The notes under the pieces are model-generated. The model did not search any database, was not told the origin of the DNA, and saw only the letters and a list, made by a program, of their open reading frames with translations. Positions 1 to 51,638 of a stretch of 51,638 nt of DNA are shown here, in pieces; position 1 is the first letter of the stretch; the number at the start of each line of letters is the position of its first letter. The position numbers and the translations under genes were made by a program. Source of the stretch: an uncultured Pseudomonadota bacterium (lineage in GTDB: Bacteria > Pseudomonadota > Alphaproteobacteria > Rs-D84); assembly GCA_949283535.1 (NCBI GenBank), contig CASDTC010000005.1:1-51638 (forward strand), in the 5' to 3' direction.

Positions 1-1
1 T

Positions 2-1720
2 TCATCAATGAATTATGGTGAATTGGCATTGGGGCGCAATGTCTTGGTGGCATTCGTTCCATGGCGTGGATATAACTATGAAGATTCTATTGTTATTTCT
101 GAACGCATTTCACGCGATGATGTTTTCACATCGGTCAAGATTGTTGAAAAAGAATTCAAGGTTCGTGATACCCAATTGGGTCCAGAAAGCTTCACCCGCG
201 ACATTCCAAATGTCAGTGAAGAAGCACTGAAAAATCTGGATGAATCTGGAATTATTTATGTGGGTGCGCGTGTAAAACAGGGCGATATCTTGGTTGGTCG
301 TGTTTCACCAAAATCTGAAACATTATTAACCCCCGAAGAAGCACTGTTGCGTAATATCTTTGGTGAAAAGGCATTAAATGTCAAAGATACATCACTGCGT
401 GTCGGACCGAACGAAGAAGGTACAGTTATCGGGGTAAATGTTTTGACGCGCCATGGTGTCAAGAAAGACGAACGCACCCAGATGATTGAACTGCAAAAAA
501 TTGAAAAGATTAACAAAGACCGCGAAGAAGAAACTTCAATCATGGAACGCGGATTTGCGGATCAGATATTCCAAATTGCCGAAGGTATGGTAATTGATTC
601 TGGCACAGGCAGTCTGAAACCATTTATCGGCAAGAAACTGACCCAAGAAGTGTTCGAAGGGATTAAACCAACGGATGTTAAAAAGTTGGTTGTTCGCAAT
701 AAAGAAGCCCAGGCAAAAATTGATGAATTGCGTGAACAACATGTTGCACGGTTAAAGGCGTTGAATGAAAAAGCAGATGCCGAAGTTGCCAAGGCAACAG
801 AAAGCAATTCCTTGGGTGCCGGCGTATTAAAAGAAGTAAAGGTATACATCGCACACAAGATGAAATTACAGCCGGGTGATAAAATGGCGGGACGCCATGG
901 TAACAAAGGTATTGTTTCCAAGGTTGTTCCAATCGAAGACATGCCATACATGGAAGATGGAACCCCAGTTGATTTAGTTTTAAATCCGTTGGGTGTGCCA
1001 TCTCGTATGAATATCGGTCAGATTTTGGAAACCCATCTTGGCATGGCGGCGCGTACATTGGGTCAGCAAATTGGCGCGGTTCTGGAAGAAGTAAAACAAA
1101 AACGCGCGGTTACGGATGATTTGCGTACAACAATTGGCAAGATTTACGGCAAAGAAGTATCTGAAAAATTAGAAAAAATGACGGATACGGATGTCCGTGC
1201 CGAAGCGGCATTATTGCGCGATGGTGTGCCGATGGCAACACCGACATTTGACGGTGCAACCCCCGAAGACATTCGCAAGATGTTGAAATTGGCAAAATTA
1301 CCAGAAACGGGGCAATTCACATTGTATGATGGTATGACGGGTGAAAAGTTTGCGCGTCCTGTAACCGTTGGTGTTATGTACATGCTGAAACTGCATCACT
1401 TTGTTGATGAAAAGATTCACGCACGTTCTGTTGGCAGTTATTCATTGGTAACACAACAGCCATTGTCTGGTAAAGCCCACATGGGTGGTCAGCGTTTGGG
1501 TGAAATGGAAGTATGGGCGCTGGAAGCACATGGTGCTGCACACTTGCTGCGCGAAATGTTGACCGTAAAGTCAGATGATATTGTTGGTCGTACCAAAATG
1601 TATGAAGCCATTATATCTGGCAGCAACGATATCCAAACCGGCACACCAGAAGCGTTCAATGTATTTGTTCGTGAATTGCGTGGTTTGGGATTGGCATTGA
1701 CACCAAAGAAAATAGATTAA
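2..1720 (+). CDS. rpoB: RNA polymerase beta subunit, 3' part (5' end outside window)
   Basis: Catalytic beta subunit of the core RNA polymerase. The reading frame is already open at the left edge, so the gene is cut by the window. What remains matches roughly the last two fifths of RpoB: the segment beginning [13 protein letters not shown], then the [13 protein letters not shown] motif that lines the active centre, [18 protein letters not shown], and the C-terminal clamp region with [20 protein letters not shown] and [16 protein letters not shown]. It ends in a short Lys-rich tail. The first in-frame ATG at position 8 is internal, not a start. rpoC follows 73 bp downstream in the usual order. 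Confidence 0.97.
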
Positions 1721-1731
1721 AGTTATTGCGC

Positions 1732-1752
1732 TGGTGCCGCAATGCGGCACCA
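1732..1752 (+). promoter_or_regulatory. Hairpin in the rpoB-rpoC spacer
   Basis: A perfect 9-bp inverted repeat (TGGTGCCGC / GCGGCACCA, loop AAT) sits in the 73-bp gap between rpoB and rpoC. It has no T-run after it, so it is not an intrinsic terminator. It could be an RNA-processing or stabilising hairpin that separates the two cistrons; that role is inference. Confidence 0.5.
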
Positions 1753-1793
1753 ACAGATAACAATAAAAAAAGCGACTGAAAGGAGCAAAATTT

Positions 1794-4700
1794 ATGACCA
1801 ATATGTTGCAGAAAATATTTGGACAAATTGAAACCAAGGAACAGTTTGATGCATTGCGTATTACCATTGCATCCCCAGAAGAAATTCTGTCCTGGTCCCA
1901 TGGCGAAGTAAAAAAGCCGGAAACTATAAATTACCATTCTTTGAAACCAGAGCCAGAGGGATTATTCTGCCAGCAGATTTTTGGACCGATGAAAGACTAT
2001 GAATGTGCATGCGGCAAATATAAAAGAATAAAATTCCGTGGCGTTGTCTGCGAACGCTGTGGGGTCGAAGTTGGATCTTCATCTGTTCGCCGTGAACGCA
2101 TGGGGCATATTAAGCTGGCAATACCTGTTGCACATACATGGTTCCTGCGTGAAGGTAAAATCGCAACGCTGTTAAATAATCTGCCCCAGAAAAAATTGGA
2201 ACAGGTTATATCATATGATGCATACATTGTTATTGAACCAGGATTAACCAATCTGAAACAATATGATGTTATCAGCGAAGATGAATATCAAAATGCGGTT
2301 GAAGAATTTGGTGCGGACGCATTTCATGTTGGCATCGGTGCCGAAGGTATTCGCAGTATTATCGCAAATCTGGATATGGGCGATGAACGCACGCGTCTGC
2401 GCGCAGAATTGGCAGAAACCAAATCAGAATCAAAACGCAAAGGTTTAATCAAACAATTAAAACTGGTCGAAGCGTTCTTGGATTCAAAAACAGAACCTGC
2501 ATGGATGTTGCCAGATATTATCCCGGTTATTCCACCAGAAATGCGTCCTTTGGTAACATTAGATGCGGGACATGTTGCGGCGTCTGACCTGAATGATTTA
2601 TACCGCCGTGTTATTATTCGTAATAACCGTCTGAAAAGATTTATTGAAATGCATGCGCCTGAAATCATTGTTCGCAATGAAAAACGCATGCTGCAAGAAG
2701 CGGTTGATTCGTTATTCGATAACGGACACAAGGCGCGTCCAATGGTATCCCAGAACCGCCGCCCATTAAAATCTTTGTCAGATTCATTGCGTGGTAAATC
2801 TGGTCGTTTCCGTATGAACATGTTGGGTAAACGCGTTGATTATTCTGGGCGCAGTGTGATTGTGTCGGGTCCGTCATTAAAATTGCACCAGGTTGGTTTG
2901 CCAAAAACAATGGCGTTGGAATTGTTTAAACCGTTTGTGTATGCGCGTTTGTTGGCGGGTGATTATGCCAACACATTAAAGACCGCCCGCAAAATGGTTG
3001 AAAATGGCGAAGATGTTGTGTGGGAAATCCTGGAAAAGGTTATTTACCAGCATCCTGTATTGTTAAACCGTGCGCCGACATTACACAGGCTGTCGCTGTT
3101 GGCGTTTGAACCAGTGTTAATCGAAGGCAAGGCAATTCGTCTGCACCCATTGGTCTGCAAGGGATTTAACGCGGACTTTGACGGCGACCAGATGTCTGTA
3201 CATGTTCCAATTTCATTAGAGGCCCAATTAGAAGCGCGCACATTAATGTTGTCATCGAACAATGTTTTGTCGCCGGCAAATGGCGAACCGATGATTGTAC
3301 CATCACAAGACATGGTATTGGGGGTATATTATATTTCGTTGATTAATGGTGAACATACGGATAAATCACCGCGCTTTGCCAATATGGACGAAGTGAAAAT
3401 GGCATTGGAAAATAAATCCATTACATTGCACACACCAATTGTTGCGCGTATTAATGGCAAGATTTATAAAACAACCGCCGGTCGTATGATTCTGGGCGAA
3501 TTGTTGCCGAAATCGGATAATATGCCGTTTGATTTGGTGAACAAGGTTATGCCAGTAAAAGAAATCAAAGCATTATTGGCAACAACATATGAACGTTGTG
3601 GTGATAAAGCAATGATTATGTTGGCGGACGCATTGAAAGATACCGGTTTCGAACAGGCGGCACGCAGTGGTATTTCAATCGGGTACGAAGATATTGTGGT
3701 CCCAGAAGAAAAGAAAACAATTATTTCTGAAACCGAAAAAGAAGCCGAAGAAATTGAACAGCAATATCAAAACGGTTTGTTGTCCAGTGGGGAAAGACAT
3801 AACAAATTAATTGACCTGTGGCAGAAAACAACCGATAAAATCGGCGATTTGGCGTATGCCGCCCTGGGCAAGACCGAAGGCGATCATTGGAATTCAGTGT
3901 TAATGATGGCATTATCCGGTGCCCGTGGTTCAAAGCGTCAGATTCAACAGGTTGCGGGTATGCGTGGTATGATGCAGAAGCCCGACGGTTCAATTATCGA
4001 GGTTCCAATTATTTCGAACTTCAAAGAAGGTTTAACCATGTCTGAATACTTTACATCGACCCACGGTGCGCGCAAGGGTATGTCGGATACGGCGTTGAAA
4101 ACCGCTGATGCTGGGTATTTGACACGCCGTTTGGTTGAATTGGCACAGAATACGGTCATTACAGAACATGATTGTGGCACAACTGAATTTATTACTGCAA
4201 AACCTGTATACCAAGGCAGCACATTGTCTGTACCATTGGGCGATGTTGTTTTGGGACGCACGGCGGCACATGATATTATTCATCCATTAACCAAGGAAGT
4301 TATTGTTCCCGCGGGTGAATTAATTACCAAGACTGCCGCGAAACAGATTAATGAATCAGGATTGCCATCGGTTGATGTGCGCAGTGTTTTGACATGTTGC
4401 AGTGATGGTTTGTGTGCAAAATGTTATGGTATGGATTTGTCGCGTAATGCGCTGGTTCATGTTGGTGAAGCGGTTGGTGTTATCGCGGGTCAGTCCATTG
4501 GTGAACCAGGTACCCAGTTAACATTGCGTACATTCCACATTGGTGGGGTTGCATCTGGCGGTGCAGAAAGCCACTTTATAGAGGTTCCTGTTGCCGGCAC
4601 AGTTAAACTAACTGGCGTTAATACGATTAAGAATTCAGCGGGGCGCGTTGTTGTCCTGTCGCGTAATGGTGAATTAGCAATCGTTAATGACAAGGGCGAA

Positions 4701-5903
4701 AAACTGTTTTCCAGCAGTTTGCCATATGCATCTATGCTGATTGTAAACGATGGCGACACCGTGGAAAAGGGCGCCAAGGTTGCAGAATGGGATCCATATT
4801 CCAACACAATCATTGCGGAAAAAGACGGTATTGTTCAATTCCAAGACTTGGTTGAAAATGTTTCATACCAAGAAGAAGTTGATTCAATGACCGGTATCGT
4901 TTCGCGCAAGGTTATAAACTGGAAAGCAAACACCAAGAAAGCGCTGAATCCGGCAATTACATTGGTAAATGACCGCGGTGAAATAATTTCACTGGGCGGT
5001 AAAAAAATTGCAGAATATCTGTTACCAATGTATTCTGTATTGAATGTATCGAACGGACAAAGTGTTGCGGCGGGCGATATTCTGGCGCGTATTCCTGTCC
5101 AGACCAAGCGTACAGGCGATATTACCGGTGGTCTGCCGCGTGTTAATGAATTACTGGAAGTTCGCCGCCCTGCAAATCCGGCATTATTGGCGGAAATCGA
5201 TGGAACCATTGAACTGGAAGATGCGAAATCAAAAATCATCATTCGCATTGTCCCAGATGATGGTACCGCGCCGGTTGAATATGCTGTGCCAAAGGGTACG
5301 AATTTACTGGTTCGCAGTGGCGATGTTGTGAAAAAGGCGGAAAAACTGGTCGATGGCGATCCAGTACCACAAGATATTTTGCGTATCTTGGGGCAAAAGG
5401 CACTGGCAACATTTATGGTCGAACAGATTCAGCAAGTATATCGCTTGCAGGGTGTGTCCATTAATGACAAGCATATTGAAATCTTGATTCGTGAAATGAC
5501 ACGCCGTGTTGAAATCACAAATCCGGGCGATACTGCATTCTTGATGGGTCAGGTTGTTGACCGTGTTGATTTCGAAGAAGAAAATGCTCGTGTTGTTCAT
5601 GATGGCGGACGCCCAGCCGAAGCGTCCCAGGTGCTGGTTGGATTGACCCGTGCATCATTGACATCGCGTTCATTTATATCCAACGCATCGTTCCAACAGA
5701 CAACCAAGGTATTGGTTGATGCGGCAATCAGTGGTGCAACTGATAAACTGGTTGGTATAAATGAAAACTTGATTGTTGGTCGTCTGATTCCAATTGGAAC
5801 TGGTGCATATGTTCGCCGTGTCCGTGAAATTGCCAAAGAAGAAGAAAAGGCAGAACGTCTGGCACGCGAAGGCAACGGTCAGCAACAGTTGCTGGATATA
5901 TAA
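1794..5903 (+). CDS. rpoC: DNA-directed RNA polymerase subunit beta'
   Basis: Largest catalytic subunit of RNA polymerase, 1369 residues, a normal length for the family. The N-terminal zinc site is complete (Cys71, Cys73, Cys86, Cys89), the Mg-binding NADFDGD motif lies near residue 459, and the second zinc-binding cluster CCSDGLCAKC is near residue 868. The trigger-loop/bridge-helix region includes SGARGSKRQIQQVAGMRG. The ATG is preceded by AAGGAGC at good spacing. It forms an operon with rpoB and ends in its own strong terminator. Nothing is unusual in the sequence apart from the downstream neighbour being rpmF. Confidence 0.98.
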   Translation: MTNMLQKIFGQIETKEQFDALRITIASPEEILSWSHGEVKKPETINYHSLKPEPEGLFCQQIFGPMKDYECACGKYKRIKFRGVVCERCGVEVGSSSVRRERMGHIKLAIPVAHTWFLREGKIATLLNNLPQKKLEQVISYDAYIVIEPGLTNLKQYDVISEDEYQNAVEEFGADAFHVGIGAEGIRSIIANLDMGDERTRLRAELAETKSESKRKGLIKQLKLVEAFLDSKTEPAWMLPDIIPVIPPEMRPLVTLDAGHVAASDLNDLYRRVIIRNNRLKRFIEMHAPEIIVRNEKRMLQEAVDSLFDNGHKARPMVSQNRRPLKSLSDSLRGKSGRFRMNMLGKRVDYSGRSVIVSGPSLKLHQVGLPKTMALELFKPFVYARLLAGDYANTLKTARKMVENGEDVVWEILEKVIYQHPVLLNRAPTLHRLSLLAFEPVLIEGKAIRLHPLVCKGFNADFDGDQMSVHVPISLEAQLEARTLMLSSNNVLSPANGEPMIVPSQDMVLGVYYISLINGEHTDKSPRFANMDEVKMALENKSITLHTPIVARINGKIYKTTAGRMILGELLPKSDNMPFDLVNKVMPVKEIKALLATTYERCGDKAMIMLADALKDTGFEQAARSGISIGYEDIVVPEEKKTIISETEKEAEEIEQQYQNGLLSSGERHNKLIDLWQKTTDKIGDLAYAALGKTEGDHWNSVLMMALSGARGSKRQIQQVAGMRGMMQKPDGSIIEVPIISNFKEGLTMSEYFTSTHGARKGMSDTALKTADAGYLTRRLVELAQNTVITEHDCGTTEFITAKPVYQGSTLSVPLGDVVLGRTAAHDIIHPLTKEVIVPAGELITKTAAKQINESGLPSVDVRSVLTCCSDGLCAKCYGMDLSRNALVHVGEAVGVIAGQSIGEPGTQLTLRTFHIGGVASGGAESHFIEVPVAGTVKLTGVNTIKNSAGRVVVLSRNGELAIVNDKGEKLFSSSLPYASMLIVNDGDTVEKGAKVAEWDPYSNTIIAEKDGIVQFQDLVENVSYQEEVDSMTGIVSRKVINWKANTKKALNPAITLVNDRGEIISLGGKKIAEYLLPMYSVLNVSNGQSVAAGDILARIPVQTKRTGDITGGLPRVNELLEVRRPANPALLAEIDGTIELEDAKSKIIIRIVPDDGTAPVEYAVPKGTNLLVRSGDVVKKAEKLVDGDPVPQDILRILGQKALATFMVEQIQQVYRLQGVSINDKHIEILIREMTRRVEITNPGDTAFLMGQVVDRVDFEEENARVVHDGGRPAEASQVLVGLTRASLTSRSFISNASFQQTTKVLVDAAISGATDKLVGINENLIVGRLIPIGTGAYVRRVREIAKEEEKAERLAREGNGQQQLLDI

Positions 5904-5917
5904 TCGACTATCATATT

Positions 5918-5958
5918 TTGCCCAGTTGTCATAATATTTTATGATGCTGGGCAATTTT
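5918..5958 (+). terminator. rpoBC operon terminator
   Basis: Outer stem TTGCCCAG / CTGGGCAA encloses a second inverted repeat (TCATAA / TTATGA), followed by TTTT. It starts 14 bp after the rpoC stop. Confidence 0.7.
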
Positions 5959-5986
5959 GTGGAAAACGCGAAAAATAAAGTTTTTC

Positions 5987-6014
5987 TTGCAAATGCAATA
6001 TATTTTAATAAAAT
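5987..6014 (+). promoter_or_regulatory. Probable rpmF promoter
   Basis: TTGCAA and TAAAAT separated by 16 bp, about 30 bp upstream of the rpmF start and just after the rpoC terminator, so rpmF is probably transcribed on its own. Confidence 0.5.
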
Positions 6015-6043
6015 AGCAAACTGTAAATAAAAAGGATTTTAAA

Positions 6044-6193
6044 ATGGCAACGCCAAAAAGTAAAACAAGTAAAGCACGCAGCGCCCAGCGCCGTTCGCAT
6101 GATGCATTGTCAATAATGCCATGTTCGGTATGCAAGGTATGCGGTGAAAAAAAGCGCCCACATCATATATGTCCGGCATGTGGTGCAAAATAA
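6044..6193 (+). CDS. rpmF: Ribosomal protein bL32
   Basis: Small basic large-subunit protein, 49 residues. It begins MATPKSKTSKARSAQRRSHD, the conserved L32 N-terminus, and carries a zinc-ribbon made from Cys27/Cys30 (with an extra Cys33) and Cys43/Cys46. The start ATG has AAAGGA upstream. In Proteobacteria rpmF commonly sits directly before plsX, and that order is kept here. The usual upstream DUF177/YceD gene is absent and rpoC takes its place. Confidence 0.95.
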   Translation: MATPKSKTSKARSAQRRSHDALSIMPCSVCKVCGEKKRPHHICPACGAK

Positions 6194-6211
6194 TATACAC
6201 AAAGGATAAAC

Positions 6212-6259
6212 AGCAGAACATTGGCGCATTGTTTACAAATTGTGCCGTTCTGCTTTTTT
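6212..6259 (+). terminator. Terminator-like hairpin between rpmF and plsX
   Basis: Stem AGCAGAAC / GTTCTGCT encloses a smaller imperfect helix and is followed by a T-run. It ends only 8 bp before the plsX ATG, so it either terminates rpmF transcripts or attenuates plsX. Confidence 0.6.
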
Positions 6260-6267
6260 AATGTACC

Positions 6268-7289
6268 ATGACAACGGCAAAGAAAATTATCGCAATCGAT
6301 GCAATGGGCGGGGACAAGGGACCAAACGCCGTATTGGGGGGCATGAACCAGTTCCTGTATCAAAACGGCGAAGACGGTGTGTTCTTTCGCGTGTTTGGTC
6401 CCGAAAAACAATTGCGTGAATTATTAATTAAATATCCGCGTGTTGCCCGTAATTGTGATATTATTGATGCGCCAAACGCAATCAAAGGCACGGACAAGGT
6501 TCGTGATGTTATTCGTCATGCCCAAGATACATCGATGTACATGGCAATCAAAGATGTCCGCGAAGGAAATTCTGCCGCAGTGGTCAGTGCGGGTAATACG
6601 GGTATATTAATGTCATTATCAAAACTGGCATTAAAAACAATTGATGGTATTTCGCGTCCGGCAATAACAACAATGTTGCCATCGGGTGGCGGTGATTCCC
6701 GTGTTGTGGTGCTGGATTTGGGCGCAAATGTGCATTGTGATGAAGGGGATTTATTCGACTTTGCCATTTTGGGCAGTGTCTATGCCGAAGCGAAGAAGCG
6801 ACCAAGGGCAACGAAACATTACAGCGTTTAAATAAGTTATTAACCGAACACAAAGACGAATTGCCATACGAATATATTGGATTTGTAGAGGGCAATGACA
6901 TTGGTGGCGGTAATGTCCAGGTTGTTGTAACAGACGGATTTACCGGCAATATTGTTTTAAAAACAGTCGAAGGTACCGCAAAGTTAATCAAACGCGTGTT
7001 GGTTGATAATTTAAAAAAATCAATATTGGCAATTATCGGCGCGTTTTTCTTGGTGCATGTTTTTAAACGATTAAAGAATAAAATTGATCCGCGTTCATAT
7101 GCGGGGGCGACTTTTCTGGGATTGCGTGGTTTTGCGGTCAAGACACACGGCAACAGTGATGCATTGGCATTTGCAAATTCGATTAAATATGCATCTGAAT
7201 TGACGGGGGCAAATTTAAATGATGTAATTGCCGCGCGCGCATTGTCGGTTGCAAATATTCGTGAAAAAATCGGTCAAGAATCTGAATAA
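6268..7289 (+). pseudogene. plsX: Phosphate acyltransferase PlsX, disrupted by an internal deletion with frameshift
   Basis: PlsX converts acyl-ACP to acyl-phosphate for phospholipid synthesis. The first part (6268-6831) has IAIDAMGGDKGP, VVSAGNTGILM and VVVLDLGANVHCD, all typical. The frame then runs into a stop. The remainder continues in a different frame from about 6795 (EATKGNETLQRLNK, then GFVEGNDI, VTDGFTGNIVLKT, FLGLRGFAVKTHG) to 7289. Between the halves the conserved stretch around NPRVALLNIG of other PlsX proteins is missing, roughly 18 residues. The junction lies in a short direct repeat, GAAGCGA at 6787-6793 and again at 6795-6801. The start has no Shine-Dalgarno sequence. It is either a true deletion or an assembly error; both halves otherwise look well conserved. 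Confidence 0.85.
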
Positions 7290-7317
7290 AAAACACCGGC
7301 AAATGCCGGCATTTTTT
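7290..7317. terminator. Terminator shared by plsX and the GMP reductase gene
   Basis: CCGGCAAATGCCGG with A-runs on the left and T-runs on the right lies between two convergent genes, so it can work in both directions. The reductase stop codon overlaps its T-run. Confidence 0.75.
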
Positions 7318-8401
7318 AATCGCCAAAAACCGTATTTAATTGCGTATTGACGCGATAAAATGTTGTGCATTTGCAAACATCTTTTAATCTGCGCGCGCCA
7401 ATATATGTCATATATGAACGCAGACCACCCAGTATATCTTGATTCATTTTATCAATTGAGCCACGCAATGGAACTTCGACAACGCGTCCTTCGCTGGCAC
7501 GATATTTTGGCATGCCGTGATAGTGTTTGTTTTGTGCGTATTCTGATGACATGCCATAAAATACTTTGAATTGTTTTGTTTCAATTATGCGTTCACCTGT
7601 TTGCGCATCAATCTGATTTGTTATATATTTCTTTTCGATGATATCGCCAGCGGCTTCGGCACAGCCCGCATAAAATCCACCCATCATTACAAAATCTGCA
7701 CCGGCACCAAACGCCTTGCATATATCGCCAATATATACAACACCGCCATCACTGCAAATCATACCGCCAATACCATGGGCTGTATCGGCGCATTCAAATA
7801 TTGTTGATAATTGTGGACGACCAACGCCTGTTATACGCCGGGTGATACATGCACTGCCACTGCCAATACCGCATTTTACAATATCTGCGCCTGATAAAAT
7901 TAAATCTTCGACCAGTTCGGCTGTAACAGCATTGCCAACCATTAATAAAATATCAGGAAATTTTTCACGCATTTTTATCACCAGTTCTTTGACCCGTGGA
8001 ATATATGCGTTTGGAACATCAATACATATATTGCGACATTTGCCAGGATATTGGGTTAATATAGTTTCGATTTTTTCATAATCTTCATCACGCAGCCCCA
8101 TTGACAAGAACACATAATCGCGGCAATCATTTTCATTTATAAATTTTATTAAATCGTCAACTGGGTAATGCTTGTGCAGACAGCAAAACATTTTGTTTTG
8201 CATCATATGTTTTGCGACTTCGAATGTACCAACGGTTGCCATATTTGCAGAAATTATACCTGTGCCGATGATTTTTCGTGGACACCATTTAAATTTATAT
8301 TCACGGGTAATTTCAACCTCTGACCGGGAATTTATAAATGATCGTTTTGGTTTAACCAACACATCTTTAAAATCCAGTTCCGTTTGTTCATAAATTTTCA
8401 T
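7316..8401 (-). CDS. guaC: GMP reductase
   Basis: NADPH-dependent deamination of GMP to IMP, a purine-salvage step. The 361-residue protein has an IMPDH/GMPR TIM-barrel: DFKDVLVKPKRS at the N-terminus, the flexible catalytic loop GSGSACITRRITGVG with the nucleophile Cys185, and the downstream phosphate-binding SDGG and MMGG segments. There are no CBS domains, and the length fits GMPR rather than the longer IMP dehydrogenase. A longer frame reaches 8479, but AAAGGA stands 8-9 bases before the ATG at 8401, so that start is chosen. It is part of the block that separates plsX from fabH. Confidence 0.9.
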   Translation of the reverse strand: MKIYEQTELDFKDVLVKPKRSFINSRSEVEITREYKFKWCPRKIIGTGIISANMATVGTFEVAKHMMQNKMFCCLHKHYPVDDLIKFINENDCRDYVFLSMGLRDEDYEKIETILTQYPGKCRNICIDVPNAYIPRVKELVIKMREKFPDILLMVGNAVTAELVEDLILSGADIVKCGIGSGSACITRRITGVGRPQLSTIFECADTAHGIGGMICSDGGVVYIGDICKAFGAGADFVMMGGFYAGCAEAAGDIIEKKYITNQIDAQTGERIIETKQFKVFYGMSSEYAQNKHYHGMPKYRASEGRVVEVPLRGSIDKMNQDILGGLRSYMTYIGARRLKDVCKCTTFYRVNTQLNTVFGD

Positions 8402-8465
8402 ATACCAATCCTTTTTTATCATTTTGCAATTTATATTATTACCGAAACTGTCAATGTGCAATAAA

Positions 8466-8494
8466 TAAAATACCGGCATTTGCCGGCATTTTAT
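8466..8494 (-). terminator. Terminator of the MerR-family gene
   Basis: On the minus strand the stem reads CCGGCAAATGCCGG followed by TATTTTATTT. The same stem-loop terminates plsX and ihfA. Confidence 0.65.
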
Positions 8495-8926
8495 TTATTT
8501 TTTTGTATGAGGTATGCTGTCAAAAAAATCGGGCATTTTTACTTTCTTGCCGTCATATATAGACATCGTCCCTGCCTTTAATGCGCGTGCATAATATTTT
8601 ATTTTAAATTCGACCACTGCCATTGTTTTTTGCATTTCGTCCAGTTGTTTTTGAACTGCATCACGCCGTTGTAAAAACATATCATATCGTTGCTGGATTG
8701 TTTTATCCCCCTGGGCATTCCAGTCCAGGTATTGCTTTATTTCAACCAATGACATTCCTGTTTTTTTCAGACATTCAATTATCCCCAGACATCGTAAGTC
8801 TGCATCGCAATAATCACGAATGCCCCCGCGTTTTTTTGCAACATTGTTCAGCAATCCTTCTTTTTCATAAAAACGCAGGGTATGTTCTGATAATCCTGTT
8901 ATTTTTGATATTTCACCAATTCGCAT
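8495..8926 (-). CDS. MerR-family transcriptional regulator
   Basis: 143-residue regulator. The N-terminus MRIGEISKITGLSEHTLRFY plus EKEGLL is the MerR winged-helix signature. It is followed by the usual second helix pair and a coiled-coil dimerisation helix (about residues 75-115). The C-terminus has no cysteine cluster, which argues against a metal sensor of the MerR/ZntR/CueR type; it resembles the NmlR/AdhR-like group. It is divergent from the flavodoxin remnant, and the promoter between them has the 19-bp spacer typical of MerR-controlled promoters, so its ancestral target was probably that gene. The signal it senses cannot be read from the sequence. Confidence 0.85.
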   Translation of the reverse strand: MRIGEISKITGLSEHTLRFYEKEGLLNNVAKKRGGIRDYCDADLRCLGIIECLKKTGMSLVEIKQYLDWNAQGDKTIQQRYDMFLQRRDAVQKQLDEMQKTMAVVEFKIKYYARALKAGTMSIYDGKKVKMPDFFDSIPHTKK

Positions 8927-8936
8927 AAAAAACCTC

Positions 8937-8967
8937 TTGACTTAGAGTTGAGTCTAGGACTTATACT
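8937..8967 (+). promoter_or_regulatory. MerR-type promoter with 19-bp spacer
   Basis: TTGACT (8937-8942) and TATACT (8962-8967) are separated by 19 bp. An imperfect dyad around CTTAGAGT / AGTCTAGG lies in the spacer. Overlong spacers with a dyad are the hallmark of MerR-regulated promoters, and the divergent merR-like gene starts 10 bp away. Confidence 0.75.
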
Positions 8968-9014
8968 TACCAAAGTCAAGTAATATAATTTGACATAACG
9001 CAAAGGATAAAGAA

Positions 9015-9264
9015 ATGAAATCACTGCTGTATATTGGCATCGCCTGTTCGTACATTTTTAACAAACGCGGATTTGTCTGGAAAAACGGTCATACCATTTA
9101 ATACACATGGGGGCAGTGGCGCTGGCAATGTTCACACAGGCATTGCGACATTGACGCCAAATTCCACGCATTTAAATGGAATTGCAATTTATGGCAGCGC
9201 CGCTGCCAATTCTGGCGATACGGTGAAAGAATGGCTGACAGAAATTGGTATTATTCAACAATAA
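9015..9264 (+). pseudogene. Flavodoxin-like gene remnant
   Basis: From about 9034 the frame encodes LASPVRTFLTNADLSGKTV, IPFNTHGGSGAGN and a final helix KEWLTEIGI, which match the C-terminal half of flavodoxin-fold proteins of the short flavodoxin/NAD(P)H-reductase group. The N-terminal half with the FMN phosphate-binding loop is missing. A plausible original start, ATG at 9015 with AAAGGA upstream, begins MKSLLY in a different frame, so an internal piece of perhaps 70-80 codons seems to have been lost. The gene still has its MerR-type promoter and its terminator. Read alone, the open frame could only start at TTG 9034 without a proper ribosome site. Confidence 0.7.
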
Positions 9265-9297
9265 AAAAAAGACCGGCAAATGTCGGTCTTTTTTTAT
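9263..9297. terminator. Bidirectional terminator after the flavodoxin remnant
   Basis: GACCGGCA / TGTCGGTC stem with one G-T pair, flanked by A8 on the left and T7 on the right, between two convergent genes. Confidence 0.7.
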
Positions 9298-9300
9298 TAA

Positions 9301-9630
9301 TTAATGATGCGCGATAAAATGTAAAATAATACTGGCAATAAATATAATTGTTATAACCGCCAGTATAATTTTTTGTATCTGGTGATTGTGCGCGCCATGA
9401 CAATGTTCGCATTCGCACTGGCAATCACGAATTACCAAATACCACGATATGCATAACATTAATCCAGAAAACACAAACAACCATGGTTCAACCCAGTGTG
9501 GAATAAATTCTGCATGTGCAAATTCCGGTGCAAATAAACCAATTATTGATAATGTAATTGGCAATACACAGCAAAACAAATGTGGCAATAAACTTGCAAT
9601 AATTCCAATTTTAATCGCTTTATTTTCCAT
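9301..9630 (-). CDS. Small membrane protein with Cys/His metal-binding motifs
   Basis: 109 residues with three or four hydrophobic segments. The first ends in PHLFCCVLP, a His-x-x-Cys-Cys arrangement inside the membrane like that of mercury transporters of the MerC/MerT type. A soluble loop has CQCECEHCHGAHNHQ, with four Cys and three His close together. A role in binding or moving a soft or transition metal is inferred from these residues only; overall similarity to a named family is not clear to me. The gene lies between the flavodoxin remnant (convergent) and tRNA-Arg (same strand, upstream). Confidence 0.65.
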   Translation of the reverse strand: MENKAIKIGIIASLLPHLFCCVLPITLSIIGLFAPEFAHAEFIPHWVEPWLFVFSGLMLCISWYLVIRDCQCECEHCHGAHNHQIQKIILAVITIIFIASIILHFIAHH

Positions 9631-9645
9631 TTTTAATCCTGGTTA

Positions 9646-9721
9646 TGGCGTCCCCAACAGGAATCGAACCTGTATCAAGGGTTTAGGAAACCCCCGTTCT
9701 ATCCAGTTGAACTATGGGGAC
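9646..9721 (-). tRNA. tRNA-Arg (anticodon CCU)
   Basis: 76 nt with 7-bp acceptor stem GTCCCCA / TGGGGAC, D stem GTTC / GAAC, anticodon loop TTCCTAA giving CCU, T arm ACAGG-TTCGATT-CCTGT, discriminator G and encoded CCA. Reads AGG codons. Confidence 0.95.
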
Positions 9722-9753
9722 AATGCACTATATTCTATTCATAGATTTTAATA

Positions 9754-9782
9754 TTGCAAGTTGTAATCACGGCTTGTATAAT
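9754..9782 (+). promoter_or_regulatory. fabH-ihfA promoter
   Basis: TTGCAA and TATAAT with a 17-bp spacer, about 34 bp upstream of the fabH start. fabH therefore does not depend on transcription from plsX. Confidence 0.7.
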
Positions 9783-9815
9783 ACCCCAGATAAAAATTAA
9801 GGAAGGGATTAAGTT

Positions 9816-10754
9816 ATGGGAAACAGACTGATTGGATATGGGTCTTATTTGCCGGAACGGATTGTCACTAACTTTGATTTAGAAAAGATGGTTGATACAT
9901 CGGATGAATGGATTGTTCAGCGTACGGGCATGCGTGAACGGCATTTTGCGCGTGATGATGAAACTGTTGTTGATATGGCGGTTATTGCAGCCCAGCGCGC
10001 ATTGGATAATGCAAAAATAACAATCAATGACATTGATATGGTAATTGTTGCCACAACATCTGCAGAGCTGGATTTTCCGTCCGTTGGTGTTCAGGTCCTG
10101 GGACGGTTGGGGGCGACAAATAATGCGCCGGCATTTGATGTACGTGGTGCATGCACAGGGTATATATATGCATTGCATTGTGCGCGTGCATTTTTTACGG
10201 CTGGGATTCATCAGCGTATAATGATTATCGGTGCGGAAAAAATGTCTCGCTTTATTGATTGGGGCGATCGTAGTACGGCTGTTTTATTTGGTGATGGTGC
10301 GGGTGCGATGATTTTTGAACATTCGTCATCCAGCTATTCTGGAATAATTGATACGGTTGTAATGTCTGATGGCAAGGAATTAGATATGTTGTATGGTACA
10401 CCAGATCATCATATCATGATGAATGGACCAGAAACATATAAAAAAGCGGTTACATTAATGCCGGCGGCGGCCAGTTATATTATGGAACACGCGGGAATTA
10501 CGGCGGACAATGTTGATTGGATTGTTCCGCACCAGGCGAACTTGCGTATAATTCAAAGTGGCGCCCAGCGTTTGGGATTCCCATTGGAAAAGATTTTGGT
10601 CACAGTGGATAAGCATGCAAATACCAGTGGCGCATCAGGCGTTTTGGCAATGGCATATGCATTTGATAATAATATAATTAAACGCGGACAACTGGTCTTG
10701 TACCCTGCGTTTGGCAGTGGTCTGACATGGGGTGCCGCATTAATCAGGGTGTAA
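9816..10754 (+). CDS. fabH: 3-oxoacyl-ACP synthase III
   Basis: Starts fatty-acid synthesis by condensing acetyl-CoA (or another acyl-CoA) with malonyl-ACP. 312 residues, near the usual length. The thiolase-fold catalytic triad is complete: Cys113 in GACTGY, His239 in PHQANLR, Asn269 in HANTSGAS. The GDGAGA and C-terminal FGSGLTWGA segments are also present. AAGGAAGGG precedes the ATG. ihfA follows after 3 bp, as in many Alphaproteobacteria, where plsX-fabH-ihfA form one operon; here plsX lies 2.5 kb upstream. Confidence 0.96.
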   Translation: MGNRLIGYGSYLPERIVTNFDLEKMVDTSDEWIVQRTGMRERHFARDDETVVDMAVIAAQRALDNAKITINDIDMVIVATTSAELDFPSVGVQVLGRLGATNNAPAFDVRGACTGYIYALHCARAFFTAGIHQRIMIIGAEKMSRFIDWGDRSTAVLFGDGAGAMIFEHSSSSYSGIIDTVVMSDGKELDMLYGTPDHHIMMNGPETYKKAVTLMPAAASYIMEHAGITADNVDWIVPHQANLRIIQSGAQRLGFPLEKILVTVDKHANTSGASGVLAMAYAFDNNIIKRGQLVLYPAFGSGLTWGAALIRV

Positions 10755-10757
10755 TAA

Positions 10758-11045
10758 ATGGCGACAATAACTAGAAGTGATTTTGCAAATCGTTTGCGCG
10801 AACGTTTCGGTCTGACCACGGCGGATGCGTTTAAATTGGTTGATATTGTATTTGATGAAATTCGTGAATCATTAATTCATGGGGAAGAGGTTAAATTTGC
10901 GGGCTTTGGCAGTTTTAAAATTTTGACCAAGCCACAGCGTATGGGGCGCAACCCAAAAACGGGGGAATCCGCGGTTATATCTGCCCGGCGGGTTGCATCA
11001 TTTCGACCGTGTAATGAATTCAGAAAACGGGTTGCAAAGAAATAA
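10758..11045 (+). CDS. ihfA: Integration host factor alpha / HU-family DNA-binding protein
   Basis: 95-residue DNA-bending protein. The first half is the helical dimer core (LTTADAFKLVDIVFDEI), followed by the beta-arm with FAGFGSF and the DNA-intercalating loop around GRNPKTGE, then the C-terminal helix RPCNEFRKRV. Placement directly after fabH favours IhfA over HU. Identification of the exact paralogue rests on this context. Confidence 0.88.
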   Translation: MATITRSDFANRLRERFGLTTADAFKLVDIVFDEIRESLIHGEEVKFAGFGSFKILTKPQRMGRNPKTGESAVISARRVASFRPCNEFRKRVAKK

Positions 11046-11075
11046 AAAAACACCGGCAAATGCCGGTATTTTTTA
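11045..11075. terminator. Bidirectional terminator between ihfA and the PLD gene
   Basis: ACCGGCAAATGCCGGT with A7 before and T6 after, between convergent genes. Confidence 0.75.
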
Positions 11076-11079
11076 TCTG

Positions 11080-12669
11080 TTATACAAATTTTTCTGGAAC
11101 CAAATTTGTAATTATTTTTAATGCGCGCCGGAATATTGATGTGTCCGGACTGTGATGATATATGCGTGGTTCTGTGTCGCCCGGTCTGCTGCCGGTCCAA
11201 ACAGGGTCGCCGTCATCATCCAGTGTAACGCGCCATGATGTTTTTGTATCGCGTATAATCATTTCGCGCAGTTTATCTGCAAATTCCCGACTTTCAAAGA
11301 TTGCGACATTTTCTGTGTTATAATATGCGCTGCGCGGGTCCAGATTAAAACTGCCAATCCAAGAAATATCATCGTCAAACACAATTGTTTTGCTATGCAG
11401 GACAGAAAAACTGGATTGCTTGCGTTCACGGTCGTGTTCTTTACCGCGCAAATTTTCGGCAGACAACATAAATTCATAAACATCCGCACCAGATTCAATC
11501 AGTCGCTTTCTGTATTTTTCCCATTTTGCATAAACGGTTGGTGCATTTGTTGATGCCAGTGAATTTGTAACAATTGTCATGTGTACGCCAGAATCTTCTT
11601 CGCGCAGCATGTGTTCCAATCCGCCTTGTCCCGGGACGAAATACGCCGCCGACATGTATACAGAATCTGTTGTTTCGCCCCACAGTTTTTGCAGTGCCAT
11701 GATAATATCGCCACGATATTGTTCTTTTTCATCCATTGACATTTCTACTTTGGATGGTGGGTCTGCCAAGAATTTACCATGCCCCCAACTGAAATCAAAT
11801 TTTTTGTTTTTGAATTCGCGTTGTGCGCGCGATATTATTTTGTTGTATTCTTTGATATCGTCTGCACTTTCTTGTTGAATTTCGGCAAACTTTTTTTCCA
11901 GTTTGCGCATTGCACGTTCTGATTTTGCCTTTGGAAATACATCAGCTGGAATAGACAGGTGGTAATTCCAATATTCATCAAAACTGGCGGTGGCGTATTT
12001 TGTCATATCGCCAACGAATAAAACATCAGTATCGGAAAAGTTAGATGCAGTTTCCGGATAAAAATAATTACTGCCAACATTTCGACCGCCGGTTATATAT
12101 GCAATGTTGTCTACGATAAATAACTTGTTATGCATTCTGGAATTCAACCTGTTGAAATCCAGCAAGAATTGCGGGTAATACAATAATCTGGAACGATTTG
12201 CAACCGGGTTAAAAACCTTTACTTCGATATTTGGGTGCTGATTCAACACCATTACATCAACAATATCTGACTTGGTTCCATAATCATCCAGTAATATTCG
12301 AACCTTTACCCCACGATCTGCGGCGCGTTTCAATTCGCCAATCAGTACCTTGGACGAAAAGTCATTGCTGTAAATATATGTTTGCAAGTCGATTGTTTTT
12401 GTTGCCATGCGGGCAAATGCCGCCCGAATTACAAACGCGGACAGCCCATCTTCAATCAATGTTGCACCACTGATTTCATCCCCCGATGCCAGTTCTTTGG
12501 CATAGCATTGTGCAATTGGGGTTTTCATTGGGTCATAATCGAAATCGGTCGCTGTTATTTTTGGCGTATAGTTTGCCAGTCTTTCATCATGCATAGTTGT
12601 TGGTATCGTTGTGCATCCCATCAACGGCAGTGTAAATACAAACATCGAAACTTTCTTTAAAATCCCCAA
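11080..12669 (-). CDS. Phospholipase D-family lipoprotein, cardiolipin synthase C-like
   Basis: 529 residues with a lipoprotein signal peptide ending LMGC (Cys19), so probably membrane-anchored facing the periplasm. Two HKD motifs form one active site: MHNKLFIVDN (His180, Lys182, Asp187) and VLHSKTIVFDDD in the C-terminal half, followed by GSFNLDPRS. The arrangement matches the ClsC/YmdC-like group, which transfers phosphatidyl groups to make cardiolipin. A hydrolytic role on other phosphodiesters cannot be excluded. Translation starts at TTG with GAGG 9 bases upstream; the next ATG would remove most of the signal peptide. It is monocistronic and convergent with ihfA. Confidence 0.8.
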   Translation of the reverse strand: MGILKKVSMFVFTLPLMGCTTIPTTMHDERLANYTPKITATDFDYDPMKTPIAQCYAKELASGDEISGATLIEDGLSAFVIRAAFARMATKTIDLQTYIYSNDFSSKVLIGELKRAADRGVKVRILLDDYGTKSDIVDVMVLNQHPNIEVKVFNPVANRSRLLYYPQFLLDFNRLNSRMHNKLFIVDNIAYITGGRNVGSNYFYPETASNFSDTDVLFVGDMTKYATASFDEYWNYHLSIPADVFPKAKSERAMRKLEKKFAEIQQESADDIKEYNKIISRAQREFKNKKFDFSWGHGKFLADPPSKVEMSMDEKEQYRGDIIMALQKLWGETTDSVYMSAAYFVPGQGGLEHMLREEDSGVHMTIVTNSLASTNAPTVYAKWEKYRKRLIESGADVYEFMLSAENLRGKEHDRERKQSSFSVLHSKTIVFDDDISWIGSFNLDPRSAYYNTENVAIFESREFADKLREMIIRDTKTSWRVTLDDDGDPVWTGSRPGDTEPRIYHHSPDTSIFRRALKIITNLVPEKFV

Positions 12670-12803
12670 TTAAAAATACCTCTTGCTATTGTGGATACAG
12701 TATATAACAAAGATAACATGTATGTCAAATTCGTTAAAAAATATAATAATCAGGAAAATTAACTTAAATCACAGACTTTGTCTGGACAAAATGTATTTTT
12801 TGT

Positions 12804-12832
12804 TTGCGCGTTTTTGCCTGTTGTGATAAAAT
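12804..12832 (+). promoter_or_regulatory. Promoter of the Cys-rich secreted protein gene
   Basis: TTGCGC, 17-bp spacer, then TGATAAAAT, an extended -10 element, 26 bp before the start codon. Confidence 0.55.
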
Positions 12833-12858
12833 CATATGTAATAGGAAGGATTTTTTGC

Positions 12859-15069
12859 ATGAAGAGATTGATTGCCGTTATTAGTGGATTGCTGGTTTTG
12901 CCCGCATTTGCAGAGGTTGCACCCGAATATTTCTATCAAGAAATGATGGCACAGTATGCAGCAGAAAATCCGGATATGGAATATATAACGGATGATGTTG
13001 TTGTCGAAGATAATGCATCTGAACAGTCTGAAACACCAGAACAACAAACGAAAACGGTAACGCCGGTTGTCCCAACCGCGGTCAGTCCGCGCAATGCAAC
13101 GGGTCGTGCGGCGGCATCACGTGCGGTTGCGACATCAACAACCACATCGGCGCGTAATGTTGCAAATCGCAATAATGCGGCAACCATGGCGCGTACGGTG
13201 ACATCGCGCCCAACAGCAACCAGTACGACAACCACATCGCGTACGGCGACAACCACGGCATCGCGTGCGGCGGCATCACGAACAAATGCAACGCGTACAT
13301 CGCGCGCAACTGCGCCAAATACGGTTGCCAGTCGCCCAACAACAACTGTCCGTTCAACGACAACATCAACAACGCCGGGTGTAACAACGCGCGCGGCATC
13401 GGCGCAGAAGAATAATTCAAATACTGCGCGGGCATCAATTGTTCAAACAGATACGGTTAATACTCCATTGTATATCAGTGGCGGCACCAGTGCGCGGGTC
13501 AGCACGCGTGCAACAAATGTCAGTGCGCGTGTTCCAACAATCCGTGTTGGGTCGACAACAACAACGGGTGAATCTGAAACATCTGTATCGTCGTCGGTAT
13601 CAATGGATGAATTGGCGCAATTAACCGATTATTGCAAGGCGCAATATACCGCATGTATGGATAATTTCTGTAATGTACTGGATGAAAACCAGGGGCGGTG
13701 CAGTTGCAGTGCCAACCTGGATAACTATGCTGAAACCGAAGCGGCATTGAAACAGGCAACCGAAGATTTACAAGATGTTGCGCAACAAATTCAATATATC
13801 GGATTAACCGCAGAAGAGGTTGAAACATTATTCACCCAGACCGAGGCGGAATTACAAATGCAGTCAACGACTGATAACAGTCAATTAAAGAATGATTTGG
13901 ATAAAATCAAAGACATGATTGTCGAAGTGCAATCGGGTACATCGTCATCATCGTCCAGTGGATTAACTTTTGATTTGTCTGGATTATTGGATTTCACAAT
14001 TGACAGCACTGGATTTGACCTGACATCATTATTGGGTGGCGGCACAAATACCAGCAGTATCAGCAATCAACGCGGTGAAAAACTGTATGACACGGCGGCA
14101 TCCCGGTGCAAGGCGGCGGTGCTGAACAGTTGCCAGGCGCAGGGTGTTGATATAACAATTATAACAAATGCATACGATTTGGAAATTGACAAGGCGTGTA
14201 TTGCATACGAACGCGCATTGACAGATTCAAATGACCAAATGTCATCAACAGTACGCAACGCGAAAAGTGTTCTGCAACGCGCGCGTCTGTTGGTTGCCCA
14301 GCAAAAGAATCAATATGACCTGCGTGGGTGTGTGACAGAACTGGATAACTGTATGCAGGATGACTTTGTGTGCGGCGATGATTATGAAAACTGTCTGGAC
14401 CCCAGTGGCAAATTTATTGTTAACGGCGAAATTGTCGTGGGCAGTGAACCTGGCGCCCCAGGCGATGTTTTGGCACCAATATATGATGCATGGGAATATA
14501 CCGTGGGCAGTGATGGTTCCACAAAATATAATGCATGGGGTTTAAGCAGTACTGGTTCTGAATCAATAATGGCTGGTAATTTAAGTGATTATATTACCGC
14601 GACTGTAACACCTGATTCAGCGCAAACGACATCCGCGGATATGTCTAAATTCTTGCAAAACAAGATTGGTTATCATGACAATGATGATGGCAAAAATTAT
14701 GGTATGTGCATGTCCGTATTAAACAGATGCCAGGATATCACGTATACAGAAAGCGGTAATAATACAGAATATAATCCGCAAAACAATGTGGTCAAAGAAT
14801 TCTTGAACCGTACATTGGTACAAATCAAATCGGCACAGGATTCTATACTGGCAGAATATGCAGAAGATTGCATAACTGATGTTGCTTCATGCCTTGCACA
14901 GAATAACTATGATGCAGATGAAGATGCGGCAAACACGGGAAACAAGGTTGCAATGCGTGCATGTAATCCTGTAATAACCACATGTATGAGTGTTAATAAT
15001 ATAGAGAAAGAAGAAGGGGAAGATTTGGAAATAGTAAAATCAGAATGGATCGAGAACATTATGAAGTAA
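12859..15069 (+). CDS. Secreted Thr/Ala/Arg-rich protein with Cys-rich C-terminal region, unknown function
   Basis: 736 residues; I do not recognise the family. A signal peptide ends VLPAFA. Residues roughly 45-220 are low complexity, dominated by Thr, Ala, Ser and Arg (many TTTS, ASRAA and RATN blocks), and look disordered. From about residue 259 comes a folded-looking region rich in paired cysteines (CKAQYTACMDNFCNVLD, CSCS, later CVTELDNCMQDDFVCGDDYENC), helical heptads (residues ~290-345), and a Ser/Asp-rich linker. The Cys spacing suggests disulphide bonds in the periplasm or on the surface. ATG 12859 follows GGAAGGA; an upstream in-frame extension lacks a ribosome site. The gene is single and convergent with mraZ. 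Confidence 0.8.
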   Translation: MKRLIAVISGLLVLPAFAEVAPEYFYQEMMAQYAAENPDMEYITDDVVVEDNASEQSETPEQQTKTVTPVVPTAVSPRNATGRAAASRAVATSTTTSARNVANRNNAATMARTVTSRPTATSTTTTSRTATTTASRAAASRTNATRTSRATAPNTVASRPTTTVRSTTTSTTPGVTTRAASAQKNNSNTARASIVQTDTVNTPLYISGGTSARVSTRATNVSARVPTIRVGSTTTTGESETSVSSSVSMDELAQLTDYCKAQYTACMDNFCNVLDENQGRCSCSANLDNYAETEAALKQATEDLQDVAQQIQYIGLTAEEVETLFTQTEAELQMQSTTDNSQLKNDLDKIKDMIVEVQSGTSSSSSSGLTFDLSGLLDFTIDSTGFDLTSLLGGGTNTSSISNQRGEKLYDTAASRCKAAVLNSCQAQGVDITIITNAYDLEIDKACIAYERALTDSNDQMSSTVRNAKSVLQRARLLVAQQKNQYDLRGCVTELDNCMQDDFVCGDDYENCLDPSGKFIVNGEIVVGSEPGAPGDVLAPIYDAWEYTVGSDGSTKYNAWGLSSTGSESIMAGNLSDYITATVTPDSAQTTSADMSKFLQNKIGYHDNDDGKNYGMCMSVLNRCQDITYTESGNNTEYNPQNNVVKEFLNRTLVQIKSAQDSILAEYAEDCITDVASCLAQNNYDADEDAANTGNKVAMRACNPVITTCMSVNNIEKEEGEDLEIVKSEWIENIMK

Positions 15070-15101
15070 AAAATCCCGCCACTTGGCGGGATTTTTTTTA
15101 C
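15068..15101. terminator. Bidirectional terminator between the Cys-rich gene and mraZ
   Basis: ATCCCGCC / GGCGGGAT stem flanked by A-runs and an 8-base T-run, between convergent genes. Confidence 0.8.
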
Positions 15102-15109
15102 AATGTTAT

Positions 15110-15556
15110 TTACACAATTGTTAAATTTGGGCGCGTCGCGCGCAGGTTATTTAATGATTTTTCTTGGGCGGCACGGAATGCATCGGGATTCCATATTTGA
15201 AAACTGTTGCCGCGTCCAACAAATATCGCACGGTCCGTAATTCCGGCATGTTTTAATAATTCTGTTGGTATAACAATCCGTCCCGTTACATCAAATGCCA
15301 ATGGGCGGGCATCTGCAAACAGCATTGCGGATAAATCGTCCAGTTCGCTGTCAAAAACACCCATTTTATCGGTTGCCGCCGCCAGTTGCTCCATACGTGA
15401 CATTGATAAGCCTTCGATACAATTGTGGGTAAATGACCGATATAAAACAACACCTGCAAACTTTTCTGATGCGACCGAAGCCCGAAAGGGGGCCGGCACA
15501 GATATGCGACCCTTGGTATCCAAACGATTTTCATAAGATGAGAGAAACAATGACAT
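15110..15556 (-). CDS. mraZ: Transcriptional regulator MraZ
   Basis: 148-residue double-AbrB-fold protein with both conserved cores, LDTKGRISVPAPFR and FDVTGRIVIPTELL. MraZ normally is the first gene of the dcw division and cell-wall cluster, binds its own promoter and represses that operon. Here it stands alone: the next gene downstream on this strand is missing and a convergent unrelated gene follows, so rsmH, ftsL and ftsI must lie elsewhere. The start has AGAGGAAAAA upstream. It may still act on a dcw promoter in trans or only on its own. Confidence 0.93.
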   Translation of the reverse strand: MSLFLSSYENRLDTKGRISVPAPFRASVASEKFAGVVLYRSFTHNCIEGLSMSRMEQLAAATDKMGVFDSELDDLSAMLFADARPLAFDVTGRIVIPTELLKHAGITDRAIFVGRGNSFQIWNPDAFRAAQEKSLNNLRATRPNLTIV

Positions 15557-15608
15557 TTTTTCCTCTTATGGGGCGTTTCTGCCCAGTTCCCCTTTCTGCT
15601 TCATACGA

Positions 15609-15637
15609 AATTTAGCACGGGCAAATTTGGTTGTCAA
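15609..15637 (-). promoter_or_regulatory. mraZ promoter
   Basis: On the minus strand TTGACA and TAAATT are separated by 17 bp, about 50 bp before the mraZ start. G-rich elements (GGGGA, TGGGC) in the leader might be MraZ-binding boxes, but the spacing is not the canonical one. Confidence 0.65.
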
Positions 15638-15728
15638 TGACAATTTATAATCATTTTATGGGATTTTATGGTTTAATTGGTAAAATGTAAATATTTTAAA
15701 ATATTTTGCAAATATTTATATTTTGTTC

Positions 15729-15758
15729 TTGACCTGCGATTCGTTTTTGTTCTAAGAT
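15729..15758 (+). promoter_or_regulatory. Promoter of the 111-residue gene, with long leader
   Basis: TTGACC and TAAGAT with an 18-bp spacer. The transcript would start near 15765 and carry a leader of about 165 nt, A-rich and without an obvious terminator. Together with the mraZ promoter this fills the 376-bp intergenic stretch 15557-15932; I see nothing else in it. Confidence 0.45.
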
Positions 15759-15932
15759 ATTTGTATAGACAAGGAGAAAAACAAAAAAAGTCCCAGAAAA
15801 CCGCCATAAAACCGGAATTCTGGCAAAAATAACAGTTAACCGAAAAAATCAAAATCATTTTTTGTAAATACACGATGTACATACAAGATTTTTGAATTTT
15901 TTCATAAAAACCATGAAAGGAGGGACCGCACC

Positions 15933-16268
15933 ATGTCAAAAAGTATAAAAGAAATTATGATTGCATTAAACCAGGTTTTAACAACAACTGTTTGGGTTAA
16001 TGAAGACAGACAGATTATATCACTGGCGGATGAATTACAAATCGGTCATAACAATGCACCGCGTTCTATCGAAGATCTGCCGCGTCCATCACTGGTTGGT
16101 GCATATGTATCATTACAAATTCGTACAGATAATTTTGATGTTGCGGCGGAATCATTGGAAACAAATGTTTTGGCGTTGCGTGTCAAAGAAATGGTCTTTG
16201 CAGAAGCGAAAAAGATTATGGATGCGTCATCTGGTGAAAATGTTTCGAACATTGCACGCGCCGCATAA
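15933..16268 (+). CDS. Hypothetical protein, 111 residues
   Basis: Small soluble protein that I do not recognise. It begins MSKSIKEIMIALNQVLTTTV, has a hydrophilic middle (DELQIGHNNAPRS) and a long C-terminal helix ending VSNIARAA. There is no signal peptide, membrane segment or Cys. AAAGGAGGG stands before the ATG, one of the strongest ribosome sites in the window, so high expression is plausible. It has its own promoter and its own terminator. Confidence 0.75.
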   Translation: MSKSIKEIMIALNQVLTTTVWVNEDRQIISLADELQIGHNNAPRSIEDLPRPSLVGAYVSLQIRTDNFDVAAESLETNVLALRVKEMVFAEAKKIMDASSGENVSNIARAA

Positions 16269-16337
16269 TAATAAAATAAATGCCCATGCGGTTCCATCTT
16301 GGGCAAAACAGTTTCTGGGTAACCAGAAGGAGGGGAG

Positions 16338-16372
16338 AAATCACCGGCGGGTAACCGCCGGTGATTTTGCTT
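16338..16372. terminator. Strong bidirectional terminator
   Basis: AATCACCGGCGG / CCGCCGGTGATT, a 12-bp stem with loop GTAA, followed by TTTGCTT. It lies between the 111-residue gene and the convergent autotransporter gene. Confidence 0.8.
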
Positions 16373-16373
16373 A

Positions 16374-19079
16374 TTAAAAATGTAATGTTCCACGAACAAA
16401 CGCCATAAAATTGTTATATCCGCGGCGTAATTGGGTATCAACCCCAAATCTTAATTCTGTTATCGGGTTAAATATCATGCGTATATGTGCGCCGGCGGTT
16501 GCCGCCCATCGTGGTAATTTTTCAGCGGTTATATTGTATCGCGCAGAATTTATATCAACGATGGTATTATCCGCATCAGTGCGTAAATCGTATTCGCCAC
16601 CAATTGTTATTTCTGGGATTATTTCTGTGTCGCCAATTGTCATGCCGCGGCGTGTAAATTGAATATCTGTATATCCCGTCAGAAAGTGTAAATGTGTGTC
16701 CGCTGCGCTTTGTTGGGCACTGTCAATTGCGCCGCTGCGTTGCATCATTGTATATTGAATCCCGCCGCGTGGAGTAATATTCCATTTGTCTGCTAAAAAT
16801 CTGTATCCGATATCAGACCACGCACCGTATGTATAAACAGATGGGTTATTATATATTGATATTCCTGCAACATTTTTTGTTTCGTTAAATTTTGTATAAA
16901 ACATTGTCCCAGCGGCACGCCATATAATATTGCCTGGTGTATATTTTGTATAAATTGCACCGCCATGTGTTGGGGCATGTATTGTTCGTGCCCAGCTTTT
17001 AATCCTGTCGTATTGATATGTGTATGCGGCGCCAAATGTTGTATCTTTTAATTTATATTCTGCACCAATTGCACCACCAAATCCGTATAAGTCAAAATCT
17101 GCATATTGTCGGGTCCCATTTAATCCACCAACATCGCCAAACCCAGATGCCCATATTTTACCATTGTCGATATAATATTCATTGCGCGCATCATCAATCA
17201 TTGATTGTGTGCGCGACATATATGATGTGCCCATAATTTGCATCAGTGGTGCCGGCGACGGCGCCAATGCGGTTAATGCATGGATATAACCGATTGCGTC
17301 TGTTTGCAATAAACTGTTTATTCGTTCATATACCGCGTGTTCAATTATTTGTGATGTTGGCGGTTCGATTCGCCATGCAGTTGCTGTATTCAGATTATTT
17401 TGTGTGCCACCTGTTTCCATGATAACATCTGAAAAATCGCTGGTTTGACTGATTTCGTACCATCCGCCCCCCAGTTTTTCAAAAGTGTATATATTGTTAT
17501 ATATATTCGGCATAAAATTATCATTTATATCATCTGCGCCGCGCAGTAATTGAACGCGCATTGTTGATTCATTTCCCATTGCGTCTGGTTGTAATACAAC
17601 GCGCAGATTCGCGCCATTTGCAATTGCAAAAGAATTTGCAGTTAAATTACCATATGTGTCTGCATTTTGTATATTCAGTGCCAGTGTTGCGCCATTTGCA
17701 AAAATTACAGATTGTGCATTTGCGCCGCTGGTGCCAATATCCAGTGTCCCGCCCATGATTTGTAAATTTGCCGCATTAAACAGTGTGCCATTATCACCAA
17801 CGCGCAGTGTTCCATTGTGCAATGTTATATCGCCGGAAAATCCAGACATATCGGCATTTAGTAATATTTCGCCCCCTGTTGGTACATTTTCAGAATCAAA
17901 AATATATGGTTGATTTATAATTATTGTGCCATTACCTGTAATTTTGTCATTGAATATTATTTGATGATTATTTGCGGCATTCATATTAATTGTGCCACTG
18001 GATTGGATTGCGTTTGATGTGCCACCAGATAAATTATTTGTAAAAGAAATATTATCATTATTTGCGATTAAATATAATTCTGCCAGATTGAATATCGCAC
18101 CGCCCCCGTCTGTTGCACTGTTCCCAGAAAATTGACTGTCGATAACATATATATCGTCCCAGTTATATATTGCCCCACCATATGTTGCATGATTCCCTGA
18201 AAAATCAGAATTATATATTACAGAATATAATCCATCCCCTGTAATCCCGTAATTTCCAATTGCACCGCCCGTTACCCCAGAATTATTTTCAAATATACCA
18301 TTGTTTAAATTCATGTGTCCGGTGGTATATATTGCGCCGGCATCCGATGTTCCCGTATTATTTATAAATCGTACATTATCCAATGTCATGGTATTTGAAT
18401 TATATAATGCCGCGCCACTTTGTGCGGTGTTTGAATCAAATACGCTGGCTGTTATATTTAATGTTCCGTCATTAAATGCCACACCGCCATAATCGCGCGC
18501 TGAATTATTTGAAAAGAAAGAATTATTAAATGTTGCACTGGTTTCATATTCGTTATATATCACACCGCCATCGCCCCGTGTTGCCTGATTTGATTGAAAT
18601 ACAGAATCAGCAACATTAATTGTGCCGTTATTGTTTTGATATAATGCGCCACCACCTAAACTGGATACATTATTTGAAAAAGCAGAATTTTTAATTGATA
18701 CATTTCCGCCCAGATTTGATATTACGCCGCCTTCGGATGCATTTATGAAATTATGAAATGATTTATCAATTGTGGCATTTGTTTCGTCTGTGGAAAACGC
18801 GCCAACATCTGATACAGAAAAATCATATCCATTGGATACAATAAAGCCACCAAAACCACTGCCGGCAAAATCAAATCCGCCACCGTTTATTGTGGTTGTA
18901 TTTGCCCCAGGTACACTGATTAATCGTGTTGATGTTATATCTGATGTTATTGTTATATCGTTTGTTGCGCCCGCGGTTTTATACAGATTATAAAAAGTGT
19001 TAAAATCCGGGGCGTCTGCCCCAATTGCTGGAATTGCCCAACAAATTGCAATTATTGATAACGGTACATAAATATGCAT
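16374..19079 (-). CDS. Autotransporter with beta-helix passenger
   Basis: 901 residues. A signal peptide (MHIYVPLSIIAICWAIPAIGA) is followed by a passenger rich in Gly/Asn repeats such as GGAIYN, FSNNSA and GGGAIFN from about residue 85 to 330, a pattern of right-handed parallel beta-helices and of chlamydial Pmp-like surface proteins. A further stretch to about 560 is also beta-rich. The last 270 or so residues (from NEYYIDNGKIWASGFG) form the C-terminal barrel and end in Phe after FVRGTLHF, the signal for outer-membrane insertion. Adhesion or host interaction is likely from the family, but the ligand is unknown. No cleavage site can be assigned. Confidence 0.88.
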   Translation of the reverse strand: MHIYVPLSIIAICWAIPAIGADAPDFNTFYNLYKTAGATNDITITSDITSTRLISVPGANTTTINGGGFDFAGSGFGGFIVSNGYDFSVSDVGAFSTDETNATIDKSFHNFINASEGGVISNLGGNVSIKNSAFSNNVSSLGGGALYQNNNGTINVADSVFQSNQATRGDGGVIYNEYETSATFNNSFFSNNSARDYGGVAFNDGTLNITASVFDSNTAQSGAALYNSNTMTLDNVRFINNTGTSDAGAIYTTGHMNLNNGIFENNSGVTGGAIGNYGITGDGLYSVIYNSDFSGNHATYGGAIYNWDDIYVIDSQFSGNSATDGGGAIFNLAELYLIANNDNISFTNNLSGGTSNAIQSSGTINMNAANNHQIIFNDKITGNGTIIINQPYIFDSENVPTGGEILLNADMSGFSGDITLHNGTLRVGDNGTLFNAANLQIMGGTLDIGTSGANAQSVIFANGATLALNIQNADTYGNLTANSFAIANGANLRVVLQPDAMGNESTMRVQLLRGADDINDNFMPNIYNNIYTFEKLGGGWYEISQTSDFSDVIMETGGTQNNLNTATAWRIEPPTSQIIEHAVYERINSLLQTDAIGYIHALTALAPSPAPLMQIMGTSYMSRTQSMIDDARNEYYIDNGKIWASGFGDVGGLNGTRQYADFDLYGFGGAIGAEYKLKDTTFGAAYTYQYDRIKSWARTIHAPTHGGAIYTKYTPGNIIWRAAGTMFYTKFNETKNVAGISIYNNPSVYTYGAWSDIGYRFLADKWNITPRGGIQYTMMQRSGAIDSAQQSAADTHLHFLTGYTDIQFTRRGMTIGDTEIIPEITIGGEYDLRTDADNTIVDINSARYNITAEKLPRWAATAGAHIRMIFNPITELRFGVDTQLRRGYNNFMAFVRGTLHF

Positions 19080-19148
19080 CTTGGATCCCCTTCTTTTATC
19101 ACAGGGTCATCGATTTTGCATATAATATCAATATGCGTATATTCCCAT

Positions 19149-19179
19149 AAAAAATCCCGCAATATGCGGGATTTTATTT
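19149..19179 (-). terminator. Terminator of the hemW-M13 peptidase operon
   Basis: Minus strand: AATCCCGC / GCGGGATT stem followed by TTTTTTATGGG, immediately after the peptidase stop. Confidence 0.7.
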
Positions 19180-21174
19180 TTACCACAACTTTATTCGTTT
19201 TTCTGGCGCCAGATACAATTTATCTGTTGGCGTAATGCCGAATGCATCATACCATGCGTTTATATGTGGCAATATGCCATTTACGCGCCATCGCGCCAAA
19301 GAATGTTCATCTGTCTTGGTCAAGCGCAACGCATCGGCATCACGAATATTTTGCGCCCATACGCCCGCATATGCGATAAAAAATCGCATATCTGGGGTCA
19401 GATTTTCAACCGCCCCAGATTTCACACCAAAATTTTTATATGCTGTATATGCCACAGTTATCCCGCCATAATCCGCCAGATTTTCACCCAATGTGAATTC
19501 ACCGTTTGCATGTACGCCTGGGGCAATTTCGATGTTGTTAAAGTATTCTTTTAAAACATTTGCGCGTTCTGTAAATCCGTTGGCATCATCATTTGTCCAC
19601 CAATCGGTCAGATTGCCGTCTTTATCGAACTGACGCCCAGAATCATCAAATCCATGTGTCATTTCATGACCAATAACACTGCCGATTGCGCCATAGTTAA
19701 ATGCATCATCCGCATCCATATCAAAGAATGGATATTGCAGTATGCCCGCCGGGAAACATACTTCATTTGTTGTTGGATCGTAATATGCATTAACTTCGTG
19801 TGCATTCATATACCAGATTGTTGGATCTTTCTTTTGCCCGATTTTTTCAATCCAGAATGCATCTTCGAATTCTGAAACACGAACCATATTTTCCCACAGT
19901 GATAAATTCGAATCAATATTCAGTTTTGAATAATCACGCCATTTATCTGGATATCCAATTTTTGCATGGAATGTACTTAACTTTTCCAACGCGCGTGATT
20001 TTGTGTCGTCTGACATCCATTCCAGATTTTCAATCCGCATTCCCAACGCGCGTTGCAGATTTTTTACCAGTTCTTGCATGCGTTCTTTTGCCGCTGGGGG
20101 AAAGTATTTATCAACATACAAGTGACCAATTTCTTCGCCCAAACTGCCGTCCAGCAATGAAACCGCGCGTTTCCAGCGGGGCTTTTTTTCTTTTTGTCCC
20201 GCCATTGTGCGATTATAGAAATCAAACGATATATCATATGTTTCATCGTCCAATAATGAATCTGATGCACTGATTATGCGGTATTTCAGATAATCTTTTA
20301 TTAGTTCTAAATCTGTATCATTCATAATCGCAATTGATTCTGTAATTGCCGACGGTTGGTTTATATTTATTTCTGTTGCGGCATCTGTACCCCGCGCAGA
20401 CAGATATGTGTCCCAATCAAATCCAGAAAATTGTTTCTTTATTTCATCAATTGACATTTTGTGATAGTTTGCGTTTGGATCGCGCAGTTTTTCTTTTGGA
20501 AAGAATGATTTTGCCATTCTTTCTTCCAGTGCATAAATTTTATCTGCATCCGCATTAATTCCAAAATTTGTTAATTGTTTCGCGATAAATTCGCGATATT
20601 TTTTTCTGATTTCAACAGATTTTTCATCTGTGTCAAAATAATAATCGCGCGACAGTCCGATACCGCCCTGACCAATATTGTATAAATAATAATCGCTGTT
20701 TTTTTCGTCCAATGCGACACCGTCTGACCAAAATGCAGATGAATATTTATGCATTTTTCCCAAATATTTTGGCAGTTCGTTGACAGATTTTAATTTATCG
20801 ATTTCGTCTAAATACGGTTTTACAGGTGCCGTTTTGTCTGCATTTAATTTATCCGCATCCATTGCGATTTTATATAATGTACCAATTTTTCCGTTATCAT
20901 TTTCGGCGATTTCACGCACCCGCGCCAGATTTGTGTCCGCCAATACTTCAAATGCGCCATATCTGGTATAGTCATCTGGAATTGGGTGCGCGCGCCGCCA
21001 GCCTAATGTTGCATAATCAAAGAAATCATCACCTGGATTTACCGTTGTATCCATATTTTCTAGCTTAATTCCCGCATTCATAACTTTCCCCCTTTGATTT
21101 ACAATAAAATATGCCGCGATAAATGCGATTATAACAGCAATAACACCAATAATATTTAGTAATTTATTTTGCAT
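19180..21174 (-). CDS. M13-family zinc metallopeptidase (neprilysin/PepO-like)
   Basis: 664 residues. An N-terminal membrane anchor (residues ~5-27) is followed by a neprilysin-fold ectodomain that starts VNPGDDFFDYATLGW, the standard M13 entry motif. The zinc site is complete: HEMTH at 503-507 and GENLADYGG with Glu564 and Asp568. The NAYYDP substrate-binding motif and the C-terminal Arg/Trp end (ending RIKLW) are present. It should cut short peptides in the periplasm. It starts 2 bp after hemW stops, so the two are cotranscribed; its ribosome site lies within the end of hemW. Confidence 0.92.
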   Translation of the reverse strand: MQNKLLNIIGVIAVIIAFIAAYFIVNQRGKVMNAGIKLENMDTTVNPGDDFFDYATLGWRRAHPIPDDYTRYGAFEVLADTNLARVREIAENDNGKIGTLYKIAMDADKLNADKTAPVKPYLDEIDKLKSVNELPKYLGKMHKYSSAFWSDGVALDEKNSDYYLYNIGQGGIGLSRDYYFDTDEKSVEIRKKYREFIAKQLTNFGINADADKIYALEERMAKSFFPKEKLRDPNANYHKMSIDEIKKQFSGFDWDTYLSARGTDAATEININQPSAITESIAIMNDTDLELIKDYLKYRIISASDSLLDDETYDISFDFYNRTMAGQKEKKPRWKRAVSLLDGSLGEEIGHLYVDKYFPPAAKERMQELVKNLQRALGMRIENLEWMSDDTKSRALEKLSTFHAKIGYPDKWRDYSKLNIDSNLSLWENMVRVSEFEDAFWIEKIGQKKDPTIWYMNAHEVNAYYDPTTNEVCFPAGILQYPFFDMDADDAFNYGAIGSVIGHEMTHGFDDSGRQFDKDGNLTDWWTNDDANGFTERANVLKEYFNNIEIAPGVHANGEFTLGENLADYGGITVAYTAYKNFGVKSGAVENLTPDMRFFIAYAGVWAQNIRDADALRLTKTDEHSLARWRVNGILPHINAWYDAFGITPTDKLYLAPEKRIKLW

Positions 21175-21176
21175 TT

Positions 21177-22238
21177 TTATCCCACCAAGTTTAACAATAA
21201 TTCATCCAGAATCAACATACCTTTTTTAGTTGCCGCGACACGCGTGCCATCATTGTTCAATGATATTAAATCTGGATTTGATTTTACAAATTCCATATTT
21301 ATAATTTTTTTTGTATCGCTGTCAAGTGCCACGCCGCGTACCATGCGCATACCTGTAATAATTCGTTCTGTGGCGCGTTCGTTTATATCCAGTTTCTGGA
21401 ATAATTCATCATTACCCATTTGTTCATACCATTGATTGCCAATTAAAACGCGCCCCGCCGCACCGCGTCCAATACCAATATATGGTGCACCATCCCAAAT
21501 ATTCATGTTATGCCGACATTCTTGTCCACGCATGGCATAGTTTGATACTTCATATCGTGGTATATTCAGTGTGTTATCAATTGCCATATACATTTGTGCC
21601 ATTTCATCATTTGTCGGCATGTTTAAATTCATTTTTCCAAATGGTGTGTTTTCTTCGATGGTCAGTTCATACATTGAACAGTGTTTCAGCCCTAACGCAT
21701 TTATATCATTACACAGTTTTATGATATCATCCACTGTGTCGTTTGGCATACCGTATATAAAATCCGCGGATATTCGCACGCCAATGTTATTTGCGACATC
21801 AATCAATTTTAATGCTGTTTCTGCATTGTGTCGGCGCCCTAAGAATTTTAATTTGTTATTATCCAACGATTGAACACCAACAGACAGTCGATTAACCCCC
21901 GCCACACAAAAATCATGTAATTTATTTGCATCAATTGTCCCTGGATTGGATTCCAGTGTAATTTCACAATTTTGTGCAATTGAAAAATTTTTATCTATTG
22001 CATTAATTATTTTTTCAAAATATTTAACCGGCATCAACGATGGTGTCCCACCGCCAAAAAATATTGTTGGTATGGAAATTTTCCCCAGTTGTTGCGCCCA
22101 ATGATTTATTTCGCATATTATTTTGTTTGTGTATTCATTCCAATCTGGCTGTTCACACGCCCACGAAAAGAATGCACAATAATTGCACTTTGACATGCAA
22201 AAAGGAACATGAATATATATATTGTGGGGTTTAATCAT
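21177..22238 (-). CDS. hemW: Radical SAM protein HemW (heme chaperone family)
   Basis: 353 residues. The 4Fe-4S cluster Cys are Cys14, Cys18 and Cys21 (FCMSKCNYC), followed by the HemW-type GGGTPS motif and ESNPGT, GVQS and DFIYGMP segments. It has the HemW C-terminal domain and lacks the extra catalytic residues that mark oxygen-independent coproporphyrinogen oxidase HemN, so a heme-delivery role is more likely. It is the first gene of a pair with the M13 peptidase. The Shine-Dalgarno sequence before its ATG is weak. Confidence 0.85.
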   Translation of the reverse strand: MIKPHNIYIHVPFCMSKCNYCAFFSWACEQPDWNEYTNKIICEINHWAQQLGKISIPTIFFGGGTPSLMPVKYFEKIINAIDKNFSIAQNCEITLESNPGTIDANKLHDFCVAGVNRLSVGVQSLDNNKLKFLGRRHNAETALKLIDVANNIGVRISADFIYGMPNDTVDDIIKLCNDINALGLKHCSMYELTIEENTPFGKMNLNMPTNDEMAQMYMAIDNTLNIPRYEVSNYAMRGQECRHNMNIWDGAPYIGIGRGAAGRVLIGNQWYEQMGNDELFQKLDINERATERIITGMRMVRGVALDSDTKKIINMEFVKSNPDLISLNNDGTRVAATKKGMLILDELLLNLVG

Positions 22239-22301
22239 GCCGATATTTTATCTAAAAAATCCCGAAAATCCAGTATTTGATTTGTTGTGAAAGAAAATCA
22301 C

Positions 22302-22330
22302 TTTCCATAGATTTTTTCTTGTGATATAAT
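22302..22330 (+). promoter_or_regulatory. Promoter of the outer-membrane protein / mltB pair
   Basis: Extended -10 TGATATAAT (22322-22330) with a weak -35 (TTTCCA) at 17 bp. Transcription should start about 12 nt before the ATG, leaving a very short leader. Confidence 0.6.
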
Positions 22331-22348
22331 GCACATAACAATGCAAGT

Positions 22349-23824
22349 ATGAAGAAGGAAAGAATTGCACTTTTTTGCGGAATTTTAATGCCGTGCGTCG
22401 CATTTGCGTCGAACGAGGGGGTTCCATCATACTATCAAACAAACAATACCCAGAATGCAAACCAGGCGGCATACGGTCAATACGCTGCCCAGGGATACAC
22501 ACAATATGTCGGTCAATCCGGAAATAAACAGATTGTGGGCAGTCAAACCACCACATACCAGGTTCCGCGCCCAACGATTCAGACATATCCGGGGGCAATG
22601 ACGGCAAATGGTATTGCATTACCGGCGGATGAAAAATCAACAACGATTTATGCAACATATGCACGACGATTTGCAGATTTTGAATTCGAAACGGGTGTAA
22701 ATTCCGTGCTGGAATGGGACGACATGGTCTATAACGAAATTGGTGTCGGGGTTCAGCATAATTTCAGCATCCGTAATTTCGACATGTTTGCATATGGCGA
22801 ATACAGCATGGGGTTCATGGATCATGGCGGTTTTTCTATGGATTATGACTTGGAACCGTTTGATTCGTCTGACCCATATAATGGGATATTTACAATTTCT
22901 GTTGGGGATCAAACAGGGCGCACAAATCATTTCAAGGTTGGAATTGGTGCGCACCATATTTGGGATATCGGCGGATGGAAGGTTTCACCATCATTTGGTT
23001 ATGAAATATTTAACCATAATTTGGAAATGGCCGACCATTTGTATCCAAACCCTGGAATATTCTTGCCATTAATGACAAATTATGGCGATTATGTATATGG
23101 TGATACATTGGGCAATTATTGGACATTGCCAATTGGAACGGAACCACCCGAAGATTGGTACCAGGTTTGTATGTCGCCCGAAGATATCAAATTGGTCCAG
23201 GCCCCCGGCAGTGGCTGGTATGAACTGGGGACATCATTGGTTACGGGTGATTATGATCCAAACATGGGGTATATTCCATGGGGGGTTGATTCTGGTGAAT
23301 GTGTGGTAATTGGCGGCGATGGTCCTATATTGGTCGAAGGAACAACGCATATTTATAATACGACATGGTCTGGATTTTATATTGGGTTGGAAATTGAAAA
23401 GCAAATGACGCTGGCGGATAAATTGCGTTTTTATTTCCAGGTTGGATTACCCCAATATTCATCCGAAGGTATTTGGCCAAATCGTACAGATTGGCAACAA
23501 AACCCCAGTTTTATTGATGAAGGCAGCAATGGTTCATATTCATATGCCGCAGAAATGGAATATAATTACAGAATATCTGATCGTATGCAACTGGCGATAA
23601 AGGTTGATACGAATGTATTCCATGTTGGTGAAATTGGTGGGGAATTATACCTGGCGGAATACACACAATTCTTGGTTGATGAAAACGGAATGTATATCCT
23701 GGACGATAATGGATTGCCGATTTTGGAAACTGTACCCGCAGAAACCCAATACATTTCAAATCAGCTAGATCATGCAACATGGCAATCATTCGGTTTGCAT
23801 ATTGGATTAAAGTATTCATTCTAA
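22349..23824 (+). CDS. Outer-membrane beta-barrel protein, unknown function
   Basis: 491 residues. Signal peptide MKKERIALFCGILMPCVAFA, then a Gln/Asn/Tyr-rich spacer (~residues 25-80), then alternating hydrophobic/polar strands typical of a barrel, ending HIGLKYSF with a terminal Phe. Loops contain three Cys and several Pro-Gly-Asp segments. I do not recognise a named family. No ribosome site stands before the ATG, in keeping with the very short leader predicted from the promoter. The mltB-like gene follows after 10 bp and is probably cotranscribed. Confidence 0.75.
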   Translation: MKKERIALFCGILMPCVAFASNEGVPSYYQTNNTQNANQAAYGQYAAQGYTQYVGQSGNKQIVGSQTTTYQVPRPTIQTYPGAMTANGIALPADEKSTTIYATYARRFADFEFETGVNSVLEWDDMVYNEIGVGVQHNFSIRNFDMFAYGEYSMGFMDHGGFSMDYDLEPFDSSDPYNGIFTISVGDQTGRTNHFKVGIGAHHIWDIGGWKVSPSFGYEIFNHNLEMADHLYPNPGIFLPLMTNYGDYVYGDTLGNYWTLPIGTEPPEDWYQVCMSPEDIKLVQAPGSGWYELGTSLVTGDYDPNMGYIPWGVDSGECVVIGGDGPILVEGTTHIYNTTWSGFYIGLEIEKQMTLADKLRFYFQVGLPQYSSEGIWPNRTDWQQNPSFIDEGSNGSYSYAAEMEYNYRISDRMQLAIKVDTNVFHVGEIGGELYLAEYTQFLVDENGMYILDDNGLPILETVPAETQYISNQLDHATWQSFGLHIGLKYSF

Positions 23825-23834
23825 GGGGTGATTT

Positions 23835-24920
23835 ATGCATTACAGAAATATATTAACCCACCTGTTTGGTGTGGCGATGATTTGTTTGTTGCCAATGTCT
23901 TCTTATGCGGTTGCAGAACGTGGCACATTTGACATGGAACGTTGGGATACAATACTGGATAATGTTCGTACCCGCGCGGCAGCACAAAATATATCAGACG
24001 ATACAATTCGTGCGACATTAAAATCGCCGGCGTTTATCCCATCAATTGTTCGCAGTGATAAAAACCAGGCAGAATTTAAATTAACATTGGATGATTATTT
24101 GGCGCGTACCGTAAATTCACGGCGCATTGAAAATGGACGCAAAATGCGTGCGACATATCCGACAATGCTGTCGCGGGTTGAAAATAAATATGGGGTTCAG
24201 CCGCATGTTATATTGGCATTTTGGGGGCTGGAATCAAACTATGGATCATACAAGGCAGCACACAAATTAACAGATGCATTTTTAACATTAATGTACGAAG
24301 GGCGCCGTGAAACATTTTTTGGAAATCAATTATTGGCGCTGATGAAAATTGCCGATGATAATAATCTGGATATAAATGACATTTATGGCAGTTGGGCAGG
24401 TGCCATGGGGCATTTTCAGTTTATCCCAACAACACTGTCGCAATATGGTGCCGATGGCAATGGCGATGGAAAAATAGATATTATTCACAGTGTTGGTGAT
24501 GCGATGTTCAGTGCGGGCAATTATTTAAATCGATTGGGGTGGAATCCAAACGAAAAAATCGTGCGCCGTGTTGCATTGCCGGCTGATTTTGATATCGCAT
24601 TATTGGATGGCAAAACCAAAAAAACTTTGACTGAATGGGCGGCAATGGGTGTCGTAAATGATGATGGTACACCAATACCAATTGCCGATATGACGGCGGG
24701 CTTGGTGGCGGATGTAAAAGAAATTGAATCAATTCGTGCCAATGCTGTTGCAAATGCGGCGACTGTGGGTGCCGACCCAAATGCGATTGATACAGATGTT
24801 GCACCCCAGCCAGTTATATATGCATATTTAACATATCCGAATTTCTATCGCATAAAAAAATGGAACAGTTCAAATTGGTATGCAATTGCCGTTGCCACAT
24901 TGGCGGACGAATTGAAATAA
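23835..24920 (+). CDS. mltB: Lytic murein transglycosylase, MltB family
   Basis: 361 residues. A signal peptide (to SSYA) and no lipobox Cys, so a soluble periplasmic form rather than the lipoprotein MltB of enterics. The catalytic Glu is in FWGLESNYG. The GSWAGAMGHFQFIPT segment and DGNGDGKIDI (Ca-binding-like loop) are both characteristic of the SLT_2 domain. It cleaves the glycan strands of peptidoglycan to anhydro-muropeptides. AAGGGG precedes the start. It is the second gene after an outer-membrane protein. Confidence 0.9.
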   Translation: MHYRNILTHLFGVAMICLLPMSSYAVAERGTFDMERWDTILDNVRTRAAAQNISDDTIRATLKSPAFIPSIVRSDKNQAEFKLTLDDYLARTVNSRRIENGRKMRATYPTMLSRVENKYGVQPHVILAFWGLESNYGSYKAAHKLTDAFLTLMYEGRRETFFGNQLLALMKIADDNNLDINDIYGSWAGAMGHFQFIPTTLSQYGADGNGDGKIDIIHSVGDAMFSAGNYLNRLGWNPNEKIVRRVALPADFDIALLDGKTKKTLTEWAAMGVVNDDGTPIPIADMTAGLVADVKEIESIRANAVANAATVGADPNAIDTDVAPQPVIYAYLTYPNFYRIKKWNSSNWYAIAVATLADELK

Positions 24921-24942
24921 ATTGATTTTTTTTGTAATTTTA

Positions 24943-24951
24943 TGATATAAT
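24943..24951 (+). promoter_or_regulatory. Extended -10 element TGATATAAT
   Basis: Lies between mltB and the hairpin at 24965. A transcript from it would begin directly before that hairpin and lead into the small frame at 25025. Confidence 0.4.
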
Positions 24952-24964
24952 TTATTTAAATTTG

Positions 24965-24989
24965 CACCACATATTATGTGGTGTTTTTT
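24965..24989 (+). terminator. Terminator after mltB
   Basis: CACCACATA / TATGTGGTG inverted repeat with T6 behind it. It could also act as an attenuator for the 58-codon frame downstream. Confidence 0.65.
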
Positions 24990-25024
24990 ATTTCTGTTTA
25001 CTTCAAACTAAAAAGGAATATAAA

Positions 25025-25201
25025 ATGTCCAGACAAATTCAACGCCACCAATTACCATCCTGGGGATACACAGCGCAATTTTCATATGCACATTCCCCCA
25101 ATATATACAAAAAATCATACACACATTGGTGTATTTGCGATGAAAACATAAAAATTCCTTTGCGTTTGAAGACAAAGACACGCAATCTTATCTGCGTATG
25201 A
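25025..25201 (+). CDS. Possible small protein, 58 residues
   Basis: An ATG with AAAAAGGAATATAAA in front opens a frame of 58 codons: basic, aromatic and with two Cys (WCIC) near residue 36. No homology is apparent to me and the composition is unlike neighbouring proteins. The ribosome site is the main support. The 403-bp gap 24921-25323 otherwise holds only the extended -10, the hairpin and the next promoter. Confidence 0.35.
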   Translation: MSRQIQRHQLPSWGYTAQFSYAHSPNIYKKSYTHWCICDENIKIPLRLKTKTRNLICV

Positions 25202-25269
25202 TATTGCGATAATACATGCCACCATTAATCGCAAGGAAAAATAAAAATAATTGAAAATGCAATATGTGT

Positions 25270-25298
25270 TTGGTATTCTGTTATGATGTATATATAAA
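25270..25298 (+). promoter_or_regulatory. olsBA promoter
   Basis: TTGGTA and TATAAA with a 17-bp spacer, 25 bp before the olsB start. Confidence 0.65.
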
Positions 25299-25323
25299 AA
25301 GTATATAAAAAGGAATTTATGCT

Positions 25324-26292
25324 ATGGCTATTAAAGTGCGCGATTATGAAGTTCGTTTGACGCGCAACAAAGATGAACGCCGCCAGGTGCGCCAATTACG
25401 CTATGATGTATTCGTAGAGGAAGAGGGCGCATCCGCCACCGAAGAACAACGCGCACTGCGCGAAGAATATGATTCATATGACAGATATGCGGAATATCTG
25501 GGGGTGTTTCATAACGGGAAAGTTGTCGGCACATATCGTATAATTGACAGAAATGCCGCTGAAAAAATGGGTGGTTTTTACACAGAAAATGAATTTAATA
25601 TATCAAAAATAAAAAATGTTGGCGGCAATATTGCCGAAATGTCGCGTGCGTGTGTTGCGCGTGAATATCGTGAAAATGCGTTGGTTATGCGCTTGCTGTG
25701 GGCGGGGTTGGGCGAATATGTAATGCGCCGTAAAATTGCGGTTTTGTTTGGTGTTGCGTCATGGGTTGGGACCAAGCCTGTTGAATCTGCCCAGGCGATA
25801 TCATATTTATACTATAATCATTTATCACCATTGGGGTTGCGCGCAACGGTATTAAGTGAAAATTTTGCCGATGGCATAAATCCGAAATTATCACGCATGA
25901 ATATATTGCCGCGTGAATTTGTTGACGATGATGACGCGCGCCGTCAAATGACCCCGCTTATCAAGGGATATTTGCGCCTGGGCGCCACATTCGGCAAGGG
26001 TGTGTTTATCGATAAACCATTTAACACATACGATGTTTTTGTCATGGTGCAAACCAAGAAAATAGATGCTGCATATCAAAAGCATTTCTTGGGACGCGAA
26101 AACGCGTTGGAACATCTGGATGTTCGTGATGGTGCATTAAAGACAGTTGGAAAAATAATGCTGTTGCCGGTAACTGGTTCTTTCAAGGTTGTTCGTGCAT
26201 TCTTTGATTTTCTGTTGCGTGAAGATGGGGCAGATGTTGAATATATTGATGACAAGGACGATAATTCTGATAATAATGGGGATGATAAATAA
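25324..26292 (+). CDS. olsB: Acyl-ACP-dependent N-acyltransferase, OlsB-like
   Basis: 322 residues with a GNAT-fold acyltransferase domain of the OlsB/hemolysin group: VRQLRYDVFVEEEGA, GTYRII, then EMSRACVAREYR, the typical acyl-carrier-protein-using signature. In ornithine-lipid synthesis OlsB attaches a 3-hydroxyacyl chain to the alpha-amino group of ornithine. The C-terminal third, ending in an Asp-rich tail, is longer than in many OlsB proteins. The adjacent acyltransferase overlaps its stop (TAATG), which supports the ornithine-lipid assignment. A different amine acceptor cannot be excluded. AAGGAATTT sets the start; an out-of-frame ATG at 25319 is ignored. Confidence 0.8.
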   Translation: MAIKVRDYEVRLTRNKDERRQVRQLRYDVFVEEEGASATEEQRALREEYDSYDRYAEYLGVFHNGKVVGTYRIIDRNAAEKMGGFYTENEFNISKIKNVGGNIAEMSRACVAREYRENALVMRLLWAGLGEYVMRRKIAVLFGVASWVGTKPVESAQAISYLYYNHLSPLGLRATVLSENFADGINPKLSRMNILPREFVDDDDARRQMTPLIKGYLRLGATFGKGVFIDKPFNTYDVFVMVQTKKIDAAYQKHFLGRENALEHLDVRDGALKTVGKIMLLPVTGSFKVVRAFFDFLLREDGADVEYIDDKDDNSDNNGDDK

Positions 26293-27122
26293 TGGGACGC
26301 GTCAGAAAACAAAATGTGTTTAACACAACTGGGGCTGTATTTAAATTTATTATATTTTGGTTGCTGGTTGTTGTTCAATTACCAATCGTATTGATTTTAC
26401 CGCGTGGGCGGCTGTCTGTACGATATATGCGATTTTTTATGCGTGTATTATTGGGCGTGTCGGGCGTTCGAATTCGTGTTCATGGCGCATTATCATCGCA
26501 TCGCCCATTATTGGTAATATCAAATCATATATCTATTTTTGAAATTGCAACATTCCCAGTTGCATTGGGCGGCAGTTTTATTGCCAAGAAAGAAATGGAA
26601 CATTGGCCATTAGTTGGCTGGGTTTCGCGAAAGTTTGGGGTTGTTTTTATTGATCGCCGTCCATCACATGCGATTGATGCGTTAAAACAGGTCCAACAAA
26701 CTGTTGCAAATGTATCATACCCGATATTTTTATTTCCAGAGGGAACAACAACAAACGGTGCATATGTAAAACCATTTAAAAGCACATTGTTTAACTTTGT
26801 TGAAAATTCGAATGTCGTTGTTCAGCCATTGGTTATGAATTACAGATTTCGTGATGGTGGTGTAATCAGCGATACAGACATGGCACAACACTTTGCATAT
26901 TTTAATAATTCAAACCAAGATATGGGACCCGCCTGTTCGCGTGAACGCAGTGCATTTGGTCAGTTGTTTCATATAATGGTATTGGGTGGATTTTTAGTCG
27001 AATTAACGGTATTGCCACCACCGCCGTTGGCGGGCATGGATAGAAAGCAGATTGCGGAAACACTGCACAAAATTGTTTCTGATAAGTATATGGAATTAAA
27101 AGATAAACCAATTAAACAATAA
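26292..27122 (+). CDS. olsA: 1-acyl-sn-glycerol-3-phosphate acyltransferase family, OlsA-like
   Basis: 276 residues with an N-terminal membrane segment (about 15-38) and a PlsC-type domain. Block I reads NHISIFE, so the catalytic His is followed at the expected distance by Glu where most members have Asp (HX4D). Block III FPEGTTT is intact, and the FIDRR segment is normal. In the olsBA pair, OlsA adds the second acyl chain to lyso-ornithine lipid. Its start overlaps the olsB stop by one base, so the genes are translationally coupled. It could instead be a general PlsC, but the tight pairing argues for OlsA. Confidence 0.8.
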   Translation: MGRVRKQNVFNTTGAVFKFIIFWLLVVVQLPIVLILPRGRLSVRYMRFFMRVLLGVSGVRIRVHGALSSHRPLLVISNHISIFEIATFPVALGGSFIAKKEMEHWPLVGWVSRKFGVVFIDRRPSHAIDALKQVQQTVANVSYPIFLFPEGTTTNGAYVKPFKSTLFNFVENSNVVVQPLVMNYRFRDGGVISDTDMAQHFAYFNNSNQDMGPACSRERSAFGQLFHIMVLGGFLVELTVLPPPPLAGMDRKQIAETLHKIVSDKYMELKDKPIKQ

Positions 27123-27133
27123 AGAGATTTATT

Positions 27134-28570
27134 ATGAAAACAGCAATCACACCGACACGTTCGGAAAATTTCAGCGAATGGTATCAAAACTTGATAACTG
27201 CGGCCGATTTGGCGGAGAATGCGCCTGTTCGCGGATGCATGACGGTAAAGCCGTATGGTTGGGCGATATGGGAATTGATGCGCGATGCGCTGGATAAACG
27301 CATCAAGGCGTGTGGTGCCCAAAATGCCCAGTTTCCATTGTTGATACCACTAAACTTTTTTAACCGCGAAGCGGAACATGTCGCCGGTTTTGCCAAAGAA
27401 GCAGCGGTCGTCACGCATTATCGGTTAAAAATGATTGATGGCACACTGCAACCTGATCCAGATTCAAAACTGACCGAACCGTATGTTATTCGCCCGACAT
27501 CTGAAACAATTATAGGTGATGCAATGTCGCGCTGGGTGCAATCGTATCGCGATTTGCCAATGAAATTGAATCAGTGGGTAAATGTTATGCGTTGGGAAAT
27601 GCGGCCACGCTTGTTCCTGCGCACGTCCGAGTTTTATTGGCAAGAAGGTCATAATGCATTCGCCACACATGATGCGGCAAATGCAGATGCGCGTAAAATG
27701 CATAAAGTCTATGGCGACTATATGCGCGAAATTTTGGCAATCCCGTCAATCATGGGCGAAAAAACACCCGAAGAGCGTTTTGCTGGTGCGGACCACACAT
27801 ATACACTGGAACATATTATGCAGGACGGGCGTGCGTTACAGGCCGGAACATCACATGACCTGGGCCAGCATTTTTCAAAATCGTTTGGTATCCAGTTTCT
27901 GGATACGGACGGTGTGTTAAAACATGCATGGACAACATCGTGGGGTGTATCGACCCGCATGATGGGCAGTTTGTTCATGACGCATTCTGACGATGATGGC
28001 CTGGTTTTGCCGCCCGCCGTTGCCCCGTACCAGGTTGTAATTATCCCAATCACGCGCGAAGACACGGCAGATGCCCTGAATGCGTACGCGGAAAAACTGG
28101 GGGCGCGGTTGCGTGATGCTGGCGTTCGTGTACTGGTTGATACATCTGATATGCGCAGTGCGGATAAAATGTGGAAATGGATTAAACGCGGCGTGCCACT
28201 GCGCGCAGAAATCGGCGCCCGTGAAATGGACGAAAACAATATAACCGTTACGCGCCGTGATTTGGGCAAATCATCCAAACAAACAATGGCGACAGATGCA
28301 TTTGTTGCGGATGTTAACAATATGTTGACCCAGATTCAGCATGATATGTACGATGCGGTTGTTGCGCGAAATAAAACAATGATTCACGATGTTGCGGATT
28401 TGGGCGCGCTGGAATCTGCGCTGGACGGCGGCAAAATTGGATTTTTCCGCATCAAATATGATTTAACACAAAATGAACAATTTGAATCATTAATGGAAAA
28501 ATACAAGATTTCGCGCAGATGTTTGGACGATGCCGATCCAACATATGTTTATGTTGCAAAATCGTATTAA
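27134..28570 (+). CDS. proS: Prolyl-tRNA synthetase, archaeal/eukaryotic type
   Basis: Charges tRNA-Pro. 478 residues with the architecture of the archaeal/eukaryotic-like class: N-terminal NFSEWYQNLITAADLAEN and VRGCMTVKPYGWAIWE, motif 2 with MRWEMRPRLFLRTSEFYWQE, motif 3 around TTSWGVSTRMMGS, an anticodon domain (from ~285) and the C-terminal extension that ends in Tyr. There is no INS editing insertion between motifs 2 and 3. Alphaproteobacteria normally carry a different, shorter bacterial-type ProRS. It lies 11 bp downstream of olsA and may share that transcript; a weak AAAGAG ribosome site precedes it. Confidence 0.93.
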   Translation: MKTAITPTRSENFSEWYQNLITAADLAENAPVRGCMTVKPYGWAIWELMRDALDKRIKACGAQNAQFPLLIPLNFFNREAEHVAGFAKEAAVVTHYRLKMIDGTLQPDPDSKLTEPYVIRPTSETIIGDAMSRWVQSYRDLPMKLNQWVNVMRWEMRPRLFLRTSEFYWQEGHNAFATHDAANADARKMHKVYGDYMREILAIPSIMGEKTPEERFAGADHTYTLEHIMQDGRALQAGTSHDLGQHFSKSFGIQFLDTDGVLKHAWTTSWGVSTRMMGSLFMTHSDDDGLVLPPAVAPYQVVIIPITREDTADALNAYAEKLGARLRDAGVRVLVDTSDMRSADKMWKWIKRGVPLRAEIGAREMDENNITVTRRDLGKSSKQTMATDAFVADVNNMLTQIQHDMYDAVVARNKTMIHDVADLGALESALDGGKIGFFRIKYDLTQNEQFESLMEKYKISRRCLDDADPTYVYVAKSY

Positions 28571-28600
28571 AAAATCCCGCAGATGCGGGATTTTTTTATG
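28569..28600. terminator. Bidirectional terminator after proS
   Basis: AATCCCGC / GCGGGATT stem flanked by an A-run and T7, between convergent genes. Confidence 0.8.
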
Positions 28601-29159
28601 CTGCGCCACGACCGTTTTCACGAACATGTTCACGCATGCGCATTAAAATCATCATTTGCATTTTCTTGGCTGCATTAATGTATGCTTCTTGCGGATTTTT
28701 TGTTGTGGCTTGATTTTTTTGCACCGGATTTTTTTCATTATATGCCGCGATTGTTTCATTTAATACTTTCAGCATACCTGATACCTTTGGTGAAACCCGT
28801 TTCATCCATTCCTGCTTTTTTTCTGTTGGTGCGTCAATTGTATCATTGCGGTGCGGATTGGTCATCATTATTTGCGACCATCTGGTATTATGTGCGGCAA
28901 ATATTTGACGCATGTATAAATTTGCCGGATTATTTGCATTCTTTGATTCAACAAATTGTTTCATTTGTGCCATTGTGTTGTACCATGCGCGTCCCAAATT
29001 TCCGCCACGCAACCAATTCACCGCGGTTAAATTATAAAACAATTCAAAATATGCATCTGCTATTTTTTTCTTGTCTGTATTGGTTAATTGCTTTTCAGAC
29101 GACTTTTGGACAGTTGCCCCCGCGATTATTTGCATGTATTGATTGAAATCGTTGTTCAT
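28596..29159 (-). CDS. Hypothetical protein, 187 residues
   Basis: Soluble, helical, Lys/Asn/Gln/Met-rich protein that I do not recognise. It starts MNNDFNQYMQIIAGATVQKS and ends in a Met-rich helix (KKMQMMILMRMREHV). No signal peptide or membrane segment. The frame is open further upstream to 29225, but a good promoter overlaps that extension and its transcription start would fall inside it, so ATG 29159 is chosen; AAAGGG stands in front of it. Monocistronic and convergent with proS. Confidence 0.7.
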   Translation of the reverse strand: MNNDFNQYMQIIAGATVQKSSEKQLTNTDKKKIADAYFELFYNLTAVNWLRGGNLGRAWYNTMAQMKQFVESKNANNPANLYMRQIFAAHNTRWSQIMMTNPHRNDTIDAPTEKKQEWMKRVSPKVSGMLKVLNETIAAYNEKNPVQKNQATTKNPQEAYINAAKKMQMMILMRMREHVRENGRGAA

Positions 29160-29197
29160 TTGCGCACCCTTTGGTTGGCGTTTCCCTTGTTCACGCT

Positions 29198-29225
29198 TAT
29201 ATAGTGCAAAATTTGTATTTGTCAA
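29198..29225 (-). promoter_or_regulatory. Promoter of the 187-residue gene
   Basis: Minus strand TTGACA and TATATA with a 16-bp spacer. It decides the start of the gene at 29159. Confidence 0.65.
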
Positions 29226-29299
29226 TGGTAATTATTTTGCTTTGACTTTATTCATATAATATAGCACCATAAGCATGGTTATATCATAAAAACGCACTG

Positions 29300-29350
29300 T
29301 TGCCAATAATGGGCGGGGCGGATATTACCCACAGTCTTGCCAATAATGGG
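29300..29350 (+). repeat. Two direct copies of TTGCCAATAATGGG
   Basis: Identical 14-base copies at 29300-29313 and 29337-29350, 37 bp start to start, in the leader of the outer-membrane protein gene that begins at 29386. They may be operator or RNA elements. Confidence 0.6.
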
Positions 29351-29385
29351 GGCTGTGATCACTTCATCAAAATACAAGGAGTTAA

Positions 29386-30420
29386 ATGATGAAAAACAGT
29401 TTAAAATTAGCGGTCGCGGCATCTGTCCTGGCGACACCAGCCATGGCGGCTAATTTAGAAAATCCGTTGTACATGCCGACAGCGGGCGAATTTTATTCGA
29501 AAACAGCCGCTGGGCTGATGGTAAAGGTTGCCGACAGTTCCGATGCACATAAATTAAAGGGGCATGACGGGGCAACTGAATTCCCAATTTGGCGTATCCA
29601 AGAAGATTTGGGTATCGGTATTACCGATCGCATTGCAATTCGTGGTGCATTTCAATACACACACGATGCCGATATTGACCGCAAGGGATTAAATCATGGT
29701 CGTTTGGGACTGATATGGCGTCCAATACAAACAAACGATAATATCGTATTGGATGTTTATGCAGATGCACATTTGGGCGGCATTAACAAAATGCGCGGTG
29801 CATATACTGCAACAGGTTTCCAGTATGATAATTATTCAAATGGACGCTGGGGTGCGGATGTTGGGGTTCGCTTTGGCAAAACATGGAGCAAGCTGACCAC
29901 CAGCGCATTTGTCGAAGTTCTGAAAACATTCGGCAGCAGCAATAATGTTATTGATATTGCTGGGTTAACCGCGCATGACTTGAATCCAAGTTTGCCGGGT
30001 ATTTCTGTTACAAATCCTATGATAGGTTTGCCGGGTGAAATATCGGTTGATTTAAAGTCGACAACAGAAATTAACTTTGGTTTGAATGCATTTTACCAGA
30101 TTAACGACCGTTGGTCATGGGGTGCGGGCTTTAAGTATAATCATCATGCAGACAATGGTGTAAAAAGTCTGGCAACAGAATTGTCCAGCACCGTTTCGCC
30201 AGCTGTTCAACAACAGGTTGCTGGTTTAATTTCCAAATTATCTGACATGAATGATGGTTTTGATGAATACATCGTCACATTGTCTGTTGCAAACCAGTTA
30301 ACAGATAATGTCCAGGTTGCACTGTATGGCGAATATACATTTGATACCGCGCATGCAAATTCGCAAAACGGTACAGATGTCAAAGCCGAAGTTGGCGTTC
30401 GCTTGAACCTGGCGTTCTAA
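29386..30420 (+). CDS. Outer-membrane beta-barrel protein
   Basis: 344 residues. Signal peptide ending ATPAMA, then amphipathic strands throughout (for example GRLGLIWRPI, RWGADVGVRFG, TEINFGLNAFYQI, WSWGAGFKYN) and a terminal Phe in EVGVRLNLAF. The overall pattern is of a porin-like or channel-type barrel of about 12 strands. I cannot assign a substrate. AAGGAG precedes two adjacent ATG codons at 29386 and 29389; either may be used. Single gene; direct repeats lie in its leader. Confidence 0.75.
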   Translation: MMKNSLKLAVAASVLATPAMAANLENPLYMPTAGEFYSKTAAGLMVKVADSSDAHKLKGHDGATEFPIWRIQEDLGIGITDRIAIRGAFQYTHDADIDRKGLNHGRLGLIWRPIQTNDNIVLDVYADAHLGGINKMRGAYTATGFQYDNYSNGRWGADVGVRFGKTWSKLTTSAFVEVLKTFGSSNNVIDIAGLTAHDLNPSLPGISVTNPMIGLPGEISVDLKSTTEINFGLNAFYQINDRWSWGAGFKYNHHADNGVKSLATELSSTVSPAVQQQVAGLISKLSDMNDGFDEYIVTLSVANQLTDNVQVALYGEYTFDTAHANSQNGTDVKAEVGVRLNLAF

Positions 30421-30507
30421 AAAAAATCAAAAATAAATTAACATATATTGGACATATTTTCGCCGGACATTGTGCCGGCGAAAATACTTTTATCATTCGC
30501 CTTTTTG

Positions 30508-30516
30508 TGATATAAT
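30508..30516 (+). promoter_or_regulatory. Extended -10 promoter of the 30542-33432 pair
   Basis: TGATATAAT 26 bp upstream of the start, with no clear -35. Confidence 0.55.
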
Positions 30517-30541
30517 GGGCTAAAAGGAAAATGGAAAGGCT

Positions 30542-31636
30542 ATGAAAAAAGTCAGCTGTCTTGCCGCAATAACAGGTTTTTTATTTGCCGCCGGTGGTTC
30601 GGCATTTGCTGTGTACCCTGTATATACCGGGTACCAGGGTACCAATGCCCAGGGTCAGGTTGTGTACCTGCCATCGAATGCGGGAACAACTGTGGTAAAT
30701 CCAAATGCGGTTGTTACAACAAATGCCGTAAATGCCGCCAGTCCGACCCGTATAACTGGATCGTTGCCGCGTGTTGGATCAAATGCAACGGCTGCGGGGC
30801 GCCAGTATTATGAACCAACTGATTTTGATCGGTTGGCGGACAGTGGACTGTATGTTGGGTTATCTGTTGGTTATTCTGCCAGTATCAGTGGTTCGATGAT
30901 TGCGGATTATATGGGTGAACAAAACGCATGGTTTGTCCCCGGCGCGTTTCAAGAGGCAGACTTTAACACCGATACCGTAATACCATTGCAATTATCGGTT
31001 GGTGCATCTATCAATAATGATATTCGTATTGATTTCTCGTATTTGCGTTATTCTGGCATTTCATACCCCAGTGTTGTGCAATCTGCGGACGGTGTCGGCG
31101 GATATGTTGAGGCAACTGTTGACGGTGGTGCCATCACTGCAAATGCAACAATGCTGAATTTGTATTATAATATTGATTCATATACTGGATACCTGGCGGG
31201 CGGTATGTTGCGTCCGTATGTTGGTGTTGGTGTTGGTATTTCGTTAAATACAATTGCGGACTATGTCGTATATGATAATACATTTTATTCAGAAATGGAT
31301 CCGGGTGCCGCCGGCGCGGGTGATTTAACTGGAATATCGGATGTTTACGCATACCATAATGGTGGCACTGCAGAACAGTTGGCATTCGCCGTGGAAGCGG
31401 GTTTGACGACCGAACTGGATGGTGGAATGAAATTGGATTTCTTTGTCAGATATGCAAATCTGGGCAAGGTTAAAACATCCGGCAGTATTATTGTTTCCCA
31501 AACAGAATGGCTGGGGGACGGCGCGGGCAGTGAATATCCCGCCCCATATGACAGTGTATTTCATTATACCAATTGGTACGAAAGTGGTCGGTTAAGCACA
31601 ATTGATTTGGGTATCAGATTACGCCTGCAATTTTAA
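30542..31636 (+). CDS. Outer-membrane beta-barrel protein
   Basis: 364 residues. Signal peptide ending SAFA, then about 75 residues of low-complexity linker (Asn/Thr/Val/Ala-rich), then a barrel of the small-opacity-protein kind: LYVGLSVGYSASISG, IRIDFSYLRYSG, GGMLRPYVGVGVGISLN, KLDFFVRYANLGKV, ending DLGIRLRLQF. The fold resembles surface-antigen barrels of Rickettsiales and relatives, but no named family is evident. GGAAAGG precedes the start. The next gene follows after 29 bp without a terminator, so they form an operon. Confidence 0.75.
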   Translation: MKKVSCLAAITGFLFAAGGSAFAVYPVYTGYQGTNAQGQVVYLPSNAGTTVVNPNAVVTTNAVNAASPTRITGSLPRVGSNATAAGRQYYEPTDFDRLADSGLYVGLSVGYSASISGSMIADYMGEQNAWFVPGAFQEADFNTDTVIPLQLSVGASINNDIRIDFSYLRYSGISYPSVVQSADGVGGYVEATVDGGAITANATMLNLYYNIDSYTGYLAGGMLRPYVGVGVGISLNTIADYVVYDNTFYSEMDPGAAGAGDLTGISDVYAYHNGGTAEQLAFAVEAGLTTELDGGMKLDFFVRYANLGKVKTSGSIIVSQTEWLGDGAGSEYPAPYDSVFHYTNWYESGRLSTIDLGIRLRLQF

Positions 31637-31665
31637 TTAGCAACATATTCAATCGCGGGGGAGAG

Positions 31666-33432
31666 ATGAAAACCAACAACAGACATTCGATTTTGCATTA
31701 TTCTTTATTTGCCGCATTGATTGGTATTATGCCAATGGCGGCATTTTCTGCAATTCGTGTTGGTAATCATTCGCGCAGTTATGCAGAAGCATATAACCAG
31801 GTAAATGCCCAGGTTGCGGCGGCAAATTCTGCGCGTGTAAATGCGGCGGGTGTGCAAACTGGAACGGTTGCACCAGTTGCCACAACAAATGTTGCGCAAA
31901 CCGTACAGCAAACAGATACATCGCAAACTGTTGAATTACCTGTACGTGTCGCAGATGCTGACCTGGCAAAGCAAATTATGAATAATGATCCGGCGGCATC
32001 GGTTACCATGGGGCAATTGGACAGATGTGCCATGATATACCCAAATGGTGAATTTGAATGGGCGCGTCCAACATTAGGTTTGGGTGCGGGTGGTGGTTCA
32101 ACATGTGTTGCGGTTGTTGAATTGCGTGGTTATCAAATGGGCGAACAGGGCGAAGATTTGGTTTTGGCACGCGCCACATTGGCATCTGGTGATACGATAA
32201 AATGCAATATATCTGAATTCCCAGATGCAACACATAATAATTCTATTCATGGGGCTGTTACTGTGCCGGCGGATAATCCACCAACAATGGCGGATGTCGA
32301 ACGCGTAATGAATGAAGAACAAAAACAAAATGCCGGATTAAAAATTGCCGCGGGCGCCATATTGGGTGGCGTGTTTGGCAATATGGCGGGGGCAAATGAC
32401 CTGGGCGAAGACAGCCTGTTGGGCACCAGCAGTGGTAAATTACAGGGTACTGCAATCGGGGCATTATCTGGTGCGGCATTAATGGCGGGCAATTCATATG
32501 CGGGCAAGAAAGCTGGCGATATAATTTTATCAACGGGTGTAAATGCCGCCGCGGGCAGTTTGATTGGCAATATCGCGGCAACAGGTGATGCTGTGTTGCG
32601 TATCGAAGATTGTACTGTCGCTGGTCGTGATACCAGCTGTCTGTGGGGCAGTGTCGTTGCACATACCCCATTAACTAAGGTGGAAGAAACTGCTTTTTAT
32701 AATACCACAACCCAGGAAACATATGTTTGCGATGCAAAAATGCAGAACTGTAAAAACGAAGAATTGGTGTCCATACAATTGGAAGCATACCCAAATGTAA
32801 ATATTGATGAAGTTGCAGAAAAACAATTCGAAGAAATCATATCAAATTCTGCAAATCAATATTTTATGTCGAATGCAAATGGTGTAATCAGTTTTGTTTC
32901 CGCATCTGCGATTACCGACCAACAGGGTGTTAATGTTGATGCATCCAAGGGTATATTTGCAAAATTATCCGATGGTGGTCATATTGATAGAAAAATTCCA
33001 GCGGTGATACCCGATGTCCAAGACAAAGCATTTGGTATGAAACAATCTGATTGGCGTGAATGGAAACGCACCCACCAGTCTGGTGTTACAATTTACGGAC
33101 GCAGTACCCAGGGTCAGCCATATGATTTACCCGATACAACCGAATATTCGATAAATGACTTTTATCCGATGAAGGTCGAAGCATCAGACGGTGGCATAAT
33201 CGATTACAGCAACAAGGCGCGCCTGAAAACAACATTAATTGGCGCGGGTGCGGGCGGCGCAATGGGGGCGTTTGTCGGGTACCAGGGCGCACAATCTGAT
33301 ATTGAAAATCGTTGGACCGCCGCGGTTCGTGAATATAATGATTCTTTGACGAAATTTTATTGTGCAACTGGTAACCGATACCTCAGCCAGTATAACGATG
33401 TTGTATATATTCCTGAAATTACATCTGAATAA
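31666..33432 (+). CDS. Secreted protein with glycine-zipper segments, unknown function
   Basis: 588 residues. A signal peptide ends MAAFS; an Ala/Val/Gln/Thr-rich spacer follows to about residue 95. Four Gly/Ala-rich hydrophobic stretches (AAGAILGGVFGNMAGA near 225-240, AIGALSGAALMAG near 265, AAAGSLIGNIAATG near 295, GAGAGGAMGAFVGYQGA near 530) look like glycine-zipper membrane-inserting helices as in 17-kDa-antigen-type proteins. Six or more Cys lie between them and could pair. I cannot name the family. A strong GGGGGAGAG site precedes the ATG. It is encoded with a barrel protein and may be its partner in the outer membrane. Confidence 0.7.
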   Translation: MKTNNRHSILHYSLFAALIGIMPMAAFSAIRVGNHSRSYAEAYNQVNAQVAAANSARVNAAGVQTGTVAPVATTNVAQTVQQTDTSQTVELPVRVADADLAKQIMNNDPAASVTMGQLDRCAMIYPNGEFEWARPTLGLGAGGGSTCVAVVELRGYQMGEQGEDLVLARATLASGDTIKCNISEFPDATHNNSIHGAVTVPADNPPTMADVERVMNEEQKQNAGLKIAAGAILGGVFGNMAGANDLGEDSLLGTSSGKLQGTAIGALSGAALMAGNSYAGKKAGDIILSTGVNAAAGSLIGNIAATGDAVLRIEDCTVAGRDTSCLWGSVVAHTPLTKVEETAFYNTTTQETYVCDAKMQNCKNEELVSIQLEAYPNVNIDEVAEKQFEEIISNSANQYFMSNANGVISFVSASAITDQQGVNVDASKGIFAKLSDGGHIDRKIPAVIPDVQDKAFGMKQSDWREWKRTHQSGVTIYGRSTQGQPYDLPDTTEYSINDFYPMKVEASDGGIIDYSNKARLKTTLIGAGAGGAMGAFVGYQGAQSDIENRWTAAVREYNDSLTKFYCATGNRYLSQYNDVVYIPEITSE

Positions 33433-33457
33433 AAAACGGGGCATTGCCCCATTTTTT
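33431..33457 (+). terminator. Terminator of the surface-protein pair
   Basis: GGGGC / GCCCC stem with ATT loop, then ATTTTTT. The next promoter begins inside its tail. Confidence 0.65.
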
Positions 33458-33458
33458 A

Positions 33459-33467
33459 TGATATAAT
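33459..33467 (+). promoter_or_regulatory. Extended -10 promoter of the lactate dehydrogenase gene
   Basis: TGATATAAT directly after the T-run of the preceding terminator, 28 bp before the start codon. Confidence 0.55.
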
Positions 33468-33495
33468 TATATATTAATGAAAAAGGATTAAATTA

Positions 33496-34428
33496 ATGAA
33501 GATTGCAATTATCGGTGTTGGCACGGTTGGTTCGGCGGTTGCAACCGCGGTAAAAAATACGGGCTGTGTTCATGAAATCGTTTTATATGATCGTGACGGC
33601 GTTCGCGCGCGCGCTGCTGCCGAAGATTTGGGGCATGCCGCCAGCTTTGGATTTGATGTAAAAATTACTGCGGTTAATAATTATCGTGGTATTCGTGGCA
33701 GCGAAATTGTTATCATTGCCGCGGGTGCAAATCAAAAGCCTGGTGAAACGCGTATGGATTTATTGAATAAAAATGCGGCGGTTATGCGCGATATTATTCC
33801 ACATGTAATTGCGAATGTTGATACCAAAACAGTAAAGATAATGGTTTTAACAAATCCATTGGATGTTATGGTTATGTTGGCACAGAAACTGTCTAAAATA
33901 CCGGCATCGCGTATAATTGGAACGGGTGCGATGTTGGATTCAGCGCGCCTGCGCACAATTTTATCGCGACAATTGGGTGTATCAACACAGTCAATAAATG
34001 CGTATGTATTGGGTGAACATGGCGACAGCAGTGTTGTTGATTGGACATCAATTACGGTTGGGGCATTGGGACTGGACGATTTTTGTCGCCAAACAAAAAT
34101 ATCATTGCCGGCAACAACGCGCAATACAATAACGCATCGCGTGCGCAATGCTGCATATGAAATAATTCGCGGTCGTGGTGCAACATGGGACGGTATTGGT
34201 GCGGCAGCCGCGGATTTATTGCGTTGCATTGTAAATGATGAACGGCGCATTTTGACCGTCAGTTGTGTTAATGGCACGGGTGCCGAAATGGTGGCAATGT
34301 CATTGCCGCGTATCGTTGGGGCATCTGGCATTATGGCAACATTGCGTCCAAAATTATCGGCAAGTGAATCTGCCGCATTACGGCGCAGTGGAAAAATCAT
34401 TCGCAAGAATTATGATTCAATAATATAA
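33496..34428 (+). CDS. ldh: L-lactate dehydrogenase
   Basis: 310 residues, Rossmann-fold NAD-dependent 2-hydroxyacid dehydrogenase of the LDH/MDH superfamily, beginning IAIIGVGTVGSAVA. The specificity residue is Gln80 in GANQKPGETR, which selects lactate/pyruvate rather than malate (which needs Arg). Arg86 of the mobile loop, Arg151 in LDSARLR and catalytic His175 in GEHGDSS are present. It reduces pyruvate to lactate and so regenerates NAD in fermentation. AAAAGGATT lies before the ATG. Single gene. Confidence 0.9.
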   Translation: MKIAIIGVGTVGSAVATAVKNTGCVHEIVLYDRDGVRARAAAEDLGHAASFGFDVKITAVNNYRGIRGSEIVIIAAGANQKPGETRMDLLNKNAAVMRDIIPHVIANVDTKTVKIMVLTNPLDVMVMLAQKLSKIPASRIIGTGAMLDSARLRTILSRQLGVSTQSINAYVLGEHGDSSVVDWTSITVGALGLDDFCRQTKISLPATTRNTITHRVRNAAYEIIRGRGATWDGIGAAAADLLRCIVNDERRILTVSCVNGTGAEMVAMSLPRIVGASGIMATLRPKLSASESAALRRSGKIIRKNYDSII

Positions 34429-34501
34429 ATTATAACGGATAACAATCCGATTTAAACCAATCGCCGCCATGTGTTATAGTGCATATACAGGGGCATTTAT
34501 C

Positions 34502-34804
34502 ATGGCGGATTTTGTTATCACATATGATATTTTCCCAGATGGTCTGGGGTTTTACGCAAATTGCGATGGACGACATGTTGGCGAAATAACCTTTGTCCGT
34601 GTTGGTATTGATAAAATGATAATTGATCATACCAGTGTCGATGAAAAATACAGACGCGCACATGTTGGATTAAACCTGGTTCGTCATGTCGCCGATTTAG
34701 CACGTACGCAACAGCGCAAGGTTATAACCATGTGTCCATTTGCCCGTGCGATGTTTTGTCGATATCCTGAATTTGATGATGTGCGCTTTTTGCATACCAG
34801 ATAA
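34502..34804 (+). CDS. Small GNAT-like N-acetyltransferase (YjdJ-type)
   Basis: 100 residues, the length of the short GNAT subfamily that has only the acetyl-CoA-binding core. EITFVRVGIDKMIIDHTSVDEKYRR is the characteristic strand-turn, followed by GLNLVRHVADLARTQQRKV and a MCPFA motif near the end. The target of acetylation is unknown for most members. An in-frame upstream start at 34469 exists, but a -10-like TATAGT and the CAGGGG site favour 34502. The gene sits alone between ldh and the spermidine-synthase-like gene. Confidence 0.75.
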   Translation: MADFVITYDIFPDGLGFYANCDGRHVGEITFVRVGIDKMIIDHTSVDEKYRRAHVGLNLVRHVADLARTQQRKVITMCPFARAMFCRYPEFDDVRFLHTR

Positions 34805-34869
34805 AATTATATTTTCATTGAATGCAATTTTATTTTTTATTAACATTTCGCCCAAAAGGGGGACTGGTT

Positions 34870-36258
34870 ATGAATAAAAGATTGCGTACCTGGTTAGTTT
34901 TTTTGATATTCTTGAATGGGTATATCAGTTTATCGTTGGAATTAGTGGTACTGCGTCAATTATCTTTTTGGGTTGGTTCCAGTGCCGTTATTACCAGCAT
35001 TATTATGGGGACATTTCTGGGGTTTATGTCGTTGGGATATTTCTTGGGTGAATCCAAGAAAATCGCCAGTAAAAGTATCCGCAATATATTATGCATCAGT
35101 TTCATGATAATTGCTGGATTGGCACTGTTGGCATCCAGTTTCCCATTGGTTTTAAAATATTTCGTATGGCTGTATCAGTGGGGTATTACATCCAGTGTTA
35201 TCCAAACATTTATTTATTCATTTATATTTTTATCCATTGGACCATTCTTGTTTGGATTCAACACAACATTACTGTCGCGGTGCCTGCATCGATACAATAC
35301 AAATTATACCGGTAATATAATGGCGTGGGATACAATTGGTTCGGTGTTGGGGTCATTGCTGACCACACTAATTTTAATGCCGTTTGTTGGTGTAAATAAT
35401 ACGGTTATTTTAATTGTATTATTGGCATCTGTTGCGGCAATAATAACGCGCCCAAAATGGTGGACTGTATTAATTTGTGCATTGATTTTGATTCCGACAT
35501 TAATGATAAACAGCAATTCTGTTCAGCGGGATAAATATGGTATTTTGGTTAACAATGCAAATTCGACAATATCTGTGATTCAAAATGGCGACATTCGTAT
35601 ATTAAACATGAATGGTTTACCGATGTCGATATATGGACCCAAAAGTGGCGGTACTGCGGATTATATAACATACATAAACAGTCATTTTATATACACAATG
35701 CCAAATGATACCCCGCGCAAGATATTGGTTTTGGGGGCGGGCGGTTTTACCGCTGGATTAAATGATACATTCAATGATTATACATTTGTTGATATTGAAC
35801 ATACATTGCGCGATGTTTCTGAAAAATATTTCTTGGGTAAAAAATTAACACCGAATAAAAAGTTTGTTGTCCAAGACGCCAGCCAGTTCTTGAAAAACAC
35901 GAACGAGCAGTATGATTTAATATTGGTTGATGTATATTCGAATTCGTTCCAGGTTCCCGAAGGCTTTATCACCGCTGAATTTATGCAGCGTGTAAAATCG
36001 CGCATTGCCCCAAATGGGATATTATTGATGAATATGATTGTCAGTGTATCATACCGTGATAAATATACCCAGGTATTTGATAACACATTCCACACGGTTT
36101 TCCCATATAATACCCAGCGTCAGTCTGTTGGATTTACAAACCCATGGATTGGGGATGACATAATGAATGTTATTTACATATGGTATAATCGTGAAAATGA
36201 TGGTCGCATATATACAATAAATAAAACGCCGGTAATTTATGACAGATACGCGAAATAA
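34870..36258 (+). CDS. Membrane protein with spermidine-synthase-like domain
   Basis: 462 residues. Residues 1 to about 215 hold six or seven membrane helices (FLIFLNGYISLSLELVVLR, IIMGTFLGFMSLGYFLG and so on). The C-terminal half is a Rossmann-type aminopropyltransferase-like domain: VLGAGGFTAGL, FVDIEHT, VVQDASQFLKN, YDLILVDVYS. Such fused proteins exist in many bacteria and their reaction is mostly untested. The acidic residues that bind the diamine in true spermidine synthases are only partly recognisable, so polyamine synthesis is uncertain. ATG 34870 with GGGGGAC in front is preferred to an upstream ATG at 34822. Confidence 0.75.
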   Translation: MNKRLRTWLVFLIFLNGYISLSLELVVLRQLSFWVGSSAVITSIIMGTFLGFMSLGYFLGESKKIASKSIRNILCISFMIIAGLALLASSFPLVLKYFVWLYQWGITSSVIQTFIYSFIFLSIGPFLFGFNTTLLSRCLHRYNTNYTGNIMAWDTIGSVLGSLLTTLILMPFVGVNNTVILIVLLASVAAIITRPKWWTVLICALILIPTLMINSNSVQRDKYGILVNNANSTISVIQNGDIRILNMNGLPMSIYGPKSGGTADYITYINSHFIYTMPNDTPRKILVLGAGGFTAGLNDTFNDYTFVDIEHTLRDVSEKYFLGKKLTPNKKFVVQDASQFLKNTNEQYDLILVDVYSNSFQVPEGFITAEFMQRVKSRIAPNGILLMNMIVSVSYRDKYTQVFDNTFHTVFPYNTQRQSVGFTNPWIGDDIMNVIYIWYNRENDGRIYTINKTPVIYDRYAK

Positions 36259-36286
36259 AATGGGGGGCTTGCCCCGTTTTATTTAT
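36257..36286 (+). terminator. Terminator of the spermidine-synthase-like gene
   Basis: GGGGC-TT-GCCCC stem followed by GTTTTATTT. Confidence 0.65.
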
Positions 36287-36313
36287 AATGTGGAAATTTT
36301 AAAAAATATAATA

Positions 36314-36319
36314 TATAAT
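36314..36319 (+). promoter_or_regulatory. -10 element (TATAAT) of the structured leader
   Basis: TATAAT in an AT-rich run places a transcription start near 36326, at the base of the first hairpin. No convincing -35. Confidence 0.45.
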
Positions 36320-36325
36320 GTATAT

Positions 36326-36495
36326 TGCATTGGGGAATTCCCAATGTGGGGTTTCGTAGCCTCATACCGAGCGTCCGCAGGGACGAAAAAAACTCCAACC
36401 CGGGTTGGAGGGACTTGAATATATTGAATAAAGTCACAATTCTTGGTAATTGCTACGAACCTCCAACCACCTAAGTTTTTTGGTGGAATTTTTTT
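36326..36495 (+). ncRNA. Candidate structured leader RNA or small RNA
   Basis: About 170 nt with nested complementary segments. A 5' hairpin CATTGGG / CCCAATG lies at 36328-36346. An outer helix TTCGTAGC (36353-36360) pairs with GCTACGAA (36452-36459) and is extended by GGGG / CCTC. Inside it are CGTCC-GCAG-GGACG, a perfect 9-bp palindrome CTCCAACCC / GGGTTGGAG (36393-36410), and GACTT / AAGTC. It ends in hairpin CCACC / GGTGG plus T7 (36467-36495), an intrinsic terminator. A short frame with TTG at 36424 encodes about 16 residues (ending NCYEPPTT), and its stop lies inside the terminator. I recognise no Rfam class. On the minus strand the 9-bp palindrome is itself followed by T7, so an antisense RNA is also possible. 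Confidence 0.5.
36467..36495 (+). terminator. Terminator or attenuator before the XRE-type gene
   Basis: CCACC / GGTGG stem, loop TAAGTTTTTT, then AATTTTTTT. It ends 16 bp before the start codon of the next gene, so it could attenuate it. Confidence 0.6.
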
Positions 36496-36511
36496 AACAA
36501 CGGGGGGAATT

Positions 36512-36769
36512 ATGACAGATAAAGAACTGTATGATATATTTACTGTACGAACAACAACAATACCACCAAAATGGTTATATTATCAAAAACTGGGACAGGT
36601 TTTGCGTGAAATGCGTACAGATGCCAATATTACCCCAATGCATATTATGCGTGATTTAGATATCCCGCCTGATGAATTACGCGAATATGAATCAGGACAG
36701 CGTGAAATATCTATTTATGATTTATTAAACCTGTTAAGTTATATGGAAAAAACACAACCAGAAAAATAG
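36512..36769 (+). CDS. Small XRE-type helix-turn-helix protein
   Basis: 85 residues. The middle and C-terminal part has the five-helix Cro/C1-type layout: GQVLREMRTDANITPMHIMR (helices 1-2), LDIPPDELREYESGQREIS (recognition helix and following turn), then IYDLLNLLSYM. The N-terminal 30 residues (IPPKWLYYQKL) are extra. It may be a local DNA-binding regulator. The start at 36512 has GGGGGG in front; a longer frame from 36443 would cross the terminator hairpin and is rejected. Its connection to the structured leader just upstream is unproven but suggestive of autoregulation. Confidence 0.75.
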   Translation: MTDKELYDIFTVRTTTIPPKWLYYQKLGQVLREMRTDANITPMHIMRDLDIPPDELREYESGQREISIYDLLNLLSYMEKTQPEK

Positions 36770-36796
36770 GGGACCACAGCCCCCATTTTTTATTTT
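36768..36796. terminator. Weak terminator between the XRE-type gene and sodB
   Basis: GGGG / CCCC stem with a 7- to 8-base loop, then ATTTTTTATTTT, between convergent genes. Confidence 0.5.
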
Positions 36797-37383
36797 CCCG
36801 ATTTTAGATTTTCAATTATAAAGTTCCAATTTACCATGTGATTCAGAAATGCATCGATAAAATCAGCGCGTCTGTTTTGATAGTCCAGATAATACGCGTG
36901 TTCCCACACATCCAGTGCCAATATTGCACGCATTCCATGTGCCATTGGGGTGTCTGCATTTGCGGTGGTCATAATTTTTAAATTATTGCCATCTGTGGCA
37001 ATCCATGCCCATCCACTGCCAAATACGCCCGCGGCGGCAGATTTAAATTCATCGCGGAATTTATCGGCACCACCAAACGCATCTGCTATTTCTTTTGGTA
37101 CATTACCGCCACCATTTGGTGTCAGACAATGGAAAAAGAAATCATGGTTAAACACCTGGGCGGCATTATTAAAAATCTTTTTCGCATTTTCATCTGTTGC
37201 AGATTCAATAATAATTTTATCTAATGGCATATCAGCATAGTTTGTATTTGCCGCCAGATCATTTAAATTTTTGATGTATGTTGCCAAATGCTTTCCATGA
37301 TGACAATTCAGTGTATCCCCAGACATATATGGTGCCAACGCAGATTCATCAAATTGTAATGGGAATTGTGTTAATGAAAACAT
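36790..37383 (-). CDS. sodB: Superoxide dismutase, iron type
   Basis: Converts superoxide to oxygen and hydrogen peroxide in the cytoplasm. 197 residues. Metal ligands are in HHGKH, FNHDFFFH and DVWEHAYYLDY (Asp and His). The AAQVFNH segment keeps the Gln that marks Fe-SODs, whereas Mn-SODs place a Gln in a later Gly-Gly region; here that region reads NGGGN. The start is preceded by AGGGAGAA. Its presence suggests exposure to oxygen despite the fermentative enzymes nearby. Confidence 0.92.
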   Translation of the reverse strand: MFSLTQFPLQFDESALAPYMSGDTLNCHHGKHLATYIKNLNDLAANTNYADMPLDKIIIESATDENAKKIFNNAAQVFNHDFFFHCLTPNGGGNVPKEIADAFGGADKFRDEFKSAAAGVFGSGWAWIATDGNNLKIMTTANADTPMAHGMRAILALDVWEHAYYLDYQNRRADFIDAFLNHMVNWNFIIENLKSGK

Positions 37384-37532
37384 GCTTTATTCTCCCTTGG
37401 TTTTTTTATAATGAAAATATGGCATTCGTCCGTGGAAAAAACAACAGAAAAATTTTCCGGGTAATATATTAAAAATGGCTTGCGCCAAAGTGGTCAGATT
37501 TTTATAATCCAATCATGATAAAAGGAGAAAAT

Positions 37533-38108
37533 ATGAAAAAATTATCAATACTATCGGCATTAACAGGATTGGTATTTTGCGGTGCGGCATCTGCGGCAGA
37601 TATAACAATGTACTATTCCCCAACATGTCCACATTGTCATCATGCGCGGGAATTTTTTGTTAACAAGATTGTATATGAATACCCAGATGTTCGGGTGGTC
37701 CAGGTTAATGTTATGGACCAAACCAATTTACCGATGTTCCAAAAAGTACTGGAAAAATGTAATTATGACAGCGGTGGCGTGCCGGTAATTGTTGTTGGTG
37801 ATAAATGTTTCCAGGGATACGCCGAATTCATGGACCAGGAATTGCGCGATGCGGTCGAAATGGATATGTCGGACGGCGATAAAAAGCAGGCTGCTGAAAA
37901 TAAAAAGGCATTAGAGGCGGATCCAGATGGATATCGTGCAAAACATTCTGACCGTCAACAGGCGATTTCTGAATATAATGCCGCCGCCGCCGCAGAATCT
38001 GAAAAAAAAAATAACAATGGGTCATCAATATATTTTTATGCACTGTTAATTGTATTGGTTGCCGCATTGGGATTTGTCCTGATACGAAAAGATAAAAAGA
38101 AAAAATAA
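37533..38108 (+). CDS. Membrane-tethered thioredoxin-fold protein with CPHC motif
   Basis: 191 residues. Signal peptide (MKKLSILSALTGLVFCGAASA), then a glutaredoxin-like domain with active site YSPTCPHCHHAREFF (CPHC) and the cis-Pro loop GGVPVIVV followed by GDKCFQGY. From about residue 105 a charged helical linker leads to a C-terminal membrane helix and a Lys-rich tail. CPHC is the DsbA-type motif, so the domain probably handles disulphides in the periplasm. The many Cys-rich secreted proteins in this window would be sensible clients, which is inference. AAAGGAG selects ATG 37533 over 37515. cvpA follows 36 bp on. Confidence 0.78.
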   Translation: MKKLSILSALTGLVFCGAASAADITMYYSPTCPHCHHAREFFVNKIVYEYPDVRVVQVNVMDQTNLPMFQKVLEKCNYDSGGVPVIVVGDKCFQGYAEFMDQELRDAVEMDMSDGDKKQAAENKKALEADPDGYRAKHSDRQQAISEYNAAAAAESEKKNNNGSSIYFYALLIVLVAALGFVLIRKDKKKK

Positions 38109-38144
38109 GCCATAAATTTATCGATTTGAATATCAGGATGCATC

Positions 38145-38954
38145 ATGTTTGACTTAACAACATTAGATTATATATATGTGGGCGTCATTTTGGCGTCCAC
38201 AGTGTGGGCCAGTATTCGTGGCGGCGTTTACGAAACTGTTGCAACATTGTCATGGGTTGTTGCGGCATTTGCGGCACGGTTTATTTCGCCATGGCTGGAT
38301 AAATTATTGCAAAATTGGTTTGATCTGGCGGAATCCACGGTCGGAACATTGGTTGCATCGTATTTTATTGTATTTTTCGTAATATTATTGTTGGTTGGTT
38401 TCTTGAACCAGCGTTTGCGCGAAAAAATCCAAGACAGCATGATGAAGGTTACGGACAGAACGCTGGGGGTAATATTTGGTATTATCCGTGGTATTGTAAT
38501 TATGGGTGTCGTTTATTGGATTGCGTTGTGGTATTATTCTGATGCGCCGGCATTGCCCAAATGGGTATCTGATGCGCGTACGCGTCCAATTATGCAATTG
38601 ACAGCGGTTAAATTAGATGAATGGTTCTTTCCTGGGCCCGGCAGTAAATTGCTGGCGCGCGATATGACGGGAAGTCGCGAAACAATCGAGATTTATAAAA
38701 ATTTAATTAATCCGGCTGTATCTGATGATAAAACAGAAAATGCAGAATCAGATGAAACAGGATACAAATCATCTGAACGCACAGCACTGGAAAGTCAATT
38801 GTTGCAAATCGAAACGGCCGCACGCGCCGAAGAACAACGGGCGACAGACGCCACAACCCCAGATATACCAGAAACCCCAGACACCGCGGATGATTCTGGC
38901 GCAACGGTTGATTCTGTTGATGATATGATTGAAAACCTGAATCTGGCAGAATAA
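38145..38954 (+). CDS. cvpA: CvpA family membrane protein
   Basis: 269 residues with four membrane helices in the first 150 (DYIYVGVILASTVWASIRGG, TVATLSWVVAAFAARF, LVASYFIVFFVILLLVGFL, IIRGIVIMGVVYWIALWYY), the CvpA domain. The DRTLGVIFGIIRG segment between helices 3 and 4 is the family's best-conserved stretch. A Glu/Thr/Asp-rich cytoplasmic tail of about 90 residues follows. CvpA is linked to envelope integrity and colicin V export in enterics; its biochemical role is not settled. Probably cotranscribed with the CPHC protein. Confidence 0.88.
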   Translation: MFDLTTLDYIYVGVILASTVWASIRGGVYETVATLSWVVAAFAARFISPWLDKLLQNWFDLAESTVGTLVASYFIVFFVILLLVGFLNQRLREKIQDSMMKVTDRTLGVIFGIIRGIVIMGVVYWIALWYYSDAPALPKWVSDARTRPIMQLTAVKLDEWFFPGPGSKLLARDMTGSRETIEIYKNLINPAVSDDKTENAESDETGYKSSERTALESQLLQIETAARAEEQRATDATTPDIPETPDTADDSGATVDSVDDMIENLNLAE

Positions 38955-38977
38955 AAAATAATTATTTATTTATACTT

Positions 38978-39009
38978 TTAATGCCCGCCACATGTGTGGC
39001 GGGGTTTTT
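38978..39009 (+). terminator. cvpA terminator
   Basis: CCCGCCACA / TGTGGCGGG stem followed by G and T5. Confidence 0.8.
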
Positions 39010-39067
39010 GTTCCTGATGATTTTTTATGCGCCAGTGTACACAATATCATATCAATAAGGAGGATTT

Positions 39068-39808
39068 ATGAAAAAATTAATATTTACAGTATTTGCATTA
39101 ATATTATTTATGCCATATGCCGCGCATGCAAAAGATAATGCGGCGCGTGGGGTAAATCCGGCAGATAATTTGACCAAGATAGAATTATTGCCACAATTGC
39201 GTGCATTTGGTGATTCTTCTATTACATCATTAACATTAAAGTATGACAAAGCCATCAGGAAAGTTTTTGGTATAAATGCCGAATTGCCATTGTTAAGATA
39301 CAGTGGATATGGGATGTCTGATAACGGAATCGGTGATTTAACTGTGCGCGCCCGTGCGCAACATACATGGGGGCGCCATACTGTAATTGGTGCCGGGGAA
39401 TTTATTTTCCCAACCGCAACAGAAAATACATTGGGCGCCCAACAATATACTTTTGATCCAATTTTGGGATATGTTTATTCGTTTGGTCATAATATATTTG
39501 GTGCGCTGGTTGCGAAACAGTATATTTCATTGCATAACACAGAACCCAGTTTTTCCCCAGATATAAACCAGGGACAATACAGGATGCTGATTGGATACGC
39601 ATCGCAACGCGGGTGGTGGATGCTGGCGGATCCCCAGATATGGATTAACTTTGAAACCGGACATCAAGAAATCTTGGCTGAATTTGAACTGGGGACAATG
39701 CTGAATCAAAACACTGGTGTATGGGTGCGTGCGGGACACAGATTGGGCGGCAATTGGCGCCGCAACGATTGGACTGTATTAATGGGCATTCGTTTTATGC
39801 GATTTTAG
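39068..39808 (+). CDS. Outer-membrane beta-barrel protein
   Basis: 246 residues. Signal peptide ending YAAHA. The remainder alternates strands and turns (TKIELLPQLRAFG, RYSGYGMSDNGIGDLTVRARAQHTW as two adjacent strands, GAGEFIFPTAT, GTMLNQNTGVWVRAGHRLG) and ends MGIRFMRF with terminal Phe. The early part resembles transporter-like outer-membrane barrels annotated as phenol-degradation meta-pathway (MetA-like) proteins, but I would not assign a function. AAGGAGG stands before the ATG. Single gene. Confidence 0.75.
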   Translation: MKKLIFTVFALILFMPYAAHAKDNAARGVNPADNLTKIELLPQLRAFGDSSITSLTLKYDKAIRKVFGINAELPLLRYSGYGMSDNGIGDLTVRARAQHTWGRHTVIGAGEFIFPTATENTLGAQQYTFDPILGYVYSFGHNIFGALVAKQYISLHNTEPSFSPDINQGQYRMLIGYASQRGWWMLADPQIWINFETGHQEILAEFELGTMLNQNTGVWVRAGHRLGGNWRRNDWTVLMGIRFMRF

Positions 39809-39883
39809 TTTTGGCGGGATTCGTTCCTGATGATTTTATGTGCAAAATCCGTCAAAATAAGATTATATCAAAAGGAGAAATAA

Positions 39884-40438
39884 ATGTTTTTAAAATCAAA
39901 AATCGGATTAACCATATTTTCATTATATGAAATTATTGCAATAATGTTGCTGCATTGTTCGCGTACATGCGATGCAATGTTTGGAACAATGTTTTGTGAT
40001 GACCATGTGTTTAAATACTTTGTTGTATGTGTTGCATTTCCATTAATAGTATTTTTAATCGTTATGTGGATTATGGAAATAATAAAAAAAATCCGCCGCC
40101 GTCATTCATTATTGTACAAGGCGAAACATGTCGTATCTGACATGGCGTCATCTTTAAAAGACCGTGTATCTGAAAATGTCTCCGCGCGCGATGTCGAAAA
40201 AATGATAACCGCTGCATTATTGCTGGGGATAAAGAAATATGCCGATAAAAATCCGCGTGCGCGAAATATAATAAATGAAATCATGGGTAAAAATTATGCC
40301 GACTTTACGGATACAGAATACGCCGAATATGCTGAATATGATGATGAAGATGACGATGCAGAATATACAGATAATAAAAATTCGCGTAATAACAAATCGC
40401 GTAAACCCCAGTATAAAAATAATAAAAAGAAAAAATAA
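39884..40438 (+). CDS. Hypothetical membrane protein with charged tail
   Basis: 184 residues. Two hydrophobic helices (about 7-25 and 45-65) flank a short loop with three Cys (CSRTCDAMFGTMFCDD). After a basic stretch come two amphipathic helices (LYKAKHVVSDMASSLKDR, AALLLGIKKYAD), then an acidic Tyr/Asp/Glu run and a Lys/Asn-rich end. The helices recall DUF883/YtxH-like stress proteins in composition only. Not recognised. AAAGGAG precedes the start; a terminator follows immediately. Confidence 0.65.
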   Translation: MFLKSKIGLTIFSLYEIIAIMLLHCSRTCDAMFGTMFCDDHVFKYFVVCVAFPLIVFLIVMWIMEIIKKIRRRHSLLYKAKHVVSDMASSLKDRVSENVSARDVEKMITAALLLGIKKYADKNPRARNIINEIMGKNYADFTDTEYAEYAEYDDEDDDAEYTDNKNSRNNKSRKPQYKNNKKKK

Positions 40439-40466
40439 TAAAACCGCCCAAATGGGCGGTTTGTTT
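40439..40466 (+). terminator. Terminator after the membrane protein gene
   Basis: AACCGCCCA / TGGGCGGTT stem with an A-rich left side and TTGTTT on the right; it may also serve tRNA-Thr on the other strand. Confidence 0.7.
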
Positions 40467-40470
40467 ATCC

Positions 40471-40546
40471 TGGTGCCAGTTGTCGGATTTGAACCAACGA
40501 CCTACTGATTACAAATCAGCCGCTCTACCAACTGAGCTAAACTGGC
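40471..40546 (-). tRNA. tRNA-Thr (anticodon UGU)
   Basis: 76 nt. Acceptor GCCAGTT / AACTGGC, discriminator A, encoded CCA; D stem GCTC / GAGC; anticodon loop TTTGTAA giving UGU; T loop GTTCAAATC. All arms pair. Confidence 0.95.
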
Positions 40547-40639
40547 AACATGGCTTACTATACAGTGTTGAGGCATGAATTTCAAGTTAAAAATTCATAA
40601 TTTACTTGCATTATTCAAATAACAGTAAAAAATATAGTC

Positions 40640-41887
40640 ATGATGATTAAATTACCTGAATTATTGGCGCCGGCGGGTACGCTGGACGCATTTAAAACCG
40701 CGATTCTGTATGGGGCAGACGCTATTTATGCGGGGTTGCCGGGGTTTTCAATGCGGGCGCGGGCAAAAATAACAACAGATGAAGTCAAGGCTGGTATTGA
40801 TTTGGCACATGCCGCCGGCAAGAAAGTATATCTGGCATTTAATTTATTTGCACACGAACGCGATTTCATAAATATGCCGCGGGTCAGTGAAATAATTAAT
40901 TATTTACATCCAGATGCGCTGATTGTTGCCGATCCTGGCGTTATGATGTGGGTGCGTGCGCATCACCCAGACATGCCGATACATGTATCGACCCAGGCGA
41001 ACATTTGTTCTGCTGAATCGGTTAAGTTCTGGCAGGCTGCTGGTGCCCGTCTGTGCGTGTTGGCACGCGAAGTTTCACATGATGAATTTAAAGTTATTCG
41101 TGAAAAGTGTCCAGATATTGGACTGGAAATATTTATTCACGGTGCAATGTGTATGAGTTATTCTGGACGTTGCCTGTTATCGAACTTTATAACTGGACGC
41201 CCGGCGAATCGCGGTGCATGTGCGCAATTGTGTCGGTGGAAATATGATGTTATATTGCGTGAACGCGAATCAGGTATTGAAATGCCAATTGATGAAGATT
41301 CGCGTGGCGCATATATTATGAATTCCAAAGATTTATGCCTGATGCCGCGTTTGCGTGATGTTTTAGAATCGCATCCTGATTCGTTAAAGATAGAAGGGCG
41401 CAACCGCAGTGAATATTATGTTGGTTCGGTTGTTCATGCGTATCGATGTGCAATGGATGCGTATGCGCGCGAACCTGAAAATTTTAATCCGGCACCATTT
41501 ATGGATATGTTGAACAGATTGGAAACGCGTGGTTATACCACGGCGTTTTTTGACGGGAATTTGGGGGCGGACGCACATAATTACGAAACCACGCGCAGTA
41601 CATCTGCGTGGCATGCGGCGGGCGTTATAACCGCGGTTGACGATGAAAAAATAACCATGGAATTACGAAATGAAATAAAGCAGGGTGATGAAATCACATT
41701 TATATTGCCAGGGGACACCACCGGGGTATCGATTGTATTACCCCAGATTATAAATGCAAAAAATGGTGAATCTGTGCCAAAATTGTCAGCAGGGCAAAAT
41801 AACAGTTTAATAATTCCACGTCAATGGTTGGGCGATGTTAATTATACAAAATTTGTTCCGTATGTGTTGGCGTACAAGAAAAAATAA
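40640..41887 (+). CDS. trhP: Peptidase U32 family, tRNA U34 hydroxylase TrhP-like
   Basis: 415 residues of the YegQ/TrhP branch. The N-terminus ELLAPAGTLDAFKTAILYGADAIYAG is the U32 signature, followed by VSTQANICSAESVKFW and the conserved Cys cluster MCMSYSGRCLLSNFITGR...CAQLCRW, the likely iron-sulphur site. LKIEGRNRSEYYV follows. TrhP makes 5-hydroxyuridine at the wobble base using prephenate-derived chemistry in enterics; tRNA-Thr(UGU) is a known kind of target, and one is encoded next door on the other strand. No ribosome site is visible before the two adjacent ATG codons (40640, 40643). Confidence 0.85.
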   Translation: MMIKLPELLAPAGTLDAFKTAILYGADAIYAGLPGFSMRARAKITTDEVKAGIDLAHAAGKKVYLAFNLFAHERDFINMPRVSEIINYLHPDALIVADPGVMMWVRAHHPDMPIHVSTQANICSAESVKFWQAAGARLCVLAREVSHDEFKVIREKCPDIGLEIFIHGAMCMSYSGRCLLSNFITGRPANRGACAQLCRWKYDVILRERESGIEMPIDEDSRGAYIMNSKDLCLMPRLRDVLESHPDSLKIEGRNRSEYYVGSVVHAYRCAMDAYAREPENFNPAPFMDMLNRLETRGYTTAFFDGNLGADAHNYETTRSTSAWHAAGVITAVDDEKITMELRNEIKQGDEITFILPGDTTGVSIVLPQIINAKNGESVPKLSAGQNNSLIIPRQWLGDVNYTKFVPYVLAYKKK

Positions 41888-41942
41888 AAAAACCATGTGG
41901 GGCAATTTCAATTTGCATCGCCGTGTGATTACACAAACTGAT

Positions 41943-41972
41943 AAAAAATCCCCCATTTGGGGGATTTTTTAT
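41943..41972. terminator. Bidirectional terminator between trhP and gap
   Basis: AATCCCCC / GGGGGATT stem flanked by A6 and T6. Confidence 0.8.
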
Positions 41973-42970
41973 TTGATTAATTTGCCCATTGCAACCGCGG
42001 TATCGCCCATACGATTAGAGAATCCCCATTCGTTATCATACCATGCCGTTACATGAACCAATTTATCGCCCAATACCTTGGTCTGGGACGCATCAAATAT
42101 CGAACTGTGTGCATCGCCTTTGAAATCAACAGAAACCAGCGGTTTGTCATTATAACCAAATGTTTTTGATTCTGCGGCGCGCATTGCAGCATTGATTTCA
42201 TCAACAGTTGCATCTTTTGCCAAATTCACAACCAGTTCAACAACAGATACATCTGGGGTTGGTACACGAATTGCCATACCATCCAATTTACCTGCCAGTT
42301 TTGGTAATACCAAACCAATTGCCTTGGCGGCACCAGTGCTGGTTGGAATCATAGATAATGCGGCGGCACGTGCGCGGCGAAAATCTTTGTGATTCTTATC
42401 CAATAATTGTTGATCGCCAGTATATGCATGTACAGTTGTCATCCATCCAGATTCAATTCCAAATGTGTCATCCAGAACCTTTGCCACTGGTGCCAAACAG
42501 TTCGTTGTACATGATGCATTTGATACGATTAAATCATCAGATGTCAATGTATCTTGATTAACGCCATATACAATTGTTTTGTCTGCACCCGCCGATGGTG
42601 CCGATACCAATACACGCTTTGCCCCACATTCCAGATGGACACGTGCTTTTTCCGCGGCGGTAAATATACCCGTGCATTCCATAACGACATCGATATTTAA
42701 TTCACGCCATGGTAATTTTGTTGGGTCTTTTTCAGCGATGCATTTAATTTTCTGGTTGCCGACAATTATATATTCGCCATCCAGTTTTACATCCATTGGT
42801 AATTTACCATGTACAGAATCATATTGTAACAAATATGCGTTTTGTTCCGCCGGCGCCAGGTCATTTACTGCAACAAATTCAATATCATCACGCCCAGACA
42901 CCAATGCCGCGCGCAAGACCAAGCGACCAATGCGACCAAATCCGTTTATAGCAACTCTTACTTTCGACAT
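41969..42970 (-). CDS. gap: Glyceraldehyde-3-phosphate dehydrogenase
   Basis: 333 residues, glycolytic NAD-dependent type. N-terminal VAINGFGRIGRLVLRA, catalytic Cys in SNASCTTNCLAP, His in the HAYTGDQ region, phosphate-site SMIPTSTGAAKA, and WYDNEWGFSNRM near the C-terminus. ATG 42970 follows AAAGGAATAAAC; the upstream open frame to 43036 has no support. Single gene, no other glycolytic enzymes adjacent. Confidence 0.96.
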   Translation of the reverse strand: MSKVRVAINGFGRIGRLVLRAALVSGRDDIEFVAVNDLAPAEQNAYLLQYDSVHGKLPMDVKLDGEYIIVGNQKIKCIAEKDPTKLPWRELNIDVVMECTGIFTAAEKARVHLECGAKRVLVSAPSAGADKTIVYGVNQDTLTSDDLIVSNASCTTNCLAPVAKVLDDTFGIESGWMTTVHAYTGDQQLLDKNHKDFRRARAAALSMIPTSTGAAKAIGLVLPKLAGKLDGMAIRVPTPDVSVVELVVNLAKDATVDEINAAMRAAESKTFGYNDKPLVSVDFKGDAHSSIFDASQTKVLGDKLVHVTAWYDNEWGFSNRMGDTAVAMGKLIK

Positions 42971-43063
42971 GTTTATTCCTTTCTTTTTTTTCTTAATTGG
43001 ACGGCTGTATTTTAGCACCCTGGGAAAATAGTGCAATCTGAAATTTTAATTATTGTCATATGC

Positions 43064-43092
43064 TTGAATTCAGTAATATATGTGTTTATAAT
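43064..43092 (+). promoter_or_regulatory. miaA promoter giving a leaderless transcript
   Basis: TTGAAT (43064-43069) and TATAAT (43087-43092) with a 17-bp spacer. The expected start, 7-9 bases further, coincides with the ATG at 43101. Confidence 0.7.
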
Positions 43093-43100
43093 TCGCGCAA

Positions 43101-43964
43101 ATGGAATTACATTCATCGTATATTATTGCCGGACCAACTGCATCGGGGAAATCTGAATTTGCCCATAAATTGGCGCGTAAAATTGGTGGGGCAATTATAA
43201 ACTGTGACAGTGTTCAAATATATCGCGGTATTGAAAATATTTCTGCCAGTCCATTTGCCGGATGCGAAGTCAGTGATGAAATCGATGGTGTACCATATCG
43301 GCTGTTTTCGGTTCTGGATTTATCAACGCAAATCAGTGTTGCGGATTACCTGAACAGGGCGCGCCGTGAATATGATGCGATGCGCAGGGCGGGAAAAATA
43401 CCAATCTTTGTTGGTGGCACAGGATATTACATAAATGCAATATTAAATGGTATATCGCCAATGCCAGATATATCCATGGCCGCCCGTAATCGGGCACGCA
43501 AAATGGTTGAAACAGATATTGTCGCGGCGCGAAATTTATTGCCACATGAATTTACAGCAACAGACCCACAACGTGTTGCCCGTGCATTAGAAGTATTTTT
43601 TGAAACCGGTCGTCATTTAACAGATTTTCAATCAGCACCGCGTTTGGGGGCAATTACACCAACGCCATATCGGATTTTAATTAATCCACCGACAGAAATT
43701 GTTCGTTCGCGGATATCCGCACGTATACCAAAAATGATAAACGGTGGCGCATTGGCAGAGGCACAAAATATATTATCCAACAACTGGGATAAGAATCGTG
43801 CAATTGGTGCAGCACAATTATGTGCATATCTGCGCGGGGAAATATCAATGGATGAATGCATACAAAATTGGATAACAAAAACCAATCAATATGCAAAAAG
43901 ACAACGAACATGGTTCCGTACCCAGTTCGTTGCTGATATTGAAATAAATAATATTTCTGATTAG
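43101..43964 (+). CDS. miaA: tRNA dimethylallyltransferase
   Basis: Transfers a dimethylallyl group to A37 of tRNAs that read codons beginning with U. 287 residues, slightly short. P-loop IAGPTASGKSEFA, CDSVQIYRG with the catalytic Asp, FVGGTGYYINAIL, and GAAQLCAYLRGE with the C-terminal KTNQYAKRQRTWFR motif. No Shine-Dalgarno sequence; the promoter predicts leaderless translation. Its stop overlaps that of the convergent gene by four bases. Confidence 0.95.
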   Translation: MELHSSYIIAGPTASGKSEFAHKLARKIGGAIINCDSVQIYRGIENISASPFAGCEVSDEIDGVPYRLFSVLDLSTQISVADYLNRARREYDAMRRAGKIPIFVGGTGYYINAILNGISPMPDISMAARNRARKMVETDIVAARNLLPHEFTATDPQRVARALEVFFETGRHLTDFQSAPRLGAITPTPYRILINPPTEIVRSRISARIPKMINGGALAEAQNILSNNWDKNRAIGAAQLCAYLRGEISMDECIQNWITKTNQYAKRQRTWFRTQFVADIEINNISD

Positions 43965-44503
43965 TATTGCTTTATAATAATTGTTCGCACGATATGAATT
44001 TGCAATTCTTTGCCATTTTCAAATTTACGATTGATATTATTGCCGGGGTGTTTATTATATGTGCGTTTATATTTATGATATTTGGTGTCCCGCTGGTTTC
44101 GTGCAATCATTTGGCGATTTAATAAATTTTGAATATACGCAGATTGGTTATACAGGGCATCAAACAACAGTGTTTTTGCTTTTTTGCGTGTATGAATGTT
44201 TGGATTTTTCATTGTATATGCCGACAGGTAATCTGATATTTCCCGGATTAATGCCTGTAAAAATTGTGGGTTTGTTGAATTAGAACTGCGTCCATCCAGT
44301 GTTCTGATATAAATCTTTGTTTGAAATATTAAAAAGTCTTCAATATTCTTGGAATACGGAATTGATTTCCGCCAAGTATTTAATATTTCATTTGGGTTTG
44401 CATACGATGGACCATATTTTTCCAACAAAATTTTTGTTATATATTTTGTATATTGTGAAAATATGCGCTGTGCTGCTGTCTGTTGCTGCCAATTCTTATT
44501 CAT
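43961..44503 (-). CDS. Hypothetical protein, 180 residues
   Basis: Basic soluble protein, helical, Asn/Lys/Tyr-rich; the region from residue 1 to about 115 looks folded (ILLEKYGPSYANPNEILNTW, FLQALIREISDYLSAYT), while the C-terminal third is strongly basic (NQRDTKYHKYKRTYNKHP). A nucleic-acid-binding role would fit that tail but is only a guess. Not recognised. A weak AAGGG-like site lies upstream. It overlaps miaA tail to tail, so the two transcripts are complementary at their ends and no terminator separates them. Confidence 0.65.
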   Translation of the reverse strand: MNKNWQQQTAAQRIFSQYTKYITKILLEKYGPSYANPNEILNTWRKSIPYSKNIEDFLIFQTKIYIRTLDGRSSNSTNPQFLQALIREISDYLSAYTMKNPNIHTRKKAKTLLFDALYNQSAYIQNLLNRQMIARNQRDTKYHKYKRTYNKHPGNNINRKFENGKELQIHIVRTIIIKQY

Positions 44504-44571
44504 GATTTTATACCCTTGGACTGATTAATTCTTATAAGGAATGCTATACAAATAAAACTTCTTTGTCAACT

Positions 44572-45303
44572 TTATTTATTGCTGGCGTCTTTTATTGATT
44601 TGTATTGCGTCATTATTGCGATCTGGATCCCAGAATTTTGCATTTTTTTTGAAAATGCGACAGTATTTCTGAATTCTGTATCCAGTGTTCCCCACCCAGA
44701 ATATTCCCAATCAATCAGCCCGATAATTTTCATTGTTTTTTTATCCACAATAATATTATTACATATGTCGTTATGGTTCCATCCGTCCCCATCGTCATCA
44801 CCGCGTAAATCATTTATTTCGGTTGGACGCGCATTATGTACTGCGTATATAAATTCAGCAATTTGTTTACCCCAAATCCATGCATTTTCAGTAATTACTG
44901 TTTCAGGAAATTTGTTCAGATTTTTCCCAGGAATAAAATCATATTTATAAAAAGTATATCCGCCCGCCCGCACAATTTCTATTTTTGGGATTTTCAGCGG
45001 TGAAATATTTGCAAAAGCGTCCGTAATCCGCTGTTCCCGCATAATTTTTTCGGTTGGAATTGATTTATCAAAGAATTTTCTGATTTTAAAAACATATTTT
45101 TTATCAACAATAAATCCGATATTCCAACCGCCTTTTATCATTTTTGTGTGGCGAAAGTTTAATTCTGGATATTTTTTCCGCAGTGCATTATATTTTTGTC
45201 GCCAATCAAATAATTTATTTTTACGAATTTTTTTCCGCAAACGCCGATTAGGTATCAGACCACACAACACATCACATATTTCAAAAAATTGTTTCCACAG
45301 CAT
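44572..45303 (-). CDS. APH/choline-kinase-fold phosphotransferase
   Basis: 243 residues. N-terminal lobe has the nucleotide-binding strand pair (GGWNIGFIVDKKYVFKIRK with the ATP Lys), and the catalytic loop is WNHNDICNNIIVD, matching the HxDxxxxN pattern. The metal-binding DWEYSGWG follows. The family phosphorylates small hydroxyl compounds such as choline, ethanolamine, sugars or aminoglycosides. The short length, the AGGYTFYKYDFIPGKNL segment and the lack of any resistance context make a LicA/choline-kinase-like or sugar kinase role more probable than drug resistance. AAAGGCG precedes the ATG. Confidence 0.8.
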   Translation of the reverse strand: MLWKQFFEICDVLCGLIPNRRLRKKIRKNKLFDWRQKYNALRKKYPELNFRHTKMIKGGWNIGFIVDKKYVFKIRKFFDKSIPTEKIMREQRITDAFANISPLKIPKIEIVRAGGYTFYKYDFIPGKNLNKFPETVITENAWIWGKQIAEFIYAVHNARPTEINDLRGDDDGDGWNHNDICNNIIVDKKTMKIIGLIDWEYSGWGTLDTEFRNTVAFSKKMQNSGIQIAIMTQYKSIKDASNK

Positions 45304-45373
45304 ATTACGCCTTTATAAAAATACTTAATAAATGGTATTGAAAAAATAGAAAAAAGCAAGTACCTTGTAAATC

Positions 45374-47581
45374 ATGTTTAATGCGGGGGATATTGTAAAA
45401 GTTTTAATACCAAATGTTGTGAATGCTGGTTATGATTATCGTCTGACCGCGCCGGCAGAATTGGGGACATTTGTTCGCGTAAATGTAATGCGCCGTCCAT
45501 ATATTGGTATTGTGTACGGCATTGGGGACAGTGGATTGGCACCTGAAAAAATTCGTGATACAACCGATGTTTTCCCCCAGCGCATGTCTGTTCACGATTT
45601 ACAATGGATTCAAAAGATGTCTGAATGGACATTGATGACCCCGGGCGCGGTATTGCGGTTGATTATAAATGTCCCAGATGCATTTTCGCCACCGCGCACA
45701 GAACAGTTATATGGATATAATTTCGAATCAAATCTTCGTATGACAGATTCGCGCCAGGCGGTTGCCGATGCATTTGCGTCAAATGATAATGAACCAATGT
45801 CTGTATCAGACATTCAAAATATCGCACATGTCAGTGCATCTGTTATCAAAACAATGATTGACCGGGGTGTGTTAATACCGCGTGATACGCGTACCCGTGA
45901 TACAAATGATTTTGACTGTAATTATCAAGATATGGGAACTGTTCGGTTAAATACTGAACAATCTGCCGCGGCGCGTGAAATTGCCGCCGCAATTGATAAT
46001 GGCGGATATTCGGCATTTTTACTGGATGGCATAACCGGCAGTGGCAAGACCCAGGTGTATTTTGATGCCGCATGGCGCGCATACAGCCGCGGTGCATCTG
46101 TTTTATTAATGATGCCTGAAATTGCATTAACTGCCCAGTTTATATCACGATATACCCAGCGATTTGGGGCGCCACCTGTTGTTTGGCACAGTAATTTAAC
46201 CGCCGCCCGCCGGCGTGCAATATGGCGTGGGGTTCTAAATGGAAAAATCAGAATGGTTGTCGGTACGCGCAGTGCGCTGTTTTTGCCATGGCAAAATCTG
46301 GGGTTGATTGTTGTTGATGAAGAACATGATTCATCATACAAGCAAGAAGACATGGGCAATTATCACGCGCGTGATATGGCGGTATTACGCGCCAAGATTG
46401 CGGGATTCCCAATTGTATTGGCCAGTGCCACCCCATCAGCAGAAACATTGCAAAATGTTGCCGATGGCAAGTATCGCTGTTTGAAATTAACCGCGCGTTT
46501 TGGCGGGGCAACGGTGCCAACAATTGAAACGATTGATATGCGTGCTAATCGCCCATTGCCATATAATTTGCCGTCTGATGATTCAGACGCCGCCCCACAA
46601 AATGGATATTTGTCGCCAAATTTGTGTAATGCAATCCAAGAAACATTGAATGCGGGGCGCCAAACAATGCTGTTTATCAATCGGCGTGGATTTGCCCCAA
46701 TTGTCCAATGTAAAAAATGTGGCTGGGTTGCCCAGTGTCCGGATTGCAGTGTTGGCATGACATACCATAAACATATGGGGAAATTATTATGCCATATGTG
46801 TGGGCGTATGGCACCAATGCCAACCAAATGTCCGAATTGTGGTGATGTTGTTTCTTGTCGTGGTGCGGGGTTGGAAAAAATCCAGGAAGAGGTTAACATA
46901 AAATTTCCGACCGCGCGTACGGCATTGGTGTCCAGTGATACAATTTTATCGCGTCAATCATTGGAACGCATTGTTCATAAAATGGAAAATGGCGAAACAG
47001 ATATTGTTATTGGCACGCAAATTCTGGCAAAGGGGCATCATTTCCCAAATTTAACATTGGTTGGTGTTGTTGATGCAGATATGGGATTGTTCGGCACAGA
47101 TTTTCGTGCTGCGGAACATACATTCCAGCAATTATTCCAAGTCGCCGGTCGTGCTGGTCGTGGTGACGCACCTGGGCGCGTATTATTGCAAACATACCAA
47201 CCTGATAATCCGGTATTAATATCAATATGCAATGGCGATCGGGACGCATTTATGGCGTCTGACATGGCGGCACGCCGTGCGGCAAAGATGCCGCCATATG
47301 GGCAATTGATCGCGGTCATTATTGAATCACAACGCGAAACAACATTGAAAAAATTCTGTGCTGAATTATCGGTGGCGGCGCCGACTGCGGCGGGTGTAAA
47401 AATAATGGGACCAATCGCCGCCCAAATATACCAGGTGCGTAATTGGTATCGTATGCGTTTTTTGGTTGCAGGCGACGCCCGCGCAAAGTTGCAGCCATTG
47501 GTACGGCACTGGATTGATAAAGTTCGCACCCCATCAAATGTTCGGGTAAAATTGGATGTAAATCCGCAAAACTTTATGTAA
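45374..47581 (+). CDS. priA: Primosomal replication restart helicase PriA
   Basis: 735 residues. N-terminal DNA-binding domains lie up to about 190, then the helicase: Walker A LDGITGSGKTQVYF, DEEHDSSYKQ, SATPSAE, and a zinc-binding insertion with eight Cys (CKKCGWVAQCPDC, CHMCG, CPNCG), then IGTQILAKGHHFPN and QVAGRAGRG in the second lobe. It reloads the replisome at stalled forks. No clear Shine-Dalgarno sequence; a TTGAAA / TACCTT promoter with 17-bp spacing at 45338-45366 would again start transcription at or next to the ATG. Confidence 0.96.
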   Translation: MFNAGDIVKVLIPNVVNAGYDYRLTAPAELGTFVRVNVMRRPYIGIVYGIGDSGLAPEKIRDTTDVFPQRMSVHDLQWIQKMSEWTLMTPGAVLRLIINVPDAFSPPRTEQLYGYNFESNLRMTDSRQAVADAFASNDNEPMSVSDIQNIAHVSASVIKTMIDRGVLIPRDTRTRDTNDFDCNYQDMGTVRLNTEQSAAAREIAAAIDNGGYSAFLLDGITGSGKTQVYFDAAWRAYSRGASVLLMMPEIALTAQFISRYTQRFGAPPVVWHSNLTAARRRAIWRGVLNGKIRMVVGTRSALFLPWQNLGLIVVDEEHDSSYKQEDMGNYHARDMAVLRAKIAGFPIVLASATPSAETLQNVADGKYRCLKLTARFGGATVPTIETIDMRANRPLPYNLPSDDSDAAPQNGYLSPNLCNAIQETLNAGRQTMLFINRRGFAPIVQCKKCGWVAQCPDCSVGMTYHKHMGKLLCHMCGRMAPMPTKCPNCGDVVSCRGAGLEKIQEEVNIKFPTARTALVSSDTILSRQSLERIVHKMENGETDIVIGTQILAKGHHFPNLTLVGVVDADMGLFGTDFRAAEHTFQQLFQVAGRAGRGDAPGRVLLQTYQPDNPVLISICNGDRDAFMASDMAARRAAKMPPYGQLIAVIIESQRETTLKKFCAELSVAAPTAAGVKIMGPIAAQIYQVRNWYRMRFLVAGDARAKLQPLVRHWIDKVRTPSNVRVKLDVNPQNFM

Positions 47582-47610
47582 AAAATCCGCCGTTTGGCGG
47601 ATTTTTAATT
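47580..47610. terminator. Bidirectional terminator between priA and glyS
   Basis: AATCCGCC / GGCGGATT stem with A-rich left and T5 right, between convergent genes. Confidence 0.75.
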
Positions 47611-48971
47611 TATCCATTTATTATTTCCATCACGCGCCGCGGGACATCTGTGATTGCAACGCGTTCCTGGACCATTGTATCACGATGACGCATGGTTACG
47701 GTGTTGTCTTCCATCGTTTGATGGTCGACTGTAATACATACCGGGGTGCCAATTTCATCATGGCGGCGATAGTTCTTGCCGATATTTCCAGAATTTTCTA
47801 ATTCTATGCGTCCAATATGTAATTTACGCAAATCATTTTCAATATTATTTGCGATGGTTAACAGTTCTGGAACATTGCGCACCAGTGGTATAACCGCCGC
47901 CTTGACCGGCGCCAACGATGGTTTCAGTTTTAATACCAATCTGGATTTGCCGTCTGGTAATTGTTCATCGGTGTATGCATCCAACATTACCGCCAACATT
48001 GCACGATTAACCCCCATCGCGGTTTCAATTACATATGGGATAAAGTTTTCGCCTGTTTGCGGATCACTGTACGATAACTTTATTGTACTGTCTTTGTTTT
48101 CCATAACATGTGCATTAATTTTAAATTCAGATTGCGCCTTGGTATGTGACCCCAGGTCAAAGTCTTGACGGTTATGAATACCTTCGACTTCATCAAATCC
48201 ATCAGGGAATTCATATTCGATGTCGCCCGCCGCCTTGGCATAATGCGCCAGTTTTTCATGTGGTGTAAAGCGCAATTTTTCCGCCGGAATTCCCAATGCA
48301 TTTATCCACCAATCCATACGAATTTTTTTCCACATTTCAAAATATTTTTCATCATCAGCAGGATTAACAAAATATTGCATTTCCGCCTGTTCAAATTCGC
48401 GCATACGGAAAACAAAACCGCGTGGGGATATTTCATTACGAAATGCCTTGCCAATTTGGGCGATTCCGAACGGCAGTTTATGCGGACGCGCATCCATAAC
48501 ATTTTTAAAATTGACATATGTTGTCGTTGCGGTTTCTGGACGCAGATATGCATTTATTGCACCATCTGCCATTGCGCCAATTGACAGCCCCATCATCAGT
48601 TGGTATGCGCGTGGTTCTGTTAAATCCGTGCTGCCACAATTATCGCATTTGGTTGGATCTTTCATTTTATCTTGCCGCATGCGGGCACCGCATTTTTTGC
48701 ATTCAACCAGTGGATCCGAAAAACTGCTTTCATGACCAGAATATTTCCACATTAAACGATTTGTAATTTGTGCGGCATCTAATCCTTCGATATCATTACG
48801 GGAATAAATCATTGCATTCCACCATGCGGCGCGAATATTTTTCATTAATTCAACCCCATATGGACCATAATCATATGCACCGCCCAATCCGCCATATATT
48901 TCAGAACCTGTAAAAATAAAACCGCGCCGCTTGCATAATGCGACAATATCATTAATTGTTTTTGCTGGCAT
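47610..48971 (-). CDS. glyS: Glycyl-tRNA synthetase, single-chain (alpha2) type
   Basis: 453 residues of the homodimeric class II GlyRS found in Firmicutes, Archaea and eukaryotes: FIFTGSEIYGGLGGAYDYGP at the N-terminus, a zinc-type cluster CKKCG...CDNCG (residues ~92-113), LRPETATTTYVNF, and RNEISPRGFVFRMREFEQAE (motif 2). It ends with the anticodon-binding domain. Most Proteobacteria use the unrelated tetrameric GlyQ/GlyS pair instead. GGGGATAAAA precedes the ATG. It is a separate gene on the minus strand, convergent with priA. Confidence 0.95.
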   Translation of the reverse strand: MPAKTINDIVALCKRRGFIFTGSEIYGGLGGAYDYGPYGVELMKNIRAAWWNAMIYSRNDIEGLDAAQITNRLMWKYSGHESSFSDPLVECKKCGARMRQDKMKDPTKCDNCGSTDLTEPRAYQLMMGLSIGAMADGAINAYLRPETATTTYVNFKNVMDARPHKLPFGIAQIGKAFRNEISPRGFVFRMREFEQAEMQYFVNPADDEKYFEMWKKIRMDWWINALGIPAEKLRFTPHEKLAHYAKAAGDIEYEFPDGFDEVEGIHNRQDFDLGSHTKAQSEFKINAHVMENKDSTIKLSYSDPQTGENFIPYVIETAMGVNRAMLAVMLDAYTDEQLPDGKSRLVLKLKPSLAPVKAAVIPLVRNVPELLTIANNIENDLRKLHIGRIELENSGNIGKNYRRHDEIGTPVCITVDHQTMEDNTVTMRHRDTMVQERVAITDVPRRVMEIING

Positions 48972-49043
48972 TTTTATCCCCTATAAATTTAACGAACATA
49001 GTTTTATACAGAATTTAATATTTTGCAACATTTTTAAAAACAA

Positions 49044-49075
49044 AAATGGGGGTATGCACCCCCAATTTTACAGCA
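49044..49075 (-). terminator. Terminator after the ferredoxin gene
   Basis: Minus strand: GGGGGTGCATACCCCC followed by ATTTTTGTTTTT. Confidence 0.7.
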
Positions 49076-49085
49076 AATATACTTT

Positions 49086-49268
49086 TTATTTTACATCCGG
49101 GGCAATTGCTGCAACTGGACATACCGCCGCGCATGTGCCACATGAAATGCATTTTGCTGGATCAATTACACATTTGCCATCTGCACCTGTTGAAATTGCC
49201 ATAACTGGACATGCGCCCATGCATGTATGACAGCCAATGCATTTTGCTGGATCGATTTTATACGCCAT
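49086..49268 (-). CDS. 2[4Fe-4S] ferredoxin
   Basis: 60 residues with two complete CxxCxxCxxxCP motifs (CIGCHTCMGACP and CISCGTCAAVCP), so two four-iron clusters as in clostridial-type ferredoxins. It has no extra domains. Low-potential electron carrier for anaerobic enzymes. GGAGTGATAAA precedes the ATG. Lies downstream of the BAX-inhibitor gene (26-bp gap) on the same strand and may be cotranscribed with it. Confidence 0.92.
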   Translation of the reverse strand: MAYKIDPAKCIGCHTCMGACPVMAISTGADGKCVIDPAKCISCGTCAAVCPVAAIAPDVK

Positions 49269-49294
49269 TTTATCACTCCATCTTTTTTTAGTAT

Positions 49295-50044
49295 TTAATT
49301 TCTATTTAATAAGCTTAACAGGTATTGGAACATCGCTATGAAAGAGATATACAAATGCAACGCACCCAATACCGCCAATTGATTCTTTTGATTGGTGTCG
49401 CCCAGAACGGCATATGCGCGTTTCAGATTCTGCATATCATACGCAGTAAACAGTGCAAACACCAACACACCAATAAAGCATACAATTGTTCCAAATGTGC
49501 CGCCCAACATTGCCGGCCATATAAATGATGCCAGACCGACCAGTATCAAACCAATCATACCCATCATCAAGAATATGCCCAAGAAAGACAAATCTTTAAC
49601 AGTCTTATATCCAAACATCGCCATACATGCAAACATTACTGCGGCGATTATGAATGCAGACAGAATTGAAACTGGGTTTACTGCTAACACTGCGACAATC
49701 AGCGGTGTCATAACAACACCAGTCAACACCGCATACAGCGCCAATAAAGCCGCACCAACCGCGGGTTTAAAACTGAACGCGCGTACCTGTGCCCATATGG
49801 CTAATGCCAAACCACCGAACAGCAATACATAGTATAACCATGTAAAACCGCCTGTTTGCAAATTAATCAGATATATGAACCACCCACCCCAAATTGTCAG
49901 ATATGATGCCAATGCCGTTACCGCCACTGCACCAAACATCAGGGCAAAAATCCGCCGCAAGTAGTTTTCTATGCCGCCGCCAGATTTTACGCGCTGTGGC
50001 GCATTTGCGGATTTTGTTTTTAATGCAACATTTTTTATTGCCAT
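49295..50044 (-). CDS. BAX inhibitor-1 (YbhL/YccA) family membrane protein
   Basis: 249 residues with seven membrane helices after a soluble N-terminal stretch of about 30 residues. Family marks are YLRRIFALMFGAVAVTALASY, YDMQNLKRAY and a C-terminal ALHLYISFIAMFQYLLSLL with acidic and polar residues near the pore end. Members act as pH-sensitive calcium leak channels or modulate the protease FtsH. The start ATG follows AAGGAG; the frame continues upstream to 50116 but without support. Confidence 0.9.
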   Translation of the reverse strand: MAIKNVALKTKSANAPQRVKSGGGIENYLRRIFALMFGAVAVTALASYLTIWGGWFIYLINLQTGGFTWLYYVLLFGGLALAIWAQVRAFSFKPAVGAALLALYAVLTGVVMTPLIVAVLAVNPVSILSAFIIAAVMFACMAMFGYKTVKDLSFLGIFLMMGMIGLILVGLASFIWPAMLGGTFGTIVCFIGVLVFALFTAYDMQNLKRAYAVLGDTNQKNQLAVLGALHLYISFIAMFQYLLSLLNRN

Positions 50045-50129
50045 TTTTTTTCTCCTTGTTAGATAAGGAAATATATAATACAATATAACACACAATTCAA
50101 GATAAATAACAAACAAAGGGGAATTTACT

Positions 50130-50357
50130 ATGCCAACAAAAAACGAAGTAAAACGTCACGATCGTACCAGAATGATTGGTCAAAAAAGGGACATGGCTGC
50201 AATGCCAACAAAGGCAGAAATAAAAGAAGAATTAAAGGCTGAATTGGCGCGCGCCGAAGAAAAATTAGAATTCTATACTGTCCAGCAAGATGAAAAAAGA
50301 AAAAATAAAATGCTGGAAATAATAGCAAATATTAAACAAACTATCGCCAGACAATAA
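50130..50357 (+). CDS. Small coiled-coil protein, 75 residues
   Basis: Highly charged helical protein: an N-terminal basic stretch, then two near-identical short motifs (MPTKNEVK at residue 1 and MPTKAEIK at about 25) and a heptad-like helix rich in Glu/Lys to the end. Not recognised. AAAGGGGA precedes the ATG. It ends 31 bp before lgt, and the lgt promoter lies in that gap. Confidence 0.65.
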   Translation: MPTKNEVKRHDRTRMIGQKRDMAAMPTKAEIKEELKAELARAEEKLEFYTVQQDEKRKNKMLEIIANIKQTIARQ

Positions 50358-50376
50358 ATAACTTACGCGATATAAT
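50348..50376 (+). promoter_or_regulatory. lgt promoter
   Basis: CAGACA and TATAAT with a 17-bp spacer; the transcript would carry a leader of only about 6 nt. Confidence 0.5.
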
Positions 50377-50388
50377 CAGGGGTGTGGA

Positions 50389-51219
50389 ATGGCGATTGTT
50401 ATTAATCCCATATCGCCGGTGGCATTTTCAATATTTGGACTGGATATACGCTGGTACGCACTGGCGTATGTTGCCGCATTTATTGTGGGATATTTTTTGT
50501 TCAAACATTTCATGCGTGCGCCAAACAGTCAAATAACATTATCGCGCCATCAGTTGGATGATTTATTAACGGCGGTAATATTGGGCGTTATTTTGGGCGG
50601 TCGATTGGGATATGTCTTGTTTTATAATTTGCCATTTTTTCTGGCACACCCATTGGAAATATTTGCCGTATGGCACGGCGGGATGAGCTTCCATGGCGGT
50701 CTGGTTGGTGTTATTGTGGCGGTATTTTTGTTTGCATGGCGTCGCAATCGTCGCGGTGAATTAACCGGTGGTACATATAAAGCCGCATTTAATATACTGG
50801 ATATTTTGGCGGTTGTTGCACCAATTGGACTGTTTTTCGGTCGTATTGCTAATTTTATTAATATGGAGGTTATGGGGCGCCCCACATCTGTCCCGTGGGC
50901 GGTTGTCTTTGCCGGCGGTTCGGATGTTCCACGCCACCCCAGCCCGTTATATGAAGCCGCCGCCGAAGGCGTATTACTGTTTATAATAATGTATTGCCTG
51001 TATCGTTTTACAAATTTGCGCCGGTATCCAGGGGCATTGGGCGGAATGTTGGGAATGCTGTACGCGGTATTTCGTGTGTTTTGTGAACAGTTTCGCGCCC
51101 CCGACATACAACTTGGATTTTTATTTAACACAAATTGGTTAACGATGGGACAATTGTTGTCTGGAATAATGTTTATTGCCGGCGCCACGATTTTTGCGAT
51201 TGCATTTCGTAAAAAATAA
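50389..51219 (+). CDS. lgt: Prolipoprotein diacylglyceryl transferase
   Basis: First enzyme of lipoprotein maturation: moves diacylglycerol from phosphatidylglycerol to the lipobox Cys. 276 residues, seven membrane helices. Has WYALAYV, GRLGYVLFYN, HGGMSFHGGLVG, and the signature GRIANFINMEVMGR. The HPSPLYEA segment near residue 185 is also typical. It would act on the PLD-family lipoprotein encoded in this window. A partial GGGGTGTGGA site lies before the ATG. Confidence 0.96.
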   Translation: MAIVINPISPVAFSIFGLDIRWYALAYVAAFIVGYFLFKHFMRAPNSQITLSRHQLDDLLTAVILGVILGGRLGYVLFYNLPFFLAHPLEIFAVWHGGMSFHGGLVGVIVAVFLFAWRRNRRGELTGGTYKAAFNILDILAVVAPIGLFFGRIANFINMEVMGRPTSVPWAVVFAGGSDVPRHPSPLYEAAAEGVLLFIIMYCLYRFTNLRRYPGALGGMLGMLYAVFRVFCEQFRAPDIQLGFLFNTNWLTMGQLLSGIMFIAGATIFAIAFRKK

Positions 51220-51293
51220 TGTAAAATAAGGCGCGTTGCACATCAAAAACGAACAAAACCGTCGGTTTGAAAGACCGGCGAAAAAATAGTTTC

Positions 51294-51383
51294 GGATGGG
51301 TGGCAGAGCGGTCGATTGCGACGGTCTTGAAAACCGTTGTGGGGGCAACTCCACCGGGGGTTCGAATCCCTCCCCATCCGCCA
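51294..51383 (+). tRNA. tRNA-Ser (anticodon UGA)
   Basis: 90 nt with the long variable arm of class II tRNAs. Acceptor GGATGGG / CCCATCC, discriminator G and CCA; anticodon stem ACGGT / ACCGT with loop CTTGAAA giving UGA; variable arm GTGGGGGCAACTCCACC; T loop GTTCGAATC. Confidence 0.95.
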
Positions 51384-51394
51384 GGAATATTAAA

Positions 51395-51427
51395 CATCCC
51401 GTGGTAATTCCACGGGATGTTCTTTTT
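51395..51427 (+). terminator. tRNA-Ser terminator
   Basis: CATCCCGTGG / CCACGGGATG stem, loop TAATT, then TTCTTTTTC. Confidence 0.8.
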
Positions 51428-51545
51428 CGCCCCGTTTCCGGCGGTTTTTGACAACGATATTACCAGTGTATATCGTCGATTTTATCAAATCAGTCCAAAC
51501 AGCAGGCTTTGATATACTTTGGTTATTTTTACTGAGGCGCTTTTA

Positions 51546-51638
51546 ATGATTTTTGCCTTTAAAACTATAATCGTTTCCATAATTTTGGGCGTCCTTTTTA
51601 TGGGCGGCCCAATGTGCTTGTTGATCATGGAATACATA
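51546..51638 (+). CDS. Possible 5' end of a membrane or secreted protein gene (cut by window edge)
   Basis: An ATG at 51546 opens a frame that stays open to the edge: 31 codons starting MIFAFKTIIVSIILGVLFMG, a hydrophobic N-terminus like a signal anchor. The ribosome site is weak (GAGGCG). With only 31 codons the call is tentative. The stretch 51428-51545 holds nothing else that I can see. Confidence 0.35.
   Translation, partial: MIFAFKTIIVSIILGVLFMGGPMCLLIMEYI

Follow-up and report, generated by a model that had tools for sequence, protein, structure and literature searches.

A C4-like antisense RNA leader as a candidate transcription attenuator of XRE-regulator and secreted-protein genes in Rs-D84 bacteria

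Results and discussion

A structured leader in front of an XRE-type gene

The window (the whole analysed stretch of 51,638 nucleotides) is contig 5 of a genome of 830,597 bases, which probably represents a Candidatus Enterousia. These organisms have been placed in the GTDB order Rs-D84 as reduced-genome gut bacteria (PMC12306168). Upstream of a predicted gene for an 85-residue XRE/HTH protein lies a compact series of hairpins that ends in an intrinsic terminator, and the RNA fold of positions 36326-36495 (-69 kcal/mol, z = -4.8) was not equalled by any of 200 shuffled sequences. The parts of this leader are as follows.

36291-36319, + strand: predicted promoter, with -35 TGGAAA at 36291-36296 and -10 TATAAT at 36314-36319
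36328-36346, + strand: P0, 5'-terminal hairpin CATTGGG-GAATT-CCCAATG, read from the sequence
36348-36363, + strand: hairpin P1, GGGG/CCTC stem with an 8-nt loop containing a1, supported by the covariation counts of helix 1 and helix 2
36353-36359, + strand: a1, TTCGTAG, inside the loop of hairpin P1
36365-36371, + strand: b1, TACCGAG, complement of the P5 loop b', supported by helix 3 covariation and the cognate-versus-swapped test
36372-36385, + strand: P2, variable hairpin CGTCC-GCAG-GGACG, supported by helix 4 covariation
36386-36392, + strand: A-rich linker after P2
36393-36400, + strand: strand A, CTCCAACC, partner of B, supported by A-B pairing counts and covariation
36403-36411, + strand: strand B, GGTTGGAGG, partner of either A or C, supported by pairing counts and covariation
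36412-36435, + strand: P4, hairpin GACTT/AAGTC with the conserved loop GAATATATTGAATA at 36417-36430
36437-36452, + strand: P5, hairpin CAATT-CTTGGT-AATTG whose loop is b', supported by helix 7 covariation
36442-36448, + strand: b', CTTGGTA, P5 loop
36453-36459, + strand: a', CTACGAA, complement of a1, supported by helix 2 covariation
36460-36468, + strand: strand C, CCTCCAACC, second possible partner of B, supported by B-C pairing counts and covariation
36467-36495, + strand: intrinsic terminator CCACC...GGTGG with T tract (T7), its base common with strand C
36512-36769, + strand: predicted controlled gene for the 85-residue XRE/HTH protein, with ribosome site GGGGGG at 36502-36507

The outer helix (TTCGTAGC/GCTACGAA), the 9-bp palindrome (CTCCAACCC/GGGTTGGAG, 36393-36410), the further internal hairpins and the closing terminator with T7 reported in the initial annotation are all present in the sequence. 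To that list the 5' hairpin at 36328-36346 has to be added, a hairpin which is kept with altered sequence in other copies, and several copies lack P2. The proposed region is real, though the unit is slightly larger than first described, with the -10 hexamer at 36314-36319 belonging to it: a TATAAT-like hexamer (at least five of six positions) occurs in the 70 nt upstream in 172 of 181 copies, compared with 128 ± 6 in shuffled upstream regions, and mostly sits 25-34 nt before hairpin P1.

The XRE protein of the window matched Pfam HTH_31 with E = 2e-4, below the Pfam cut-off, and searches of PHROGs and NCBIfam gave just weak HTH-type or unrelated matches. Genes related to it follow the element at 4 other loci, which bears out the association with XRE genes. 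More widely, XRE-type HTH domains were the commonest Pfam matches among 131 non-redundant downstream proteins (HTH_31, 26 members; HTH_19, 20; HTH_3, 16; the sets overlap), and 66 of 132 proteins looked secreted by a simple hydrophobicity rule.

Covariation of the leader structure

The structure was tested for covariation across 33 copies, with shuffles and slid pairings as controls. The score for the whole structure reached 0.309, compared with 0.127 ± 0.008 for shuffled alignments, while no slid pairing exceeded 0.106, and the proposed structure including its crossing helices paired 83.8% of cells compared with 71.8% after shuffling. In the same copies, all seven pairs of the outer helix a1-a' and all six of b1-b' had changes on both sides, as had three of the four pairs in the P1 stem, while the second position of P5 was AU in 17 copies and UA in 16, with none broken. 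Compensatory changes in homologues, which the initial annotation had named among its checks, are therefore numerous. They show the structure to be conserved, and the part of that annotation which describes a structured RNA of attenuator-type layout, closed by an intrinsic terminator ahead of an XRE-type gene, is supported.

Two sets of helices cross each other, P1 with a1-a' and P5 with b1-b', and since both members of each set covary, both are supported; they may be alternative or may form simultaneously. The long-range pairing is also strongly cognate: the P5-a' region scored 18.7 against its own upstream a1/b1 and 11.9 ± 0.2 against swapped ones (181 Rs-D84-type copies).

The same annotation had suggested that the antisense strand might encode a small RNA. 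A terminator pattern does exist on the minus strand; it is a by-product of the A-B hairpin and the A-rich linker, the latter being A-rich (6 of 8) in just 65 of 181 copies. Because the A-B palindrome and this poorly conserved linker explain the terminator, the minus-strand RNA was rejected.

Copies and distribution

A BLAST search with the element returned nine additional loci in the same genome at E < 1e-5, and a covariance model built from the 33 copies (R1) found 14 copies at E < 1e-8, giving about 14-15 copies in this genome. R1 matched 131 of the 142 sampled Rs-D84 genomes (16 of 20 genera of this order), which are about 0.7-1.1 Mb in size, and in 14 alphaproteobacterial genomes outside the order in a class sample, with scores to E = 1e-14. 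Matching elements come from Candidatus Enterousia, from uncultured gut Alphaproteobacteria and from sequences labelled Rickettsiales; a BLAST search of phages with the window element returned zero matches. Copy number varies widely, with 7, 25, 25, 25 and 50 copies in five further genomes of the genus (E < 1e-4), the top count lying in a genome of about 1 Mb and corresponding to about one copy per 20 kb.

The genome of the window also contains a more canonical RF02221-like copy that R1 missed (L258, 512-599), with a terminator and an XRE gene behind it, and a decayed copy on contig 2 (L168, 64979-65131) with weak cognate pairing and without a terminator.

Relation to sRNA-Xcc1 and phage C4

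The C4 antisense RNA of phage P1 silences the phage antirepressor. In Rfam scans the window copy had zero matches, including to RF02221 (sRNA-Xcc1), RF01695 (C4) and the C4 clan CL00128, in agreement with the earlier remark that it resembled no known class. That remark does not extend to its sister copies, however, which match RF02221 in register below the gathering cut-off of 53 bits (27.5-45.4 bits), nor to the anatomy, which follows the plan of the C4 antisense RNA system. Such in-register matches were found at 6 of 20 distant alphaproteobacterial loci (45.4 bits at L217, 44.0 bits at L226, then 33.8, 30.3, 28.7 and 27.5 bits). Two places in the genome that contains the window matched the RF02221 model as well, one at 44.7 bits and one at 38.0 bits (this one is among the R1 copies), as did two R1 copies in a congener.

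The Rfam model of RF02221 spans just the B-C helix, P4, P5 and a'. This core recurs in the element as a B-C helix enclosing P4 and P5 with a' before C, according to the in-register matches and the B-C covariation; P5 has the b' loop in both, and the P4 loop GAATATATTGAATA is the counterpart of the AAUA-type internal loop in RF02221. In the manner of C4, a1 in a hairpin loop and b1 lie upstream and are complementary to the a'/b' of the core. The order (hairpin-loop a1, b1, core with b' and a') equals that of C4 of phages P1 and P7 (RF01695) with its c4-a1b1 element (RF03163), and hairpin P1 with its a1 loop has the layout of the c4-a1b1 element of phage P1. The phage P1 record itself is annotated in the order a1, b1, c4, a2, b2, icd, and Rfam matches C4 and c4-a1b1 in that region.

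A sample of 30 canonical RF02221 members, taken from other Proteobacteria and all scoring above the cut-off (L227-L256), carries the same upstream a1 hairpin and b1 ahead of the core. In many members, second copies of a and b (a2/b2) also span the beginning of the gene that follows, as with GGAGACACAAGCCATG in L241. The P5-a' region of this sample scored higher against cognate than against swapped flanks, with 21.2 compared with 17.7 ± 0.6 on the upstream side and 18.8 compared with 16.2 ± 0.5 on the downstream side. In the 181 Rs-D84-type copies, by contrast, the downstream flank was near background (15.15 versus 14.60 ± 0.18), with a small residual signal of about 3 SD in these Enterousia-type copies; the signal was absent in 22 distant alphaproteobacterial matches (14.5 versus 15.2 ± 0.5), and for the window copy no a2/b2 was seen where the controlled gene begins. 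The terminator counts are the mirror image, with one after strand C in 1 of 30 canonical members compared with 189 of 203 Enterousia-type and distant copies. Based on these two observations, the second target site appears to have been replaced by a terminator in the Enterousia type. A further difference is the covarying strand A of the Enterousia type, which in canonical RF02221 members was unsupported (15.5 versus 15.1 ± 0.3).

By eye, several genes behind canonical RF02221 members resemble antirepressors of the KilA-N, Rha or Bro type. Related elements also occur at KilA-N genes in Vibrio phages. Rfam nevertheless keeps RF02221 outside the C4 clan CL00128. In the literature sRNA-Xcc1 has been treated as an sRNA, in one case within a symE integron cassette (PMC2996969, PMC12444791, PMC8780938). 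No statement that it is C4-like was found, which is weak evidence as the search was made without the 2011 sRNA-Xcc1 paper. By Rfam's definitions the window copy belongs to neither RF02221 nor C4, but the working analogy to both is well supported at the level of sequence. The Enterousia type differs from sRNA-Xcc1 in its scores below the cut-off and in having a terminator after C instead of a2/b2. It differs from C4 in matching no C4 sequence model, in the same exchange of a2/b2 at the gene start for a terminator, and in its numbers, with chromosomal copies that can reach the tens in front of XRE or secreted-protein genes where C4 has one before icd-ant.

Competing pairings and the terminator

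Strand B can pair with either neighbour. Runs of at least 6 bp were found between A and B in 179 of the 203 distinct copies and between B and C in 192, as at locus L208 (A, CTCTCGC; B, GGCGAGAGG; C, CCTCTCGCC). Among the distant alphaproteobacterial copies, whose strands differ in sequence, both pairings covary (B-C, 0.351 versus 0.134 shuffled; A-B, 0.393 versus 0.195 shuffled). The terminator behind strand C overlaps it by 3-4 nt in 157 of 203 copies, and removal of the part shared with C shortens the median terminator stem from 7 to 3 bp, so that pairing of B with C would be expected to break the terminator base. The leader has the make-up of a transcription attenuator: a terminator between promoter and gene, and an upstream pairing that competes with it.

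In nested energy models, which ignore pseudoknots and leave the true balance of the two folds uncertain, the fold with a1-a', b1-b' and A-B was favoured over a forced B-C fold by a mean of 9.4 kcal/mol before the terminator and 12.2 kcal/mol after it (151 copies). Since these models favour the long fold, termination is the expected default, and with a predicted gap of 9-12 kcal/mol the B-C fold might not be reached unaided.

At loci L210, L215, L207 and L211 the terminator loops read TCATCA and the 5' hairpin loops TGAT(GA). The complementarity of the P0 and terminator loops was 9.2 compared with 8.4 ± 0.15, relatedness between copies being uncontrolled in this comparison, and for that reason the kissing contact which these loops suggest as a possibility is not claimed.

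Private pairing codes

Within the genome of the window, the combined a and b score was 32.9 for cognate pairs and 17.4 for non-cognate ones, close to the random level of 16.7, with a few closely related copies having a common code. In the genome with 50 copies, the 49 intact ones fell into 24 specificity groups under a lenient rule, the largest with 18 members. Copies thus seem largely orthogonal in their pairing code; cross-talk in cells is possible, since the code score is a measure of sequence.

Tandem arrays of two to four copies occur at L276, L106, L111, L089, L070, L102, L180 and L181, mostly without a clear frame between the copies. Some tandem neighbours have a common pairing code and the majority have different ones.

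Proposed mechanism and alternative explanations

The reading that we favour, with a probability of about 0.68, is that the element is a C4-type antisense RNA leader, related to C4 of phage P1 and to RF02221, which has been turned into a transcription attenuator; we infer that it is off by default and stands before small XRE regulators and secreted proteins. Transcription would begin from the promoter of the element itself. By default, the core segments a' and b' would bind the upstream a1 and b1, and strands A and B would pair with each other; this would leave strand C free for its 3' end to begin the terminator, and the XRE gene would therefore be off. In the alternative fold B would pair with C, as in the compact core of C4 and sRNA-Xcc1, taking 3-4 nt from the terminator base and allowing transcription to continue. 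Candidate triggers for this change are a second RNA that shares the a/b code, a host factor or the speed of transcription.

Plasmid antisense attenuators (the pT181 repC and pIP501 RNAIII type) use an antisense RNA from the opposite strand. The likeness lies in a terminator set against an alternative pairing, possibly governed by a copy-specific antisense RNA; unlike in these systems, the antisense segments of the Enterousia type lie within the same transcript. An unlikely, though by no means negligible, variant would have the terminated leader (about 165 nt) released to act in trans, its a'/b' binding a1/b1 of new transcripts from the same locus, and would equally doubtfully produce copy-specific feedback like that of plasmid antisense attenuation. 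The privacy of the a/b codes of most copies (32.9 versus 17.4; 49 copies in 24 groups) fits this variant, as do the tandem copies lacking a clear frame and the action of C4 in phage P1 on a separate target according to its record annotation. Yet cis pairing alone accounts for the covariation, and the separate target site (a2/b2) is not kept.

The initial annotation had instead considered a riboswitch of a novel class or a leader-peptide attenuator, and neither fits the window element. A riboswitch, in which a small molecule or protein bound to the P4 loop GAATATATTGAATA would set the A-B/B-C balance and the copies would form one regulon, is improbable. Many copies of c-di-GMP riboswitches do form one regulon, and the terminator, the many copies before different genes and the strong conservation of the P4 loop (identical in 145 of 181 copies) would suit such a role, but this loop may be structural because it matches the AAUA-type internal loop of sRNA-Xcc1, and the divergence of a/b codes among copies would be unneeded for a common ligand. 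We consider it very improbable that the element is a dispersed, MITE-like mobile repeat without regulatory function: despite the high and variable copy number and the tandem copies, compensatory changes preserve the helices in copies that have diverged to 71-86% identity, the -10 hexamer sits at a constant spacing, with terminator and ribosome site following in order, and related XRE genes stand behind the element at several loci. Translation-coupled attenuation by a leader peptide deserves hardly any credence. A 16-codon TTG frame does run from 36424 to a TAA at 36472-36474 inside the terminator, with GGAGGG shortly before its TTG in the window copy, but the frame is unconserved, the homologous frames being scattered in length from 4 to 47 codons across copies, and strand B is occupied by covarying helices.

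Going beyond the C4-type attenuator itself, the copies could together represent a domesticated phage-type antisense immunity RNA that radiated genome-wide, in genomes of about 1 Mb or less, into tens of largely orthogonal attenuators, each regulating its own gene for a small XRE regulator or surface protein. We put this forward tentatively, with the odds somewhat against it; if true, each gene might possibly have independent on and off states. With up to 50 copies (about one per 20 kb) in front of regulators and secreted proteins, the element may be a main layer of gene control in the uncultured Rs-D84 gut bacteria. The private a/b codes offer a natural library of RNA switches for work on the evolution of specificity and for RNA engineering. 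The anatomy links sRNA-Xcc1, an orphan Rfam family classed as an sRNA that acts in trans, to the C4 system, the variant seen here having a terminator in place of a translational target. The a1/b1 region of phage P1 (L257, 5231-5312) also matches isrK (RF01394) at 35 bits, below the cut-off, which hints that leaders of prophage antirepressors may form a broader family.
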